Origin: Natronorubrum daqingense
GTDB lineage: Archaea; Halobacteriota; Halobacteria; Halobacteriales; Natrialbaceae
Direction of reading: 5' to 3'
DNA length: 64,000 nt
Assembly: GCF_001971705.1 (NCBI RefSeq)
Contig: NZ_CP019327.1
Location: 2,480,001-2,544,000 of the forward strand
Positions within the stretch are counted from its first letter, which is position 1; each line of letters starts with the position of its first letter. Under the pieces are notes generated by a model, which saw nothing but the letters and a program-made list of their open reading frames with translations, had not been told where the DNA came from and made no database searches. Both the position numbers and the translations under genes were made by a program. Positions 1 to 64,000 of this stretch are shown in pieces.

Positions 1-1185
1 ATACTCGTATCCGGTCTCGACGATCTCCACGAACTCGTCGGGGAAGCGTTCGCGGTCGTCGCCGAGCACGTCGACGCCGTCTTCCTCCTCGAATTCCGCC
101 GCCAGCGTCGCGTAGGAGGTCGTCCAGACGATCCAGACCGCGTCGATGAACTCCTCGTAGCACTGGTCGAGGTCGACCGTCGTCTCCTCGACGGTCGCAC
201 CCTCCTCGGTGATCGCCTCGACGTTCTCGGAAACGACGTTCCGGACGCGCTCGTCCACCGGGTAGGTGTCCAGCCCCGGGCTGTACCCGATCGAGAGCCC
301 TTCGACGTCGTCGTCGAGCGCGGCCAGATAATCGGTCGTCCCCTCGTCGTCTCGGTCCATCACCGAGAGCGTAAAGGCCGTCTCCTCGACGGTTCGCGTC
401 TGGACGCCCGGCTGGAAGTACGTCTCGCCGGTTCCGAACTCGCCGGGATCGTCGACGCTCGGGAACAGGCCGTACGTCCCGGTGAACGAGGCGGGTATGC
501 GGATCGAACCTGCTCCGTCGGTCCCCGTCGTGAACGGGAGCATTCCCTCGGCGACCGCGGCCGCGCTGCCGCCCGAGGAGCCGCCCGCGTTCTTCTCGAG
601 GGCGAACGGCGTCGGTGTCGGGCCGACGATCAGGTTGTCCGTCTTACCCATGTACCCTCCCTCGGGCGTGTTCGTCTTTCCGACCGGAATCGCCCCCGCG
701 TCGAGAAACGCCTGCACCTCGGGATCGGTCTCCTCGGCGATCTGGTCCTCGAACGCGAGAAAGCCGTCCGTGAACCGCTCCCCCTCGAGGCGCTGGCGAT
801 CCTTGATCGCGAAGGGAATTCCGTGGAGTGAGCCGAGATCGTCACCGTTTTCGACGGCGCGCTCGGCCTCGCGTGCCTCCTCGCGCGCCCGTTCCGGAAA
901 GAGCGTGAGAAACGCGTTGATCTCCGGTTCGCGCTCCTCGATTCGGCCGAGAAACGTTTCGACTACCTCGACCGGCGAGAGTTCACCGTCCCGAATCCTC
1001 TCAGCGAGCACCGTCGTCGACGTGAAACAGATTCCATCGTCGGGTTCGCCATCCTCAGCATCGGCGTGAGCGGTTCCGACGCCGCCGAGACCGAGTGCCA
1101 TCGCCCCACCCGTGAACAGTCTCTGCAGGTGATCGCGGCGGGTCTGTGAGAACTGCGCCTCTGATTGAGTGGTATTGTCTACCAT
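1..1185 (-). CDS. Exported amidase (amidase signature family), C-terminus beyond window
   Basis: Amidase-signature enzymes hydrolyse amide bonds using a Ser-cisSer-Lys triad. The reading frame is open from an ATG at 1185 to the window edge (395 codons), so the protein is partial. The N-terminus has a Tat-like signal (TRRDHLQRLF, residues 16-24, then a Gly/Ala-rich stretch ending near AHA, residue 41), so export is likely. AIKD gives Lys126, the Gly/Ser loop GGSSGGSAAA (199-208) gives cis-Ser201, and GSIRIPAS gives Ser225. The 75 and 24 residue spacings match the family. The usual GTDTGGS is GTDGAGS here. The substrate cannot be told from sequence. It reads away from the dehydrogenase gene upstream, with a strong hairpin between the two. 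Confidence 0.85.
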   Translation of the reverse strand, partial: MVDNTTQSEAQFSQTRRDHLQRLFTGGAMALGLGGVGTAHADAEDGEPDDGICFTSTTVLAERIRDGELSPVEVVETFLGRIEEREPEINAFLTLFPERAREEAREAERAVENGDDLGSLHGIPFAIKDRQRLEGERFTDGFLAFEDQIAEETDPEVQAFLDAGAIPVGKTNTPEGGYMGKTDNLIVGPTPTPFALEKNAGGSSGGSAAAVAEGMLPFTTGTDGAGSIRIPASFTGTYGLFPSVDDPGEFGTGETYFQPGVQTRTVEETAFTLSVMDRDDEGTTDYLAALDDDVEGLSIGYSPGLDTYPVDERVRNVVSENVEAITEEGATVEETTVDLDQCYEEFIDAVWIVWTTSYATLAAEFEEEDGVDVLGDDRERFPDEFVEIVETGYEY

Positions 1186-1313
1186 CTAATGTAATATCGC
1201 CGACTCCGGTGGTAAATATAATCCACGACCATTGAAACGATCATCTCTATCAGTTATCGGCAAAAAACACTTCGCCACAGAGGGAAACTGAAACGCGACA
1301 TATAACGCCTACA

Positions 1314-1353
1314 CGAAGCCGCTCTCGAGTGAGTTGACTCGAGAACGGCTTCG
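1314..1353 (-). terminator. Long hairpin downstream of the cupredoxin-dehydrogenase gene
   Basis: Two 17-nt arms (1314-1330 and 1337-1353) are complementary except for one position, with a 6-nt loop. The hairpin lies 22 nt past the stop codon of the 896-aa gene and about 130 nt before the amidase start on the same strand. A transcription terminator or mRNA 3'-end stabiliser is the simplest reading. There is no clear T-run. Confidence 0.5.
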
Positions 1354-1374
1354 GCGATCCGCTTCGCTTCGGTC

Positions 1375-4065
1375 TCAGTAGTCGTCGTTGTCGTCTTCGT
1401 CCATCATTCCGTCATCGTGCATCCCATCGCCGTTCATGCCGTCGCCGTTCATTCCGTTTCCGTCCATCCCATCGCCATCCATGCCGTTACCGTTCATCCC
1501 GTCTCCGTTCATGCCCTCGTCGTCATCGTCGTCGGGAAACGCCTCGTCTTCCTCGTCGTCGTCAGGCGCTTCCTCCTCCGGATCTTCTTCCTCTTCCATC
1601 TCCTCTTCGTCGACGACGAAGGGGTCCTCCGGCTCAGGGACGTCCTCGCCTTCGTCGGCGGGGACGATCTTGTAGATTTCACCCGTCTCCTCCTGCGGTC
1701 GGAAGTCGGTGTTCGCGAGGACGTAGAGTTCGCCTTCTTCGTCGCGCTCGACGCCGTAGACGTAGCGGTTGATCGACTCGTCGTCCGCGCCCTCGAACTG
1801 AAGTTCCTCGAGTTCCCAGCGCTCGTCGACCTCGACAAGATCAGTCTCGCCGTCGTCGTTCACGTCGTTGTCGTCTTCGTCCGCGTCGAGATCGTTTTCG
1901 TCCTCGAGTTCGTCGTCATCGAGCTCCTCGTCGTCTTCGTCCTCGACATCGCCGTTGGTGGCAGGGTCGATCGCCGCGATGATCTCTCCATTCGCTTCGG
2001 CGACGCCCTGGCTGCTCCAGTTGCCGAAGACGAACGCGTCCTCGAGTTCGGGAATGTCCTCGCCCGCGTACCGGTGGCCGCCGACGACGACCGAACTGTC
2101 GATGAACGCCTCCGAAATCCGAGTGTGCTGGTACTCCGCGATCGGATCTCGGAGCGGTTCGCCCTCGCGAGCCTCGCCGGCTCCCTCGCCGACCTCGTCG
2201 GGGCAGTCCTCCGGGGGCTCGAGGGGCGAGTCGGGACTGAAGCAGAACGAGCCTTCCTTCACGTTCCAGCTGTAGTTGCCGCCCTCTTCGACGGCGTAGA
2301 TCGATTCGACGGCGTGCTGGCCGGCGTCGGAGACGAACACCTGCCCGTCGTCGTTGATCGACATGCCCCAGGGGTTGCGAAAGCCCCAGGCCCAGTACTC
2401 GCCTAAGTCCTCCTCGGAGTCGACGAGCGGGTTGTCGTCGGGGATGCCGTACTCGCCGAACTCGGCCTCGGCTGCGTCGTCGTCGAGATCGTCATCATCG
2501 TCGAGATCATCATCGTCATCGTCGAGATCGTCGTCGGCGCCATTTTCGTCCTCGAGTTCGCCGTTCTCGTCATCCTCGTCGTCATCGCCGTTGTCGCCAT
2601 CGTCGTCGACATCCTCACCGTTCGCATCGACGTCGATCCGGTGAATTCCGCCGAGTAAGTTCTCGCGGGTGTCCTGGGCGTTGCCGCCCTCGTTCTCGTC
2701 GTACCAGTCCTCGACGTGGCCGACGCCGATGTCGTGGACGTTGCCGCCGTCGCCGACCGACGTGTAGAGGTAGCCGTCGGGACCGAAGGCGAGTCGCCCG
2801 CCGTTGTGGTTGTCCTGGGGCTGTTGGATCTCCATGACTGTCCGCTCGGAATCGGGATCGACGCTGAGTTCGTCGCCGTCCGCCTCGGCCTCGAACTCCG
2901 CGAGCACGTCGGTGTGGTTGTATCCCAGTCCCTCGCGTTCGGGGGCGCTGTACCTGACGTAGAACAGGCCGTTGTCCGAAAAGTCGGGGTGGAACGCGAT
3001 TCCGAGCAGCCCGCGCTCGTCGTACCCGCCGAGTTCGCCGATACCGAGGCTGACCAATTGGTCCTCGATGTCGAGGAAGAGGTCCATATCGTCGGCCGTC
3101 AGCGCGTCCTCGGGAACGTCGTCGTCGACCTCGTCGGGGTCGTCGGGGTCTTCCTCCTCGACCTGGATGCTCCCGACCATCGTCCCCGGATGGACCTCGC
3201 AGACGTACCGATCCATCTCCTCGGTCGCCTCGAACTCGAGCGTCTGGGTCTCGCCCGCCTCTCGGATGATCTCCGTCCGCTCGAGGATGTCGTCGTTGGC
3301 GTCGAGGATGACGACGTTGTGCGGGTCGCCGTCGCCGTTCTCCCAGGTAAACTCGTAGGTTTCGCCCGCGGTCAACTCGAGGGTCGGATTCTCCTCGCCG
3401 TCGATCTCGCTCGGCTCCGTGCCGAACCAGGCGGGAATGACGCCGTTGAAGACGAACTCGGTCGGTTCGCCGTCGTCCTCGTCGATATCTTCGGCCGCCT
3501 CGTCGTCGACGTCGTCAGCCTCATCAGCCTCGTCGTCCGTCTCTTGGAGGAAACTCCCCGTTTCCTCGTCAGCTGGCTCTCCGTCGTCTTCGTCGAGATC
3601 GTCCGCTGGATCGTCGTCGTCCTCGAGGTCGGGGTCGTCCTCGAGGTCGTCCTCGTCGTCTTCCGGTTCCGCTGCGTCTTCGTCGTCGAGTTCGTCGACC
3701 GCGTCTTCGAAGTTCGTGGCGAATACCTGGCCCGTCTGCGTGACGATGAAGTGATACACCTCGCCGTTTACCTCGACGTAATCGAAGTCGGTCGGGGCGG
3801 GAATGTTCGCGGCCATCAACTGGAGGCCGACCGTTTCCCCTTCCGGGAACTCCCCCGCGACGGGAATGTCGCCGAACTCCTCGTCGTCAGCCTCCTCGAC
3901 GTCCTCGTCCGGGTCGTCCTCGTCTTCCTGTGCCTGCACGCCTGCGACGCCACCGAGTGCCGTCGCAGACCCTGTCGCTGCGAGTGCGCGGAGGACCGTC
4001 CGTCGTGATTGTCGCGTGATCCGACCGTCGTGAATACCGTCTGCTGGCTTGTCTGGATAACTCAT
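1375..4065 (-). CDS. Exported PQQ-type sugar dehydrogenase with a cupredoxin domain inserted in the propeller and a Met-rich tail
   Basis: Soluble PQQ glucose/sorbosone dehydrogenases are six-bladed propellers that oxidise sugars outside the cytoplasm. A Tat signal is visible (SRRTVLRA, residues 20-27, cut near AQ46). The first propeller strand (about residues 78-118) is followed by an acidic linker, then a plastocyanin-like domain (about 203-303) with a full type-1 copper set: His249, Cys289, His292, Met296. The propeller then resumes (YDERGLLGIAFHPDF, DNHNGG, FGPDGYLY). Acidic inserts interrupt later blades. The C-terminus is a run of GM(N/D)G(D/N)-type repeats ending in DDY. The paralogue at 5419 carries the copper domain in front of the propeller instead. 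Electron transfer from PQQ to copper is an inference. At 896 aa it is much longer than typical family members. Confidence 0.85.
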   Translation of the reverse strand: MSYPDKPADGIHDGRITRQSRRTVLRALAATGSATALGGVAGVQAQEDEDDPDEDVEEADDEEFGDIPVAGEFPEGETVGLQLMAANIPAPTDFDYVEVNGEVYHFIVTQTGQVFATNFEDAVDELDDEDAAEPEDDEDDLEDDPDLEDDDDPADDLDEDDGEPADEETGSFLQETDDEADEADDVDDEAAEDIDEDDGEPTEFVFNGVIPAWFGTEPSEIDGEENPTLELTAGETYEFTWENGDGDPHNVVILDANDDILERTEIIREAGETQTLEFEATEEMDRYVCEVHPGTMVGSIQVEEEDPDDPDEVDDDVPEDALTADDMDLFLDIEDQLVSLGIGELGGYDERGLLGIAFHPDFSDNGLFYVRYSAPEREGLGYNHTDVLAEFEAEADGDELSVDPDSERTVMEIQQPQDNHNGGRLAFGPDGYLYTSVGDGGNVHDIGVGHVEDWYDENEGGNAQDTRENLLGGIHRIDVDANGEDVDDDGDNGDDDEDDENGELEDENGADDDLDDDDDDLDDDDDLDDDAAEAEFGEYGIPDDNPLVDSEEDLGEYWAWGFRNPWGMSINDDGQVFVSDAGQHAVESIYAVEEGGNYSWNVKEGSFCFSPDSPLEPPEDCPDEVGEGAGEAREGEPLRDPIAEYQHTRISEAFIDSSVVVGGHRYAGEDIPELEDAFVFGNWSSQGVAEANGEIIAAIDPATNGDVEDEDDEELDDDELEDENDLDADEDDNDVNDDGETDLVEVDERWELEELQFEGADDESINRYVYGVERDEEGELYVLANTDFRPQEETGEIYKIVPADEGEDVPEPEDPFVVDEEEMEEEEDPEEEAPDDDEEDEAFPDDDDDEGMNGDGMNGNGMDGDGMDGNGMNGDGMNGDGMHDDGMMDEDDNDDY

Positions 4066-4120
4066 AGTATCTCTCGTGAACTGCCTTCCTGTGGTGTGGA
4101 CGACGTTCGAACGCAGCGTC

Positions 4121-4160
4121 CTCCTCTCAGCTTCTCCGCCGAAATCGGCGCTGAGAGGAG
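4121..4160 (-). promoter_or_regulatory. Perfect hairpin in the 5' region of the 896-aa cupredoxin-dehydrogenase gene
   Basis: Arms of 11 nt (4121-4131 and 4150-4160) are perfectly complementary, with an inner GCCG/CGGC stem near the tip. It lies 56 nt upstream of the start codon. The rest of the gap from 4066 to 4383 shows no gene. It could be a leader RNA structure or an operator. Confidence 0.4.
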
Positions 4161-4383
4161 TACCCAGCGCTCGCTGTGACTCGCCCTACCACGGAAGGGT
4201 CGCTCCGCCGAATAAATCGCGCAAATCGTTCCACGCACAATCGCGCTCTGGCCGGCCGTTTCACGCGCTAATCTCGAGTTGCCGCCCCTCTCCGCGTCTC
4301 GTCTTCCCGGCAGTCCCTCACTCGGCGGTGTCGGAGTCGAATTCCTGGCCAACGGATTAGTACCTCGTCGGAATAGGCTCGCT

Positions 4384-5232
4384 ATGGTCGACCTCGCTTT
4401 CTCCACGAACGCGTACACGCGCCACTCGCTGCCGACCGCGATTCGACGCATCGCCGACCACGGCTACGCCGGCGTCGAACTCCTCGGCGACGACCCCCAC
4501 GCCTACTTCCCCGAATTTACCGAGACGGACCGCGAGAACCTCCTCGAGGCGCTCGAGGAGACCGACCTCGCCGTCTCGAACGTCAACGCGAACACGGCGA
4601 TGGGGTACTACGACGACGCCCCGCCCTCGGCGTTTTTCGAACCGAGCATCATCCGCGCCGACGCGGACGCCCGCGAGTGGCGAGTCGAGTACACGAAACG
4701 TGCGATCGACCTCGCGGACACGGTCGACGCCCCCGCGGTCTGTCTGGCCACCGGTCGGCCACTCCCCGGAACGATGCCCGAAGTGGCCCGCGAGCACCTC
4801 CTCGAGTCGCTCTCGTCGATCCTCGACTACGCCGACGCTCGCGGAGTCGCGGTCGGCATCGAGTACGAACCCGAACTCCTGATCGAGAACACGGACGAAG
4901 TCCTCGACCTGCTCGAGGAAGTCGACCGCGAGCGGCTCGGGATCAACCTGGACGTGGGCCACGCGGCGGTCTACGGCGAGGACGTGGCCGAGAGCATCCG
5001 CCACAGCGCCGGCTCGATCACCGGCATTCACCTCGAGGATATCGTCGGTGGGCGGCGGGGCAAGCACTACCACCGAATCCCCGGCAAGGGCGACCTCGAC
5101 TTTCGAGCGATTTTCGACGCGCTCGACGACGTCGGCTACGACGGCTTTGCCACCCTCGAGTTGTACACCTACCCCGACGAGCCGGATCGTGCGGCTCGAG
5201 ACGCTTACGAGGCGCTCGAGGCGTACGTGTAG
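4384..5232 (+). CDS. Sugar phosphate isomerase/epimerase (xylose-isomerase-like TIM barrel)
   Basis: The 282-aa protein has the pattern of the AP-endonuclease-2/xylose-isomerase TIM-barrel superfamily: an N-terminal FSTNAY strand, GYAGVELLGD, VGIEYEPE (metal-ligand Glu region), GINLDVGHA (Asp and His ligands), ITGIHLEDI, and GYDGFATLEL near the end. Family members isomerise or epimerise sugars, inositols or hydroxypyruvate using a divalent metal. A start at 4384 (MVDLAFSTNAY) is chosen because the domain begins there; the frame is open further upstream but that part has no family-like sequence. It sits between two sugar dehydrogenase paralogues, which suggests a linked sugar-acid or polyol pathway, but the substrate is unknown. 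Confidence 0.8.
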   Translation: MVDLAFSTNAYTRHSLPTAIRRIADHGYAGVELLGDDPHAYFPEFTETDRENLLEALEETDLAVSNVNANTAMGYYDDAPPSAFFEPSIIRADADAREWRVEYTKRAIDLADTVDAPAVCLATGRPLPGTMPEVAREHLLESLSSILDYADARGVAVGIEYEPELLIENTDEVLDLLEEVDRERLGINLDVGHAAVYGEDVAESIRHSAGSITGIHLEDIVGGRRGKHYHRIPGKGDLDFRAIFDALDDVGYDGFATLELYTYPDEPDRAARDAYEALEAYV

Positions 5233-5418
5233 TCGGCAGTCGAAGGGATTTTCCAGTCGGATTTGGAGGCCGTCGATGGTCCGACCCGGCGAATCGCTGA
5301 TAGTCGAAAATCCACGGGTAATGGTCCGCTACCCGATCGTTATATCAGAATAATCGTACAAATATTCGCAACGGCCCTGCTTGCCTTTCTCACCCCTCCT
5401 CGATAGCGTAGGCAGACG

Positions 5419-7638
5419 ATGACTGACAATCGAGAGACACCTGACCCAGCAGCCGACGACTCCCGACCACCGGCCGACGAGGAATCGGTACCCGGCGATG
5501 AACCGACAGCCGACGAGGAATCGACAGCCGAGCAATCGCCCGACTCGAGTCCCTCCGGCCCCCACTCGAAGCCGTCCAGACGCCGCTTCATGCAGGCGAC
5601 GGCGGCCGCGAGTGCCGTCGTCGGGTTCACTGGCGCGGCGAGCGCGCAGGACGAGGACGACGACGAAGACGACGAGAACGGTGACAACGAGTTCGAACTC
5701 GGCGGGGCGAGTGACGCGTGGGTCGGCGAAGCACCCGAAGACATCGAAGGCGAGGACAACCCGACGCTCGTCCTCGAGGAAGGCGAGAGTTACGAGGTGA
5801 CGTGGGAGAACTTAGACGGCGTCGAGCACAACTTCGTCATCATCGACGAGGAGGGAGACCAAATCGTCGAGTCCGAACTCATCGGTGAAGAGGGCGAAAC
5901 GCAGACGGTGGAGTTTGAGGCCGAGGAGGAGATGTCGGAGTACTACTGCGAACCGCATCCCCAGACGATGCGGGGAGACATCTCCTTCGACGAGGAGGAA
6001 GAAGAGGAAGAAGAAGAGGACGTCCGATACTTCCCCGAAGGGCCGACGGTCGGTGTCAACACCGTCGCCGAAGGGATGATTGCCCCGACTGACTTCCACG
6101 ACCCCGAAGGGTCGGACTATCAGTACGTCTCGGACCAGACCGGTGAAATCTACCTCATCGGCGACGACGGCATCGAAGACGAACCGTTCCTCGACATCGG
6201 CGACGAGATGGTCGCCGTCGGCGAGGAGTTCGAGGGCCAGTACGCAGATCCAGAGGGTGACTACGACGAGCGCGGCCTACTCGGCCTCGAGTTCCACCCC
6301 GAGTACGAGGACAACGGGCTGTTCTACGTCAGCTACAGCGCCCCGCCGGACGACGAGACGCCCGACGACTGGTCGCACGTCCAGATCCTCTCGGAGTTCG
6401 AGGCCGACGACGACGAGAGCGCCGACCCCGACTCCGAACGCCGCGTCCTCGAGATCCAACATCCGCAGTTCAACCACAACAGCGGTCCGATGGCCTTCGG
6501 GCCGGACGGCTACCTCTACGTCCCGATGGGCGACGGCGGCGGCGGAGACGACGCCGACTACGGCCACGTCGAGGACTGGTACGACGAGAACGAGGGCGGC
6601 AACGGACAGGATACGGAGGACAACCCCCTCGGGGGCGTCCTCCGGATCGACGTCGACGAGCAGGAAGACCAGGATTACGGCGAGTACGGCATCCCGGACG
6701 ACAACCCGTTCATGGAGGGCGAAGACCTCGAGGGTGAGGGACTCGAGGAGTACTACGCGTGGGGCCTGCGCAACCCCTTCGGAATCACCTTCAGCGAAGA
6801 CGAGGACCGCTGTATCGTCGCTGACGCCGGACAACTGCTGTACGAAGCAGCCTATCAGGTCGAAGCGGGAGAAAACTACGGCTGGAACGTTAGAGAGGGC
6901 TCACACTGCTTCAGTACGGATTCACCTGCGACGCCCCCCGAAGAGTGCCCGACCGAGACGCCCGACGACGTTCGCGGCGGCGAACCGCTGATCGATCCCG
7001 TCGTCGAGTACCCGCAGGTCTACGAAGGCGAGGGGGTCGGCATCGTCATCATCGGCGGCCACACCTACGAGGACGACGCAATCGAGGAACTCGAAGGACA
7101 GTACATCTTCGGCGACTGGACGATTGACCAGGGCCGACAGCAGCCATTGGGTCGCGTCTTCGCCGCCGAGCCGGAAGATCTGGACCTCGAGCCGACCGAC
7201 GACCGAGACGAGTACGGTGGTCGCCCACAGGAGGAGCTGTGGGACATGGAGGAAGTGATGTTCGAGGGCAACGAGGAGGGCGAACTCTACCACTTCGTTC
7301 GCCAGTTCGGCCGCGGGGCCGACGGCGAGGTGTACATCCTCGCGAACCAGGTCGGCGTCCCGCAGGGTGACACCGGCGTCGTCCTCGAGATGGTCCCCGA
7401 GGGCGAGGGCGAAGAGATCGAAGAACCGGACGACATCGAGGACCCCGACGACGAGGAAGAAGACCCTGCGGAAGACGATGAGGATCCGGAGGACCCCGAC
7501 GAGGCCGAAGACGAAGACCCCGAGGACGAGGACGAGCATCCGGGTGATATAGACGAAGATCCCGAAGACGACGAAGCGAACGACGAAAACGGAGAGAACG
7601 ACGAAGACGACGAAAACGGAACGGACGACGACGAGTAA
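5419..7638 (+). CDS. Exported cupredoxin-PQQ sugar dehydrogenase fusion, paralogue of the 1375-4065 gene
   Basis: The 739-aa protein has an unusually long acidic/Pro N-region before its Tat signal (SRRRFMQA, residues 53-60; cleavage near ASAQ77). An N-terminal cupredoxin domain (about 95-190) has type-1 copper ligands His137, Cys177, His180 and Met184. The PQQ-dependent propeller follows (YDERGLLGLEFHPEY, QFNHNSGPMAFGPDGYLY, WGLRNPFG). The C-terminal 90 residues are almost all Asp, Glu, Pro and Asn. Fusion of a blue-copper domain suggests electrons from sugar oxidation pass to copper and then to the respiratory chain; this is inferred. A TATA-like stretch lies near 5340. Unlike the paralogue, there is no Met-rich tail. 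Confidence 0.85.
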   Translation: MTDNRETPDPAADDSRPPADEESVPGDEPTADEESTAEQSPDSSPSGPHSKPSRRRFMQATAAASAVVGFTGAASAQDEDDDEDDENGDNEFELGGASDAWVGEAPEDIEGEDNPTLVLEEGESYEVTWENLDGVEHNFVIIDEEGDQIVESELIGEEGETQTVEFEAEEEMSEYYCEPHPQTMRGDISFDEEEEEEEEEDVRYFPEGPTVGVNTVAEGMIAPTDFHDPEGSDYQYVSDQTGEIYLIGDDGIEDEPFLDIGDEMVAVGEEFEGQYADPEGDYDERGLLGLEFHPEYEDNGLFYVSYSAPPDDETPDDWSHVQILSEFEADDDESADPDSERRVLEIQHPQFNHNSGPMAFGPDGYLYVPMGDGGGGDDADYGHVEDWYDENEGGNGQDTEDNPLGGVLRIDVDEQEDQDYGEYGIPDDNPFMEGEDLEGEGLEEYYAWGLRNPFGITFSEDEDRCIVADAGQLLYEAAYQVEAGENYGWNVREGSHCFSTDSPATPPEECPTETPDDVRGGEPLIDPVVEYPQVYEGEGVGIVIIGGHTYEDDAIEELEGQYIFGDWTIDQGRQQPLGRVFAAEPEDLDLEPTDDRDEYGGRPQEELWDMEEVMFEGNEEGELYHFVRQFGRGADGEVYILANQVGVPQGDTGVVLEMVPEGEGEEIEEPDDIEDPDDEEEDPAEDDEDPEDPDEAEDEDPEDEDEHPGDIDEDPEDDEANDENGENDEDDENGTDDDE

Positions 7639-7775
7639 CCCTCACTCGAGGGGACGCGACGAACGCTCTCGTCCGCCGACGATCGCGACTGGTTCGTCGC
7701 GACTCTCTCGCTTTTAATCGGTGCAATAAGACGGATACGGAGTCGACTCAGCGCCTTTCCTCCCGTTTCAGACCA

Positions 7776-8123
7776 TCAGGCTGAGGCCATCTCTCGACAG
7801 CTTTCTGCACACTCGGGCAGGATCTCTGCACAAGCCTGACAGTGGTCGTGATCGTGTTGGGCACACTCTTCGGCGCACTCCTCACAGATGTCGGCACAGA
7901 GTTCGCCGAGTTCCCGATGATACCCCGAATTGCGGGCCATGAATCGCGCGTGAAGCGAGGCGACGTCTGCCACGTCCCGACAGAGACGGATGCACCGCGC
8001 CATTCCCTCCCCCTCGCCTGCACAGGCGTCGGCACACCACTCACAGACCTGTGCGGCCTCGAGGCAGTTGTCGATACACTCCTGCATGTGCTCGTCCGCG
8101 TGCTCGAGTTGCTGTAATGCCAT
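7776..8123 (-). CDS. Cys-rich four-helix copper-binding protein (DUF326/Csp-like)
   Basis: The 115-aa protein has 15 cysteines, mostly in CxxxC and CxxC spacings along predicted helices (QECIDNC, CEWCADAC, CIRLC, CADICEECAEEC, CQAC, CAESC). This is the pattern of DUF326/copper-storage-protein four-helix bundles, which bind many Cu(I) ions in the helix core. There is no signal peptide, so it is probably cytosolic (Csp3-like). The start at 8123 (MALQQLEHADEHMQ) is chosen by resemblance to homologues; ATGs at 8132 and 8144 are also in frame. Its position next to two blue-copper fusion enzymes supports a copper role. Confidence 0.8.
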   Translation of the reverse strand: MALQQLEHADEHMQECIDNCLEAAQVCEWCADACAGEGEGMARCIRLCRDVADVASLHARFMARNSGYHRELGELCADICEECAEECAQHDHDHCQACAEILPECAESCREMASA

Positions 8124-8290
8124 CGTCAGCATCGACTCGAGCACCGGGGATCAAGCTAACGCGAGCAAACGCAAGCAATTGTACTCTCGACACTATCACG
8201 AAATAATTACTTTTCACTCGGCGTACAAACTTCGACTGTGTGTGATAATGTTTAACAACCATTTTATGTCACAGTAAGGTCCCACCGACA

Positions 8291-8875
8291 ATGGGTACTG
8301 AGAACAGTTCACGAGCGTCGATCGTTGTGGGCGCGTTAGCAGGCATAGCGGCGTGGATACTGGGCTACCTCGTCACCTACGCCGGTGCGATCGGCGAAAT
8401 CCGGTCGGACGAGCAAGCCGAAGCGTTGGAGCTAGCGGTCGAAGAGTCGGTCGACCTCGAAATGGTCGGCCTGTTGTTCTACAACGCACACAACGTCGAC
8501 GCCGACGTGCCCCAGTACAGCGTATTGCAAGCACTCGAAGAGAATCACAATTTCGTTCTCGCCGACGGGGGGAGTACCCTTCTCCTGTACGTCGTTCCGG
8601 TGGTTTCCCTGGTCGTTGCTGGCGCGCTGGTTGCCTCGTACACCGCGACAGACCTCGAGGCGTCGACCGACGCCGCGCTCGCTGGCGCGGCAATCGTCGT
8701 CGGCTACTTTCCGCTCGTCGTCCTCGGGCTGTTCGTTTTCACCGTCGACCCGGGCGAAGGTGCGATGCGTCCCGATCCACTGTTCGCAGTCGCAATCGCC
8801 GGACTGGTGTATCCCCTCGTATTTGGCTCCCTCGGCGGCGTACTCGCTGGCTTCGCTTCGAATGTACTGGAGTAA
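8291..8875 (+). CDS. Four-TM haloarchaeal membrane protein of unknown function
   Basis: The 194-aa protein has predicted membrane segments at about residues 11-33, 97-118, 126-150 and 163-190. A hydrophilic loop of about 60 residues lies between the first two. No catalytic or transport motif was recognised. It resembles small conserved haloarchaeal membrane proteins (possibly the DUF7978 group, from memory). The start ATG at 8291 is preceded by an AT-rich region around 8240-8265 that could hold a promoter. Confidence 0.7.
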   Translation: MGTENSSRASIVVGALAGIAAWILGYLVTYAGAIGEIRSDEQAEALELAVEESVDLEMVGLLFYNAHNVDADVPQYSVLQALEENHNFVLADGGSTLLLYVVPVVSLVVAGALVASYTATDLEASTDAALAGAAIVVGYFPLVVLGLFVFTVDPGEGAMRPDPLFAVAIAGLVYPLVFGSLGGVLAGFASNVLE

Positions 8876-9514
8876 CATCGACATCGGTCGCTGGGAAGAT
8901 CGCTGCCGTTCGTTGGCACTCAGAAGCCACCGCCAAAACGATTCGTCCGTTGGGACGCGAACGGAGAGCGATTCCCGGACACCGTTTCGTCGTCCGTGGT
9001 CGGATACCGGACGGAGATCGACCGATTCGAACGGTCGTCGGCACGCATCCCGAGGGACTCCGTCCGTCCTTGGGACCCCCTCGAATGCGCCCCGACGAGC
9101 CCACCCCGTTCAGCAACTCCCGCGACTGGTACGGCCGTCGACTCGAGTTCGACAGTACCGCTGTGGGCTCGAGTCACCTCGATCCGCCTCGATTCGACCC
9201 TCGACTAGTCCGGATCTCGAGCGGAACACACGTTTCATCGCTTTCGAAGCCATTAGTTGGGCCTCTTCGAGTCGCCCGCACCCACCGATGGTCGCTGCGA
9301 GGCGTTCCCCTCTGCGATCGAGCGGCGAAAATCACGCTCTCGGGCGGCGTCGTTCTCGTGAAATTCTCGCCATAAAAGGCAACGACGTTCGCTGTCGCCA
9401 CAAGTATAATGATTATCCCAACAGTTGCTAAACTCGCAACTGGATTATTGTTGTGAGATATGTAAACTTTGAACGGTTCCTGGGTTTAATACAGAACTCT
9501 CTCGATGACTCTTT
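8876..9514. other. Gene-poor stretch
   Basis: Open frames exist on both strands, but they are Arg/Ser-rich, lack any domain pattern and look like chance frames of GC-rich DNA. A TATA-like TTTAATA sits at 9485-9491, upstream of the secreted acidic protein gene. Nothing else was recognised. Confidence 0.5.
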
Positions 9515-9548
9515 CGTCTTCGAAGATGGCAACCCGCCACCGAAGACG
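9515..9548 (+). promoter_or_regulatory. 5'-leader hairpin before the acidic repeat protein gene
   Basis: Perfect 8-nt arms CGTCTTCG (9515-9522) and CGAAGACG (9541-9548) flank an 18-nt loop and end 8 nt before the start codon at 9557. With the TATA-like element near 9485 the transcript would have a structured leader of about 45 nt, which is unusual in haloarchaea, where leaderless mRNAs dominate. Confidence 0.4.
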
Positions 9549-9556
9549 GTAACCAC

Positions 9557-11002
9557 ATGTCACGGATAACACGAAACCAGGTATCTGCACTGATCGTTGC
9601 TGTCCTTATGGTGTCAGCCGCATTCGCTGGCGGCGCATCGGTCGTAGGGGCTCAAGACAACGCTGACGAAGAGGTCGACGAAATTAACGCGCTCATCGCA
9701 GACATCAACGAACAACTCGAGAACGTAGACGACGTCGAAACGGTCGACGAGGTCGACGATGATACTGCCGACGAGGTCCAAGATGACATCTTCACACAAG
9801 TTGTCGCTGAGATAAACACGCAATCTCAGGACATGCTCGGTGAAGACATCGCAGACGATGTCGACACCCCTGAAGAAGCACAAGAAGAAGCTGACGAGAT
9901 CGAAGACGAGTACGGCATTGCTGCTCAAGAAGCAGTCGACGGACTGAACAACGCCGCGGACAGCGTTGAGGAGATCCAGGAGATCGCCGAACAAGTCGAA
10001 GACGCGGACGATGACGAGGCTGACGACGAAGACGCGGATGACGACGAAGCAGATGACGACGAGGCAGACGATGACGACGCGGATGACGACGAGGCAGACG
10101 ATGACGACGCGGATGACGACGAGGCAGACGATGACGACGCGGATGACGACGAGGCAGACGATGACGACGCGGATGACGACGAGGCAGACGATGACGACGC
10201 GGATGACGACGAAGCAGACGATGACGAAGCAGACGATGACGAAGCAGACGATGACGAAGCAGATGACGACGGCGCGGATGACGACGAGGCAGATGACGAC
10301 GAGGCAGATGACGACGAAGCCGGTGACGATGTGGCCGACGACATCAACGCGCTCATCGACGATATCAACGAACAACTCGAGAACGTAGACGACGTCGAAA
10401 CGGTCGACGAAGTCGACGATGACACTGCGGACGAAGTTCAGGACGACATCTTCACGCAGGTCGTTGACGAGATAAACACGCAATCTCAGGACATGCTCGG
10501 TGAAGACATCGCAGACGATGTCGACACCCCTGAAGAAGCACAAGAAGAAGCTGACGAGATCGAAGAGGAGTACGGCGCTGCTGCGCAAGAAGCAGTTGAC
10601 GGACTGAACAACGCCGCGGATAGCGTTGAGGAGATCCAGGAACTCGCCGAACAAGTCGACGACGAAGCAGATGACGACGAAGCAGACGATGACGACGCGG
10701 ATGACGACGAAGCAGATGACGACGAAGCCGACGACGATGAGGCTGACGACGAAGCCGATGAAGGTGACGAACTCGATGACGTTGAAGAGCTCATCGTCGA
10801 AGAGCTGAACATCGAAGAACTCACCGTCGAAGAGCTGAACATTGAGGAACTCAACATCGAAGAACTCACCATCGAGGAGCTGAACATTGAGGAGTTGAAC
10901 GTTGACGAACTCCCTCTCGATGATGACGATGTCGACTCTGACGAGGACGACGAGAACGACAAGGTCGACGACGATGACGACGACACCGACGCAGACTGCT
11001 GA
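9557..11002 (+). CDS. Secreted hyperacidic repeat protein with a duplicated helical module
   Basis: The 481-aa protein begins with a Sec-type signal (hydrophobic stretch at residues 10-30, cut near VGAQ33). A helical module of about 105 residues (about 40-145) contains DIFTQVVAEINTQSQDMLGE and recurs at about 260-365, exactly 220 residues later. Between and after the copies are long DDDEADDDDAD repeats. Near the C-terminus (about 410-450) lies a run of five-residue units of the form (I/V)EELN. No enzyme motif is present. A single copy of the same module occurs in the Tat lipoprotein at 11719. A surface or extracellular scaffold, or a cation-binding protein, is possible. I do not recognise the family. 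Confidence 0.75.
   Translation: MSRITRNQVSALIVAVLMVSAAFAGGASVVGAQDNADEEVDEINALIADINEQLENVDDVETVDEVDDDTADEVQDDIFTQVVAEINTQSQDMLGEDIADDVDTPEEAQEEADEIEDEYGIAAQEAVDGLNNAADSVEEIQEIAEQVEDADDDEADDEDADDDEADDDEADDDDADDDEADDDDADDDEADDDDADDDEADDDDADDDEADDDDADDDEADDDEADDDEADDDEADDDGADDDEADDDEADDDEAGDDVADDINALIDDINEQLENVDDVETVDEVDDDTADEVQDDIFTQVVDEINTQSQDMLGEDIADDVDTPEEAQEEADEIEEEYGAAAQEAVDGLNNAADSVEEIQELAEQVDDEADDDEADDDDADDDEADDDEADDDEADDEADEGDELDDVEELIVEELNIEELTVEELNIEELNIEELTIEELNIEELNVDELPLDDDDVDSDEDDENDKVDDDDDDTDADC
9674..9970 (+). repeat. Module copy 1 of intragenic duplication
   Basis: Aligns without gaps to copy 2 exactly 660 nt downstream (10334-10630). The DNA is near-identical; for example 9841-9900 and 10501-10560 match at every base. 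This implies recent duplication or gene conversion. Confidence 0.85.
10051..10230 (+). repeat. 30-bp in-frame tandem repeat encoding Asp/Glu/Ala
   Basis: A 30-bp unit starts at 10081, 10111, 10141 and 10171 with four exact copies. A copy at 10051 differs at its first base, and a diverged copy starts at 10201. Each unit encodes ten residues, so length changes keep the frame. There are no spacers, so it is a coding minisatellite. Confidence 0.9.
10334..10630 (+). repeat. Module copy 2 of intragenic duplication
   Basis: This is the second copy of the 9674-9970 segment at an offset of 660 nt. It differs at scattered, mostly third-codon positions. Confidence 0.85.
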
Positions 11003-11015
11003 GTAACTACTCAGC
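10998..11015 (+). terminator. Palindrome over the stop codon of the acidic repeat protein gene
   Basis: GCTGAGTA-AC-TACTCAGC is a perfect palindrome spanning the TGA stop (11000-11002). In RNA it would fold as a six-pair stem with a six-base loop. A CTCTTTTG run follows at about 11043. Either a terminator or an mRNA end structure. Confidence 0.35.
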
Positions 11016-11718
11016 GCGAATCGGTCAGTACGATCAATACTTCTCTTTTGTACACTGCTCGCCGTTAGCGACCGGTTGTAACCATTCCAAAAGGGAGTCA
11101 CGCGTCGACCGAAGTGGCGAACGACGTGAGCAACGCAGCCGACACGTGCCCCGTCCGTTCTCACCAACGGGTATTCTTATCGACTCGAGCGAGTCGTTGT
11201 TATCCTCCGCACAGAAGCGCGAAACGACCCGACCGTACTCTGTCGGGGACGGTCTTCGCGTAGACCTGTGTCGAGAATCATCACAGCCGACCACAGCCGA
11301 AATTCATCAAACGAGACCGTCGAAGGGACAGTAGTCGGTTGTACTCCACCTCTACTGAGACCGCCACTGACCCGAAGTGCTTCGTCGACTACTCTCCACA
11401 TCACTCGCGTCGGGGTCGTATGACCCGTACGGTATAGACCAACCGTGTACCACCGTGACGGTGCGTATCCCATCGTGGAGGACGAAGCACCTATGTCCAT
11501 TCCTTTCAGAAACTCCACTTTCGTTTCGACGCCGATAGGGGTGTCCACCTCGAGGCGAAATTACACTCGATGTCCGCCGCTGAGAACGGGTTTTTGCTGA
11601 CCAAAAGGTACCTTTGAGTGCAATCTATGGGTGCTCGGCCCCGTCCGAACTGTTTCGAATACCTACACAGTTTATAATAATTATAATAAATGATGGTGGT
11701 TGTGTGTTAGCAGTTGTG
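11016..11718. other. Gene-poor stretch
   Basis: Only low-complexity frames without domain character are seen. An AT-rich segment at 11669-11695 (TTTATAATAATTATAATAAA-like) lies just upstream of the Tat lipoprotein gene and is likely its promoter region. Confidence 0.5.
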
Positions 11719-12342
11719 ATGAGCAACAATCACGTTTCCCGTCGTACGGCTATCAAAGTATCCGGTGCTGCCGTTATGGTCGGATTGAGCGGCTGTGCTG
11801 ACGATACCGGTCAAGAAGGTGAAACGGATGACGACCCAGACGAAACCGACGACAACGGGGAGTCCGACGTCGACCCGATCGATGGCTCGGCCGAGAGCGT
11901 CGAGGAAACGGTCGAGGAGGTTAACAGCGGCCCGATCGCCGAAACTAACGAGAACGTCGAGAGCGTCAACGCTGAATTAGAGAACGTCGACGAAGTCGAA
12001 GGGATCGACGAAGTCGCGGCCGAAACCGCCGACGAGGCCCAAGACGAAGCGGATCGCCTCGAGAGCGAGGTCGATCGACTCCAGGACGACATCTTCACGC
12101 AGGTTGTCGACGAGATCAACGCCCAATCAGAGGAACTCCTCGGTGAGGAAATCGCCGATCCAGTCGAAACCCCTGATGAAGCTCGGGACGAAGCCCAAGA
12201 AATCGACGACGAATTCGGCAATGCGGCCGAGGAAGCGGTCGAGGCACTGAACGACGCTGCGGACAACGTCGAGGAAAATCAAACGCACCTGAACGGCGCA
12301 GTCGATGCGCTAGAGGACGTCGAGGAGGACGAAGACGAGTAA
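11719..12342 (+). CDS. Tat-exported acidic lipoprotein, single-module paralogue of the 9557 protein
   Basis: The 207-aa protein starts at 11719, where MSNNHVSRRTAIKVSG gives a Tat signal and LSGC gives a lipobox with Cys near residue 26, so it is probably an anchored lipoprotein outside the cell. After an acidic linker, a helical domain contains QDDIFTQVVDEINAQSEELLG and EFGNAAEEAVEALNDAADNVEE. These are clear counterparts of the duplicated module in the secreted protein upstream. The longer frame from 11614 would bury the signal and is rejected. Two paralogues of one module in tandem, one free and one anchored, suggest they interact or replace each other. The family is not recognised. Confidence 0.8.
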   Translation: MSNNHVSRRTAIKVSGAAVMVGLSGCADDTGQEGETDDDPDETDDNGESDVDPIDGSAESVEETVEEVNSGPIAETNENVESVNAELENVDEVEGIDEVAAETADEAQDEADRLESEVDRLQDDIFTQVVDEINAQSEELLGEEIADPVETPDEARDEAQEIDDEFGNAAEEAVEALNDAADNVEENQTHLNGAVDALEDVEEDEDE

Positions 12343-12514
12343 CGACGACCTCATCCGAGTCCCACTGGAAACGAGCGTCTGTTCACACTCGAGCAATCTC
12401 GTTGGCGGGAGTGTCGAGTTTCGCGACCAGCTATCGACTCGTTGTCGTTAGTTCTCGCTTCGAAGACGAACCCACCTTCCGTCAGCGGAGTGTCCCGGAA
12501 TCGGCCCGCCCGGA

Positions 12515-12799
12515 TTACCGTCGTGCCTCGAGTTCGGCCTCGAGGTCCTCGAGGCTCATCTCTTTCATCGAGAGCAACACCAGCAGGTGGTAGACGATGT
12601 CGGCCGCCTCGTAGGCGACCTCGTCGTGGTCGTCGTCTTTGGCCGCCAGAACGAGTTCCGTGGATTCCTCGCCGAGCTTTTCCAACACCGCGTTCTCGCC
12701 CTTTTCGTGCGTGAACAGCGACGCGGTGTAGGAGTCCTCCGGGAGCGTTTCCTTCCGATCTTCGATGACGGCGAACAACTCTTCGAGCGTGTCGTCCAT
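12515..12799 (-). CDS. hisE: Phosphoribosyl-ATP pyrophosphatase
   Basis: The 94-aa protein carries the HisE/MazG-like helical fold: KLGEESTELVLAAK, where the Glu residues bind Mg, and DEVAYEAADIVYHLLVLL. It converts phosphoribosyl-ATP to phosphoribosyl-AMP, the second step of histidine synthesis. Its length matches stand-alone archaeal HisE. The start codon abuts the stop of the upstream bifunctional-nuclease gene (no gap at 12799/12800), so the two are co-transcribed. Confidence 0.93.
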   Translation of the reverse strand: MDDTLEELFAVIEDRKETLPEDSYTASLFTHEKGENAVLEKLGEESTELVLAAKDDDHDEVAYEAADIVYHLLVLLSMKEMSLEDLEAELEARR

Positions 12800-13267
12800 C
12801 TACATCTCACCCGTGACGGTGCGAATATCCTCGAGTTGCTCGAACGTTTCGCTCTCGTCGCGTCCGTCCTCGAAGACGTCTTCGGTAATCTCGATCGGCA
12901 CGTTCGTCCGCGCCGCGAGCGCGAGCGAGTCGCTCGGTCGACAGTCGATGACCGTCTCGCCGCGTGGCGTCTGCACGTGGAGGTCGGCGATGTAGGTGCC
13001 ACCCCGGCCGTCCGAACGCTCTTTGATCTCGTTGACGACGACGCGATCGACACGACTCCCTAACTCCTCCATGACGTCGAGCAAGAGGTCGTGGGTCAGC
13101 GGCCGGCCGATGTCTTCGGCCTCGAGTCCGCGCGCGATACTCGTCGCCTCGTTGAATCCGATGAAAATCGGCACGACGTCGTCTTCGTCGGCGACCTCGA
13201 GAACGACCACTGGAACCGGACCCTGTGGCGTCCCCGCGACGCGAACCGCGTCGATGGATGCCTGCAT
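12800..13267 (-). CDS. Bifunctional nuclease (BFN/DUF151) domain protein
   Basis: The 155-aa protein matches the BFN domain: PVVVLEVADEDDVVPIFIG near the N-terminus, GRPLTHDLLLDVMEELG in the middle, and GETVIDCRPSDSLALAAR with the conserved Arg-Pro-Ser-Asp motif. Plant and Thermotoga members have been reported to have nuclease activity; the role in archaea is not settled. The short tail after residue 135 is acidic. It is directly upstream of hisE in a two-gene unit. Confidence 0.88.
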   Translation of the reverse strand: MQASIDAVRVAGTPQGPVPVVVLEVADEDDVVPIFIGFNEATSIARGLEAEDIGRPLTHDLLLDVMEELGSRVDRVVVNEIKERSDGRGGTYIADLHVQTPRGETVIDCRPSDSLALAARTNVPIEITEDVFEDGRDESETFEQLEDIRTVTGEM

Positions 13268-13339
13268 ATCGCTATCCTTGCGTGCGAGAGAGAAAACATG
13301 TCCGGTCGCGAATGCATGCCCGACGAACGTGGCGAGAAC

Positions 13340-15346
13340 CTACCGCCGCCGGACGACCGCTACTGCGACGACCGCTGCTGGGGCGAAGAGGAGTTGGAGC
13401 GTCGTCGTTGGGGCAACCATCGCCGCCGCGCCGAGCGTTCCCACGACGCCGCGCGCGAGCCACCGAGTCCCTCGGGACAACGGAATCGGCGCGTTGCTCG
13501 CGTAGACGACGGCAAGCCCTCCCACGAGCGTCAACAGCCCGACGGAGAGGCTTTCGAGCGTCGGCGACGGCGAGACGAGTTCGGGCCGAGAGACGAACGC
13601 GAACGGGAGGACGTACAGCGGCGCGAGCAGTCGCAATGCGACGGACGAGACGGCCCAGGTCTCGACTGTATCGGTTCGAGCGGTTCGCGCCGCCGCGACG
13701 GCGACGGGTGGGAGCAGTGCGGCCCCCGCGACCACGTAGAGCGTGACGAAAAACGGGGACAGATCCGTCGGTTCCTGCCCACCTCCGACGACGACCAGCG
13801 AACCGACGAAGGCCGTACCCACGGCCGTCGGGAGCCCGGGCGTTCCCAGCGCGGCGACGATCATCGCGAACACAACGAGGGCCAGGGGCCACGCCTCGAG
13901 CGCCGTACTGGCGTTCAGGAATAGCCCCGTCGCTTCGGTAACGAGGAGAAGTTCCGTGACGATGCCGATCGCAGCGACGACGATCACCACCGGTGCAAGC
14001 ACGAGCGCACCCAGGCGTAGCCCGCGAGCGGTGTCTCCGAGCGCCGTTCCAAACGCAGTGGTCGGTCGGTGGTACGACGGTTCGGTCGCCCGCGGCCTGT
14101 AGACGCTCTGGGCGACGGGGACGACGATACCCAGGAACACCGCCAGAAGGATCGCCCACACCATCGCCTGAGACACCGTGACGGCGATATCGCCGTAGTA
14201 CAACCCGACGAACGCGACGATCGGAAGCACGAATCGAACGCCACATATCGCGAGTTCACCCCTCGCGTGAGTCGGCTCCGGGCTTCGAGGGGCCGTCGTT
14301 CCCTCACCCGACTGACTCGAGGCCCCGTCCTCGCCTCGATCTGCTTCGTCGATGACGAATCGCAACGCGACGAGAAAGCAGATCACCGCGATCGCCGCCG
14401 GGAACAGGCCTGCGACGACGACGTTCGTGAGCGTGAGCTCGGGAACGAGCGTCGCGCCGAGAATGCCGGCGACGAAGACGGTCGGCGGCAACACCTGCCC
14501 GACCGTCGACGCGGCCGCTTCAATTCCGGCGGCGGTCCGCTCACGCAGCCCTCGCTCGCTCAACGCCGGAACCGAGCGGGACCGCAACAGATCAGCGTTC
14601 GCCAGGTACGAGCCGCTGACCGACGCGAGGAGCGCCGACCCGAGTGCCCACGCTCGGGCAGCCCCGAGCCGGGAAGAGGTGTACGTCGCAGCCGACCGAA
14701 GCACCTCGGCCCCACCAGTGGTGACCACGAGTGCCGCGTACAACACGACGAGCGCGATTTCGAGACCTGTCGTCTGAACGAACGAGCCGTGAACGCCGCT
14801 GCCGATCGCCAGCTGCAACACCACCGTGTCGACTTCGAGTCCGCCGTGACCGATCGGATCGGGAAGCGACGAGCCCACCGCGGCGTACGCGAGCGCGAGG
14901 CCGACTAATCCGGCGGGAACGACGCCGATTTCTCGCCAGACGGAGTACCAGACGACGACGAAGAGGGCGAGAGCAGCGGCCGTTCCAGCCAGCGTCAGTT
15001 CCGACCGTCCAACGAGTTCGATGCCGTTTCGGTAGACGTACCCGCTTCCGAGGAAAACTGCTCCGAACGCGACGCCAAGGGCGGCCGCTTCCAGTTGGTT
15101 GTCCGCCGCGAGTGCCCGGCGACAGGACTCGAGCGCGTAGACGGCGAGGACGCCGCCGAGAACGATGGTCGCCACCGTCATCCGAGAGACCGACTCTTGG
15201 CCGAGCGGGACCAGTTCCGGATGTAACGCGTACAGCATTGCCGCCCAAAAGCAGACGGCTGCGGCGGTAACCACCGTTGTTCCGAGCGAACGCGGATCGT
15301 TCCGTCGTGCCGGTCGCTGGTACTCGGCACCGCTCGAACCCGTCAC
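13340..15346 (-). CDS. Fused 4TM/12TM TRAP transporter permease
   Basis: The 668-aa polytopic membrane protein has the pattern of fused TRAP permeases (DctQ+DctM, the TRAP-TAXI type): a 4-TM N-terminal part, then a DctM-like part with GSALLASVSGSYLANADLL and AGIEAAASTVGQVLPP, the counterpart of the family's AxGGQxxPP loop. TRAP systems import organic acids or other solutes using the sodium gradient and need a periplasmic-type binding protein. No TAXI binding-protein gene is beside it, so the partner must be elsewhere or lost. The frame is intact. It is slightly short for the family and its motifs are diverged. Confidence 0.78.
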   Translation of the reverse strand: MTGSSGAEYQRPARRNDPRSLGTTVVTAAAVCFWAAMLYALHPELVPLGQESVSRMTVATIVLGGVLAVYALESCRRALAADNQLEAAALGVAFGAVFLGSGYVYRNGIELVGRSELTLAGTAAALALFVVVWYSVWREIGVVPAGLVGLALAYAAVGSSLPDPIGHGGLEVDTVVLQLAIGSGVHGSFVQTTGLEIALVVLYAALVVTTGGAEVLRSAATYTSSRLGAARAWALGSALLASVSGSYLANADLLRSRSVPALSERGLRERTAAGIEAAASTVGQVLPPTVFVAGILGATLVPELTLTNVVVAGLFPAAIAVICFLVALRFVIDEADRGEDGASSQSGEGTTAPRSPEPTHARGELAICGVRFVLPIVAFVGLYYGDIAVTVSQAMVWAILLAVFLGIVVPVAQSVYRPRATEPSYHRPTTAFGTALGDTARGLRLGALVLAPVVIVVAAIGIVTELLLVTEATGLFLNASTALEAWPLALVVFAMIVAALGTPGLPTAVGTAFVGSLVVVGGGQEPTDLSPFFVTLYVVAGAALLPPVAVAAARTARTDTVETWAVSSVALRLLAPLYVLPFAFVSRPELVSPSPTLESLSVGLLTLVGGLAVVYASNAPIPLSRGTRWLARGVVGTLGAAAMVAPTTTLQLLFAPAAVVAVAVVRRR

Positions 15347-15611
15347 GGCCGCCCCTCCTTCGCACCCGGCGTGTGCCGTGTCCGAATCGGAACACTCGAA
15401 CGGATCCCGGTCCGCCAGTTCGTTCCGGAACGTCGACCTGTCCTCATAGTTGTCATGTACTGCGAGCTATAATAAGCGTTCTGTAAGTTATGTCGGTAAT
15501 TTCAGTATCCAATTTGGCGGCCATTCATCTTACCATACATGGCGGCCAATCCGTCGCCACCGCTCGAGGCTGACGAACGGATGGTCTGCGCAGAGAAAAA
15601 GTTCGACCGGC

Positions 15612-16238
15612 TTAGGTCGACTCCGTCAACGTGGGCACGCTCGCGTCTTCGTTCTCGAAAAACGCCAGTTCGTGAATGCGACTGTCCGGCGTCAGTTCGG
15701 GGTGGAACGCGGTGGCGACGACGGGGCCGTCTCGAACGGCGACCGGTCGTCCGTCCCACGACGCCAGCACCTCGACGGTCTCGCCGACGTCGTCGATTGC
15801 GGGTGCGCGGATGAACACTGCCGGATACGGTTCGTCGTCGGCCAACCCGTCGACCGCGAGTGGCGCTTCGAAGCTGTCTTTTTGGCGACCGAAGGCGTTT
15901 CGTTCGATGGTTACGTCGACGAGGCCGAGTTCCTCGACCCGGTCGTCGTTCGCGTCGCTCGAGGCGACGATCAATCCGGCACACGTCACGAACAGCGGTT
16001 TGTTGGCGGCGACGTGATCGCGGAGTTCCGGTGCGATACCCTCGCTGTGGACGAACCGGGAGATGGTCGTCGATTCGCCGCCGGGCATGGCGAGCAGGTC
16101 GCACTCGGGAACTACTCCTGACTCACGGATTTCGTGGACGGTGACCTCGCGTCCGTGGGCGCTCACTGCGCGTTCGATAGCCGTCGCGTGCTCTTCGACG
16201 TCGCCCTGAACGGCGACGACGCCAGCGGTCAGTGACAT
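15612..16238 (-). CDS. pdxT: Glutaminase subunit of pyridoxal 5'-phosphate synthase
   Basis: PdxT releases ammonia from glutamine and passes it to PdxS, which builds PLP. The 208-aa protein shows GVVAVQGDVEEH at the N-terminus, LLAMPGGESTT, the nucleophile Cys in FVTCAG, the Glu/Lys segment NAFGRQKDSFE, and FHPEL with the catalytic His near the end. The start at 16238 (MSLTAGVVAVQG) fits the family exactly; an upstream in-frame extension has no family sequence. No pdxS is in the window. Confidence 0.93.
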   Translation of the reverse strand: MSLTAGVVAVQGDVEEHATAIERAVSAHGREVTVHEIRESGVVPECDLLAMPGGESTTISRFVHSEGIAPELRDHVAANKPLFVTCAGLIVASSDANDDRVEELGLVDVTIERNAFGRQKDSFEAPLAVDGLADDEPYPAVFIRAPAIDDVGETVEVLASWDGRPVAVRDGPVVATAFHPELTPDSRIHELAFFENEDASVPTLTEST

Positions 16239-16278
16239 GACCGCGGATAGGCGGAGGGGTATCAAAAAGGCCGCGTCC

Positions 16279-17160
16279 CTATTTCGACTCGACCGCGAAT
16301 CGAACTGTCGTGCCATCGGGGTCGCTGACGGCGATTCCGTCGTCTCGGTCGTCGATAGCGTGTCCGTCGGCCTCGAGTCGCGTTCGAATTTCCTCGAGTG
16401 CGTCACTCGAGGACACGAGGAGTTCGAACCACGCCAATCCCCGTTCGTCTGGCGATCTCGTTTTCGAACGCCGATTCCAGGTGTTGATCCCGAGGTGGTG
16501 GTGGTAGCCGCCCGCCGCCAAAAAGACCGCAGACGGTGCCGTATCCATCACGTCGAATCCCAGGGTGTCCGCGTAGAACGCCCGTGACTCCTCGAGCGAG
16601 GAAACCTCGAGGTGGACGTGTCCGATGGTCGTGTCAGGTGGCACCGTCTCCGCTGGCGCTGCGCTCGGGCCGTCCACCTCCGCCGTGGGCCTCGTCGCTT
16701 CTTCTAGTTCCTCGAGATCCAGCGGCCACGAGCCGATCTGTAGACTGCCGTCGTCGTCGCGGGGCCACTCCGACTCGGGACGGTCGACGTACACCTCGAC
16801 GCCGTTTCCCTCCGGATCTCGGCAGTAGAGTGCCTTGCTGACGCCGTGATCCGACGCCCCGCTGAGCGTCCAGCGCTCGCTGATTCGAGCGAGCACAGTC
16901 GCTACCGCTGCGTCGCTGGGAACGCGAATCGCCACGTGGAACAATCCGGCCGACGCCTCGTCTCGAGGGCTGGCGTCCGGATCGGCGTCTATCTCGAGCA
17001 GTGGCGTCCCATCGACGCCGAGCACCGCCGGGTCTCGGTTCACGACCTCGAGACCGATCACCTTTCGGTAAAACTCGGTGACCGCCGACTCGTCGCTGAC
17101 GGTCAGTGCGCATCGACCGAGTCGCGTCGACGCCGGCCGTTGCAGGTCGGGACTGGTCAT
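16279..17160 (-). CDS. Two-domain VOC (glyoxalase/extradiol dioxygenase-like) protein, CatE-like
   Basis: The 293-aa protein contains two vicinal-oxygen-chelate domains, about residues 12-130 and 168-290. Likely metal ligands are His in LFHVAIRV, Glu in NGVEVYVDRPE, and His in IGHVHLEV. GYHHHLGINTW and TVRFAVESK complete the second domain. The order and length match bacterial CatE (catechol-2,3-dioxygenase-like) proteins, but extradiol activity is not proven by sequence. The stop lies about 40 nt upstream of the pdxT start on the same strand. Confidence 0.85.
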   Translation of the reverse strand: MTSPDLQRPASTRLGRCALTVSDESAVTEFYRKVIGLEVVNRDPAVLGVDGTPLLEIDADPDASPRDEASAGLFHVAIRVPSDAAVATVLARISERWTLSGASDHGVSKALYCRDPEGNGVEVYVDRPESEWPRDDDGSLQIGSWPLDLEELEEATRPTAEVDGPSAAPAETVPPDTTIGHVHLEVSSLEESRAFYADTLGFDVMDTAPSAVFLAAGGYHHHLGINTWNRRSKTRSPDERGLAWFELLVSSSDALEEIRTRLEADGHAIDDRDDGIAVSDPDGTTVRFAVESK

Positions 17161-17419
17161 ACGCCGAATACGTGCTCCTCGCCTATATACTGTCGAACGG
17201 TGTTTCCTCTCGGTCTGCGGTGTTCGTCGAAACGTTGTGTTTTGCGTACGACTGGAAGTGCGTCGGGCGTCGCCACTCGAGGATATTGTGAAAGGGAAAG
17301 TTGGGGTGGGGGGATTGGGGGTGGCGATAGACTATCGCAGATCGCCATCTGTGGGTACGATTCGATGCAGCGTAAGTATACTTGCTAATTATGTCGTTAT
17401 CTCTTGAACCAGATACTAA

Positions 17420-19525
17420 TTATCTAGAAACGCCGTCGAACACGAGGGAAACGAGCTTTCGCTCGGCCGCTCGCAAGTGGTACTGATACGTCGGTGAGGA
17501 AATATCGAGTGCCGCCGCAAGATCCTCACCAGTGCTGTCACGTGGCCACTCGAAAAAGCCGCTGTAGTGGGCCGCTTGCAGGGCTTCGAACTGCTTCGTC
17601 GTCAATCGCTCCTCGAGGTGCGTCTCGAGCTGTCGGACCGACCGTGTCGTCGTCTCCCGTCGCGCCTCGAGTTCGACGTCGGCGTAGTGGTCCTGAATCG
17701 CCTCGACGAGTGATCTGGTCTGGACCTGTTGGGGCACCTCGAGGGCGAGCGTCGTCGTTCCATCCGCCGCCGTCGCTCGCTGTACGTGCACGTCGTACGT
17801 TCGTAGTACGTTCAAAATCGGTGACGACGTAACCGTGAGTTCGAACAACGTCTGTTCGTCCCCCTCCGAGACGACCGACACCGTCTCGATGGATGCCCAT
17901 TGCGCTACTGATGGGAGCGTGGACGTCGGTGCACTGACGAAGACGACGTACGAATCGCTCTCTCGGCTGATGACGCCTTCGACCGTAATCGCCCCGTTCA
18001 CTCGCTTTGCAACGCGATTGAGCAGCAACCGAGAGTCGTGACACGCGACCTCGATCTCGAGTCGGTTGTCGGTTACCATCGCGTGCGTGCGCTCGACCGA
18101 CCGAATTGCGTGTCCGATCGTCTCGCCGAGTTCACCGAGGACGTCCCGTTCGCGCTCCCCAACCGAGTCCGCACCCCTAACGTGGACGAGCAAGACCCCG
18201 TAGTGGCGGTCCATATCGGTAAGTGGTACCGCCAGGACCGTCTGATAGCCGTACGTCAGGGCTTCCTTTCGTCGCTGGCTCCACCCGTCTTCCTCGAGGA
18301 CGTTTCTGACGACGCGTACGTCTCCGTCCTCGAGGGTCTCATCGATCAGTTCGAACTCCGGCGTTCGATCACCGTCGTCACGAACTCGATCGATAAACGC
18401 CGTATCGACGCCAGCCCAGGCGGTCGGTTCCACCGGATCGTCGCCGTCGGCGATCCAGGCGAAACAGTAGCGGTCGGTGTCGGCTAACCGATCACAGACC
18501 GTCGTCTCGATTTCCGAGCGCGTCGACGCCTGTGTCACACCGTGGGTAATCTCCCTGACGATCTCGTTCGTGTGATTGAGCCGTGTCAACTCCTCGTTCT
18601 GGCGCGTGAGCGTCCGATCGTGCTCTCGAAGGAGCTGTTCTCGTTCGGCACGGTCGAGGGCCGCCTCGGTGTTCGCTGCCAACGTGTGAAACAGCTCCTG
18701 CATCGTCTCGTCGAACCCGTCGATACGTTTCGTTCCCGCAATCAACACGCCGTGCGTTCCGAGTGGCACGAGTAACTCACTTCGATTCGGTGGCGTCGCA
18801 TTCAGCGCCCCCGAATTTTGACTCACCTGCTCGTAGTAGGCACTTTCCCCCTCTGAAAAGACGGACCAGAGGTTCCCATCTTCGCGCGTGATGGATTCGT
18901 CCGGATCGATGATTCCGTCCGATTTGGCAGACGCCGCTGCCGGCTCGAGTCGTCCTTCACCTGGATCGAACGCGTACGCTGCAGCGACCGAGACGTCTAA
19001 AATGTCACTCGCAGTTTCGACGGCAACCTCGTAGATCTCGGCTTTCGTCCCCGCTCGCATGAGGTCCCGGGTCGCCTCGTGTAACGCCGTCACCGTCCGC
19101 TGGTAGCGCCGTTTACTTTCGTGTAACGCCGTCTCAGTTCGATACTGCGAGACGGCGTTCGTAATCTGATTCGCGAGCAGCGCGTACTGATCCGATCCGG
19201 AATCTTTCTGTAAATACTGGGTCACTCCCGCCGCAATCGCCTCGCTCGCCACCGTCTCCGATCCTCGACCCGTAAACAGAATAAACGGTAGTTCGGGATC
19301 ACTTTCACGAACGCGATCGAGCAATTCGAGGCCCGTCAGCGTCGGCATCTCGTAGTCGCTCACGATACAATCGATCGGCTGCTCGTCGAGACACTCGAGC
19401 GCCTCACAGGCGCCCGTCGCCGTTTTTGTCACGATCGCGTCTCGCTCGCGCTCGAGCATTTCACCGGCGAGTTCGGCAAATCCGGGTTCGTTATCGACTA
19501 CGAGGACGGTGATCGGTTGCGTCAT
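17420..19525 (-). CDS. Bat-type response regulator: receiver, two GAF-like domains, HTH_10
   Basis: The 701-aa protein starts with a receiver domain (about residues 1-125; phospho-acceptor Asp in CIVSDYEMP, Thr/Lys in LFTGRG and YLQKDS). GAF-like domains follow at about 160-300 and 330-470, then the Bat N-terminal-like region and a C-terminal bacterio-opsin-activator HTH (RLTTKQFEALQAAHYSGFFEWPR, EDLAAALDISSPTYQYHLR). Such proteins regulate transcription in response to a partner kinase or a small ligand bound by GAF. No cognate kinase is adjacent; the nearest (47434) is far away. Target genes are unknown. Confidence 0.9.
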   Translation of the reverse strand: MTQPITVLVVDNEPGFAELAGEMLERERDAIVTKTATGACEALECLDEQPIDCIVSDYEMPTLTGLELLDRVRESDPELPFILFTGRGSETVASEAIAAGVTQYLQKDSGSDQYALLANQITNAVSQYRTETALHESKRRYQRTVTALHEATRDLMRAGTKAEIYEVAVETASDILDVSVAAAYAFDPGEGRLEPAAASAKSDGIIDPDESITREDGNLWSVFSEGESAYYEQVSQNSGALNATPPNRSELLVPLGTHGVLIAGTKRIDGFDETMQELFHTLAANTEAALDRAEREQLLREHDRTLTRQNEELTRLNHTNEIVREITHGVTQASTRSEIETTVCDRLADTDRYCFAWIADGDDPVEPTAWAGVDTAFIDRVRDDGDRTPEFELIDETLEDGDVRVVRNVLEEDGWSQRRKEALTYGYQTVLAVPLTDMDRHYGVLLVHVRGADSVGERERDVLGELGETIGHAIRSVERTHAMVTDNRLEIEVACHDSRLLLNRVAKRVNGAITVEGVISRESDSYVVFVSAPTSTLPSVAQWASIETVSVVSEGDEQTLFELTVTSSPILNVLRTYDVHVQRATAADGTTTLALEVPQQVQTRSLVEAIQDHYADVELEARRETTTRSVRQLETHLEERLTTKQFEALQAAHYSGFFEWPRDSTGEDLAAALDISSPTYQYHLRAAERKLVSLVFDGVSR

Positions 19526-19605
19526 TGATTTCGATTCGGTCTGCCGTGGGGACAGTCTCTGATTGCGAACACTCGATTGAGTACTAAATAAGTAGCTCTT
19601 GAAGG

Positions 19606-20166
19606 TTATCCGGTCCGATCGTGGCTGTGTTTGGGGCGACAGTTTTCAGGAATCGTTCCGTCGAATTCGTAGGAGTCTGCCCAATTTATCGATGGATGAT
19701 CGATACGTGAATCGAATCGTAACTCCATCTTTTGGGTCGTTGCATCCACCTCGTTGACCCAGTACAGTGTGTCAGTCGCGGGGTAGTACACGACGAACGC
19801 ATCGATTGCATCACCATACGTGTGCTCGTAGTACTCTCCATCTTTCGTCGTTTGTGAGTGCGTATTGAAACGTATCGTTTCGGCCTTGTTCTTCCACGCT
19901 GTCTTGCACTGAATTCGGTAGAGATCCCCGCTATCACCGACGACGAAATCGTACTTGTCGTTGTCTCCAAATGGAATTGAAACGTTGTACCCATACTCGA
20001 TCAGTGTCGCAAGTACTTTCGACTCAGTCCGATCTCCAACGTCCTTCGAATTAGATATACCGTGATTGCCTTTACTTTCCGATAAAAATATGCGGATTCG
20101 AGAACACTTTCGCCTTTTGACAGCTGTTAGCCGATCAAAAAGCTCCCGGAGCGGGGTTTGAACCAC
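19606..20166 (-). CDS. PD-(D/E)XK endonuclease of the group I intron-associated type, start uncertain
   Basis: The core from NSKDVGDRTESKVLATL through PFGDNDKYDFVVGD and YRIQCKTAWKN shows the PD-(D/E)XK nuclease fold: Glu in TESK, Asp in KYDFV, and Gln-x-Lys in IQCK. Family homologues normally begin just before the NSKDVGD segment, but no ATG, GTG or TTG occurs there; the codon at the expected leaderless start is ATA. The only in-frame start is a GTG at 20166 inside a tRNA 3'-end fragment, giving about 38 extra residues. A TATA-like ATATTTTTAT (about 20084-20093) lies just upstream of the core. The gene may be start-damaged or may use a rare start. It borders the tRNA-fragment array. Confidence 0.65.
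   Translation of the reverse strand: MVQTPLRELFDRLTAVKRRKCSRIRIFLSESKGNHGISNSKDVGDRTESKVLATLIEYGYNVSIPFGDNDKYDFVVGDSGDLYRIQCKTAWKNKAETIRFNTHSQTTKDGEYYEHTYGDAIDAFVVYYPATDTLYWVNEVDATTQKMELRFDSRIDHPSINWADSYEFDGTIPENCRPKHSHDRTG
20143..20165 (-). repeat. tRNA 3'-end fragment (a)
   Basis: Minus-strand GGTTCAAACCCCGCTCCGGG reads as a T-arm plus 3' acceptor strand like that of tRNA-Asp, with no matching 5' half. It is followed by the same sequence (CGTTTCGCT on plus) as fragment (e). Confidence 0.7.
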
Positions 20167-20271
20167 GGTCGTTTCGCTGGCTGTGTTCGCTTCACTCCTT
20201 GATTCAAATCCCTATCGAGGGTTTTCACAGACAAGCGACTCGCTTTACTCGTCGTGTTCGTTTGTAAAAAC

Positions 20272-20294
20272 GGCCGGAGTGGGATTTGAACCCC
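20272..20294 (-). repeat. tRNA 3'-end fragment (b)
   Basis: A T-arm plus acceptor-like segment resembling the tRNA-Asp 3' end, with an altered acceptor. It starts the 123-bp direct repeat shared with fragment (f). Confidence 0.7.
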
Positions 20295-20403
20295 CTGAAC
20301 GTCGCTCACTTCGTTCGCTCGTTCCGTCGTTCAAATCTCTATTGAGTTTCTCTCGATTTCAGTCCTCGCTCGTCGCTACGCTCCTCACTCGAGAGTTGAA
20401 ATC
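20281..20403. repeat. 123-bp direct repeat, copy 1
   Basis: Matches 20944-21066 at an offset of 663 bp. It begins inside tRNA fragment (b) and ends 8-9 bp before fragment (c). It contains CTCACTTCGTTCGC-type sequence with inverted TGAACG/CGTTCA ends. Confidence 0.8.
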
Positions 20404-20411
20404 AAGAGAAC

Positions 20412-20432
20412 GCCCGGAGCGGGATTTGAACC
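20412..20432 (-). repeat. tRNA-Asp 3'-end fragment (c)
   Basis: Identical to the last 21 bases of the tRNA-Asp acceptor/T-arm and then diverges. At the 663-bp offset it corresponds exactly to the complete tRNA-Asp copy 2, so it looks like a truncated tRNA gene. Confidence 0.75.
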
Positions 20433-20566
20433 GAAGCCAGACGTGCTCGCTCCCGCTGGTCGCTGTGCGCGACTGGCAGGGTTCAAATCCCTCTTTTCGT
20501 CTTTCCCGCTCACGAAGAGCGAGCACACGCTCCGCGGTGCTCGTCGGAGTTGTTCGCGAAAGAAGA

Positions 20567-20639
20567 CGCCCGGAGCGGGATTTGAACCCGCGTCACAACC
20601 GTGACAGGGTTGTATGATGGGCCACTACACCATCCGGGC
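20567..20639 (-). tRNA. tRNA-Asp (anticodon GTC), copy 1
   Basis: The 73-nt gene has a seven-pair acceptor stem GCCCGGA/TCCGGGC, discriminator G, D-arm with AGTGG, anticodon stem-loop CCGTGACAGG (plus strand) giving GTC, and T-arm with TTCAAATC. CCA is not encoded. A TATA-like CTTAAG at 20668-20673 lies about 30 nt upstream. Identical to the copy at 21074-21146. Confidence 0.95.
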
Positions 20640-20798
20640 TTACAACACATCGTTTCCCGGTGACACTCTTAAGGGTTGTGCTCTGGAGATTGGCTGACTC
20701 ACTTCCCTCACTGTCTTGACGGAATTTTCTATTACGGAAGTGAGTATGGAAACCGCTTTTCGAGCCGTGGTTCACTCGCGAATCGACGTCGATAGAAA

Positions 20799-20822
20799 GC
20801 ACCCGGTGCGGGATTTGAACCA
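20799..20822 (-). repeat. tRNA 3'-end fragment (e)
   Basis: Contains TTCAAATCCCGCACCGGGT on the minus strand: T-arm plus an acceptor strand with one change. Its far flank matches that of fragment (a). Confidence 0.7.
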
Positions 20823-20933
20823 CGGTCGTTTCGCTCTACTCCCGATTCAAATTCCGCTTCGTGTCGTCTATTCCGCTCACGGATGACGAGCACACGCTAC
20901 GCGGTGCTCGATGGAATTGTTCGCGGAAGAAGA

Positions 20934-20956
20934 CGCCTGGGGCGGGATTTGAACCC
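20934..20956 (-). repeat. tRNA 3'-end fragment (f)
   Basis: T-arm plus acceptor-like segment at the start of the second 123-bp repeat. The sequence before it (20874-20933) matches the sequence before tRNA-Asp copy 1 (20507-20567), including a GAGCAC/GTGCTC hairpin. Confidence 0.7.
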
Positions 20957-21066
20957 CCTGAACGTCGCTCACTTCGTTCGCTCGTTCCGTCGTTCAAATC
21001 TCTATTGAGTTTCTCTCGATTTCAGTCCTCGCTCGTCGCTACGCTCCTCACTCGAGAGTTGAAATC
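20944..21066. repeat. 123-bp direct repeat, copy 2
   Basis: Matches 20281-20403 essentially base for base. It is followed 8 bp later by the complete tRNA-Asp copy 2. Confidence 0.8.
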
Positions 21067-21073
21067 GAAGAAG

Positions 21074-21146
21074 CGCCCGGAGCGGGATTTGAACCCGCGT
21101 CACAACCGTGACAGGGTTGTATGATGGGCCACTACACCATCCGGGC
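21074..21146 (-). tRNA. tRNA-Asp (anticodon GTC), copy 2
   Basis: Sequence-identical to copy 1, with the first 26 nt of 5' flank also identical. A TATA-like ATTAAG occurs at 21175-21180, about 30 nt upstream. It reads divergently from the rpo operon that begins at 21457. Confidence 0.95.
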
Positions 21147-21456
21147 TTACAACACATCGTTTCCCGGTGACGGTATTAAGGCTTTCCAATCGTGTGGCGT
21201 ATGGTACGGGGAATCGGGACACGACGCCGGCACATCGACGAACTTTGTCACCGTCACACATGCTCCACAAGGAATTTAACTGATACTGGGATAGTAGCAG
21301 ATGTGATCGGCACCTTCGATCAGGGTTGCCCGGTCGGCTAGCTACTGCTTCCGCTCGAGTTAGAAACCGTTAAATGCGTCCCGCCGGTATCTTCCTGTAG
21401 TATCCCGTGACAGCCGTTTCTCTCCCGATAGCCCACATGCACATCAACCTCAACAC
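21147..21456 (+). promoter_or_regulatory. Divergent upstream region of tRNA-Asp copy 2 and the rpo operon
   Basis: No gene seen. Besides the tRNA promoter, TATA-like GTTAAAT (21369-21375) lies about 80 nt before the rpoH start and AATTTAAC (21272-21279) further up. The rpo transcript therefore probably has a real 5' leader. Which box is used cannot be decided from sequence. Confidence 0.4.
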
Positions 21457-21684
21457 ATGGTAGACGTAAGCCAACACGAACTCGTACCGGAGCACACTGT
21501 GCTCGATGAGGACGTCCTCGAGGGTGTCCTGACCGAGTACGACATCGACCGTACAGACTTACCGAAAATCAAACGCACCGATTCAGCCTTACCGGACGAA
21601 GCGGAGGTCGGAGACGTCATCAAAATCGTTCGGGACTCACGGACAACTGACCAGGCAGTCGTATATCGACTTGTGGTGGAATAA
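21457..21684 (+). CDS. rpoH: DNA-directed RNA polymerase subunit H
   Basis: The 75-aa protein is the archaeal Rpo5/H subunit, homologous to the C-terminal part of eukaryotic Rpb5: [13 protein letters not shown] near the start, [25 protein letters not shown], and the terminal VVYRLV strand. It sits at the jaw of the polymerase. It is the first gene of the rpoH-B''-B'-A'-A''-nusA operon. Its TAA stop overlaps the ATG of rpoB2 by one base. Confidence 0.97.
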
Positions 21685-23258
21685 TGGCAACTGAACTGAA
21701 CAGATCAAAACGACGCGACATTTCACGCGAATACTTCTCGAAGGAACGACTCGCAGAACACCACTACCGTTCGTTCAACTCCTTCCTCAACCGGGGGATG
21801 CAACGGGTGGTCGACGAGAAGGAGACGATCGATACGGACATTGGCGATAAAGAGGGCGAAGAACCGGTTCACGTCAAACTCGGCGACGTTCGCGTCGTCA
21901 CGCCTCGAGTTCGGGAAGCAGACGGCTCCGAAGAGTTGCTCTACCCGCAAGAGGCCAGACTCCGCAACATCACGTACTCCGCGCCGGTCTTCATGGAGAT
22001 GTCGATCGTCAAGGGCGAGGAAGGTGACGAGCGGGTCGTCGACTCCACGGAGACGAAGATCGGTCGGATGCCGATCATGGTCGGCTCCGATAAGTGTAAC
22101 ATCGCCGGTTTCTCCGACGAGGAACTGATCGAGATCGGCGAAGACCCCGCTGATCCGGGTGGCTACTTCATCGTCAACGGCTCCGAGCGCGTGCTGATGA
22201 CGAGCGAGGACCTCGCGCCGAACAAGATCCTCGCAGAGTACGATACGAAGTACGGCGACGAGATTCAGGTCGCCAAGACCTTCTCCCAGCGCCGTGGCTA
22301 TCGAGCCCTCGTGCTCTGTGAACGAACGCGAGACGGGCTGCTCGAGGTCTCGTTCCCGTCCGTCTCGGGTTCGATCAACTTCGTCACGCTCGTTCGTGCT
22401 CTCGGACTCGAGAGCGACGAAGAGATCGTCCACAAGGTCTCGAACGACCCCGAGGTCGTCAAGTACATGCTCGAGAACCTCGAGGAAGCGGAGGTTCAGA
22501 CCGAAGAAGAAGCGATCGAGGAACTCGGTAAACGCGTCGCCTCCGGCCAGGGGAAGAACTACCAGCTCAAACGTGCGAACTACGTCATCGATCGGTACCT
22601 TCTGCCGCACCTCCACGAGGACGGCGTCGAGGAAGAAGACGTTCGGATCAACAAAGCGCACTATCTCTGTCGGATGGCCGAAGCCTGTTTCGAACTCGCC
22701 TTGGGCCGTCGCGATTCGGACGACAAAGACCACTACGCGAACAAGCGACTGAAGGTCAGTGGCGACCTGATGAAGGATCTGTTCCGGACGGCGCTGAACA
22801 AACTCGCACGGGACGTGAAGTACCAACTCGAGCGAGCGAACATGCGAAACCGGAACCTCTCCGTTTCGACGGTGGTTCGCTCGGACGTGCTCACGGAGCG
22901 CCTCGAGCACCCGATCGCGACGGGCAACTGGGTCGGCGGCCGATCCGGCGTGTCTCAGCTGGTCGATCGAACGGACTTCATGGGCGTGCTCAGTCACCTT
23001 CGCCGTCTGCGATCGCCGCTGTCCCGTTCACAGCCACACTTCGAGGCGCGGGACTTACACGCGACTCAGTGGGGTCGAATCTGTCCCTCCGAGACGCCTG
23101 AGGGACCGAACTGTGGGCTGGTGAAGAACTTCGCGCAGGCGATGGAACTCTCCCAGAACGTCGAGGACGAACAGGAACTCAAACGAGAACTGGCATCGAT
23201 GGGCGTCGAGGGCATTCCGGGCCTCGAGGGCATCGAGCGATCGACCGCAGACGACTAA
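21684..23258 (+). CDS. rpoB2: RNA polymerase subunit B''
   Basis: The 524-aa protein is the N-terminal half of the beta/Rpb2-type subunit, split in haloarchaea. Visible landmarks are FNSFLNRGMQRVV, IMVGSDKCN, GYFIVNGSERVL, and near the end SPLSRSQPHFEARDLHATQWGRICPSETPEGPNCGLV-type fork-loop sequence (shown only in part). Its length matches haloarchaeal B''. Translation is coupled to rpoH by the one-base overlap and followed 6 nt later by rpoB1. Confidence 0.97.
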   Translation: MATELNRSKRRDISREYFSKERLAEHHYRSFNSFLNRGMQRVVDEKETIDTDIGDKEGEEPVHVKLGDVRVVTPRVREADGSEELLYPQEARLRNITYSAPVFMEMSIVKGEEGDERVVDSTETKIGRMPIMVGSDKCNIAGFSDEELIEIGEDPADPGGYFIVNGSERVLMTSEDLAPNKILAEYDTKYGDEIQVAKTFSQRRGYRALVLCERTRDGLLEVSFPSVSGSINFVTLVRALGLESDEEIVHKVSNDPEVVKYMLENLEEAEVQTEEEAIEELGKRVASGQGKNYQLKRANYVIDRYLLPHLHEDGVEEEDVRINKAHYLCRMAEACFELALGRRDSDDKDHYANKRLKVSGDLMKDLFRTALNKLARDVKYQLERANMRNRNLSVSTVVRSDVLTERLEHPIATGNWVGGRSGVSQLVDRTDFMGVLSHLRRLRSPLSRSQPHFEARDLHATQWGRICPSETPEGPNCGLVKNFAQAMELSQNVEDEQELKRELASMGVEGIPGLEGIERSTADD

Positions 23259-23264
23259 TCAACT

Positions 23265-25094
23265 ATGAGCAGCCAAGAGCGAGAAGCGAAAGTCTACGTC
23301 AACGGATCGCTGGTGGGGACCCACCCAGATCCACACGAACTGGCCGAACAGATTCGCGAATCACGACGCATCGGTGACGTCAGCGAGATGGTCAACGTCT
23401 CCGTGAAAGAGCGGACGCGTGAAGTGATCGTCAACGCAGACGCCGGCCGAGCACGCCGACCACTGCTGGTCGTCGAAGACGGCGAGCCACGGATCTCCCA
23501 ACAGGAGATCGAGGCACTTCAGGACGACGACCTCGAGTTCGAGGACTTAGTCGAGCACGGCTACATCGAGTTCATCGACGCCGAGGAAGAAGAGGACATC
23601 TACGTCGCCGTCAGCGAAGACGATCTGACCGAGAAACACACGCACCTCGAGATCGATCCGCAACTCATCTTCGGGATCGGTGCGGGGATGATTCCGTACC
23701 CAGAACACAACGCCTCCCCGCGTATTACGATGGGGGCGGGGATGGTCAAACAGTCGCTGGGACTACCGAGTGCGAACTACCGAATTCGCCCGGACACGCG
23801 CCAGCACTTGCTGCACTATCCGCAGCTTTCGATGGTCAAGACGCAGACGACCGAACAGATCGGGTTCGACGACCGGCCCGCCGCCCAGAACTTCGTCGTC
23901 GCCGTGATGAGCTACGAGGGGTTCAACATCGAGGACGCGCTGGTCATGAACAAAGCCAGCGTCGAGCGTGCACTCGCGCGTTCGCACTTCTTCCGGACCT
24001 ACGAGGGCGAGGAACGACGCTACCCTGGTGGGCAGGAGGATCGCTTCGAAATCCCGAGCCAGGACGTCCGTGGCGCACGCGGTGAGGAAGCCTACGCCCA
24101 CTTGGACGAGGACGGCCTCGTGAATCCGGAAACGACCGTCGACGAGAACTCCGTGCTACTCGGCAAGACCTCTCCGCCGCGATTCCTGGAAGAGCCCGAC
24201 GACATGGGCGGCCTCTCGCCACAGAAGCGTCGGGAGACCAGTGTCACGATGCGCTCGGGAGAGAGCGGCGTCGTCGACACGGTCACCTTGATGGAAGGCG
24301 AGGACGGCTCGAAGCTCTCGAAGGTCTCCGTGCGCGACGAGCGAATCCCCGAACTCGGGGACAAGTTCGCGTCCCGTCACGGACAGAAGGGCGTCGTCGG
24401 CCACCTCGCGCCACAGGAGGACATGCCGTTTACCGAGGAGGGAGTCGTTCCCGACCTCGTCCTCAATCCACACGCGTTGCCATCGCGGATGACTGTCGGG
24501 CACATCCTCGAGATGATCGGCGGGAAACTCGGTGCGATGGAAGGCCGCCGTGTCGACGGGACGCCGTTCCTCGGCGAGGACGAGGACGAACTCCGCGATG
24601 GACTCGAGGAGAACGGCTTCAACTCCGCGGGGAAGGAGACGATGTACTCCGGCGTGACGGGAGAGAAGATTGAAGCCGAAATCTTCGTCGGGATCATCTT
24701 CTACCAGAAACTCTACCACATGGTCTCGAACAAACTGCACGCCCGTTCGCGCGGTCCCGTGCAAGTTCTCACTCGCCAGCCAACGGAGGGTCGCGCCCGC
24801 GAAGGTGGACTCCGTATCGGTGAGATGGAACGGGACGTCTTCATCGGTCACGGTGCCGCGATGACGCTCAAGGAACGACTGCTCGACGAATCCGACCGCG
24901 AGTTCATCAACGTCTGTGGCCAGTGTGGGATGAGCGCGGTCGAGAACGTCGAACAACGACGTGTTTACTGTCCGAACTGCGACGAGGAGACCGACATCCA
25001 CGAGATCGAGATGAGCTACGCGTTCAAGCTTCTCTTAGACGAGATGAAGGCACTGGGTATCGCGCCACGACTGGAACTGGCAGACGCCGTTTAA
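23265..25094 (+). CDS. rpoB1: RNA polymerase subunit B'
   Basis: The 609-aa protein is the C-terminal half of the split beta-type subunit. It has [45 protein letters not shown] with the conserved active-site basic residues, and a C-terminal zinc ribbon (CGQCG...CPNC). It forms the hybrid-binding wall and part of the catalytic centre. The gene is 6 nt after rpoB2 and 3 nt before rpoA1. Confidence 0.97.
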
Positions 25095-25097
25095 ACA

Positions 25098-28022
25098 ATG
25101 CAACACAGCACACCAAAAGATATCGGATCGATCAACTTCGGGCTGATGGAGCCCGAGGAGTACCGGGAGATGAGCGCGACGAAGATCATCACCGCCGACA
25201 CCTACGACGACGACGGGTTCCCCATCGACATGGGGTTGATGGACCCGCGTCTCGGCGTGATCGATCCCGGCCTCGAGTGTAAGACCTGCGGGAAACACTC
25301 CGGTTCCTGTAACGGCCACTTCGGCCACATCGAACTGGCCGCGCCGGTCATCCACGTCGGCTTTACGAAGCTCATTCGACGACTCCTGCGAGGGACTTGC
25401 CGAGAGTGTTCGAAGCTCCTGCTCACCGAGGACGAACGAGAGGAGTTCCGAGCGGACATCACGGAGTCTCGAAAGCTCGGTCGTGACCTCAACGACGTCA
25501 CCAAAGCCGCGATCCGACAGGCTCGAAAGAAAGATCGCTGTCCGTTCTGTGGCGAGGTCCAGTACGATATCGACCACGAGAAGCCAACGACCTACTACGA
25601 GGTCCAACAGGTTCTGACGAGCGAGTACTCCCAGCGCATCGCTGGTGCGATGCAGGGCGACGAGGAGGAAGGCATCGAGCGAACGACGCCGGACGAACTT
25701 GCCGAGAAGACAGAGATCGAACTCACGCGGGTCAACGAGATTCTCTCGGGATCGTTCCGTCCACGCGAGAGCCAGCGAAAGGCAATCGAGAAGGCACTCG
25801 ACATCGACCTCACGGAAGAGGACACGAACAAACTGATGCCGAGTGACATCCGGGATTGGTTCGAAGCGATTCCGGACGAGGATATTCAGGTACTCGGCAT
25901 CGACGCCGATCGTTCCCGGCCGGAGTGGATGATCCTGACGGTCCTCCCAGTTCCGCCGGTTACCGCACGGCCGTCGATCACGCTCGACAACGGCCAGCGA
26001 TCCGAGGACGACCTCACCCACAAGCTGGTCGACATTATCCGAATCAACCAGCGGTTCATGGAGAACCGTGAGGCAGGAGCACCACAGCTGATCATCGAGG
26101 ACCTCTGGGAACTCCTGCAGTACCACGTCACCACGTTCATGGACAACGAGATTTCGGGAACGCCGCCGGCACGACACCGCTCCGGACGCCCGCTCAAGAC
26201 GCTCTCCCAGCGTCTGAAGGGCAAGGAAGGTCGCTTCCGTGGCTCCCTGTCCGGAAAGCGTGTCAACTTCTCGGCTCGTACCGTCATCTCGCCGGACCCG
26301 ACCCTCTCGCTGAACGAAGTCGGGGTTCCAGACCGCGTCGCGAAGGAGATGACCCAGACGATGAACGTCACCGAGCGCAATCTCGAGGATGCCCGTCGGT
26401 TCGTCTCCAATGGTCCCGAGGGCCACCCTGGCGCGAATTACGTCCGTCGGCCGGACGGGCGACGACTGAAGGTGACCGAGAAGAACTGCGAGCAACTCGC
26501 AGAGAAGGTCGAAGCCGGGTGGGAGGTCAACCGACACCTCATCGACGGCGACATCGTCATCTTCAACCGCCAGCCGTCGCTCCACCGGATGTCGATCATG
26601 GCCCACGAGGTCGTGGTTATGCCGTACAAGACGTTCCGACTCAACACCGTCGTCTGTCCGCCGTACAACGCCGACTTCGACGGGGACGAGATGAACATGC
26701 ACGCCCTGCAGAACGAGGAGGCCCGCGCCGAAGCGCGCGTCCTCATGCGCGTGCAAGAACAGATCCTGAGCCCACGCTTCGGTGAGAACATCATCGGTGC
26801 AATTCAGGACCACATCTCCGGAACGTACCTGCTCACGCACGACAACCCGCGGTTCAACGAGACACAGGCACTCGACTTGCTTCGGGCGACCCGAATCGAC
26901 GAACTGCCGGAGCCGAGCGGAATCGACGACGAAGACGAACCGTTCTGGACCGGCCACGACGTCTTCTCCGAACTCTTGCCCGACGATCTCGACCTCGAGT
27001 TCACCGGCACTGTCGGCGATCAGGTCGTCGTCGAAGACGGGCAGTTGCTCGAGGGAACGATCGCCGAGGACGAAGTCGGCGAGTTCGGCGGCGAAATTGT
27101 CGACACGATCACGAAAGAGTACGGCAACACCCGCTCGCGGATCTTCATCAACGAGATTTCGACGCTCGCAATGCGTGCGATCATGCACTTCGGGTTCTCG
27201 ATCGGGATCGACGACGAGACCATCCCGGAGGAAGCACAGTCTCGAATCGACGAGACGATCGAGGACGCGAACGACCGCGTCGAGGAACTCATCGATGCCT
27301 ACGAGAACAACGACCTCGAGAGTCTCCCCGGTCGAACGATCGACGAGACCCTCGAGATGAAGATCATGCAGACGCTCTCGCGTGCGCGTGACAATGCGGG
27401 GAACATCGCCGACGAGCACTTCCAGGACGACAACCCGGCGGTCGTTATGGCGAACTCCGGTGCGCGTGGGTCGATGCTCAACCTGACGCAGATGGCCGGC
27501 GCAGTCGGTCAGCAGGCAGTTCGCGGGGAGCGAATCAACCGCGGCTACGAGGATCGGACCCTGAGCCACTACGAGCCAAACGACCTTTCCGCGGAGGCAC
27601 ACGGATTCGTCGAGAACTCCTACACCAGCGGCCTGACGCCCCGGGAGTTCTTCTTCCACGCGATGGGTGGCCGCGAGGGCCTGGTCGACACGGCAGTCCG
27701 AACCTCGAAGTCCGGCTACCTCCAGCGTCGGCTGATCAACGCCCTCTCCGAACTCGAGACTCAATACGACGGGACGGTCCGAGACACCTCGGACACCATC
27801 GTCCAATTCGAGTTTGGTGAGGACGGCACCTCGCCGGTTCGCGTCTCCTCTGGAACGGACAACACCATCGATGTCGACGACATCGCGACTCGCGTGCTCG
27901 ATTCGGAGTTCGACTCCGAGGCCGATCGAGACGACTTCCTCGGTACGAAGCCACAACTGACGAACCTCTCGGAGCACGCGGATGATCGCCTCGAGGGAAC
28001 GGAGGTGACCTCCGATGACTGA
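25098..28022 (+). CDS. rpoA1: RNA polymerase subunit A'
   Basis: The 974-aa protein corresponds to the N-terminal two thirds of beta'/Rpb1. It has clamp zinc sites ([31 protein letters not shown]), the catalytic Mg motif [12 protein letters not shown], and trigger-loop/bridge-helix sequence ([20 protein letters not shown]). A 980-aa open frame on the opposite strand is a codon-bias shadow. Its end overlaps the rpoA2 start by 8 nt, so translation of the two is coupled. Confidence 0.97.
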
Positions 28023-29205
28023 GGTCGACTACGACGTGAGCGACGACACGATCGCCGTCGTCGAGGACGCCGACCTTCCGCGACGACTCAAAGACGAGGT
28101 CTACGAGACGATCGAATCGCGAGACGACGCAACGGTCGAAGACGCCGACGAACTCGCGAAAGCCGTCGAAACGCGCTACGTCGATACGCGCGTCGACCCA
28201 CTCGATCCCGTCGGAACCGTCTCGGCACAGTCGATCGGCGAACCCGGAACGCAGCTGACGATGAACACGTTCCACTACGCCGGTGTCGCGGAGATCGACG
28301 TTACCCAGGGGCTTCCACGCCTCATCGAACTCGTCGACGCGCGGAAGACTCCGGATACGCCGATGATGACGGTCTATCTGGAAGACGAGTACGCAACCGA
28401 ACGCGAGAACGCCCACGAAGTCGTCTGGAAACTCGAGGCGACGAAGATCCTCGCACTCGGTGACGTCTCGACGAACGTCGCCGACATGCGGGTTCAGATC
28501 TCGCTCAACGAGGACACGCTAGAAGAGCGCATGATCACGCCCGACGAGGTTGCCGAGATCATCGAGGACAACCTCGACGTGAGCACGGTTCAGCAGGGGA
28601 CCGAGATTCAGTTCGGTCCGGAAGAACCGTCGTACCGAGACCTCCTGCAGTTAGTCGAAGAACTGCGCGACATCACGTTCAAGGGAATCGAAGAGATTTC
28701 CCGCGTCGTGATCCGTCGCGAAGAACTCGAGGACGGCGAGGAGTTCGTCCTCTATACGGAAGGATCGGCCTTCGGTGACGCTCTCGAAATCGAGGGTGTC
28801 GACGCCTCGAGAACGACGTGTAACAACATCCACGAGATCCACCGAAATCTGGGTATCGAGGCCGCCCGCGAAGCGATCATCGAGGAGACGAACAACACGC
28901 TGGCCGAGCAGGGTCTCGACGACGTGAACGTTCGCCACCTGATGCTCGTCGCCGACATGATGACCAACGAGGGGACGATCGAGTCGATCGGTCGCCACGG
29001 CATTTCCGGATCGAAAGACTCCGTCCTCGCACGTGCGGCATTCGAGGTCACGGTCAACCACCTCCTGAACGCGGCGATCCACGGCGAGATCGACGAACTT
29101 GACGGCGTTACCGAGAACGTCATCGTCGGCAAACCGATCAAACTCGGAACCGGGGACGTCGACCTGCGGATGGGATCGACCGGGCCGAGTAGTCAAGCCG
29201 ACTGA
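28015..29205 (+). CDS. rpoA2: RNA polymerase subunit A''
   Basis: The 396-aa C-terminal part of the split largest subunit. It begins with a 60-residue acidic region and then [20 protein letters not shown] and [21 protein letters not shown], the classic start of the domain. [20 protein letters not shown] lies near the end. It completes the active site with A'. It overlaps rpoA1 by 8 nt and its stop overlaps the nusA start by one base. Confidence 0.97.
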
Positions 29206-29624
29206 TGGGCGTCACCCTCGAGGACGAGGCACGCCGGTACCTCGCGGCCTTCGAAGACGTGACGGAGACGACGGGACGGGATTGTCTCGTCGACGATGAG
29301 ACGCTACTAATCGTCGTAAACAGCGGCGAGATGGGTGAGGCGATCGGTCCGGGCGGCCAGAACGTTACGCAGTTCGAGGATCGAGTCGACAAATCGGTTC
29401 GGCTCGTCGAAGGCGCGGACGATCCCGAAACGTTCGTCGCGAACGCGCTCGCGCCCGCCGCGGTGTACAACGTAACCGTCAGCGAAAACGACGATCTCGT
29501 CGCCTACGTCGAGGTCGCGGACGAAGACCGCGGCGTCGCGATCGGTTCGGGCGGCGAGACGATCGAGCGGGCGCGTACCCTCGCGGATCGCCACTTCGGG
29601 TTCGACGACGTGCAGTTGATCTGA
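29205..29624 (+). CDS. nusA: NusA-like transcription factor (KH domains only)
   Basis: The 139-aa archaeal NusA homologue lacks the bacterial N-terminal domain and S1. It carries two KH-type RNA-binding repeats: GEMGEAIGPGGQNV (about residues 41-54) and GVAIGSGGETIERA near 105-118. It is likely an elongation/termination factor contacting nascent RNA. Placed last in the rpo operon as usual in Euryarchaeota. The expected next gene, rps12, is displaced about 880 nt downstream by an inserted convergent gene. Confidence 0.94.
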   Translation: MGVTLEDEARRYLAAFEDVTETTGRDCLVDDETLLIVVNSGEMGEAIGPGGQNVTQFEDRVDKSVRLVEGADDPETFVANALAPAAVYNVTVSENDDLVAYVEVADEDRGVAIGSGGETIERARTLADRHFGFDDVQLI

Positions 29625-29697
29625 GTCGGTCTGCGCACGTCCTTTTGTTTTGAACCGTACTTTGCCTCGAGAGGCGTAAAAACCGCTATTCGGCTTT

Positions 29698-30207
29698 TCA
29701 GCGTCGGAACTTGTCGCTTACGAGTATCCGTACAAGCGTGTCGAGTCGCCCGATCCCGGCCCCGAGGATGATCATCCACGCCGCCGTCGGCGGAACCGAC
29801 AGCGCGTACAGGAAGCGTTCGGTCGCGATTCCGGGGGACGTCTCGAGGCTCATTCTGAGGCCGACGAAGATGACGATAAAGGGGAGTTGAAAGATGATCA
29901 GTAGCCATTCGACCATCGGATACTGATTTGCCGCGGCCACCATCGAGACGGAGATTGCAACGACGATGCTGAGACCGATCAGTGTCCTATTGTCCGGTTC
30001 GACGAGGATTTTACCGACGGGACGGGTTCGTGCTGGCTCGAGGACTTCCTCAGGAGTTGCCCGCGCCAACCCCATGGCGGCGAGATACGAAACGGCGCCC
30101 AACCCGAGGGCCGTATGAATCGTACGCGACGTTACCGTCACGAAGAGAACCGTGAGAAGGAGAAGGGTTAGGAGGGGAAACGTCCCCCGTCTCGTTGGCT
30201 GGAACAC
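29698..30207 (-). CDS. Predicted membrane protein inserted between nusA and rps12
   Basis: The 169-aa protein has about five hydrophobic segments (near residues 10-27, 32-46, 76-94, 100-117 and 133-152). No catalytic motif is seen. It is convergent with nusA (stop-to-stop gap about 73 nt) and divergent from rps12. In many haloarchaea nusA is directly followed by rps12, so this looks like a local insertion. The family is not recognised. Confidence 0.65.
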   Translation of the reverse strand: MFQPTRRGTFPLLTLLLLTVLFVTVTSRTIHTALGLGAVSYLAAMGLARATPEEVLEPARTRPVGKILVEPDNRTLIGLSIVVAISVSMVAAANQYPMVEWLLIIFQLPFIVIFVGLRMSLETSPGIATERFLYALSVPPTAAWMIILGAGIGRLDTLVRILVSDKFRR

Positions 30208-30476
30208 GCCAAATGCATGATAACTGTCTGAAATGAGTTGGCTACGTAAACAGATTTTCGTTTGTCGTGAGCGGTGGGCAGAGAGGAGAGCGTGACCGAT
30301 GACCAGCGTTGGGGCCGATAGGAGAATCGGCTCACCCTCTTCGGAAACCTCCGCCCCGCCGAGGCGCGCTACGCCGTGCTCTGTCCGTAACTCGAGTCGT
30401 TCTGAAACGCGCTCAGATTCCTCGAGGGGGGTACCTCAAGCGTTCTCGAGGCGTAACGCCCGACTCCAAAAGGGGA

Positions 30477-30486
30477 CGCTTAAGTG
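30477..30486 (+). promoter_or_regulatory. Promoter of rps12-rps7
   Basis: CGCTTAAGTG at 30477-30486 is a good haloarchaeal TATA element, about 25-30 nt upstream of the rps12 ATG at 30509, which implies a nearly leaderless transcript. The rest of the 30208-30508 gap holds no gene. Confidence 0.55.
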
Positions 30487-30508
30487 CCTCCGTCGGATAC
30501 CGACGTGC

Positions 30509-30937
30509 ATGGCAAACGGCAAATACGCCGCGCGCAAGCTCAAGAAGGACCGCCAGAATCAGCGGTGGTCCGACTCTGACTACGCGCGCCGTGCACGTGG
30601 ACTTCGAGAGAAGTCGGACCCGCTCGAGGGTGCCCCGCAGGCTCGCGGTATCGTCCTCGAAAAGGTTGGCATCGAAGCGAAACAGCCCAACTCGGCGATT
30701 CGAAAGTGCGTCCGAGTGCAGCTCATCAAGAACGGAAAGCAAGTCACCGCGTTCTGTCCCGGTGACGGTGCCATTTCGTTCATCGACGAACACGACGAAG
30801 TCACCATCGCCGGTATCGGTGGGGCGAAGGGTCGTGCGATGGGTGACCTTTCCGGTGTCAACTACAAGGTCGACAAGGTCAACGGCGTCGCGCTGAAAGA
30901 ACTCGTTCGCGGAAACGCAGAGAAACCGGTGCGATAA
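30509..30937 (+). CDS. rps12: Ribosomal protein uS12
   Basis: The 142-aa protein begins [16 protein letters not shown] and has the invariant decoding-centre segments [16 protein letters not shown] and [16 protein letters not shown]. It is the archaeal/eukaryal S23-type version. A start at 30509 is chosen over the longer frames because it fits the family and has a TATA box at the right distance. It is followed 2 nt later by rps7. Confidence 0.97.
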
Positions 30938-30939
30938 TC

Positions 30940-31548
30940 ATGGCGACAGAAGATCAACCAGATCCAGACGCCCCTGCTGGCGGCGCAGACGTGGGCGCAC
31001 AGTTGTTCGGCACGTGGGATATCGGCGAAATCGCGTACGAAGATCCCTCGACCGAACGCTACATCACGGTTACGCCAGTCGCTCACACCGCCGGTCGACA
31101 CGCCGGTAAACAGTTCAAGAAGTCCCAGGTCTCCATCGTCGAGCGCTTCATCAACCGACTGATGCAGACCGAGGAGAACACGGGGAAGAAACAACAGACG
31201 CTCAATCACGTCCGCGATGCGTTCGAACTCATCAACGAGCGGACCGACGAAAACCCGATTCAGGTACTTGTCACCGCCGTCGAGAACGCCGCTCCGCGTG
31301 AGGAGACCGTCCGCCTGAAATACGGTGGTATCTCCGTTCCGAAAGCCGTCGACGTCGCACCTCAGCGACGAGTCGATCAGGCGCTCAAGTTCCTCGCAGA
31401 GGGTGTCTACAACGACTCGTTCAAAACGCCGACGCCGGCTGCAGAGGCAATCGCGAGTCAGCTCATCGGTGCCTCTAACTACGACGTCCAGACGTACGCT
31501 GTGAGTCAGAAAGAAGAAAAAGAGCGCGTTGCAGCAGCAGCACGCTAA
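30940..31548 (+). CDS. rps7: Ribosomal protein uS7
   Basis: The 202-aa small-subunit head protein has VERFINRLMQTEENTGKKQ, NPIQVLVTAVENAAPREE and GGISVPKAVDVAPQRRVDQ, typical of archaeal uS7, plus a haloarchaeal acidic N-terminal extension. It is in an operon with rps12 (2-nt gap). In related genomes aEF-2 usually follows closely; here about 4.4 kb with four other genes intervene. Confidence 0.97.
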   Translation: MATEDQPDPDAPAGGADVGAQLFGTWDIGEIAYEDPSTERYITVTPVAHTAGRHAGKQFKKSQVSIVERFINRLMQTEENTGKKQQTLNHVRDAFELINERTDENPIQVLVTAVENAAPREETVRLKYGGISVPKAVDVAPQRRVDQALKFLAEGVYNDSFKTPTPAAEAIASQLIGASNYDVQTYAVSQKEEKERVAAAAR

Positions 31549-31709
31549 CTCCGACGCGATATTTTCTCTCTCGACGCCAGCTCTTCTCGAGAGAAATCTC
31601 TCGATGCCGTCGGTACGGAGATCGCCTCGTCGAACATCCTCGTGAACACAACTGACTGTGTTCTTGATACAACTCGAGAGAATGGTTCCACTCTGGTTTT
31701 ACTTGTGAG

Positions 31710-31730
31710 AATTTTTCAGAAAAATTTATT
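31710..31730 (+). promoter_or_regulatory. Promoter with a 17-bp inverted repeat upstream of the 41-aa peptide gene
   Basis: AATTTTT (31710-31716) and AAAAATT (31720-31726) form an inverted repeat with a 3-nt centre overlapping a TATA-like AAATTTATT (31722-31730), about 30 nt before the peptide ATG. It could be an operator. Confidence 0.4.
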
Positions 31731-31759
31731 CCGGCTCGGGACGATGTATCTGTTGCACC

Positions 31760-31885
31760 ATGTCCGAACTTACCACACACTTAAAGAACCACCCACGAAT
31801 GATCGGTATTCTGTTCGCAATATTGCTCGCCCTCTCACAGGCGGGAACCGCTGCTGCGAACATGGAATTTTACCCGGGACCGTAA
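31760..31885 (+). CDS. 41-aa hydrophobic peptide (DUF7503-like)
   Basis: The frame encodes MSELTTHLKNHPRMIGILF, then a hydrophobic Ala/Leu stretch ending SQAGTAAANMEFYPGP. The pattern (short polar start, HPRM, one membrane/signal-like helix, SQAG, small acidic/Gly-Pro tail) matches very short haloarchaeal proteins that I recall as DUF7503. It may be a membrane peptide, a secreted peptide precursor or a signal. A promoter sits at the right distance. It ends 8 nt from the convergent CHAT protein stop, so the two genes form a tail-to-tail pair. Confidence 0.7.
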   Translation: MSELTTHLKNHPRMIGILFAILLALSQAGTAAANMEFYPGP

Positions 31886-31892
31886 CTGAGTG

Positions 31893-33977
31893 CTAGAGTC
31901 GCTCAGTTACGTCGTCACTCCAGCGTATTTCATCGTCGACCAGAAGCGGTGTCTCTTTCAATCGGAGAAAGTCCTCGAGTTGTTGGGGTGTCGCGGAGAC
32001 CGATTCGATTCGTTTAGGGTGCAAGTAGTACGACGTGATAGGCTCTAAATGGGATGTAACGACACTCCCCTTTTTCGTCCCAGCGCCTTCGTAGGTTTCG
32101 AGTGAAACGGTGAATTCGTCAGCACTGACGGGATCGGTTATCCCGTCGTGAAACACGCACAGCGCTGGTACGCCGGTCGTTGGCTGAGCGATCGTCGTCG
32201 TTCCGTCGCCGACGATCTGATACTGGCCCGCGACGGTGCTTTCCTTTCGTGCGAGATTGAGTGCAGCGTAGAGTGAGAATCCGTGGTTCAAGAGGCGTGC
32301 GACAACGCCGCCGACGTTGATGGCTCCGTTGTTGACGACATCGCCCCGGGTCGTGATGCCACCGACACTCCCCGATTCGATCAAGTGGATCCCCTGTTCG
32401 TGGGATTGACAGGCGTTGAGGATGAACGCTTTTACACCGACTTCGTCGACGGTCTCTGCGCTCAGGACGCCATCTGTACACTGGAACCCACCGGTGTCGA
32501 TGTGTCCGATATAGTGAAAGAAGTCACCGTTGCTCGAGAGGATCTCCTCGAGTTCAGCCACGGTGACGTCGTAGGAGACGGTCACGTCGAAGGGAAGTTC
32601 CTCGTGCGTTCCGTAGACGCCGTTTACGGTCTCGAGTTCGTCTGACATCCGCTCGTCGGTACAGACGACGTCGATCTCGATTGGATCCGCTCCAGGTCGT
32701 CGATCGACGTTGTTGTAGAATGCCGAGAGTGGTGTCGTACTTCGGAGCGTACTCTCGCTTGCGCGCTGCCACACCTGCTGTACTGTCTTCCCCGTCGTCG
32801 GAATACTCTCACTCGAGGACTCGTTTCCACTACGTTCGTGGCGGTTTTCGGTAGTACCCGACCGAGTGAAGTCAGCAACTGCTCGTCGCTGTTGGGTCGA
32901 CGTAGATTGGTGTGTGGTGTTGCTATCGGTCGTCTGCACGATTGCGAGGTCGTTCGCGATAAACGGGAGGAACGGGGCCCGATCTGGAGTTGGACGACAG
33001 TGGACCTCGAGGCGCCACTCGGGAATGTGGTCTGCGATCACCGAATGCGGGACCTCGAGGTAGCGTTCGAGTTGCACCGCCAGTGGTTCGTCGTAGAGTG
33101 CGTCGATATCGAACGGGAGATGGGATTCGACGGCCGGCCGCTCGGCGAGGGGCAGCGGTGTAATTCCCGCCGTCCGAACGATGCAATCGAGGAAGAACAC
33201 GTGCTTCAACACCCGCCCGACCGTTCGTTCGAAGGATTCCCCTGTATCGAGTGGATACTCGAATCCGCGGTCGGTAGTGAGTTGTGGGCTGGGACCTGGG
33301 ACGACTGATGCGCCGAGATAGTATGCCAGTGAAACCACTGGGAACAGCTGTCGGTGTGTCGGCTGTATCGTAATTTCCACGCCCGTGTCCGGTGTGTCGA
33401 GCGAGTCTGGAATCGCTACTTCGTCACCGATCTTCAGTGAGGGCGGATGTCCACGAAGGGTTGGATACGATCGATCGGCCTCGAGCGTCTTCAGTGCGGA
33501 CCCGAACGCGGAGACGGCCGTCATGACGTCCGTCGGCGCTGTCGTCGTCGTGATCTGTTGGGCCGGGCGCGTGTGGTACGACCGGGCACCGACGACGACG
33601 CGCGTTTCGTCGCCAAAGGCGATGTGTGTTTGATCCGCGTCGAAGTAGACGTACGCACTCCCCGTTGCCTCGAGGTAGATTTTCAGGGAGGCGGAGAGTT
33701 CGAGCGTGTACTGTCCGGCCGGCATCGACGTCGGGTTCGGCGGTTTCGCCTCGGCGACCATCGCGCCACTCTCGTCTCGGATGTAGACGTGCTTGTTCGT
33801 CGGGAGCGTGATCGTGTTCGTCGATATCTCGACCGCTGCATCGACTGGATACTCGAGACGAGCAGTGCGTACGGGTGTTGGCGACACCGTCGTCTGTGTT
33901 ATGAGTCGATAGCGATGTCGCTCGATCGGATCGATAATGACGATTCCATCGTTGGTCCGTTTGAACTTCGGTTTCAT
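31893..33977 (-). CDS. CHAT-domain (caspase/separase-like) protein
   Basis: The 694-aa protein ends in a caspase-fold CHAT domain: His492 in FFHYIGHID and Cys523 in FILNACQSHEQG form the expected Cys-His dyad 31 residues apart, followed by GITTRGDVVNNGAINVGGVVARLL. The long N-terminal part (about 1-330) is beta-rich and may sense a ligand; residues 345-410 form a low-complexity Ser/Thr-rich linker. CHAT proteases act in immunity and in regulated cleavage of partners; whether this one is active is an inference. It lies 66 nt downstream of the RecA-like gene on the same strand, so they probably form one operon. Confidence 0.78.
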   Translation of the reverse strand: MKPKFKRTNDGIVIIDPIERHRYRLITQTTVSPTPVRTARLEYPVDAAVEISTNTITLPTNKHVYIRDESGAMVAEAKPPNPTSMPAGQYTLELSASLKIYLEATGSAYVYFDADQTHIAFGDETRVVVGARSYHTRPAQQITTTTAPTDVMTAVSAFGSALKTLEADRSYPTLRGHPPSLKIGDEVAIPDSLDTPDTGVEITIQPTHRQLFPVVSLAYYLGASVVPGPSPQLTTDRGFEYPLDTGESFERTVGRVLKHVFFLDCIVRTAGITPLPLAERPAVESHLPFDIDALYDEPLAVQLERYLEVPHSVIADHIPEWRLEVHCRPTPDRAPFLPFIANDLAIVQTTDSNTTHQSTSTQQRRAVADFTRSGTTENRHERSGNESSSESIPTTGKTVQQVWQRASESTLRSTTPLSAFYNNVDRRPGADPIEIDVVCTDERMSDELETVNGVYGTHEELPFDVTVSYDVTVAELEEILSSNGDFFHYIGHIDTGGFQCTDGVLSAETVDEVGVKAFILNACQSHEQGIHLIESGSVGGITTRGDVVNNGAINVGGVVARLLNHGFSLYAALNLARKESTVAGQYQIVGDGTTTIAQPTTGVPALCVFHDGITDPVSADEFTVSLETYEGAGTKKGSVVTSHLEPITSYYLHPKRIESVSATPQQLEDFLRLKETPLLVDDEIRWSDDVTERL

Positions 33978-34043
33978 GGCGAGGACGATTCGGGCTGGCG
34001 TCGTGCTAGTGCACAGTAGACGACTCGGGCGGTGGGTCGGCGA

Positions 34044-34763
34044 CTACTCGCGCGAGATCCAACCGGAACTGCGGTTACCCTCGTTGATCGACCACTGTTC
34101 TTGGAACTCCCCGTCTCGTTCGCGAAGTTCGACGACGATGTCGAAGAGGGGTTCGAGAAGGGAGACGGCGTCTGCGTCGCGCTCGAGTGGGAGGTGATAG
34201 TGGATCATGCCGCTTGAATCCTGTACTTTGCCGGTGGTCAGATGCACGAACTTGAAAACACGTTCGACGCCGTATTCCTCGAGCAGTGGCACCAGTGAGT
34301 CGACACCGACGCGGAGTGCTGCGGGTTCGAATCCGTCGTTGCTCGCCTCGAGCGTGTCGACTGCCCTCGATATTTCGACGGCGAGGTCGGTGAGTGACGT
34401 CGTTCTCGCGGGTGTTTGCTCGAGGGCTGTCGACGAGCGTTCCACGAACGTGGACCCGTTGTTGTCGGTACTGACGCTCCGGGCGTGTGTTTCGTAGCTG
34501 ATGAGTTCGAGGGGGTCGGACGACAGTTGCGCTGCGTCGAGAACGTCAGTGGTTCGGTACGGTCGACCGAGGGTAGATACCAGCACACGATGGCGTGAGC
34601 GGGCAGCCGATTGGCCCAGGAGACGGTGACAAATATCTCGGCGGTAGTCAGTGTCGACGGCACCGACGACGAGGACGCTCGCACCCGAGCGCTTCAGTTG
34701 TGACAACGTTTTGGTAAACTGCCCCTCGCTGGTCGTCTCACCCCAGCTGTCTCGCGAACTCAT
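34044..34763 (-). CDS. RecA/KaiC-like protein with degenerate P-loop (DUF7504-like)
   Basis: The 239-aa protein has an N-terminal SGASVLVVGAVDTDYRRDIC segment where a Walker A would be, but the GxxxxGK(S/T) is lost. GRPYRTTDVLDAAQ and a later LRVGVDSLVPLLEEYG, RVFKFVHLTTG order fits the KaiC-like fold of haloarchaeal proteins I recall as DUF7504. It is likely a non-hydrolysing sensor or regulator. The start at 34763 (MSSRDSWGET) follows a TATA region with the palindrome AACATTAAATGTT (34791-34803). It probably forms an operon with the CHAT gene. Confidence 0.65.
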   Translation of the reverse strand: MSSRDSWGETTSEGQFTKTLSQLKRSGASVLVVGAVDTDYRRDICHRLLGQSAARSRHRVLVSTLGRPYRTTDVLDAAQLSSDPLELISYETHARSVSTDNNGSTFVERSSTALEQTPARTTSLTDLAVEISRAVDTLEASNDGFEPAALRVGVDSLVPLLEEYGVERVFKFVHLTTGKVQDSSGMIHYHLPLERDADAVSLLEPLFDIVVELRERDGEFQEQWSINEGNRSSGWISRE

Positions 34764-34790
34764 CGATATATTCCACACATCGACGGGTAA

Positions 34791-34803
34791 AACATTAAAT
34801 GTT
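34791..34803 (-). promoter_or_regulatory. Palindromic TATA region before the RecA-like/CHAT operon
   Basis: AACATT-A-AATGTT is a perfect inverted repeat, 28 nt before the start codon, at the place expected for a leaderless haloarchaeal promoter. Confidence 0.45.
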
Positions 34804-34969
34804 CGGGCTCGTTGGGACAGTGTGTCCGTTTGTGAGTCTGTCTCGATCGTTTCGGAGCGTTCGCGAAACATGACGTCTTGTCGAACAGACGGAAATACGG
34901 AGCGGTTGTGACGGACGGGAAACGGTCTCGGTCGGAGGAGTGTCACTTCTGGCAGGCACGAAACGACGG

Positions 34970-35725
34970 TTACTCTCCCGTAGCTCCACCGTCATCGACG
35001 TATGCGCGAGTCGCGTCGACGAGCATCTGTCGATACGTACTCGAGTCCGGATTCGCGACGAGTTCGCGAAAGCGGCGTTTGAACCCCTCGAAGTCGACGC
35101 TCGGCGCGTCCATCGCGGCAGCGTACGCGAGGTCGTACAGTCGGTGGTCGTCCTCGACGAGGTCGTGACGTTCGGCCAGTGCGAGCGCGAACGCGGCGTT
35201 GACGGCGGTGATATCCGGATCTGCACTCGCAGAGCGGCGCGTGAGTCCTGACCGAGACGGCGTCTCGGGTCGGTCGGCGACGGCCATCGCGAGGCTGGAC
35301 TCGAGGAACGACAGGAGTTTTTCGCCGGGACCGACGGTGAGCGTGATATCGTCGGCGTAGATGTCCTTCATGTGATTTGCGATCTGGTAGCAGTGCGAGA
35401 GCTTTCGGCGCTCGACGCTCTTGCCGGCCAGTCCGAGGTAGAGAACCTCTTCTGTCGATTGGGTGTGGGAAGGATGGGCCTGCTCGTACCTGGCCATATG
35501 GGAGAACTCGTGAAGGGCGAGTTCGCGAGCCATCGCGCTCGAGGCGGCTTGTTTCGAGATGTTCAGGACGTGTCGGTCGTCGTAGTGTCCGGCCCAGGTT
35601 CGTTCGTCCGGGTCGTCTCGGAGGTGGACGTGGACGGGCAACGAGAGATCGTGTTCCGTTTCGAAGAGGTCACGGGCCCCGAGGAACGGAGAAGTCGGCC
35701 CTGCACCCTGTACGCGGAGATCCAT
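34970..35725 (-). CDS. Haloarchaeal HEFSH-motif putative metalloprotein (DUF5781-like)
   Basis: The protein (251 aa from ATG 35725) contains MARELALHEFSHMARYEQAH, a zinc-metallopeptidase-like HExxH helix, preceded by VHVHLRDDPDERTWAG. It resembles a conserved haloarchaeal family encoded next to aEF-2 that I recall as DUF5781. Substrate and activity are unknown. The start MDLRVQGAGP is preferred over an in-frame ATG five codons upstream (35740). It is divergent from aEF-2. Confidence 0.72.
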   Translation of the reverse strand: MDLRVQGAGPTSPFLGARDLFETEHDLSLPVHVHLRDDPDERTWAGHYDDRHVLNISKQAASSAMARELALHEFSHMARYEQAHPSHTQSTEEVLYLGLAGKSVERRKLSHCYQIANHMKDIYADDITLTVGPGEKLLSFLESSLAMAVADRPETPSRSGLTRRSASADPDITAVNAAFALALAERHDLVEDDHRLYDLAYAAAMDAPSVDFEGFKRRFRELVANPDSSTYRQMLVDATRAYVDDGGATGE

Positions 35726-35969
35726 GGGTATCTGTATCACGTCCTGCCGCCCTATGTCTTTTGCGCTCGTCCTCTCTGATTACTGATGGGTAATCGGTCG
35801 TTCCTCGAGGTTGTATTCACGCGTCCGAGTCCCGCCGTTTTGTCTTTACAGGCTGCATGTTATTCACTCACTCAGATTGGAAATTATGGCGTAACGTGCG
35901 CGAATCCGACGGATTCGAGCGACGACGAAACACTACCCTTTTGACCCCGCTACCGATAATAGGTGGTAT

Positions 35970-38156
35970 ATGGGCCGACGCAAGAAAATCGTCCAAGAGT
36001 GTGAACGGTTGATGGACGAACCGGAGAACATCCGGAACATCGCCATCGCCGCTCACGTCGATCACGGAAAAACAACCCTTTCTGACAATCTCCTCGCTGG
36101 TGCCGGCATGATCTCCGACGAGACTGCCGGCGAACAGCTCGCGATGGACACGGAAGAAGACGAACAAGAACGCGGGATCACCATCGACGCGGCGAACGTT
36201 TCGATGACGCACGAGTACGAGGACACCAACCACCTCATCAACCTCATCGACACGCCCGGCCACGTCGACTTCGGTGGCGACGTGACCCGTGCGATGCGCG
36301 CCGTCGACGGTGCGCTCGTCGTCGTCGACGCCGTCGAGGGAGCCATGCCACAGACCGAAACGGTTCTGCGACAAGCACTCCGCGAGGGCGTCAAGCCGAC
36401 CCTGTTCATCAACAAGGTCGACCGTCTGATCTCCGAACTGCAGGAAGGTCCCGAGGAGATGCAACAGCGACTCGTCTCGGTCATCAACGACGTCAACGAA
36501 CTCATTCGTGGCATGACCGAGGAGATGGACGACATCGACGACTGGACCGTCTCCGTCGAGGACGGCACCGTCGGCTTCGGTTCCGCACTGTACAAGTGGG
36601 GCGTCTCGATGCCGTCGATGCAGGCCACCGGCATGGACTTCGCCGAGATCATGGAACTCGAGCGCGCCGACAAGCGCCAGGAACTCCACGAGAAGACGCC
36701 GCTTTCGGACGTCGTACTCGACATGGTCTGTGAGCACTTCCCGAACCCCGTCGACGCACAGCCGATGCGTATCCCGCGTATCTGGCGCGGTGACGACGAA
36801 TCCGACCTGGCAGAGGGAATGCGCCTCGTCGACGAATCCGGCGAGGTCGTCTTCATGGTCACCGACATCGGGATGGACCCACACGCCGGCGAAATCGCCT
36901 CCGGTCGTGTCTTCTCGGGAACGCTCGAGAAGGGCCAGGAACTGTACGTCTCCGGGACCGCGGGCAAGAACCGCGTCCAGTCCGTCGGGATCTACATGGG
37001 TGGCGAGCGCGAGGAAGTCGACAACGTTCCCGCGGGGAACATCGCGGCCGTCACCGGCCTGCGAGACGCCATCGCGGGCTCGACGGTCTCTTCCGTCGAG
37101 ATGACGCCGTTCGAGTCGATCGAGCACATCTCGGAACCGGTCATTACGAAGAGCGTCGAGGCCCAGACGATGGACGACCTGCCAAAGCTCATCGAGACGC
37201 TGCGCCAGGTCTCCAAGGAGGACCCGACGATCCAGATTACGATCAACGAGGACACCGGCGAGCACCTGATCTCCGGACAGGGTGAACTTCACCTCGAGGT
37301 CATCACCCAGCGTATCGAGAAGAACCAGGGCATTCCGGTCAACACCGGTGAACCGATCGTCGTCTACCGCGAGCAGTCCCAGCGGCCGAGCGACGAGATC
37401 GAAGGTATCTCGCCGAACCGCCACAACCGCTTCTACGTCTCCGTCGAGCCGATGTCGGACGAACTCGTCGAGACGATCAAGCTGGGCGAGGCGTCGATGG
37501 ACATGCCAGAGCAGGAGCGTCGAGAGGCCTTACAAGAGGCCGGCATGGACAAAGACGACTCCCAGGAAGTCGAACACATCCACGGGACGAACATCCTCAT
37601 CGACGATACGAAGGGGATCCAGCACCTGAACGAGACGATGGAACTCGTGATCGAGGGATTCGAGGACGCCCTCGACAACGGGCCGCTCGCGAACGAACCG
37701 GTCCAGGGGACGCTCATCCGACTGCACGACGCCCGACTCCACGAGGACACCATCCACCGCGGCCCGGCACAGGTCATCCCGGCAACCCGAAACGCGCTCC
37801 ACAAGGCGCTGATCGACGGGAAGATCAAGCTGCTCGAGCCGATGCAGGACGCTCGTATCGACGTGCCAAACGACCACATGGGTGCCGCATCCGGCGAGAT
37901 CCAGGGCCGACGTGGCCGCGTCGACGACATGTATCAGGAGGGTGACCTCATGGTCGTCGAGGGTATCGCACCCGTCGACGAGATGATCGGCTTCGCGAGC
38001 GACATTCGCTCCGCGACCGAGGGTCGCGCCGCCTGGAACACCGAGAACGCCGGCTTCGAGGTCATGTCCGACTCGCTCCAGCGCGAGAAGATCATGGAGA
38101 TCCGCGAGCGCAAGGGCATGAAACTCGAGCTTCCGCCAAGCATCGACTACATCTAA
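35970..38156 (+). CDS. fusA: Translation elongation factor aEF-2
   Basis: This 728-aa GTPase drives translocation. G1 is [13 protein letters not shown] near the N-terminus, G2 lies in [11 protein letters not shown]3 is [11 protein letters not shown], and G4 is INKVDRL. The C-terminal domain has [12 protein letters not shown], where the His of IHRG is the diphthamide site. Its length is normal for archaea. The gene has its own promoter region; in this genome it is separated from rps7 by the CHAT gene set and the HEFSH protein. Confidence 0.97.
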
Positions 38157-38411
38157 GCGCCGGTTTACTCCTCGAGTGCGCTTCGCGCACCGTTTCTTTG
38201 TTTGCGAACGGCTCGAGACTGTTCTCGAGCACAGTGCTCATGTTCACCTACAGTCGGTCGGGACCGTTCAGTAACAGTGCCGACTCGACGCTCGCGGTGG
38301 ATCGGACGGTTTGGTCGTCCCCGAACGCTGATCCGAGCCGGACGGGCTGTTAGTTAGATGTAGCGGGTGTGGGTTAACCAAACCGTCTCATTACGGTCGC
38401 GTAGTTCACGT

Positions 38412-39554
38412 TCAATTTGAGTCGAGCACGTCGAGTACGTCGGGGGCTTCGTACACTTTGCCGCGCTGTTTTCCGGTCGTTTCCCGAACGATGCCCTCGC
38501 GTTCGAGTGCGCTGATCGCCTCGTAGACCGAGGGTTTCGACCGACCGATCGCCTCAATAGCTCGCGGGCCGGTGAGGTAGGGCTGTTCGAAGACGTAATC
38601 GACGAGTTCTCGAGCTGTCGGATGGCTCGGGAACCGCTCTCGGTACGCTCGACGAAGGTCAGTCAGTTCGACGCCGCAGTCGTAGGCGTCGATGGCCTGT
38701 TCGGCGATGGCGTCCAGGACGAACGTCGTCCACTCCTCGTAGGCTCCCTCGGTGCTGACGGCTAGCAGCTTTTCGCGGTAGTCCCCGCCGAACCGCTTGA
38801 AGTACGCGCTGAGGTAGAGATACGGGCCAGGGAGCAAGCCGGCATCGTAGAGCTGGAGCATGATCAGCAACCGGCCGAGTCGGCCGTTACCGTCTCGGAA
38901 TGGATGGATCGCCTCGAACTGGTAGTGGATGAGTGCGGTGTCGATCAGCGGCGGGTACTCACCACGCTGTGCGTACGAGAAGAGTTGATCTAACAGGAGC
39001 TCGACCAGGTCGGGGTTCGCGGGAATGAACGAGGCGTTTTTCGGCCCGCCGTCCGGGGAGCCAATGTACACGGGGATATCTCGGAGTTCGCCCGGGCGTT
39101 GCTCTTCGCCGCGGACGCCTCCGAGGAGAATATCGTGAAGGTCGCAGGTAAACTCTTGATCGATGTCCCCGCCGTCGTCGAGGTGCTCGAAGCCGTACGT
39201 GACCGCGTCGACGTAGTTGTACGCTTCGCGGACGTCGTCGCGCTCGGCGGCGGATCGCTCAGGTGTCGAACCGAGTTCGTGGGCGTAAATATCGGAAATC
39301 GTTACGTTCGTCCCCTCGACCTGGGAACTCATCGCCGCCTCGCGGTGGACGAACGGCGCGATCAGCAGGTTCGGGTTCTCGAGATCGCGCTCGAGCGTCG
39401 CCAGCCGACCCAGCGCGTAGTTCGCGTCGCCGTAGACGGCGAGTAAGTCGTCAGTATACTCGAGGTCGGGTGGGAGGCTGGCCGGCGTGTGACACGGGAG
39501 GTCGTCGTATTCGTCGATTCGGCCGGGGCCGTCCGTGAAGTCCGCCGAGTCCAT
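38412..39554 (-). CDS. Fic-domain AMP-transferase with N-terminal inhibitory motif and C-terminal wHTH
   Basis: The 380-aa protein has the canonical Fic motif HPFRDGNGRLGR (residues 217-228; catalytic His217). SSQVEG at 76-81 matches the (S/T)xxxE(G/N) inhibitory helix, placing it in the auto-inhibited class with the helix N-terminal to the Fic core. The last 80 residues look like a winged helix (GRSKPSVYEAISALEREGIVRETTGKQRGKVYEAPDVLDVL in outline). Fic proteins attach AMP or other nucleotides to target proteins. No toxin or antitoxin partner is adjacent. The start at 39554 (MDSADFTDGP) is chosen over the frame 10 codons longer. Confidence 0.92.
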   Translation of the reverse strand: MDSADFTDGPGRIDEYDDLPCHTPASLPPDLEYTDDLLAVYGDANYALGRLATLERDLENPNLLIAPFVHREAAMSSQVEGTNVTISDIYAHELGSTPERSAAERDDVREAYNYVDAVTYGFEHLDDGGDIDQEFTCDLHDILLGGVRGEEQRPGELRDIPVYIGSPDGGPKNASFIPANPDLVELLLDQLFSYAQRGEYPPLIDTALIHYQFEAIHPFRDGNGRLGRLLIMLQLYDAGLLPGPYLYLSAYFKRFGGDYREKLLAVSTEGAYEEWTTFVLDAIAEQAIDAYDCGVELTDLRRAYRERFPSHPTARELVDYVFEQPYLTGPRAIEAIGRSKPSVYEAISALEREGIVRETTGKQRGKVYEAPDVLDVLDSN

Positions 39555-39697
39555 CGTACTACGCGAGACTCTGGCAGCCAGCAAGTTAGTTGTTCTGGCG
39601 TTGGGTTAACTTATGGACGAACGAGCGTCGTGGGCGTTACTCGAGTGGCAGTAGCCATAACGAAGTAGGGGTGTATGGCCGTTCGGCGTTCGGGTGA

Positions 39698-41077
39698 TTA
39701 CTCCCGTTCGCCCGCACCGAGCGCAGCCTCTCCAACCTTCTCGTGGCCTTCGATAACCTCCTGTCCATCCATGTACGGCCGCAGCGGTTCAGGAATCGTC
39801 ACCGTGCCGTCGTCGTTCTGGTAGTACTCGAGGATGGCCACCATAACCCGCGGCAGCGCCAGTCCCGAGGCGTTCAGGGTGTGGAGGTACTCGGCCGACT
39901 CGTGGCGCTCGGGGCGATAGCGCAGGCCGGCGCGTCGGGCCTGAAAGTCCTCGAAGTTCGAGGCGCTCGAGACCTCGAGCCAGCGCCCGCCCTCCTCGGG
40001 GCCGTCGTCCATGTCGTCGCCGGGAGCCCAGATTTCGATGTCGTAGGTCTTCGCGCTCGCGAAGGTCAGATCGCCGGTACAGAGTTCGAGAATGCGGTAC
40101 GGAAGTTCCAGTCGGCGCAGGACTTCCTCGGCTTCCGAGAGCAGGCCCTCGAGTCGGTCGTGGCTCTCCTCGGGTTCGACGAAGTTGACGAGTTCGACCT
40201 TGTTGAACTGGTGGACGCGGACGATGCCGCGCGTCTCGGTGCCGTGCTCGCCGGCCTCGCGGCGAAAGTTCGGCGTGTAGGCCTGGTGTTTGAGCGGGAG
40301 GTCGTCCGTGAGGAGGATCTCTTCGCTGTACATGTTGGTGACGGGCACCTCCGCGGTCGGACAGAGCCAGAGGTCGTCGTCGTCGTAGTCTTCCTCGTTG
40401 CTTCCCCCGAGTCGGTAGGCGTCGTCCGCAAACTTCGGGAGCTGGCCGGTGCCGCGCATCGATTCGCTCGAGACGGGAATCGGCGGGAAGAGATCGACGT
40501 AGTCCTGTTCGCGGTGAACGTCCATCATGAACTGGACGAGGGCGTGCTCGAGTCGTGCGCCGTCGCCTTTGAGGAAGTAAAAGCCAGAGCCCGTCGTCTT
40601 CGCGCCGCGTGCCTCGTCGATGATGTCGAGATCCTCGCCGAGTTCGTAGTGGGGTGTAATTTCGTCGGCGTCGACGCGGAGGTTCTCGAAGCCCCAGCGT
40701 CGGTCCTCGACGTTGTGGCGCTCGTCGACACCCTTCGGGACGCTTTCGTGTGGGAGTTGGGGAACCTCGAGCATTCGCTCGTCCAGTTCCTCGCGCAACT
40801 CGGTGGCTTCGTCTTCGACGTCTTCGATTTCGGCTTTCAGCTCCTTCGACTGGGAGATCGCCTCGTCCTTTTCGTCTTGTTTGCCGTCGGCGACTAATTC
40901 GCCGATTCGTTGGGTAACCTGATTGCGCTCGTGACGCAGTTCGTCGCCGCGAGCTTTCAGTTCTCGCCACCGTTCGTCGATCTCGAGGAGGTCGTCGAGG
41001 TCGACGTCGGCGCCGCGGGCCTCGAGCGCGTCGCGTACCTCCTGGGGGTTCTCGCGAAGATAAGTCCGGTCGAGCAT
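39698..41077 (-). CDS. serS: Seryl-tRNA synthetase
   Basis: The 459-aa class II synthetase has an N-terminal coiled-coil arm (about residues 30-105), motif 2 FRREAGEHGTETRGIVRVHQF and motif 3 ASGLALPRVMVAILE. The start MLDRTYLRENPQEVRDAL at 41077 is the classic family N-terminus; the frame extends further upstream without family sequence. It is the bacterial-type SerRS used by haloarchaea. It is divergent from the PhoU/TrkA_C gene. Confidence 0.97.
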   Translation of the reverse strand: MLDRTYLRENPQEVRDALEARGADVDLDDLLEIDERWRELKARGDELRHERNQVTQRIGELVADGKQDEKDEAISQSKELKAEIEDVEDEATELREELDERMLEVPQLPHESVPKGVDERHNVEDRRWGFENLRVDADEITPHYELGEDLDIIDEARGAKTTGSGFYFLKGDGARLEHALVQFMMDVHREQDYVDLFPPIPVSSESMRGTGQLPKFADDAYRLGGSNEEDYDDDDLWLCPTAEVPVTNMYSEEILLTDDLPLKHQAYTPNFRREAGEHGTETRGIVRVHQFNKVELVNFVEPEESHDRLEGLLSEAEEVLRRLELPYRILELCTGDLTFASAKTYDIEIWAPGDDMDDGPEEGGRWLEVSSASNFEDFQARRAGLRYRPERHESAEYLHTLNASGLALPRVMVAILEYYQNDDGTVTIPEPLRPYMDGQEVIEGHEKVGEAALGAGERE

Positions 41078-41214
41078 GCTCGTGGCTTCTTCGTGGCGGG
41101 GCAAAACCGTGTCGGAAGCAGCCCTCGTGGCGATTGTCGCAGTTGGTGAGAATGCGAGGCGAATATGGCGAGTCGCGGGAAACGCTTTTTTCGGTACGGG
41201 ACGGGGTTTCGCGT

Positions 41215-42423
41215 ATGGACCCGCTCGAGGGCGAAGCGTCGTCGGCATCGGTCGAGTACGAGCCCGTCAGCGTCAAGGACGTCCTCGTCGAGATGAAAGA
41301 CACCGCGGAGTTGCTGATCGACCTCTCGTATTCGGCCGTCCTTCACCGAAACGCGGACCTCGCACACGAAGTGTTGCGCTTAGAAGAGCGAATGAACGTC
41401 CTCGAGCTTCGCGCGCGGATGAGCCTCATGATGGCCGTTCGGAAGCCGGCCGACGCGGAGGAACTCGCGCCGGTGTTAGGAATCGTCGCCGCAGCCGACA
41501 CGATCAGCGACGCGGCCGGCGACATCGCGAAGATCGTCTTAGAGGAGATGGGACTGCCCGACGCGATGCGAGCGGCGCTTCCGGAAGCCGCGGAGACCCT
41601 CGTTCGCGGTGTCGTCGACCCGAACTCCGCGTACGCCGGCCGAACGCTCGCGGATATCGACCTCGAGTCCGAAACCGGCGTTCGCGTGATCGCCCTCCGT
41701 CGCGGAGACGAGTGGCTGCTCAACCCTGGCCCGGAGACATCCATCGAGGGGGATGACGTGGCGCTCCTTCGCGGCCCCGACCCGGCGATCGGCGAGGTTT
41801 GTACGGAACTCACCGGGGAGACGTTCGAGCCGCCGACGATCGACGATCCGGGCATTCCGGATCTCGAACGGGCGGTCGATACGATCGTCCACATGAAAAA
41901 CCTCTCCGAGTTGGCGGTCGATCTGGCCTACAGCAGCGTGTTGTTCGACAGCGCGGAGTTGGCCGAGGAGGTCCGCAACCTCGAGGTCGAAGTCGACGCG
42001 ATGCAATCGCGATTCGAGGCGTGGACGCTGCGCGCGGCGGCCGACGCGAACGACCCGGTCGTCTTGCGCGGGCTCATTCGACTCGGAACCAGCACGGAGG
42101 TCATCAGCGACGCGGCGGTCGACATCAGTGAGGGCGTCCTTCGTGATATCGACGTCCATCCGGTCGTCCAGCAGGCGGTTCAAGAGAGTGACGAGATCAT
42201 TACTCGAGTCGAGGTCGAACCCGAGAGCGAACTCGACGGGACCGCCGTGGTCGCGGGCGTTCCCGACGTCGAGTCGACGATGTCGGTGATCGCGATTCGC
42301 CGTCCCGGCGACGGCTGGTTGTTGGTCGCGGATTCGGACGCGGAACTGCGCGGCGGCGACGTACTCATCTCGAAGGGGACGCGGACGGCCGCGGACGCGT
42401 TCGACGCGCTCTCGACGGTGTGA
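41215..42423 (+). CDS. PhoU/TrkA_C tandem-repeat regulatory protein
   Basis: The 402-aa protein is two tandem copies of a PhoU-like helical domain followed by a TrkA_C (RCK C-terminal) domain: KDTAELLIDLSYSAVLH and TGVRVIALRRGDEWLLNP in the first half, MKNLSELAVDLAYSSVLFDS and TMSVIAIRRPGDGWLLVADS in the second. TrkA_C domains bind small ligands and gate ion transport. Next to several MgtE-type transporter genes it is a good candidate for a cytosolic regulator of Mg or K transport. It is convergent with the MgtE genes. Confidence 0.82.
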   Translation: MDPLEGEASSASVEYEPVSVKDVLVEMKDTAELLIDLSYSAVLHRNADLAHEVLRLEERMNVLELRARMSLMMAVRKPADAEELAPVLGIVAAADTISDAAGDIAKIVLEEMGLPDAMRAALPEAAETLVRGVVDPNSAYAGRTLADIDLESETGVRVIALRRGDEWLLNPGPETSIEGDDVALLRGPDPAIGEVCTELTGETFEPPTIDDPGIPDLERAVDTIVHMKNLSELAVDLAYSSVLFDSAELAEEVRNLEVEVDAMQSRFEAWTLRAAADANDPVVLRGLIRLGTSTEVISDAAVDISEGVLRDIDVHPVVQQAVQESDEIITRVEVEPESELDGTAVVAGVPDVESTMSVIAIRRPGDGWLLVADSDAELRGGDVLISKGTRTAADAFDALSTV

Positions 42424-42463
42424 TGTCTTTGTCCCCGTCTATCCGAATTCGCAGGTTCGTCTC

Positions 42464-42601
42464 TCACGTGTTCGTCGTGAGAATCGCGACCAACTCGAGG
42501 TAGACGAGCGCCCCGAGGAGGGCGACGGCGATGGCGACGAGGAGGGGGACGCCGGTTTTTACGGCGAGCGGGACGCGACCCGTTTGAAACGACGGAATCA
42601 T
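42464..42601 (-). CDS. Candidate 45-aa single-TM protein
   Basis: The frame from ATG 42601 encodes MIPSFQTGRVPLAVKTG, then about 22 hydrophobic residues and LTTNT. It lies downstream of the split MgtE pair on the same strand. Short haloarchaeal membrane proteins of this form are common, but no family was recognised. The upstream extension of the frame is Arg/Ser/Thr-rich and not convincing. Confidence 0.45.
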   Translation of the reverse strand: MIPSFQTGRVPLAVKTGVPLLVAIAVALLGALVYLELVAILTTNT

Positions 42602-42857
42602 GCGTTTCCCCGCTCGTCGGTGCGTCGGTGTCCCTGTCCTCGACCGTCGATACGCCGGTGATCGTCGGTGCGTCGGCGGTCGATTAGGCGTGCGCGTCGG
42701 AGGACTCGAGGTGCTCGTTCGTGATGACTGGTGACGTGTGAGGCCATACCGTGTGGCCAACAGCGTGCTATTTGAATCTCAGTCAGACGCCTGACAGACG
42801 GCCGCTCCGTACCGGAACACGGCCGTCTCGACGAGACGATTCGACGGCCTGAGTCGC

Positions 42858-43439
42858 TTAGAATCCGAGGACGTGCGCCGAGACGCCGATGAAGATGACC
42901 ATGCCGAAGACGTCGACGACGTTGGTGACGATCGGAATCGTCGTGTCGTCGGGGTCGATTCCCATCCGATAGGAGCCGTACGTGGCGGCGAAACTGAAGA
43001 TAATCGCGATGACGGCGACGGACATCCCGCTGACGAGCGAGATGAATAGCAGCGACGGAAACCCGACCGTCCCGCCGAAGAGGACGGTGTCAAGCAGACC
43101 AGCACCGATCGCGAGAGCCGTGAATATCGTCACTGCGAGCGCGAGGACCGCCGCGATGTCAGCCCAGAGTTCCCGATCGCGCGGATCGAGTTCGGTCGTC
43201 CCCAGGTGAAAGCGCGTCGACAGCCGAGAGCTCAGGATGGCACCGAGATTTCCGCCCATGTCGACCATCGTCGGCACCATCACCGCGAGGATGGCGATTT
43301 CCTCGATCATCTCCTCCGCGGATTCGAGGGTGATGCCGGCCCAGAGGACGATGGCCGAGAGCACGATAAGCAGCGGAAACATGTTTCCGACGATCGACTT
43401 CCAGTTCCACGTCCCGAGTGAGCCCTGTGGGACGACCAT
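42858..43439 (-). CDS. MgtE-type transport domain protein, second of a split pair
   Basis: The 193-aa protein is only the five-helix MgtE membrane domain. PTMVDMGGNLGAILSSRLS corresponds to the MgtE P-xx-MGGN signature, and MGIDPDDTTIPIVTNVVDV to the DP...P...T..D segment near the Mg site. The N and CBS gating domains are absent. Its start overlaps the stop of the upstream partner gene by one base, so the two half-transporters are translationally coupled and probably form a heterodimer. Confidence 0.85.
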   Translation of the reverse strand: MVVPQGSLGTWNWKSIVGNMFPLLIVLSAIVLWAGITLESAEEMIEEIAILAVMVPTMVDMGGNLGAILSSRLSTRFHLGTTELDPRDRELWADIAAVLALAVTIFTALAIGAGLLDTVLFGGTVGFPSLLFISLVSGMSVAVIAIIFSFAATYGSYRMGIDPDDTTIPIVTNVVDVFGMVIFIGVSAHVLGF

Positions 43440-44014
43440 CAGAGCAACACCTCCATCGTCCCGACGGCGAACAACAAGAACAACATCCCGAAGATGTCAC
43501 CGAGCGTCGTGACGACCGGTCCGACGAGGTTGTCCGGATCGTAGCCGTGTCGATAGCCCGCGAAGATCAACGCGAGCAAGCCGGCGATCATGACGAACGA
43601 GGTCAACACGCCGGAGATCAACATAATTCCGACGAGTTCGTACAGGGCGGCGACGTCGCCCCAGCCCAACACCCACTCGAGGGCGACCCAGGTGAGCGCA
43701 CCGATAACGACCGAGATGCCGATGCCGTTGATGAACGACGCCAGCACGGCGTTGATCAGCCGCTCGTTCCACTCGAAGTGAGGTTCGATCAGCCCCTGGT
43801 GGAGCCCGCTGGCGATTCGGCCGCCGAGTGCGCCGTAGACGTTCCCGCGGGTTGCAAGAAACACGGGAATCATGACGAAGAGGCCGGGAAACCGTTCGAT
43901 ACTATCGACGAGTCCTTCGAGTACGAGTCCGGCGAAGAGCCCGCCACTGAGTGCGATGAACAATATCGGGAGCGCTTCTCGGTAGATAGACCAGACATCG
44001 CCGCGAACGCTCAT
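43439..44014 (-). CDS. MgtE-type transport domain protein, first of a split pair
   Basis: The 191-aa protein is a bare MgtE membrane domain with PVFLATRGNVYGALGGRIASG (MGGN changed to TRGN) and YGYDPDNLVGPVVTTLGDI. Divergence from its partner suggests the two subunits have different roles in one pore. It is followed with a one-base overlap by the second half. Transport of Mg or another divalent cation is likely. No cytosolic gating domain is encoded in either half. Confidence 0.85.
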   Translation of the reverse strand: MSVRGDVWSIYREALPILFIALSGGLFAGLVLEGLVDSIERFPGLFVMIPVFLATRGNVYGALGGRIASGLHQGLIEPHFEWNERLINAVLASFINGIGISVVIGALTWVALEWVLGWGDVAALYELVGIMLISGVLTSFVMIAGLLALIFAGYRHGYDPDNLVGPVVTTLGDIFGMLFLLFAVGTMEVLL

Positions 44015-44182
44015 ACCAGAGAGTCACTCAATTCGATGTTAAACGTACCGGCACCACGACGGCGTTTCTCGACGAGACAAACGGCCGACATTTGACACAA
44101 GTCACCAAATTCCGTGGTGAGAATTAGCGATGTTAGTCGGAGTAGAAACTATCTTTAGCCTATTCTAATAATCGGCCAGTGC

Positions 44183-44359
44183 ATGCTGTACACCAATCAC
44201 AGCAGTCGAGATGGAACCGTTAGCAACGAGGCCGAACCAGTTACCGCCGGTCACGAATTCACTCGGACGCTCGAGGATCTGATCCTCGACTTGCTTCAAG
44301 GAGAGTTCGCAGGCGTCATTCGCTCGCACAGCCGCGGTGAGGTGTATGGGGGCGAGTAA
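44183..44359 (+). CDS. Candidate 58-aa small ORF overlapping the CBS-MgtE gene start
   Basis: The frame from ATG 44183 runs to a TAA at 44357-44359, overlapping the CBS-MgtE ATG (44346) by 14 nt in another frame. The product is MLYTNHSSRDGTVSNE, then TRTLEDLILDLLQGEFAGVIRSHSRGE. The overlap would couple translation to the transporter. No family recognised; it could be chance. Confidence 0.35.
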   Translation: MLYTNHSSRDGTVSNEAEPVTAGHEFTRTLEDLILDLLQGEFAGVIRSHSRGEVYGGE

Positions 44360-45413
44360 TCCCGACCTCGAGTTCCACGCGGATCGCACAGCAGAGATGG
44401 TCGACGACGAGTACGTCGCCGTCACGCAGGAGACGTTCGTCGACACCGCGATCGAGGAGTTCCGCGCGTTCGAACCCGAATCCGACGAAACGACCGTCTA
44501 TTATCTCTACGTCACCGACAACTCTGGCCGACTCGTCGGCGTCATGTCACTCCGGGAGCTGCTCAACGCACCCGAAGACGACGTCGTCGAGGCGCACATG
44601 TCGACCGACCTCATTACGATCAACGCCGACGCCGATCCGGAGTACGCCGCGAGCGAGATGGCCGAACGGGACTTCCCCGCCTTGCCGGTCGTCGACGACG
44701 ACGGCGTGTTGGTCGGCGTGTTGCGAACCGACGACATGATCGAGGTCGTCGAGGAGGAAGCCACCGAGGATATCATGAAGAGCGCCGGCTTCTCGTTCGC
44801 TGACGTCGAAACGAGTCGATCTTCAGCGATCCTCGAGTCTTCGATTCTGAAGATCCTGCGACTGCGCCTGCCGTGGTTACTCGTCGCACTCGCCGGCGGG
44901 CTCACCGCCGGACTGGTCATCGAAGGCTTCGAGGAGACGCTCGAGGCCATCATCGTGCTCGGCTTCTTCATTCCCGTCATCATGGACATGGGCGGCAACG
45001 TCGGCACGCAGGCCTCGACGATTTTCGTCCGCGGCCTCGCCGTGGGTCACATCGACGACCGAAACGCGATGCGCCACTTCCGACGCGAGGCCGGCGTCGG
45101 ACTGACGATCGGCGTCATCATCGGCGCGATCGGCTCCGCGGCGGCGTACCTGTATCTCATGTACGTCCGCGGACTCGAGGAACCGCTCGCGACCCACGGC
45201 GACGTGCTCTCCGTGAGCGCCGTGTTGTTCGTCTCCCTCGCGGCCGTCTGTACGATCGCGAGCACGGTCGGCTACGTCGTGCCGTGGATCGCCCACAAAC
45301 TCGGGTACGACCCGGCGGCCGTCTCCGACCCGCTCGTCACGACGGTCAAGGACATCACCGCGCTGGTGATCTACTTCGGGATGGCGACGCTGCTGCTCGG
45401 TCATCTGGTCTGA
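44346..45413 (+). CDS. CBS-MgtE magnesium transporter lacking the N domain
   Basis: The 355-aa protein has a CBS pair (about residues 20-140: YYLYVTDNSGRLVGVMSLREL and ALPVVDDDGVLVGVLRTDDM), a linker helix, then the MgtE membrane domain with PVIMDMGGNVGTQASTIFVRG and LGYDPAAVSDPLVTTVKDI. It imports Mg and is gated by Mg binding to the CBS region. The usual N-terminal acidic superhelical domain is absent. ATG 44346 is preferred; GTG 44337 is also possible. Divergent from the split MgtE pair. Confidence 0.92.
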   Translation: MGASNPDLEFHADRTAEMVDDEYVAVTQETFVDTAIEEFRAFEPESDETTVYYLYVTDNSGRLVGVMSLRELLNAPEDDVVEAHMSTDLITINADADPEYAASEMAERDFPALPVVDDDGVLVGVLRTDDMIEVVEEEATEDIMKSAGFSFADVETSRSSAILESSILKILRLRLPWLLVALAGGLTAGLVIEGFEETLEAIIVLGFFIPVIMDMGGNVGTQASTIFVRGLAVGHIDDRNAMRHFRREAGVGLTIGVIIGAIGSAAAYLYLMYVRGLEEPLATHGDVLSVSAVLFVSLAAVCTIASTVGYVVPWIAHKLGYDPAAVSDPLVTTVKDITALVIYFGMATLLLGHLV

Positions 45414-45489
45414 TTCGAGCGCGATTCAGAACGGACCTTTTCTTTTTACGTGCGATCTCGAGGCTTAAGCCAGTCAACTGAGACGAATC

Positions 45490-45882
45490 TCAGACCAGTC
45501 CAACCGAGACGAGTCCCCAGGCGATGCCGATCGCGCTCAGCGAGAGGGCCAGGTTGCCCGCAGCGTTCGCCACGGCGAGGAGTCGGTCGCCGCGTTCGTA
45601 CAGTTGGACGGTTTCGACGGAAAACGACGAGAAGGTCGTAAACGCCCCGCAGATACCGATGCCGACCAGCTGAATCGTCGTGTCTCCCGCGCCCAGGAAC
45701 GTCGCCAGTCCGAAGACGAAGCTGCCGAGCACGTTGACCGCGAGCGTCGGCCACGGGAAGCGCTCGCTCGAGAACTGGAGGTAGACCCAGTGGCGCAAGA
45801 GCGCCCCGATCGCGCCGCCGGTGCCGACGACGTGTGCCGGTTCGGGCTCGAACGCGAGGGCGACGATCGGCTCGACGCTCAC
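45490..45882 (-). CDS. crcB: CrcB/Fluc fluoride exporter subunit, second of a pair
   Basis: The 130-aa four-helix protein has GTGGAIGALLRHW, WPTLAVNVLGSFVFG and GICGAFTTFSSFSVE, the hallmarks of Fluc fluoride channels, including the Asn and Phe box residues. Fluc subunits assemble in antiparallel pairs; two adjacent genes suggest a heterodimer. Its ATG lies upstream of the stop of the first crcB (4-base overlap), so translation is coupled. Controlled by the riboswitch at 46307-46387. Confidence 0.93.
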   Translation of the reverse strand: MSVEPIVALAFEPEPAHVVGTGGAIGALLRHWVYLQFSSERFPWPTLAVNVLGSFVFGLATFLGAGDTTIQLVGIGICGAFTTFSSFSVETVQLYERGDRLLAVANAAGNLALSLSAIGIAWGLVSVGLV

Positions 45883-46292
45883 GCCGTCTCACCCTCGGTT
45901 GCAGCGGCGTCATCACTGTCGCGAAGCTGGCGCGCGAGTTCGCGACTCGCGAGGACGGCGGCGAAGCCGAGTCCGTAGTTGCCGGCGACGATCGCGACGA
46001 ACAAGAGCGGATCGGCCGCCAGGGCCGACTGGACGGCGAACGTGCTGTAGGTCGTCAGCGACGAGAGAAAACCGGTCGTGAAGACGGTTCGGGATCTGCT
46101 TCCAACGTATCCCGTGTACTCGGCTTCGTAGACGAGAAAGCCGAGCAGGAAGCAGCCGAACACGTTGGCCAGCAAAACGGCCTGTATTTCGGTGAACGCG
46201 CCGAGTGCGAAGTACCGGAGGTTCGCGCCGGCGAAGCCGCCGATGGCGATCAGTGCGAGCGTCTCGAGTCGAACGAGGGGGTGGGCTGCCAT
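45879..46292 (-). CDS. crcB: CrcB/Fluc fluoride exporter subunit, first of a pair
   Basis: The 137-aa protein has GGFAGANLRYFALG, VLLANVFGCFLLGF and TGFLSSLTTYSTFAVQ, the Fluc pattern in diverged form (Thr-Tyr-Ser-Thr-Phe instead of Thr-Phe-Ser-Ser-Phe). It pairs with the following crcB gene through a 4-base overlap. The start at 46292 lies only 14 nt after a fluoride-type riboswitch, so expression is probably switched on by fluoride. Confidence 0.92.
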   Translation of the reverse strand: MAAHPLVRLETLALIAIGGFAGANLRYFALGAFTEIQAVLLANVFGCFLLGFLVYEAEYTGYVGSRSRTVFTTGFLSSLTTYSTFAVQSALAADPLLFVAIVAGNYGLGFAAVLASRELARQLRDSDDAAATEGETA

Positions 46293-46306
46293 GGCTGATG
46301 GTGAAA

Positions 46307-46387
46307 CAGGGACCGTCAGCCGTCCTCGCGGTCGGCGATGGCCGACGCGAGGCAGTCGGCAGTTGGATCAGGCGGGCCCCATCGCCC
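46307..46387 (-). ncRNA. Fluoride (crcB) riboswitch upstream of the crcB pair
   Basis: On the minus strand the element starts GGGCGATGGGGCCCGCC, then AACTGCC, a long hairpin, and GGCTGACGGTCCCTG. This follows the known Thermotoga fluoride aptamer order. GGGGCC pairs with GGTCCC (one G-U), the 5' GGGCG can form the pseudoknot with CGCCT, and the P3 hairpin is extended by CTCGCG/CGCGAG and a GTCGGC/GCCGAC-type stem. It ends 14 nt before the crcB ATG. GGCTGA (46316-46321) could alternatively pair with TCAGCC (46293-46298), which touches the start codon and so may act as the expression switch. Confidence 0.82.
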
Positions 46388-46499
46388 GGTTGCCTCGGGA
46401 TTCACACACCAGTGGCTTCAGAATTACGGTCCGCCGACTGTGATGACTCCCTTCCGAGCGCGCGGGCCGCGAGGACCGAAGCGGAAGGAAAAGACCCAA

Positions 46500-46518
46500 G
46501 TTTAGACTTGCTCTAAAC
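46500..46518 (+). promoter_or_regulatory. Operator-like inverted repeat at the CDF gene start
   Basis: GTTTAGA-CTTGC-TCTAAAC is a perfect 7+7 inverted repeat with a 5-nt centre, ending 6 nt before the ATG at 46525. Size and TTTAGA half-sites resemble sites of DtxR/MntR/SirR-type metal repressors, which fits control of a metal exporter. Confidence 0.6.
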
Positions 46519-46524
46519 CCGACC

Positions 46525-47430
46525 ATGGCAAGCGCCGAGGACGAGCGACGCGGGTTTACTCGAGCGTCGTGGGTGAACGTCCTCGGCAACGCGGCGAAGA
46601 TCGTCGTCGAGGGGGCCGTCGGACTGGCCTTCGGCAGCGTCGCGCTGCTCGCCGACGCGGCGCACTCGATCGCGGACCTGGTCGCGAGCGGCGTGGTCTT
46701 GATCTGGGGGCGCAGTTCCTTCGACGAACCCGACGATACGCACCCCCACGGTCACGATCGAATCGAACCGCTGACCGCGCTGTTCGTCGGCGCGATGATC
46801 GCCCTCCTCGGATTGAACTTGCTCTACGAATCGTTTCAGGGGATCCTTCACGGCGTCGACGTCGTCTTTCACCCGCTCTTGCTCGGTGCGCTGGCGTTCG
46901 CGATCCTCGACATGTACCTCGTCTACCGCTACACGTCGCTCGTCAACGAGGACATCGACTCGACGGCGCTCAAGGCGCTCGCGACGGACTGTCTGAACGA
47001 TATCTACACCTCCTTCGCCGCCGTCGTCGGCGTCATCGGCGTGTTGCTCGGCTTTCCGCTGCTCGATCCCCTCGCCGGCGCACTCGTGAGCGTGCTGGTC
47101 GTCTATCAGGGCGTCGAAATTAGCCGCGAGAACGTCGATTACCTCATCGGTGCGGCACCCCACCCCGAGAAGCGAGGCGAGATCACCGAAGCGCTTCGTG
47201 ACCATCCCAACGTGCAGGGCGTTCACGATCTGACCGTCTTCTACGACGGTCCCGTCCTCGAGGTCGAAGTGCACGTCGAGGTCGACGGCGACATGCCGTT
47301 CCGACAGGCACACGACATCGAGTCGGACCTGATCGATCGACTCCGCGCGCTCGAGGACGTCGGTGACGCACACGTCCACCTCGATCCCTCTGGGATCGGC
47401 GAGTGGAAAGACTGTCGAGACGACCGCTGA
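46525..47430 (+). CDS. Cation diffusion facilitator (CDF) metal exporter
   Basis: The 301-aa protein has six membrane segments: the TM2 metal site LLADAAHSIADLV, a His-rich loop DDTHPHGHDRIEP, a TM5 site LKALATDCLNDIYTS, and a C-terminal cytosolic ferredoxin-like domain (GVHDLTVFYDGPVLEVEVHVEVD). CDF proteins export Mn, Zn, Fe or Co in exchange for protons. The TM5 Asp-Cys-x-x-Asp instead of the zinc-type His-x-x-x-Asp leans towards Mn or Fe. The operator-like repeat at the start codon supports metal-dependent control. Confidence 0.9.
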   Translation: MASAEDERRGFTRASWVNVLGNAAKIVVEGAVGLAFGSVALLADAAHSIADLVASGVVLIWGRSSFDEPDDTHPHGHDRIEPLTALFVGAMIALLGLNLLYESFQGILHGVDVVFHPLLLGALAFAILDMYLVYRYTSLVNEDIDSTALKALATDCLNDIYTSFAAVVGVIGVLLGFPLLDPLAGALVSVLVVYQGVEISRENVDYLIGAAPHPEKRGEITEALRDHPNVQGVHDLTVFYDGPVLEVEVHVEVDGDMPFRQAHDIESDLIDRLRALEDVGDAHVHLDPSGIGEWKDCRDDR

Positions 47431-47433
47431 GGC

Positions 47434-48660
47434 TTACCCGTCGCCGGCAGCAGTCCTCGCGGATCGGTTCGTCGATGCCGACTCACCCGTGTCGTCAGTT
47501 ACGTCCGTGTTGTCAGTATCGTCCGCCTCGCCGGTATCGTTCGCACCACGACCGTCGGTATCGGCCAGCGGCAACGTAACGGTGAACCTCGAGCCGTCGG
47601 GGCCGGTCTCGCTCAACTCGACGCGACCGCCGTACCGATTCGTCAGAATTTTGACAAGATACAGTCCTAACCCGTGGTTTCGTGACTTTCGCTCGAACAG
47701 CGTCTGCTGTGTCTCCTCAGAAATTCCCGGACCGTTGTCCGCGACTTCGACAGTCGCCGCGTCGGCCGTCGTCGCCACCGTGAGTGCGACGCGTGGTGTG
47801 TCGCTATCGTTGTGCTCGATGGCGTTCTCGAGGAGGTTGATGACGATCCACTTCACGCCACTGTTTGCGCTGACGGCCACGTCGTCGGGAATCGACGTCT
47901 CGATCTCGAGTTCGTCGAACCGTTCGTCAAAAGACCGTCCCTCTTCGCGTACCAGCGCGCTCAAGTCGACGCTCGTCGTCGGGTCCCGCGTTTGACTGGC
48001 GTTCAACATCGCTCGCACGTCGTCGATCACGTCGGTGAGCGCCTCGCTCTCGCGATCGATCGTCTCGAGACTCGATCGGTGGCGGTGCTCACCGCTCGTC
48101 TCCTCGAGTATCAACGAGGCGTGCCCGTTGATGATCTGGGCGCTGTTGAGCACTTCGTGACGAAGGAGGTCGTTCAGATACGTCAACACCTCGCGTTCGT
48201 CCTCGAGTCGCTCCGCCCTGACGGCCGCTGCCGTCGCTTCGACTTCGCGCTGGATCGCTCGGGCTTCGATGAATCCGAACGTGAATCCGGCGACTGCGCC
48301 AATGTTTACGGCGAAGTGCGCCCAGGCGACGTCGCCGGCGAATGAGTACCACGGAAAGAGGACGATCATCGCGAGATTGATCGCCAAAAATCCGAGTCCG
48401 ACGGCTGTCGTCCAGTAGACGACTCGACAGTAGCGACCGACGCCGATCTGGCTTCGCTCGAGGCGGTACCCGCCCCAGACGAGTCCGACGGCGGGAACGG
48501 CGATCGTGCCCACGCTGAGCGCGACAGCCGTCGTATCGAGTACCGAACGAAACCAGACCACCCAGCCGAGAAAGAGCGCGATCGAGAGCAGACCGAACCC
48601 GCTGATGAGCCACGCTAGCTTCGCCCGGACTGTCTGACAGAGTGTGCCAACGCTGTTCAT
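47434..48660 (-). CDS. Membrane sensor histidine kinase
   Basis: The 408-aa protein has an N-terminal region with about five membrane helices (residues 12-135), then a coiled linker and a kinase core: H-box DLLRHEVLNSAQIINGHASL, N-box NLLENAIEHN, G1 VADNGPGI, G2 HGLGLYLVKIL. The C-terminal 35 residues are a low-complexity Asp/Thr tail. No periplasmic sensor domain is obvious, so the helices themselves may sense. No response regulator is adjacent. Convergent with the CDF gene, with only 3 nt between the stops. Confidence 0.9.
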   Translation of the reverse strand: MNSVGTLCQTVRAKLAWLISGFGLLSIALFLGWVVWFRSVLDTTAVALSVGTIAVPAVGLVWGGYRLERSQIGVGRYCRVVYWTTAVGLGFLAINLAMIVLFPWYSFAGDVAWAHFAVNIGAVAGFTFGFIEARAIQREVEATAAAVRAERLEDEREVLTYLNDLLRHEVLNSAQIINGHASLILEETSGEHRHRSSLETIDRESEALTDVIDDVRAMLNASQTRDPTTSVDLSALVREEGRSFDERFDELEIETSIPDDVAVSANSGVKWIVINLLENAIEHNDSDTPRVALTVATTADAATVEVADNGPGISEETQQTLFERKSRNHGLGLYLVKILTNRYGGRVELSETGPDGSRFTVTLPLADTDGRGANDTGEADDTDNTDVTDDTGESASTNRSARTAAGDG

Positions 48661-48811
48661 CGCAAACTCTCCCTCGAATCGACCGAGTTACCCACCCACA
48701 TCTACCGTCACCAACACGACGCGCGTTAAAGGGTGTACCGGCCAGCAAACGCCACTATCGGGCGTTCACCGAGACACGAGCTTTTAACCGTACAGCCGTG
48801 AGGATACGGGT

Positions 48812-49738
48812 ATGGATTCGGCTATCGGCGACGTACAGGAAGTGACGGCGGGCGAGTGTACTGACTGCTATTTTGTGGACACTGGTATGTACGAGACGTC
48901 CGGCTACGGTGGCGTCTACATCGTCGACGACGACAACCCGGCCGTCGTCGAGACGGGACTCGGGACGAACCACGACCTCATTCTCGAGGCACTCGAGGAA
49001 CTCGAGATCGCCCGCGAGGACCTCGCGGCGATCGTCGTCACGCACATCCACCTCGATCACGCCGGCGGCGCCGGATTCCTCGCCGAGGCGTGCCCGAACG
49101 CGGACGTCTACGTCCCCGCACCTGGAACCTCGCTGCTCGCGGACCCCTCGAAATTAGTCGCCGGAACGAAAGCCGCCGTCGGTGACCAGTGGCAGTACTA
49201 CGTCGACCCGCGTCCCATCGACGAGGATCGAATCGTCAGCGTCGAGGACGGGGACGTCATCGACCTCGGGACGCACGAACTCCGGGCCCACCACGCCCCC
49301 GGCCACGCGTTCCACCAACTGGTCTACGAAGATCCCGCGAACGACGCCGTCTTCGCCGGCGACGCCGCGGGTATCTGGGCACCCGGCCCGGAGACGATCA
49401 CGGAGACCTCTCCGCCCTCCGATTTCGACCTCGAGGAGTGTCTCGCGGACGTCGAGATGCTCCAGGAACTCGACCCGGACGTGCTCCTCTACACCCACTT
49501 CGGCGCGCGAGACGTCGGCGACGACGCCGAGGCCGCACTCGAGGAGTACGCCACCGTCCTCACCGAGTGGGTCGCGGAAGTCGAATCGAAACGGGAGGAA
49601 CTCGGGGACGACGAGGCCGTCATCGAGCACTTCGCGGCCTCGAGCGAGATGGCCGGCACTTGGGGAGAAGAAAAAGCGAGTGCGGAAGCGGTGATGAACG
49701 CGCGTGGCGTTCTCGGCTATCTCGACGCCAACGAGTAA
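48812..49738 (+). CDS. MBL-fold metallohydrolase
   Basis: The 308-aa protein carries the metallo-beta-lactamase fold: THIHLDHAGG (HxHxDH), HHAPGHAFHQLVY, FAGDAAGIW, and YTHFGARDVG near residue 235. It is in the glyoxalase-II-like/flavodiiron-like hydrolase group. The C-terminal 60 residues are helical. Substrate unknown. It stands alone, with its own promoter region after the divergent kinase gene. Confidence 0.88.
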   Translation: MDSAIGDVQEVTAGECTDCYFVDTGMYETSGYGGVYIVDDDNPAVVETGLGTNHDLILEALEELEIAREDLAAIVVTHIHLDHAGGAGFLAEACPNADVYVPAPGTSLLADPSKLVAGTKAAVGDQWQYYVDPRPIDEDRIVSVEDGDVIDLGTHELRAHHAPGHAFHQLVYEDPANDAVFAGDAAGIWAPGPETITETSPPSDFDLEECLADVEMLQELDPDVLLYTHFGARDVGDDAEAALEEYATVLTEWVAEVESKREELGDDEAVIEHFAASSEMAGTWGEEKASAEAVMNARGVLGYLDANE

Positions 49739-49941
49739 CTCGAACCGACCGTCCTGCCCTCACTGTTCGCGCGCAGACTCGAAGTATCCTGCCGAACCAT
49801 CAACTAATCAATATTATTCGGGAATACGGCTATTTCGGCAGTTTCAGAGCTGGATACGTTGTTCTCGAGACGAATAAACGCCGATGAATATTGCTGGAGT
49901 TTCAGCACGTTTTATCGCACGGCAGGTACTGTCACACGTAT

Positions 49942-51900
49942 ATGAGTTGGCGGGATGCCGAACGAGAGTACGAGGACGAGGTAATCGGGGAGACGACACT
50001 TGGCCGCCTGTTCGAGGATACCGTCGAACGGAACGCGAACCGGCCGGCCCAGCAGTACAAGGGCGGAATCTACGACCGGTCGTTGACCGATTCGGTCCTT
50101 CCGGCCGCCGATGCCGGCGAGTTTCGCTCGATTTCGTACTCCGAGATGCGCGACCTCGTCCGCAATCTATCGGCAGGGTTTCACGACCTCGGAGTCGGTC
50201 AGGGCGATCGAGTCGGACTCTTCGCCAATACGCGAATGGAGTGGGCCCAGTGTGACTTCGCACTCCTGAGTGCGGGTGCCGTCATCACCACCGTCTACAC
50301 GAGTTCCTCGCCCGACCAAGTCGAGTACCTCCTCGACGACCCGGACGCCTCCGCCGTCGTCGTCGAAAACGAGAACCTCCTCGAGAAGGTTCTCACGGTC
50401 GAAGACGACCTCGACCTCGAGTTCATCGTCTCGATGGACGAGCTGTCGGGCTACGACGACCGCGACGACATCCTAACTCTCGCAGACGTTTACGAGCGCG
50501 GCGAGGAGACGTTCGACCTCGAGGCTCACCAGGAACGCGTCGACGCGCCCGAGATGGACGATCTGGCGAGCCTGATCTACACGAGCGGAACGACGGGTCA
50601 GCCGAAGGGCGTCCAGTTGACCCACAAGAACTTTCGCTCGAACGTCAACGCGGTCCGAAAACGGTTCGCGCCGCGGCCGGACAAGCCCGACGATGTCCCG
50701 GCGCTCGACGAGGACTCGCTGGCGATGTCGTACCTGCCGCTGGCACACGTTTTCGAGCGGACGGCGGGACACTTCGTCCTCTTCGCGACCGGGGCGTGCG
50801 TCGCCTACGCGGAGAATCCGGACACCTTACAGGAGGACTTCGCGACCGTTCAGCCGACGACGGCGACGAGCGTTCCGCGGGTCTACGAGAAGATCTACGA
50901 CGGGATTCGCGAACAGGCGAGCGAGTCCGGCGCTAAACGGCGCATCTTCGAGTGGGCGACCGACGTCGGCGTCGAGTACCAGCGAGCGGACTCGCCCGGA
51001 CCGATCCTGAAAGCGAAGCAGCGCCTCGCGGACAAACTGGTCTTTTCGACCGTTCGCGAGGCGCTCGGCGGGGAGATCGAGTTGCTGATCAGCGGCGGCG
51101 GCAGCCTCTCGCCCGAACTCTGTCAGCTTTATCACGCGATGGGGCTGCCGATCTACGAAGGCTACGGCCTCACCGAAACGTCGCCGGTCGTTTCGACGAA
51201 CCCGCCGGAAGCGGTCGAGATCGGCACCATCGGTCCGGCGCTGCCCGGCGTCGAACTGGACGTCGACGAGAGCGTCGCGGACCAGGAGGCGTTTACGGAC
51301 GATCCCGGCGACGTCGGCGAACTCCTCGTCAACGGCCCCAACGTCACGCAGGGGTACTGGAACAAACCCGGCGCGACCGAGGGGGCGTTCACGGAAGACG
51401 ACGACGGCGAGCGCTGGTTCCGAACGGGCGACATCGTTCACCTCCGACCCGACGGCTACCTCGAGTTCCGCGACCGGGTGAAACAGATCATCGTCCTCTC
51501 GACGGGGAAGAACGTCGCCCCTGGGCCGATCGAGGACGGCTTCGCGGCCAGCGAGGTCGTCGAGCAGTGTATGGTCGTCGGCAACGACGAGAAGTACATC
51601 GGCGCGCTGGTCGTCCCCAATACGGAGCACATCCGCGACTGGGCCGAGGAGGAGGGTATCGACCTTCCCGACGACCTCGAGGAGATGTGCGACGACGAGC
51701 GCGTCCGCGAGTACGTCGGCGAGGAAGTCCAGCGAGTCAACGAGGACTTCGAGAAACACGAGACGATCAAGCGCTTCGAACTCGTCCCACAGGAGTTCAC
51801 GGAAGAAAACGAGATGCTGACACCGACGATGAAGAAGAAGCGCCGCGTCATCTTAGACGAGTTCGACGACCGCGTGGATCGGATCTACGAGGACGAGTAG
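49942..51900 (+). CDS. Long-chain acyl-CoA synthetase (AMP-forming)
   Basis: The 652-aa ANL-superfamily enzyme has the P-loop LIYTSGTTGQPKGVQLTH, GYGLTETSPVVS, the WFRTGDIVHL motif and RVKQIIVLSTGKNVAPGPIE. It activates fatty acids to acyl-CoA via acyl-AMP. The usual C-terminal catalytic Lys region is present but diverged, as in long-chain (FadD15-like) enzymes. Start MSWRDAEREYED at 49942. With the thiolase and hydratase-like gene nearby it fits fatty-acid use, although haloarchaeal fatty-acid metabolism is limited. Confidence 0.92.
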   Translation: MSWRDAEREYEDEVIGETTLGRLFEDTVERNANRPAQQYKGGIYDRSLTDSVLPAADAGEFRSISYSEMRDLVRNLSAGFHDLGVGQGDRVGLFANTRMEWAQCDFALLSAGAVITTVYTSSSPDQVEYLLDDPDASAVVVENENLLEKVLTVEDDLDLEFIVSMDELSGYDDRDDILTLADVYERGEETFDLEAHQERVDAPEMDDLASLIYTSGTTGQPKGVQLTHKNFRSNVNAVRKRFAPRPDKPDDVPALDEDSLAMSYLPLAHVFERTAGHFVLFATGACVAYAENPDTLQEDFATVQPTTATSVPRVYEKIYDGIREQASESGAKRRIFEWATDVGVEYQRADSPGPILKAKQRLADKLVFSTVREALGGEIELLISGGGSLSPELCQLYHAMGLPIYEGYGLTETSPVVSTNPPEAVEIGTIGPALPGVELDVDESVADQEAFTDDPGDVGELLVNGPNVTQGYWNKPGATEGAFTEDDDGERWFRTGDIVHLRPDGYLEFRDRVKQIIVLSTGKNVAPGPIEDGFAASEVVEQCMVVGNDEKYIGALVVPNTEHIRDWAEEEGIDLPDDLEEMCDDERVREYVGEEVQRVNEDFEKHETIKRFELVPQEFTEENEMLTPTMKKKRRVILDEFDDRVDRIYEDE

Positions 51901-51980
51901 GCGGCTTGCGCTGACGGCGACGTTTCCCGCGGACCGGCTGAATCCACAAGACAGATATCGGTGCTCGCGCGTCCACGGGT

Positions 51981-52253
51981 ATGGTCCCTTCCCCTACGTT
52001 GTCCCTCCAGACGACCGCCGACGTGCTTTTCCCCGGCACCACGGTCCGCTACTACTATCGAACCGGCGATTCACTGGCGACCGTCGTCGACCGATCCGAC
52101 CGATTCATCACCTTCCTCGGTACGGAGTGTGACGGCCGATTCACCTACGATCAGATCGACCGCCTATTTGCGGACGACCGACTCGAGGTCGTTCTCGACG
52201 ACCGAACGCACGTTCCCGGAGACGACGTGACGACGCCGTCTTCGGCCGACTAA
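51981..52253 (+). CDS. Small conserved-looking haloarchaeal protein of unknown function
   Basis: The 90-aa protein (MVPSPTLSLQTTADVLFPGT...) has alternating hydrophobic strands (VRYYYRTGDSLATVVDR, RFITFLGTEC) suggesting a small beta-barrel, and an acidic tail. No motif recognised. Codon bias is like its neighbours, which supports a real gene. It lies between the acyl-CoA synthetase and the ferredoxin oxidoreductase, same strand. Confidence 0.55.
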   Translation: MVPSPTLSLQTTADVLFPGTTVRYYYRTGDSLATVVDRSDRFITFLGTECDGRFTYDQIDRLFADDRLEVVLDDRTHVPGDDVTTPSSAD

Positions 52254-52397
52254 CTTTCCCTCGAGTCGAGGGTGAACTCCCGGGCTCTCGAATGACTCAC
52301 TCGAGTGGTTCATCGTCGACTCCGCTCGTCTGCAAGTGTTCTTTTCACCGACAGGAACCGGTACCATTTTGCAGACGCGGACGCCACTAGTGTCCAT

Positions 52398-54086
52398 ATG
52401 AAACACGTCCGGGGACCGCTGTGTACGATCGATGTCGGGGAACAGACGAGCGACACCGAGGATATCGACGATGTCCTCGAGTCGTACCTCGGTGGTCGTG
52501 CGCTCGGAACGAAACTGGCCCACGATCGGGTTCCGTTCGACGCCGACCCGCTTGGGGCCGAGAACCGTCTGTACCTGGCGACGGGACCACTCCAGCACTC
52601 GACGATGAGCTTTACCGGCCGGATGTCCGCAACGGGTGTCTCGCCGCTCACCGACGGCCTCCTCTCCTCGAACGCGGGGGGATTCCTCTCGCGAAACTTC
52701 ACCGGCACGGGCTACAGTGCTGTCGAGATCACCGGCTCGAGCGACGAACTGGTGATCGTTCACGTCACCGACGAGGGCGTCGAGTTCGAGGCCGTTCCGG
52801 ACCTCGCGGAGGCGACCGTCACCGACACCTGCGAGTACATCGAAGACGAACACGGCCTCGAGGAAGACCACACGGTCGTCGTCGGCCCCGCCGGCGAGAA
52901 CGAGGTGCGCTTCGCCTCGATCATGACATCGAGGGAGCGGGCCTTCGGACGGGGCGGTCTCGGTGCCGTCCTCGGCGCGAAGAACGTGAAGGCGATCACG
53001 TTCGACGGCGACTCGACCAACGAAGTCGAGATTCCGCCGGTCCAGATGGAGATCCACGGCGAAGCCGCCCAGGCCGAGCATCCGATGAAAGAGTCGGGGA
53101 CGACCTCCGTCACGGAGTACGCGAACATGGTCGAGGCGCTCCCGACGCGGTACTTCTCGGAACTCTCCTTCGAAGGCGCAGCGGACATTGGGGGCGACGC
53201 CGTCGCCGAGAAGAAGTACAAGAAGGGGACCTGTTCGGCCTGTGCGTTCGCGTGCAAGCTGCCGACGAAAGACGAAGAGCGCGACGTCGTCACCGAAGGG
53301 CCGGAGTACGAGACGGTCATGGCGTTCGGCTCGAACTCGGGCGTGGACGACGTCGTCGACGTGATGAAATCGAACAAGCTCTGTGACGAACTCGGTCTCG
53401 ACACCATTTCGGCGGGCGATGTCGTCGCGGCCTACCTTGAAAGCGAGGACGAGTTCGGCAACGTCGACCTGATCCACGACCTCGTCGAGAAAATCGCCTA
53501 CCGCGAGGACGTCGGCGACACGCTCGCGGAGGGCATCGACGCCTTCCACGACGAACTTGGCGTCGAGAACTGGACGGTCAAGGGCATGGAGTTCCCCGCC
53601 CACGACGGGCGCACCCTCAACGGACAGGGCCTCGCGTTCGCCACCTCCAACCGCGGCGCCGACCACATGTACGCCGAGTTCTACCCCTACGAGTACCCGC
53701 TCGTCGACGCCGACGACGCCTTCGACAAGGACGGCCTCGAGGGCAAGCCGCCGAAGGTTATCGAACTCGAGAACATCAACGCGATCAAAGACAGCGGCGT
53801 CCTCTGTAAGTTCTCGCGGGACTTCATGACCGAAGAGCGCCTCGAGACCCTCCTCGACGCCGACTACGAGGAACTCCTCGAACTCGGCGGCGAGGTCGTC
53901 TCCCTCGAGCGTCACTTCAACAACCAGCGCGGCTTCGACCGCGGGGACGACACGCTGCCCTACGAAGTGCCGGAGTTCGAAACGGGACTCTCCGAGTACT
54001 ACGACGAACGCAACTGGAACGACGACGGGACGGTACCCGCCGATCGCTTCGACTCGAGTGCGGCGAGTGCACCCGCAGACGACTGA
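52398..54086 (+). CDS. Aldehyde ferredoxin oxidoreductase family tungstoenzyme
   Basis: The 562-aa protein has the AOR N-terminal domain (YLGGRALGTKL, ENRLYLATGPL, GRMSATGVSPLT), the ferredoxin-oxidoreductase core and the CSACAFAC motif, with a later Cys in GVLCKF giving the fourth [4Fe-4S] ligand. It uses tungsto- or molybdopterin to oxidise aldehydes or related acids with ferredoxin as acceptor. ATG 52398 begins MKHVRGPLCTIDV, the usual family start. No adjacent ferredoxin or pterin-synthesis gene is in the window. Confidence 0.92.
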   Translation: MKHVRGPLCTIDVGEQTSDTEDIDDVLESYLGGRALGTKLAHDRVPFDADPLGAENRLYLATGPLQHSTMSFTGRMSATGVSPLTDGLLSSNAGGFLSRNFTGTGYSAVEITGSSDELVIVHVTDEGVEFEAVPDLAEATVTDTCEYIEDEHGLEEDHTVVVGPAGENEVRFASIMTSRERAFGRGGLGAVLGAKNVKAITFDGDSTNEVEIPPVQMEIHGEAAQAEHPMKESGTTSVTEYANMVEALPTRYFSELSFEGAADIGGDAVAEKKYKKGTCSACAFACKLPTKDEERDVVTEGPEYETVMAFGSNSGVDDVVDVMKSNKLCDELGLDTISAGDVVAAYLESEDEFGNVDLIHDLVEKIAYREDVGDTLAEGIDAFHDELGVENWTVKGMEFPAHDGRTLNGQGLAFATSNRGADHMYAEFYPYEYPLVDADDAFDKDGLEGKPPKVIELENINAIKDSGVLCKFSRDFMTEERLETLLDADYEELLELGGEVVSLERHFNNQRGFDRGDDTLPYEVPEFETGLSEYYDERNWNDDGTVPADRFDSSAASAPADD

Positions 54087-54192
54087 GAAACAGGCGTCGG
54101 TCGTTGTCGCTGATTTTCCCACGTTCGCGTTTCGATTGTCGATCCGTATTCTGCTACAGGAACATGAGCCTCGGAGGCCCCGGCCGTCGAGG

Positions 54193-54630
54193 TTACCGCG
54201 AGCCCTGATCTCCGGCGTCGTCGTCCTGATTGCCCCACTCGCCGCGATGTTCTCCCCACTCGTCGCTTTCACCCCTGTCGCTCCCATCCTCCGTTTCGGC
54301 CCAGGCATCGGCGTCCGCCCCATCCCACTCGGCGTCGCCGGGGTCCGGCCGGTCGTCGCCTCGAGAGCGAAGCGGTGCATCGTCGGCTCTCGAGGGGTGA
54401 ATGTTGTAGTTCTGGCCCTTGTAGGGATCCTCTTCGGGTTTGTAGTCGAGTTCGCTGCGCTCGAAGATGTAGATGAAAAAGCCGAAAATCGGGATACAGA
54501 ACGTGATCGCCGCCCACTTCTTCGGTGGCTCGAGGCCGACCTTCCCGGCGTCGTAGTAGACGAACGCGGTGAGCGCGAGGTGCCAGGCGAGCGGGATGAC
54601 GACGATCGCCGCCAACAAGATGTCGCTCAT
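54193..54630 (-). CDS. Two-TM haloarchaeal membrane protein with acidic tail
   Basis: The 145-aa protein has two hydrophobic helices (about residues 4-25 and 38-57) with KVGLEPPKKWA between them, as in phospholipase-D-nuclease-N-like or related two-TM proteins, then an 80-residue hydrophilic Asp/Gly/Trp-rich tail. Function unknown. Convergent with the AOR gene. Confidence 0.65.
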   Translation of the reverse strand: MSDILLAAIVVIPLAWHLALTAFVYYDAGKVGLEPPKKWAAITFCIPIFGFFIYIFERSELDYKPEEDPYKGQNYNIHPSRADDAPLRSRGDDRPDPGDAEWDGADADAWAETEDGSDRGESDEWGEHRGEWGNQDDDAGDQGSR

Positions 54631-54839
54631 ACGCGTGTGTTCGGGCCGGAACTATCTAAACGTCCGGCCGTACGGCCGTACGGCTGACTCGAGCGTGTGG
54701 AGGGTGTGTTCGGGCCTCGAGTGGATTTGTGGTGGGCGATAGCAGTGGCGCAGTCACTGAGACGGGGGATATACCGATTCCACCGCTGTCATACCGCTAT
54801 CCTCTTGTTTCAGGGGCGTAATTAGTACGATCGATTCCG

Positions 54840-55226
54840 ATGACTCAGCCAGTCGAAGGCGAGACGAGAACGTTCGAGCGGACGTTTACGGTCGAAGACG
54901 TTCGGCAGTTCGCCGAACTCACCGGTGACGATCAGCCCCGTCACACCGAACCCGACGAAAACGGACGAGTGATGGTTCAGGGGTTACTGACTGCGACGCT
55001 GCCGACGAAACTCGGTAGCGACAACGAGGTGTTGGCCAGTACGATGGAACTCGACTTTCGTCGGCCGGTTTTTACCGGCGAACGGATCACCTGCCGGTCG
55101 ACGTACGATACGGTCGTCGAACGAGACGACCGCTACGAGTTCACGAGCGATGTCGTGTGCGAGAACGACGACGGTGACACCGTGTTGACCACGACGACCG
55201 AAGGCCTCATCTGGAAGGGTGAGTGA
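54840..55226 (+). CDS. Hot-dog fold (MaoC-like) hydratase/thioesterase-like protein
   Basis: The 128-aa protein matches the MaoC/FAS1-type hot-dog pattern: FTVEDVRQFAELTGDDQPRH, with the Asp-x-x-x-x-His dyad expected for (R)-specific enoyl-CoA hydratases, then RVMVQGLLTATLPTKLG and FRRPVFTGERITCRSTY. The substrate is probably an acyl-CoA. It lies near acyl-CoA synthetase and thiolase genes. Confidence 0.8.
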   Translation: MTQPVEGETRTFERTFTVEDVRQFAELTGDDQPRHTEPDENGRVMVQGLLTATLPTKLGSDNEVLASTMELDFRRPVFTGERITCRSTYDTVVERDDRYEFTSDVVCENDDGDTVLTTTTEGLIWKGE

Positions 55227-55677
55227 CCCAATCGCGACTGCTGTCGGTGTCCGTGGTTTCCGATTGGGGACACTGACGAAGTTGGCGCTGTGTTACTCAC
55301 ACCGGCAACGGGGATACCCACGTCCTCCCCAACCGATTTGCTCACTCACGGCGTTCGTTCGCGCATCCACCGGAAGACGCGTACGTCTTCCGAGCCTTCG
55401 CTCGCGTACTCGCGAAGACCTCGCACGCTAACGTCGATCAGTTCTCGCCGGTGCTCGAACGTGCTCGAGAGCGCGCGCCATATCGCCTGCCGTTCACCCT
55501 CCGAGAAACCCGTTCGAACTCCGCGGCTCTCGGCCGTTGGCCTCCGAACCGCGCCGTAGTTGACGTCGAACTCGAGCGCCGCTCCCTGACGCGACCACCG
55601 TTTGTCTCGGCCGACTCGCTCGCGTCGCTCACTCACGGCCTCGCAAAACCTGGACCAAAAGGTCGAAACTGCAATCC
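55227..55677. other. Non-coding stretch with a copy of the thiolase 3' end
   Basis: No gene recognised. At about 55557-55588 the minus strand repeats the last codons of the thiolase gene (QGAALEFDVN versus QGAAIEFDVN; 29 of 31 bases alike), then reads into unrelated sequence. Several CTCACGGC/CGCTCGCGT-type short repeats occur. Confidence 0.5.
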
Positions 55678-56814
55678 TTAGTTGACGTCGAACTCGATCG
55701 CTGCTCCCTGTCCAAAGCCGACACAGAGCGTCGCCAGACCGAGACCGCCGCCGCGTTTCTGGAGTTCGTGAATCAGCGTCACTGGCAGGCGAGCGCCGGA
55801 GGCACCCAGCGGGTGACCGATGGCGATTGCGCCGCCGTTGACGTTGAATCGCTCGGGGTCGATACCGAGTTCGTCGCGCGAGTACAGCGACTGGCTCGCG
55901 AACGCTTCGTTGAGTTCGACCAGTTCGTACTCGTCGATATCGCGACCGTTTCGCTCGAGGAGCCCTTCCGTCGCCGGGACCGGACCGATTCCCATGACGG
56001 TCGGGTCGACGCCGGCGACGTTGTTCATCCCGACCTCGGCCATGATCTCGAGGTCGTTCTCTTCGGCAAACTCCTCGCTGGTGATGAGCAGCGCGGAGGC
56101 ACCGTCGGAGATCTGGGAGGCGTTGCCGGGGGTGACGCTGCCGTCGGATTTGAAGACGGTCGGCAGTTCGGCGAGTTTCTCGGCGGTCGTGCCGGGGCGG
56201 ATGCCCTCGTCTTCGGAGACGGTCTCTTCGTCGGTCTCGATCGGGACGATCTCGTCGTCGAAGCGGCCTTCTTCGGTGGCTTCCTCGGCGTTTTGCTGGC
56301 TGCGGGCGGCGTACTCGTCTTGTTCCTCGCGGCTGACACCGTACTCCTCGGCGACCTTCTCGGCGGTCATCCCCATCTGGAGTTCGCCGACGTTGTAGAG
56401 TTCGGCCAGGCGCGGGTGGATGTCCGACATGCCGTCGCCCATCGGGACGCGGCTCATGCTCTCGACGCCGCCGGCGATGATGGCGTCGCGGTTGCCCGCG
56501 GCGATGGCGTCCGAAGCGGAGATAACCGATTGCATCGAGGAGGCACACCAGCGGTTGATCGTCGTCGCCGGGACGCTCTCGCCGAGTTCCGAGAGGAGGG
56601 CGATCACGCGAGCGAGGTTGTTGTCTTGCTCGCCGCGTTGCTGGGCGCAGCCCCACATGAGATCGTCGATATCCTCGCCAGACAGGCCAGTCTCGGCGAG
56701 AATTTCGTCGATGAGCGGCACGGAGAGATCCTCGCTGCGGAGATCGGCGTACACACCGTCTTCTTTCCCCTGCGGGGTTCGGACAGCCTTCACCACGACT
56801 GGTGTCTGTGACAT
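55678..56814 (-). CDS. Acetyl-CoA C-acyltransferase (thiolase)
   Basis: The 378-aa thiolase has the nucleophilic Cys in NRWCASSMQS, NEAFASQ, GHPLGASGAR with the catalytic His, and a second Cys in LCVGFGQGAA. It forms or cleaves beta-ketoacyl-CoA. Start MSQTPVVVKAVRTP at 56814 fits the family. There is no adjacent zinc-ribbon DUF35 partner, so it is more like the classical FadA/AtoB type. Confidence 0.93.
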   Translation of the reverse strand: MSQTPVVVKAVRTPQGKEDGVYADLRSEDLSVPLIDEILAETGLSGEDIDDLMWGCAQQRGEQDNNLARVIALLSELGESVPATTINRWCASSMQSVISASDAIAAGNRDAIIAGGVESMSRVPMGDGMSDIHPRLAELYNVGELQMGMTAEKVAEEYGVSREEQDEYAARSQQNAEEATEEGRFDDEIVPIETDEETVSEDEGIRPGTTAEKLAELPTVFKSDGSVTPGNASQISDGASALLITSEEFAEENDLEIMAEVGMNNVAGVDPTVMGIGPVPATEGLLERNGRDIDEYELVELNEAFASQSLYSRDELGIDPERFNVNGGAIAIGHPLGASGARLPVTLIHELQKRGGGLGLATLCVGFGQGAAIEFDVN

Positions 56815-56935
56815 ACTCTAACGAATAACCCTCGTAAACTTAAATCCGGTCGAACTGCCGTACACAGGCTAGGTGTTTACGACGAACGCGACTCACAACC
56901 GATCGTGAGTGTCGCGTTCGCCCAAACCGGGTTCG

Positions 56936-58399
56936 CTATCGAGTCTGCTCGTGATCCGGAAGGTGAACCGTCATCCGATGATCGTCCGAGGGCCTGTTCG
57001 GTACCTTCACCGTTCGCTCGAGGCCGCCCCTGTCTCGTGACACGCCCGTAATGGAGACGACGTCGTCCGGCGGATCGGCCGCTGGAATGTGCGTGTTGAT
57101 CCCGGTCAGAAACGGCAGTGCCTGAAACGCGGGTACCGGCTGTGTGACGTCGGTCTCGCCGTCTTCGCCGGCGTCGAACACCATCGGCGTAACGATGCCG
57201 TCCTCGAGCGGGGCCGTCGCCTCGGTGAGTACGCTCGTCTCGTTGATCAGGAGTTCGTCGCTGGCATCGCCCTGGTCGGCCCACCACTCTTTGTCGCGGT
57301 TGATCACCAGTGCGGTGTGATCGGGGCCGCGGTCGACGAGTTCGTCAGTGAGGCCGCCGGGTTCGCCGACGAGCAGGCGAACGAAGCCGTTGCTTCGCAG
57401 TTCGGGCTGACGGTAGACGTGGTTGCTCACGCCGTTGCACTCGCGCACGACGAACTCGTGGTGGTCGGTTCCGTCGACTTCGAGTGGGCCCCACCGACCG
57501 TCGTCCTTCAGCGTTTGCGTTGCCACCGTCTCTTCTCGAGAGCCTGTCTTCGGGTTAATCGCGTACACCTCGAGGGTGGCACCTTCGACGCCGACGTTGT
57601 CGGGGAACACGAGTGCTCGACCGGAGAGGGTAACCTCGTCGGCAGGCTCGGGTTCGATTTGGGTCGTCTTCGGTGCGTCGTCGGTCAGGAACTCGTAGAT
57701 TGCCCCGAACGCCTCTTCGCTGGTGGCGACTTCGACGTGGCCTTGCTCGAAGAACTCGTTTGCTGCGCCACCGATTTCGGCGTCCTCGTTGCCGAGCGCC
57801 CAGAGGGCGAGCGTGGGGACGCCACCCGGTGGTGAATCGGCCTCCCTCCCGTCGATGTTGACGTAGTTTGCGGCCGATTCGGCACGGTCCGGGTCGGCGA
57901 GATAGCCTTGGAGCACTTGCGTTCCGAGTGAATGGCCTAACAAGTCGACGCCGTCGGCACCCGTCTCCGCGAGCAGGTCGTCGACTCGCTCGTGGACGCC
58001 CGCGATAACGTCCTCTTGGATTTCCTCGAACGCGAGGCTGTCGTACTCGTAGGCGGCGAGGTACTCCTGTGGATAGCCGTTGCTCGTAAAGCGCATCGCC
58101 TGCGATTCGAACTGCGTCGCCGACCCCATGCCGCCGTGGACGAAGAGCACGGGTCGATCGGGGCCGTCCGATTTTGACTTCTCGTCTTCCCCGTCAGATT
58201 TCGACTCCTCGGTGTCGTCGTTCTTGCCGTCCCCGTCCCCGGTTCCGTCGTCGCTACTCGAGTCGTCTCCGTCGTCTCCCTCGGCGTCGTCGCTGGTATC
58301 GCTCGCACAGCCTGCAAGTGCCGCCAGTCCACCGACACTCGCTGTGACACCGGCCAGTTCGAGAAGTCGTCGCCGCGATTGTGTGTTTGTATCGGTCAT
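56936..58399 (-). CDS. Tat-exported lipoprotein with lipase-like alpha/beta-hydrolase domain
   Basis: The 487-aa protein has a Tat signal (SRRRLLELAG, residues 8-17) and lipobox ALAGC near residue 31, then an Asp/Ser linker. The hydrolase domain has VLFVHGGMGS (oxyanion region) and LLGHSLGTQVLQGY with the nucleophile Ser in GHSLG. The C-terminal half is beta-rich (ALVFPDNVGVEGATLEVYAINP and later), resembling the lipid-binding C-terminal domains of Archaeoglobus lipase AFL (from memory). It is probably an extracellular, membrane-anchored esterase or lipase. Confidence 0.82.
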   Translation of the reverse strand: MTDTNTQSRRRLLELAGVTASVGGLAALAGCASDTSDDAEGDDGDDSSSDDGTGDGDGKNDDTEESKSDGEDEKSKSDGPDRPVLFVHGGMGSATQFESQAMRFTSNGYPQEYLAAYEYDSLAFEEIQEDVIAGVHERVDDLLAETGADGVDLLGHSLGTQVLQGYLADPDRAESAANYVNIDGREADSPPGGVPTLALWALGNEDAEIGGAANEFFEQGHVEVATSEEAFGAIYEFLTDDAPKTTQIEPEPADEVTLSGRALVFPDNVGVEGATLEVYAINPKTGSREETVATQTLKDDGRWGPLEVDGTDHHEFVVRECNGVSNHVYRQPELRSNGFVRLLVGEPGGLTDELVDRGPDHTALVINRDKEWWADQGDASDELLINETSVLTEATAPLEDGIVTPMVFDAGEDGETDVTQPVPAFQALPFLTGINTHIPAADPPDDVVSITGVSRDRGGLERTVKVPNRPSDDHRMTVHLPDHEQTR

Positions 58400-58628
58400 G
58401 ACACGGAATTAATGTTTACGAATTGTGATAAAGTAATCAACTGGTTACCGACCGTCGTTCTCGTGGCCATCGGTTACTACTCGAGTGGGCCAGCCACGGC
58501 TCGATCGCGTGCATTGTCGTCTCGTGGGAGTAGGATGCCCAACACGTTCGGAGGGAACGGATTTCGCGGAGACGACGACCCTTCCCTCGAGAACAACGCT
58601 TATCCCGAATTGCTGGCAATACGCGGCT

Positions 58629-59483
58629 ATGGACGAGGACGGATTATCCGCCGCTCGAGACGACGCCGACGACGAACCGGCGTCCGACCCCGATCACGAC
58701 GCCGAATCTCCCTCCGAATCGAACGCGAGCGCTGTGGCGGCTGACACGCCTGCCGAGAAGGGCACGTCGGACGAGACGCTCGAGTCCACCGACGAGAGAA
58801 GCGGCGAGTCGGATGCTGTGGATGCAGACGGCGATGAAGTGGCTACTGGCGGCGACGCAGACGACACTCGACCGACCGACGATGCGAACGACGCCCGATT
58901 GGCCGACGACGACCGCGAGGACGAAGCGGAGGTCGAACCCGAGTCGGCCTCGATGCCGAGCGTGCCCGACACCGAACCGGAAGCGAGCGATGTCCCCGAG
59001 GACGTCCAGAAGTACGCGCGTTTCAAGAAAATGGACGGCGCACAGTACGACCGCGTCAACGAGTTCCTGCGCGATCGAACGTACATCACGGCTCGAGAGT
59101 GGGCGATCGCCCGTCTCTGTTCTGACTTCCGGACCGAAACCGGCGTCGAGATGACCAAAATCGGCGAGAACCTCCCCGAACTCGTCCCCTTCATGACCGA
59201 CACCTACACTCCACAGGCCGTCAACCAGGCCCGTTCGTCGTTCGAGGAGAAAGTTCGGACGGCCGGCGCGACCTTCCTCTACGGCGCGATGTGTGATTTC
59301 TTCACCGCCGAGGAACTCGACGACGTCATGTACGAGTCGACGGAGGTCGCGAAGTTCTTACTCGAGGTCGAAGGCGTCGACCTCTCCGTCGAGGACGAAC
59401 TCGAGGCCGAAGAACGGATCTCGAGCGTGATGCGCGACGTCCGCGAGGCGAGCGAGCAACTGCGCGAAGAAGACGATACGTGA
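58629..59483 (+). CDS. Haloarchaeal protein with acidic N-terminus (DUF5806-like)
   Basis: The 284-aa protein has a 115-residue low-complexity Asp/Glu/Ser/Ala region followed by a helical core (DVQKYARFKKMDGAQYDRVN, YITAREWAIARLCSDF, ELVPFMTDTYTPQAVNQARS, ATFLYGAMCDFFTAEEL). The core resembles a conserved haloarchaeal family I recall as DUF5806. Function unknown; EWAIARLCSDF could be part of a DNA-binding helical domain. Start MDEDGLSAARDD at 58629. Confidence 0.75.
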   Translation: MDEDGLSAARDDADDEPASDPDHDAESPSESNASAVAADTPAEKGTSDETLESTDERSGESDAVDADGDEVATGGDADDTRPTDDANDARLADDDREDEAEVEPESASMPSVPDTEPEASDVPEDVQKYARFKKMDGAQYDRVNEFLRDRTYITAREWAIARLCSDFRTETGVEMTKIGENLPELVPFMTDTYTPQAVNQARSSFEEKVRTAGATFLYGAMCDFFTAEELDDVMYESTEVAKFLLEVEGVDLSVEDELEAEERISSVMRDVREASEQLREEDDT

Positions 59484-59846
59484 GTTACCGACTCCTGTCC
59501 GTTGGCTAACGAGTGCCTGTCCGTCGTTGTTCGTACGCGAACGGTCTCGCTCGCGTGGTAGGTACCCCGTTCCGGATCGTGTGGCACTACGTTCTCGAGG
59601 TGCGGGATTCGTCGCTCGCGGGCCCTCGCCTGCTCGAGTCGGACCTATCTACCTCGGACATCGACGAGTTACCGAGTCGAACGATAGCAACCACAGGGGA
59701 GTGGTTTCTTCGTCCCCCTACGAATCGTGTCACACTACCACACTGCCCGTCGTATACGTAGCAACTATCGAGTCGTCGGTTGTTCACAATCAGACAGTCT
59801 CTAGCGGATTCGATACAAACACGTTCTAGGTGTGAATTTTCATCGG
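59484..59846. other. Intergenic stretch without a gene
   Basis: Frames present are short and Arg/Ser-rich. An AT-rich patch at 59805-59845 just before the next start probably holds its promoter. Nothing else recognised. Confidence 0.5.
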
Positions 59847-60803
59847 ATGACGACAAATACAACTGCTAGCGACGAACCAACGATTGACGAAGTCGACGAT
59901 ACTGATCCGGCTGACGGAGCGAGTGACGCGGGCGTCACTCGACGACGCGCGCTACACGTGGGCGGAGTAGTCGGTCTCGGTGGCTTGCTCGGCGGAATCG
60001 GTGCGGGATCGAACACTGCGGCGGCCGCTGACTCGAGTTCGGTTGTCCACCTCGATTACGACGACTACGACGACTGGAGCGACGTCTACCGGGTGTCGAA
60101 CGGCAACAGCGACGCCCTGTCGCTCGTCGCGTCACCGACGTACTCGGGAGAGCGCGCGTTGCAACTCCAGGTTTCTGAGGGCGACCACTGGGGTGTGAGC
60201 ACCCACTACGACTTCGAGGACGGCTTGCTCGAACTCCACGGGCGCGTGCGCTTTGCGCTCAACACGAACTGGTCGATGGAGGGGCGCAACTTCGCGAACT
60301 GTCGTCTCTGGAACTGTGCGATTTCCCACGGCGAGGGCAGCGCAGGTGGCGGCGACACCGACGGGACGAATGGCTGGAGTAACCGCCTGTACGTGACGAG
60401 TCGCGGAACGAATCCTGACGGCCCGTTCCACCTGCTCTCGAACACGTACCACATGGATCACCCCGGCTGGGGCGATCAGGACTACCTCATCGACGGCGAA
60501 CCGGAGGCAATCGGTGCACCCGAGATCGAGCCGGGGACGTGGTACGAATTCGAATACTACGTCGCCGTGAATACGATCGCGGCCGGCATGGCGATTCCAA
60601 ACGGCGTCGTTCGCTACTGGCTCGACGACGAACTCATCTACGACCGCAGTGACTTCCGGTTCACAACGGACCAGGAGAACAACGTCATCGACTCGAACGG
60701 TCCCGTTGGCCACTACGGCGGGACCTACACTGCACCCCAGAACCTCTACGCCTACTACGACGACCACTCCATGGCGCTCGGTGGCACGCTCGATGACTGT
60801 TAA
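59847..60803 (+). CDS. Tat-exported jelly-roll protein, polysaccharide-lyase-like
   Basis: The 318-aa protein has a Tat signal (TRRRALHVGG near residue 31, cut near AAAADS) and a mature part rich in aromatic beta strands: LQVSEGDHWGVSTHYDF, GRVRFALNTNWSME, EPGTWYEFEYYVAVNT, VVRYWLDDELIYDRSDF, YGGTYTAPQNLYAYYDDHSMAL. This strand order resembles secreted concanavalin/jelly-roll polysaccharide lyases (PL14-type) rather than an intracellular enzyme. The activity is inferred only. ATG 59847 is preferred over an in-frame GTG five codons upstream. Confidence 0.68.
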   Translation: MTTNTTASDEPTIDEVDDTDPADGASDAGVTRRRALHVGGVVGLGGLLGGIGAGSNTAAAADSSSVVHLDYDDYDDWSDVYRVSNGNSDALSLVASPTYSGERALQLQVSEGDHWGVSTHYDFEDGLLELHGRVRFALNTNWSMEGRNFANCRLWNCAISHGEGSAGGGDTDGTNGWSNRLYVTSRGTNPDGPFHLLSNTYHMDHPGWGDQDYLIDGEPEAIGAPEIEPGTWYEFEYYVAVNTIAAGMAIPNGVVRYWLDDELIYDRSDFRFTTDQENNVIDSNGPVGHYGGTYTAPQNLYAYYDDHSMALGGTLDDC

Positions 60804-61018
60804 CGCGTAGCCTCCGTGTGGCCACAGATGGACCGAGACACGGTCGTTCACCGACCGGCTGATTTCGCTGCACACGCGAACGGTCGAAATCCGAATTCGT
60901 CGACCGAGGGATAGCGGACGGCTCTGACGTCTGCTCCGACGATGGTCCGCGTCTACTCCGGCAAGGGTCCACGTCTGCTCCGACGGTCCACCCGTTACTC
61001 GAGTGCGAAGCCGAGTCC

Positions 61019-61561
61019 CTACTGTGTCCACTCGCGAACGTCTGTCTCTTCGAGAAAGAGCGACGGATCGTCGTGTGAAAAACTGATCCAGCGCTTCGGT
61101 TCGGGTTCGCGTCCGGAGTCGGACTCGCCTTCCCCGTCAGCGTTGGTAGCCCCCGCGCTCAGCACGTGCACTAGCAACTCCTCTTGGGTGAGTGCGGTTT
61201 CGAACACGTGTTGTGCGTCGGAAACATCGTACGCGAGTGGCACGATTACCGCCGTTTCACTTTCGTCGTCGCGTTCGACGGCGAGCGCGAGTCGCCGATC
61301 TGACTCGTCGGGCGGCGGTCGGTAGTACACCTCCGCGGCGGTGATCGTGACGTTACCGCGTTCGATCACGTCCTCGAGCACCTGATACTCGTCCGTCGAA
61401 ACTGCGACATCGAACCCAATCCGTTCTTCCCGTGCAACTGGCGCGATCTCGTCGGGCTCGAGTACGATCGCATCCCAGCCGTTCGCCCGATACTCCTCGG
61501 CGATCGCCCTCGCATCCTCGAGGAGGGTGTCCCACTGTGAGTCAGGCGTCTCTGTCGTCAT
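61019..61561 (-). CDS. Conserved-looking haloarchaeal cytosolic protein of unknown function
   Basis: The 180-aa acidic protein has a mixed alpha/beta pattern (DTLLEDARAIAEEYRANGWDAIVLEPDEIA in outline, RRLALAVERDDESETAVIVPLAY, FETALTQEELLVHVLS). No catalytic motif or signal seen. The start lies 100 nt downstream of the lipoate ligase stop on the same strand, so co-transcription is possible. Not recognised with confidence. Confidence 0.65.
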   Translation of the reverse strand: MTTETPDSQWDTLLEDARAIAEEYRANGWDAIVLEPDEIAPVAREERIGFDVAVSTDEYQVLEDVIERGNVTITAAEVYYRPPPDESDRRLALAVERDDESETAVIVPLAYDVSDAQHVFETALTQEELLVHVLSAGATNADGEGESDSGREPEPKRWISFSHDDPSLFLEETDVREWTQ

Positions 61562-61660
61562 CGGGGTACCTCTCGCGGGTGTTCGACTCGAAGCGCTGGA
61601 GTAGGGAGTGACAGTGACATACTCGTACGTAGACGGCCGACCGGAAAAACAGCCGTGCTC

Positions 61661-62371
61661 TCAGCTGTCGACGGATTCGATTCGAACGGTTGCTCTCTCG
61701 TCGCCGACGAGTGCGTCCTCGAGTGCCGAACGAACGACTTCGGGATCACTCGGTCCCCCTGCTGTTCCAACGGTTCCGACGGTGGCGGGATCGAACTCGA
61801 GTGCGAGCGCGTCGTAGACCGACTCGAGGACGCTCGCCACCCCATCACGATTCGACACGAGCACGACGCCGGCGACGACGGCCACGTCCTGTCGGATCCG
61901 TTGGGCGAGTCCGGCTACCTTTCGACGGCCACCATCCGAATCCACGAGGGACAGTGAGTGTGTCCCCGGACAAAACGAGCGTTCGGGTTCGCCGCGACCG
62001 ACCTCGAGGTCGCCGTCGAGGCGATCGAGTGCGTCCTCGAGTGTCGCAGTCGCCCGCTCGTACCGTTCGCTGGTTCCCCGGCGGAAGTCCTCGATCGGTT
62101 CTACGCGGGTGAACGCGAGTGACGTTTCGCCGTCGAACGCGACCGCACGACCGCCGACATCGCGCTCGACCGGGACGAATTCGCGTTCTCGAGCACGCTC
62201 ACGGGCCTGCTCGTAGCCCTCCCGTCGCTGATCTCGCCGACCGAACGCGACCTGCCGGTGGGGTCGCCAGACGCGGATCGCCGACTCGTCGTCTGTAACG
62301 CTCGAGTACAGTCGGCGACTGAGTTCCCGGTCCGCATCGACGGTCGCCCCCCGGCCGCGAATCACGCGCAT
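61661..62371 (-). CDS. Lipoate-protein ligase A family protein
   Basis: The 236-aa protein has the BPL/LplA fold: RVWRPHRQVAFGRRD, VERDVGGRAVAFDGETSLAF (family RRxGGGA, here RDVGGRA) and RRKVAGLAQRIRQDVAVVAGVVL, with the lipoyl-AMP-binding Lys in KVAGLAQR. It attaches lipoate or octanoate to E2/GcvH proteins. The C-terminal accessory domain is short. Start MRVIRGRGA at 62371. Confidence 0.88.
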   Translation of the reverse strand: MRVIRGRGATVDADRELSRRLYSSVTDDESAIRVWRPHRQVAFGRRDQRREGYEQARERAREREFVPVERDVGGRAVAFDGETSLAFTRVEPIEDFRRGTSERYERATATLEDALDRLDGDLEVGRGEPERSFCPGTHSLSLVDSDGGRRKVAGLAQRIRQDVAVVAGVVLVSNRDGVASVLESVYDALALEFDPATVGTVGTAGGPSDPEVVRSALEDALVGDERATVRIESVDS

Positions 62372-62543
62372 CGTCTCGGTGATCGTTCCGTGGTGAGTTA
62401 TGTCCTTCTTCCCACGGGATGTTTGTCACGCCATGGTCTCGAGGTCCTATCCTTCTCGTGAGCAGAGAGTCGACCGAGAGACAACGGAGAGCGAATCGTG
62501 TGAAGGACAAAAGATTTAGTGCTATCGTCTCGTAGGGTGACGT

Positions 62544-62705
62544 ATGGATAAAGGACAGAATACCGGTGGGCTGATGTCCAGTGCCGGGCTCGTTCGGTAC
62601 TTCGACGCAGAGGACTCCAACTCGATCAAGATTGACCCGAAGACGATCATCGCGACCGGCGTACTCATCGGCGTGTTGATCCAACTTCTCACCTTCGTCG
62701 CGTAA
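62544..62705 (+). CDS. secG: Preprotein translocase subunit Sec61beta
   Basis: The 53-aa protein is typical of archaeal Sec61beta: polar N-terminus with [18 protein letters not shown], then [20 protein letters not shown] and LLTFVA as the single C-terminal membrane helix. It associates with SecYE at the membrane. It was found by direct reading at ATG 62544. The upstream AAGATTTAGTGC region (about 62509-62522) is a likely promoter. Confidence 0.93.
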
Positions 62706-62800
62706 TCGCTCGCCCGTCTTTTCACCGACCACCGCACCGCATCGACTACCATCTCCCTCGAGGGAGCACCAGCTTTCTCGCCCATTTCGACCGCTCGCGG

Positions 62801-63550
62801 TTAGTTAGACCCGACCGTGTCCTCCCACTCGATCCACTCTTGCTCCCAGCCCCGCCGTGATTCGCTTCGCCGGATGGCGTGCTCGCGATCCTCTCGAGCC
62901 GTTCGATTCCGCTCGACGGCACCCGACTGCTCACCGTCGACCAGTAACGGCTTCACCGAGACGGCTGCGAACGTTCGTCGCTCCCTGTTTGCCGACACTG
63001 CTTCGAGTCGCTGGCGCTGCGTTCCACGAGGATAGACCAGTCTCCCGCCGTCGGCCAGTTGCTCGAGCAACGCTTCCGGCGGGTCGACGGCGGCCGCCTC
63101 GAGCAAGATTCGATCGAACGGCGCGTATTCGGGGAGTCCGCGCGCTCCGTCGCGCCGATCGACGAGGACGCCGCCGTAGCCCGCTCGTTCGAGGTTCTGG
63201 CGAGCGTCGATGACGAGCGGTCGGGAGATGTCGATGGCGTGGACGTTGGTGTCGCCGACGATTTCGGCCGCGACGGCGGCCGTGTAGCCCACGCCAGCAC
63301 CGACGATCAATACGTCGTCGCCGTCCTCGAGGTCGAGCGCTTGCAGGAATCGTGCGGCCGTACTCGGGGCGAGCACGCGGGTTCCGAGCACGTCGTGGAC
63401 TCGGTCCGCGTAGGCCGTCTGTTCGTCTGGGAGAAACTCGTGGCGCGGAACGTCGCGCATCGCGACGGCGACGGTCTCATCGTGGAGGACGTCCTTCGCA
63501 GCGGACTCGAGCCCGTCGACCATATCCTCTCGCAGTACCGCGGGGTCCAT
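62801..63550 (-). CDS. Protein-L-isoaspartate O-methyltransferase-like protein
   Basis: The 249-aa protein follows the PCMT pattern: VAVAMRDVPRHEFLPDEQ, VLAPSTAARFLQALDL, the SAM motif VLIVGAGVGYTAAVAAEI, PFDRILLEAAAVDPPEALLEQLADGGRLVYP. The usual GSGSGY and TSAP elements are changed (GAGVGY, LGTRVLAPST), so its activity on isoaspartate is uncertain. The acidic/basic C-terminal 40 residues are extra. ATG 63550 (MDPAVLRED) is preferred over a longer frame from 63652. Confidence 0.82.
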   Translation of the reverse strand: MDPAVLREDMVDGLESAAKDVLHDETVAVAMRDVPRHEFLPDEQTAYADRVHDVLGTRVLAPSTAARFLQALDLEDGDDVLIVGAGVGYTAAVAAEIVGDTNVHAIDISRPLVIDARQNLERAGYGGVLVDRRDGARGLPEYAPFDRILLEAAAVDPPEALLEQLADGGRLVYPRGTQRQRLEAVSANRERRTFAAVSVKPLLVDGEQSGAVERNRTAREDREHAIRRSESRRGWEQEWIEWEDTVGSN

Positions 63551-63657
63551 ACCCCGGCTATCGGTTTGGTGGTTATCAATGGCCCGCTTGCGCGAGCGTT
63601 GTACAGACTGCAACAACCGAAAAACGGTGGGAAGAGGGGCTCTCGAGGCCAAATTTC

Positions 63658-64000
63658 CTACCAGGCCGACCAGGCGCTGGTCTGTTCGTCGTACGCGTAG
63701 ACGCGTTTCGTGTCCTTGGCGAAGACCGCGTCGCCGTCCATTTCGAAGCGCTTGCGTCGGTATCCCGTCGCGTCGTCGCGCACGACGACGGCGTCGATTT
63801 CGAACTCGTCGTCGCCGAACGAGTCGACCGCGCCGACCTCGAACTCGTAGTCGCCGGGGACGTGGACAGTAATACTTCGGCTGTCGTTTCGCGATCCGTC
63901 TTGCGGGTGGACGGTCACGTTGACGGCGACGTTGTCGACTTCCCGCGTCCAGACCGTCTCCACATCGTCCACGACTGCCTCCTCTCGTCGCTTCTGTTGG
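63658..64000 (-). CDS. HVO_0476-type zinc-finger protein, 3' part only
   Basis: The frame is open to the window edge. The visible C-terminal 114 residues contain VETVWTREVDNVAVNVTVHP, ITVHVPGDYEFEVG and DAVFAKDTKRVYAYDEQ, ending SAWSAW. This matches the C-terminal domain of the conserved haloarchaeal HVO_0476 zinc-finger family as I remember it. The N-terminal Cys ribbon would lie beyond the window. Function unknown. Confidence 0.75.
   Translation of the reverse strand, partial: QQKRREEAVVDDVETVWTREVDNVAVNVTVHPQDGSRNDSRSITVHVPGDYEFEVGAVDSFGDDEFEIDAVVVRDDATGYRRKRFEMDGDAVFAKDTKRVYAYDEQTSAWSAW

Follow-up and report, generated by a model that had tools for sequence, protein, structure and literature searches.

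A candidate peptide ligand and its proposed caspase-like receptor encoded by convergent genes in haloarchaea

Introduction

In the window analysed here, 64,000 nucleotides of contig NZ_CP019327.1 from Natronorubrum daqingense whose positions are used as coordinates throughout, the ribosomal gene rps7 (ending at 31548) and a DUF5781 gene (34970-35740), which is followed by that of aEF-2, flank a group of three genes. They encode a peptide of 41 residues, a CHAT-like, caspase-related protein and a protein described as a KaiC-like regulator. A first-pass annotation had located all three, and their open reading frames are found at the positions it gave; it had also proposed a joint function, either in a peptide-processing signal or in abortive infection. 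Almost no components of archaeal quorum sensing are known (PMC12240190), and caspase-like activity has been reported in haloarchaea, with archaea said to lack homologues of the genes (PMC3615174). Our literature search revealed no paper that mentions DUF7503 or DUF7504, the families of the two smaller proteins, none that combines CHAT, haloarchaea, KaiC and caspase, and no archaeal pair of a peptide signal and its receptor.

Results

Pairing of the peptide and CHAT genes

The peptide gene (31760..31885, plus strand) and the CHAT gene (31893..33977, minus strand) meet tail-to-tail, as had been annotated, although with 7 instead of 8 nucleotides between their stop codons. The same convergent arrangement is found in all of 203 distinct peptide-CHAT pairs, with gaps that usually range from a few to about 100 nucleotides. 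Among 119 relatives scored for both proteins, 102 genomes contain the two together, four only the CHAT protein, none only the peptide and 13 neither (Fisher 3e-14). Comparative evidence at the sequence level thus shows that the peptide and CHAT genes are an obligate pair with a fixed convergent layout. The system was detected in 250 of 292 Halobacteria genomes, and Haloferax volcanii, included as a control, contains DUF7503. Where several pairs reside in one genome they bear different tails, as is expected of insulated signal-receptor pairs. For about 20 CHAT paralogues no peptide partner could be seen. Next to CHAT genes that lack DUF7503, 9 of the 11 micro-ORFs within 20 nucleotides end in Gly-Pro, compared to a background of 0.42%, and these nine face their CHAT genes.

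The third gene (34044..34763, minus strand), located upstream of the CHAT gene on the same strand, encodes a protein of 239 residues. Its assignment to DUF7504 (PF24336; 185 bits at a cut-off of 27), like that of the peptide to DUF7503 (PF24335; 69.9 bits, same cut-off), had been correctly named in the first-pass annotation, and so had the loss of its Walker A motif, since GK[ST] is absent from the expected position in all 34 aligned members. Its best matches in the PDB are KaiC structures but these are weak (E 0.083), a comparison by hhalign gave a probability below 1, and kinship with KaiC is only hinted at. The proposed co-occurrence of three families is strict for peptide and CHAT protein, whereas DUF7504 accompanies only about half of the pairs (upstream of CHAT in 92/203) and is also encoded in 8 of the 13 genomes without CHAT, with several copies per genome, which speaks against a fixed third member.

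Genomic site and intergenic DNA

The site adjoining ribosomal genes is common to all 17 Natrialbaceae loci, and the interpretation as cargo of a mobile element was rejected on this ground, though copies on plasmids occur in other genera. A search with all four proteins against PADLOC-DB 2.0.0 was without a hit, there was no match to phages, and a known defence system was rejected as a candidate. Together with the stable location and the wide distribution of the system, these results leave the suggested abortive infection or altruistic death with no positive evidence.

An AT-rich inverted repeat, AATTTTTCAGAAAAATT (31710..31726), overlaps the promoter of the peptide gene. The palindromic promoter described earlier is therefore real in the window, but the palindrome is not conserved in relatives, which have an AT-rich TATA block in common instead, and a role as conserved operator was rejected. 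A conserved terminator hairpin between the peptide and CHAT genes was also rejected, since the hairpin is confined to the window and its 95% relative.

A caspase fold with an invariant dyad

The CHAT gene encodes a protein of 694 residues, the proposed receptor and protease. A Pfam search of the window protein gave no match, including PF12770 (CHAT) at the curated cut-off, whereas this profile weakly matches 22 of 60 homologues (best E 7e-5). In an AF2 model (pLDDT 85.8, pTM 0.87), a beta-rich N-terminal domain precedes a caspase fold, and residues ~320-640 match structures of SAVED-CHAT (E 4.9e-7), gingipain (Z 17.2), separase (Z 14.6) and TPR-CHAT (Z 13.5). The earlier caspase-like call was hence right despite the silence of Pfam: as judged from its model, the window protein is of caspase fold, clan CD and CHAT-like, with proteolysis as its predicted activity. 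Model and structure matches delimit the catalytic domain to residues ~430-600 (32178..32690, minus strand). His492 (32502..32504, minus strand) and Cys523 (32409..32411, minus strand) are invariant in 203/203 sequences, as are H488, G491 and N521 within the context H-x-x-G-H ... N-x-C-x-S, and the dyad annotated as intact has withstood the comparison with homologues that had been set as its test. We found no helical repeats of the TPR type in the model, and neither a signal nor a membrane segment is evident from the sequence. The N-terminal region (1-325), albeit predicted with a pLDDT of 89, was rejected as a known sensor fold, with only weak matches to beta-supersandwich structures (Z up to 8.8, Foldseek E at best 0.0035).

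A conserved leader and a variable tail

The family alignment of the peptide displays a conserved hydrophobic leader, a signal peptidase-like A/V-x-A site and a variable tail of about eight residues. In the window these correspond to the leader MSELTTHLKNHPRM-IGILFAILLALSQAGTAAA and, following A-A-A, the tail NMEFYPGP (31859..31882, plus strand), the predicted mature ligand, which ends in Gly-Pro-stop; the tail of Haloferax relatives reads GNTxVIYGP. Position -3 before the tail is V or A in 192/203 peptides and position -1 is A in 191/203. The tail terminates in Gly-Pro-COOH in 159 of 203 pairs, and an origin of this end as by-product of a DNA constraint at convergent stops was rejected, since every one of the four Gly and four Pro codons occurs and the end persists at intergenic gaps above 30 nucleotides (60 cases). 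Charged residues are scarce in tails (33/1624) compared to the CHAT protein (25%). Whereas leader codons are under purifying selection, nucleotide changes in the tail are even across codon positions. Unlike in a typical Sec signal, the N-region of the leader often carries no net positive charge and is neutral on average. A P-[RK] pair ahead of the hydrophobic segment is found in nearly all family members. Some micro-ORFs paired with CHAT (L298, L309, L315-317) encode soluble peptides with a Gly-Pro tail but no hydrophobic leader, which indicates that export is not general.

Covariation between tail and CHAT protein

Covariation was scored by MI-APC and compared to a null of columns simulated on the CHAT tree. 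For five of the eight tail positions the null reached the observed value in 0/300 simulations; two others were matched by at most 1.3% of simulations and tail -2 by 6.7%. In contrast, the 21 leader columns remained near the null (two at 1/60). In both separate halves of the tree, the pairs (-6,643), (-7,640), (-5,638), (-1,174) and (-8,605) of tail and CHAT positions ranked in the top 8 of ~580, and the class of the tail tracks the CHAT tree with 12 changes compared to 39.7 after shuffling. Pro at tail -1 goes with Leu or Met at 174 in 157/159 cases, a position within the near-invariant motif PERSYPT[L]RGHPP (consensus, residues 167-179; 33441..33479, minus strand). An aromatic residue at tail -4 is combined with a non-aromatic one at 273 (Thr in the window; 33159..33161, minus strand) in 43/44 cases, a covariation with complementarity in size; this rule had a mixed outcome when applied out-of-sample to nine GP-ending micro-ORFs. 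The stretch 638-654 (32016..32066, minus strand) covaries with tail -2 and -5 to -8; here Gly at -2 goes with P/S/A at 654, a signal underlain by few changes (7 and 4).

Comparative evidence thus shows, at the level of aligned sequences, co-evolution between the CHAT protein and the final ~8 residues of the peptide, in which the conserved hydrophobic leader takes no part. Together with the invariable convergence and the strict dependence across genomes, this supports the earlier proposal that peptide and protease act together. The covarying CHAT residues are located mostly outside the catalytic region 430-600, and although the suggested processing of the peptide by the protease is possible, recognition of a ligand fits this distribution better than cleavage of a substrate.

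Discussion

Since the protease co-evolves with the tail alone, the pair has the appearance of a peptide signal, or regulator, and its receptor. The sequence comparisons make it highly probable that the CHAT protein has its cognate ligand in the tail, which it is predicted to bind; if so, export and re-entry of the tail would be fairly probable. As best explanation of the whole, which we consider just about probable, the product of the micro-gene would be a precursor that yields a short peptide ligand, and the gene convergent to it would encode a dedicated caspase-like protease receptor, most likely in the form of an exported signal-like peptide that is read by this receptor inside the cell. 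The leader would direct the peptide to the membrane or across it, and signal peptidase would cleave after A/V-x-A to release exactly the co-evolving segment. The tail would then re-enter cells and bind to a putative pocket composed of N-terminal (134, 171-174, 273) and C-terminal (605-654) parts of the CHAT protein, where the invariant Arg169, Arg175, His177 and Arg268 are candidates for holding its free carboxylate. Its binding would switch the His492/Cys523 protease, in the manner of a peptide pheromone with intracellular receptor where a protease replaces the transcription factor, and DUF7504 might serve as accessory regulator in some lineages. Only tentatively do we extend this proposal to a class-wide diversity of secreted octapeptide-like signals, each read via its free, mostly Gly-Pro, C-terminus by an intracellular receptor of its own, a caspase-like protease, and present in one to several insulated copies in most haloarchaea, which would be the first archaeal system of the peptide-pheromone type.

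Alternatively, the peptide might regulate the CHAT protein from within the cytosol or tethered to the membrane, with a cytosolic tail that docks as inhibitor, activator or anchor, akin to securin or an antitoxin. The protease would then be freed once the peptide is lost or the membrane loses its integrity, and varied leaders would determine whether the docking tail is membrane-bound or cytosolic. Tail-specific covariation is equally expected in this case, the CHAT sequence shows neither an evident signal nor a membrane segment, the soluble GP-tailed partners would fit, and the charge-neutral N-region of the leader leaves an N-out/C-in topology possible; moreover, separase, a structural neighbour of the CHAT protein, is controlled by an inhibitory partner. 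We nevertheless regard such a regulator as less likely, because it assigns no role to an A/V-x-A placed at exactly -3/-1 ahead of the co-evolving segment (>93%), the tails carry almost no charge, as a segment destined to cross the membrane would, and the covariation with CHAT does not extend to leader columns.

Quite improbable in our view is that the peptide is a substrate, cut by the CHAT protein for example after the Arg/Lys of HPR|M to yield a membrane-active fragment for altruistic death or defence. Gingipain R and separase, the clan CD proteases nearest in fold, do cleave after Arg, and nearly all peptides offer the P-[RK] pair; however, covariation concerns the extreme C-terminus and CHAT residues mostly beyond the catalytic region, the surroundings of HPR are not prominent in it, soluble partners contain no membrane segment, and the negative PADLOC and phage searches, the stable housekeeping site and the near-universal presence in the class are at odds with a defence function. 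That both genes are mere neighbours kept by linkage, with a freely drifting tail as the even changes across codon positions would allow, is hardly credible in light of the maintenance of the pair at many genomic sites and on plasmids, the Gly-Pro end and paucity of charge, the same end on other leaders, and a replicated covariation that exceeds the tree-based null.

The proposed ligand-receptor pair can be placed next to several known systems. Gingipains and separase (clan CD) are the best structural neighbours by Z (17 and 14), although at 10-17% identity, and we know of no peptide ligand of either that is read via its C-terminus. SAVED-CHAT and TPR-CHAT/Csx29 (Craspase) share the caspase/CHAT catalytic fold, the His-Cys dyad and an attached sensor region, whereas the present case involves a convergent micropeptide as partner instead of a CRISPR one, lacks a recognised SAVED or TPR region and has N-terminal ~320 residues with only weak matches to known folds. 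In H. volcanii, disk formation depends on a secreted density signal no larger than 3 kDa, reported to resist proteinase K and autoclaving (PMC12240190), which provides no evidence for a peptide; the ligand proposed here would likewise be a secreted haloarchaeal signal and this organism contains DUF7503, but any connection would be hypothetical. The presence of the class-wide pair in this genetically tractable species renders the questions of archaeal peptide signalling and of haloarchaeal caspases both testable, and the pair suggests control of caspase-family proteins by genome-encoded C-terminal tails.

In organisation, the pair resembles the RRNPP, SHP-Rgg and arbitrium systems of Firmicutes, in which the genes of a propeptide and an intracellular receptor are adjacent, the short C-terminal end of the propeptide is the variable, partner-specific part, several pairs may occur per genome and some propeptides are leaderless (PMC10075063, PMC3679016, PMC9232636, PMC10518010). 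With respect to the export and processing of RRNPP propeptides, the archaeal peptides contain A/V-x-A ahead of the tail, but their N-region is weakly positive and some partners have no leader. The RRNPP receptor is a TPR transcription factor, usually with an HTH, whereas here a caspase-fold protease would take its place, and the archaeal pair, for which signalling is proposed, is distinguished by a conserved C-terminal Gly-Pro and a strongly conserved leader. We thus conclude that the CHAT-peptide pair is best viewed as analogous to the RRNPP systems and not as a member of them.

Results

The three genes of the first-pass annotation, which proposed that a peptide, a CHAT protease and a KaiC-like protein form a signalling or altruistic-death device, are all present, flanked by rps7 on one side and by DUF5781/aEF-2 on the other. 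They comprise a 41-residue ORF (31760-31885, plus strand) assigned to DUF7503 by Pfam, a 694-residue ORF (31893-33977, minus strand) identified as a CHAT protein by its fold and a 239-residue ORF (34044-34763, minus strand) assigned to DUF7504 by Pfam. The DUF5781 protein adjoining aEF-2 (34970-35740; PF19093, 438.8 bits) carries an HEFSH zinc-protease-like motif, and its gene keeps its position beside the trio among relatives. A perfect 10-bp inverted repeat, CGTAACTGAG...CTCAGTTACG (31881-31911; RNA fold -21 kcal/mol, z -2.1), covers both convergent stop codons and is present only in the window and its 95% identical relative.

The proposed unit of three families holds for peptide and CHAT protein but not for DUF7504. 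Of 119 relatives, 106 encode the CHAT protein and 102 encode DUF7503; the peptide is missing from each of the 13 CHAT-less genomes, and four genomes have CHAT without it (Fisher 3e-14). Peptides with a listed CHAT nearby are convergent with it in 126/126 cases, as are all 203 distinct pairs collected from the named genomes and further relatives, mostly at a spacing of a few to about 100 nt. Since just 92 of these 203 pairs have DUF7504 upstream of CHAT, and the family is multi-copy and also occurs without CHAT, DUF7504 is accessory and outside the core pair. All 17 named Natrialbaceae loci carry the pair at the window site, between rps7 and DUF5781/aEF-2, and other families at other sites, plasmids included; DUF7503 as such is present in 250/292 Halobacteria genomes. 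The window genome has three CHAT genes, one in the window pair, a second paired with the tail ANGGTIS and a third facing a different micro-ORF that ends in STYGGP. In seven Natrialbaceae loci (L071-L075, L080 and L083, at ~8300-11200), a second, tandem CHAT gene without its own peptide lies beyond the peptide and is absent from the window lineage.

The 694-residue protein has no match in Pfam, NCBIfam or PADLOC. Despite the absent Pfam match it is, as judged from its predicted structure, a caspase-fold protein, because PF12770 (CHAT) weakly matches 22/60 homologues and residues ~320-640 of the AF2 model (pLDDT 85.8, pTM 0.87) resemble SAVED-CHAT (E 4.9e-7), separase, gingipains (Z 17) and TPR-CHAT (Z 13.5). 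Residues 1-325 folded separately gave weak beta-supersandwich matches and nothing stronger. The Cys/His dyad is retained, with His492 and Cys523 invariant in 203/203 homologues, as are His488 and Asn521. Cys500 is outside the catalytic dyad, yet equally invariant (203/203), and the RSYPTLRGHPP motif at residues 167-179 (33441-33479) matches the catalytic residues in its degree of conservation.

The peptide consists of a strongly conserved hydrophobic leader, [HN]P[RK]M-x-G-[VA]-L-F-T-hydrophobic-[ST]-Q-A-G-[TSN]-[VA]-x-A, and a tail of 6-10 residues that is different in nearly every genome, with 93 distinct versions among 100 sequences. An excess of third-position changes, reflecting purifying selection, is found in leader codons and is absent from those of the tail. 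Still, the tail is not free to drift: charged residues account for 33/1624 positions vs 25% in CHAT proteins, and the peptide ends exactly in Gly-Pro-stop in 159/203 cases, a second class ending in NGG-x-[TIV]-x. Every Gly codon and every Pro codon occurs at tail ends, and the constraint thus acts on the peptide. Just before the tail, the signal peptidase rule is satisfied by V/A at -3 (192/203) and A at -1 (191/203), counted back from the predicted cleavage point, with the caution that the N-region of the leader is not reliably positive.

Tail class tracks the CHAT tree, with 12 changes vs 39.7 in shuffles. In mutual information with average-product correction, tail columns head the list. When compared to columns simulated along the CHAT tree with matched numbers of changes, the best scores of five tail positions were matched in 0/300 simulations, those of two further positions in 0.7% and 1.3% and that of position -2 in 6.7%; for 21 leader columns, run on that tree as well, scores lie near the null. 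Counting backwards from the last residue (-1), the covarying CHAT positions are 174, within the near-invariant SYPT[L]RGHPP (-1), 654 (-2), 134 (-3), 273 (-4), 638 (-5), 643/641 (-6), 640 (-7) and 605 (-8). The pairs (-6,643), (-7,640), (-5,638), (-1,174) and (-8,605) rank within the top eight of ~580 in two non-overlapping tree halves. The pairings make steric sense: in residue-class tests that, unlike the simulated null, were picked after the data had been seen, an aromatic -4 accompanies a non-aromatic 273 in 43/44 cases, and Tyr273 is paired with a small -4 and Phe273 with Gln; at -2, Gly is found with Pro, Ser or Ala654 and bulkier residues are found with Gly654; a Pro at -1 accompanies Leu or Met174 and never Phe, His, Asn, Tyr or Gln174.

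Were the tail the functional element, a micro-ORF with a tail of this kind would also be expected opposite CHAT genes that lack DUF7503. This prediction held: of 11 small frames convergent with such CHAT genes and no more than 20 nt from their stops, nine end in Gly-Pro (background 12/2852; binomial 2e-20). The leaders are divergent DUF7503-like at loci L313 and L314, of another hydrophobic type at L296 and L297 and soluble at L298, L309 and L315-L317. Application of the residue-273 rule to the nine had a mixed outcome, and no partner was seen for ~20 further DUF7503-less CHATs. The soluble micro-ORFs of L298 (5020-5142) and L315-L317 form a family ending in [AS]KR[VI]STY[GR]GP. They run convergently to CHAT across a gap of 4-6 nt, and one copy is in the window genome; the dibasic KR that precedes their tail might be a processing site. 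Locus L308 (572-7806) contains three same-strand tandem CHAT genes with no peptide partner. Another family of the phylum has distant homologues of CHAT (model residues ~84-617) in four genomes (L291, 2113-4600; L292, 2387-4454), in two of which CHAT is convergent with a conserved frame of 137-151 residues (MALYEGASLIYSIRPP...); no micropeptide was seen at these loci.

Discussion

Collectively, the two genes are a new kind of pair for which comparative evidence of a dedicated peptide-protein interaction is strong, with the tail best read as the cognate ligand of the CHAT protein. We favour a mechanism where the peptide would be exported and trimmed at the predicted cleavage site and where the tail would re-enter the cell to meet CHAT as candidate intracellular receptor-protease, since co-evolution is confined to the stretch that follows the putative cleavage site, and this stretch is charge-free. 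The soluble leaders of some micro-ORFs and the neutral N-regions keep alive a model in which a non-exported peptide docks on CHAT. CHAT might instead cleave the peptide, and altruistic death is conceivable too, but nothing in the present data speaks positively for either; the first-pass annotation was sound in its observation and only partly so in its interpretation.

With respect to known systems, H. volcanii, which carries DUF7503 and served as control, produces a density signal of 3 kDa or less that is proteinase K resistant (PMC12240190), and this signal is evidence neither for nor against peptide signalling by the pair described here. The proposed export and re-entry of the tail would resemble RRNPP peptide systems in layout (PMC10075063), although their receptors are of a different type from CHAT.
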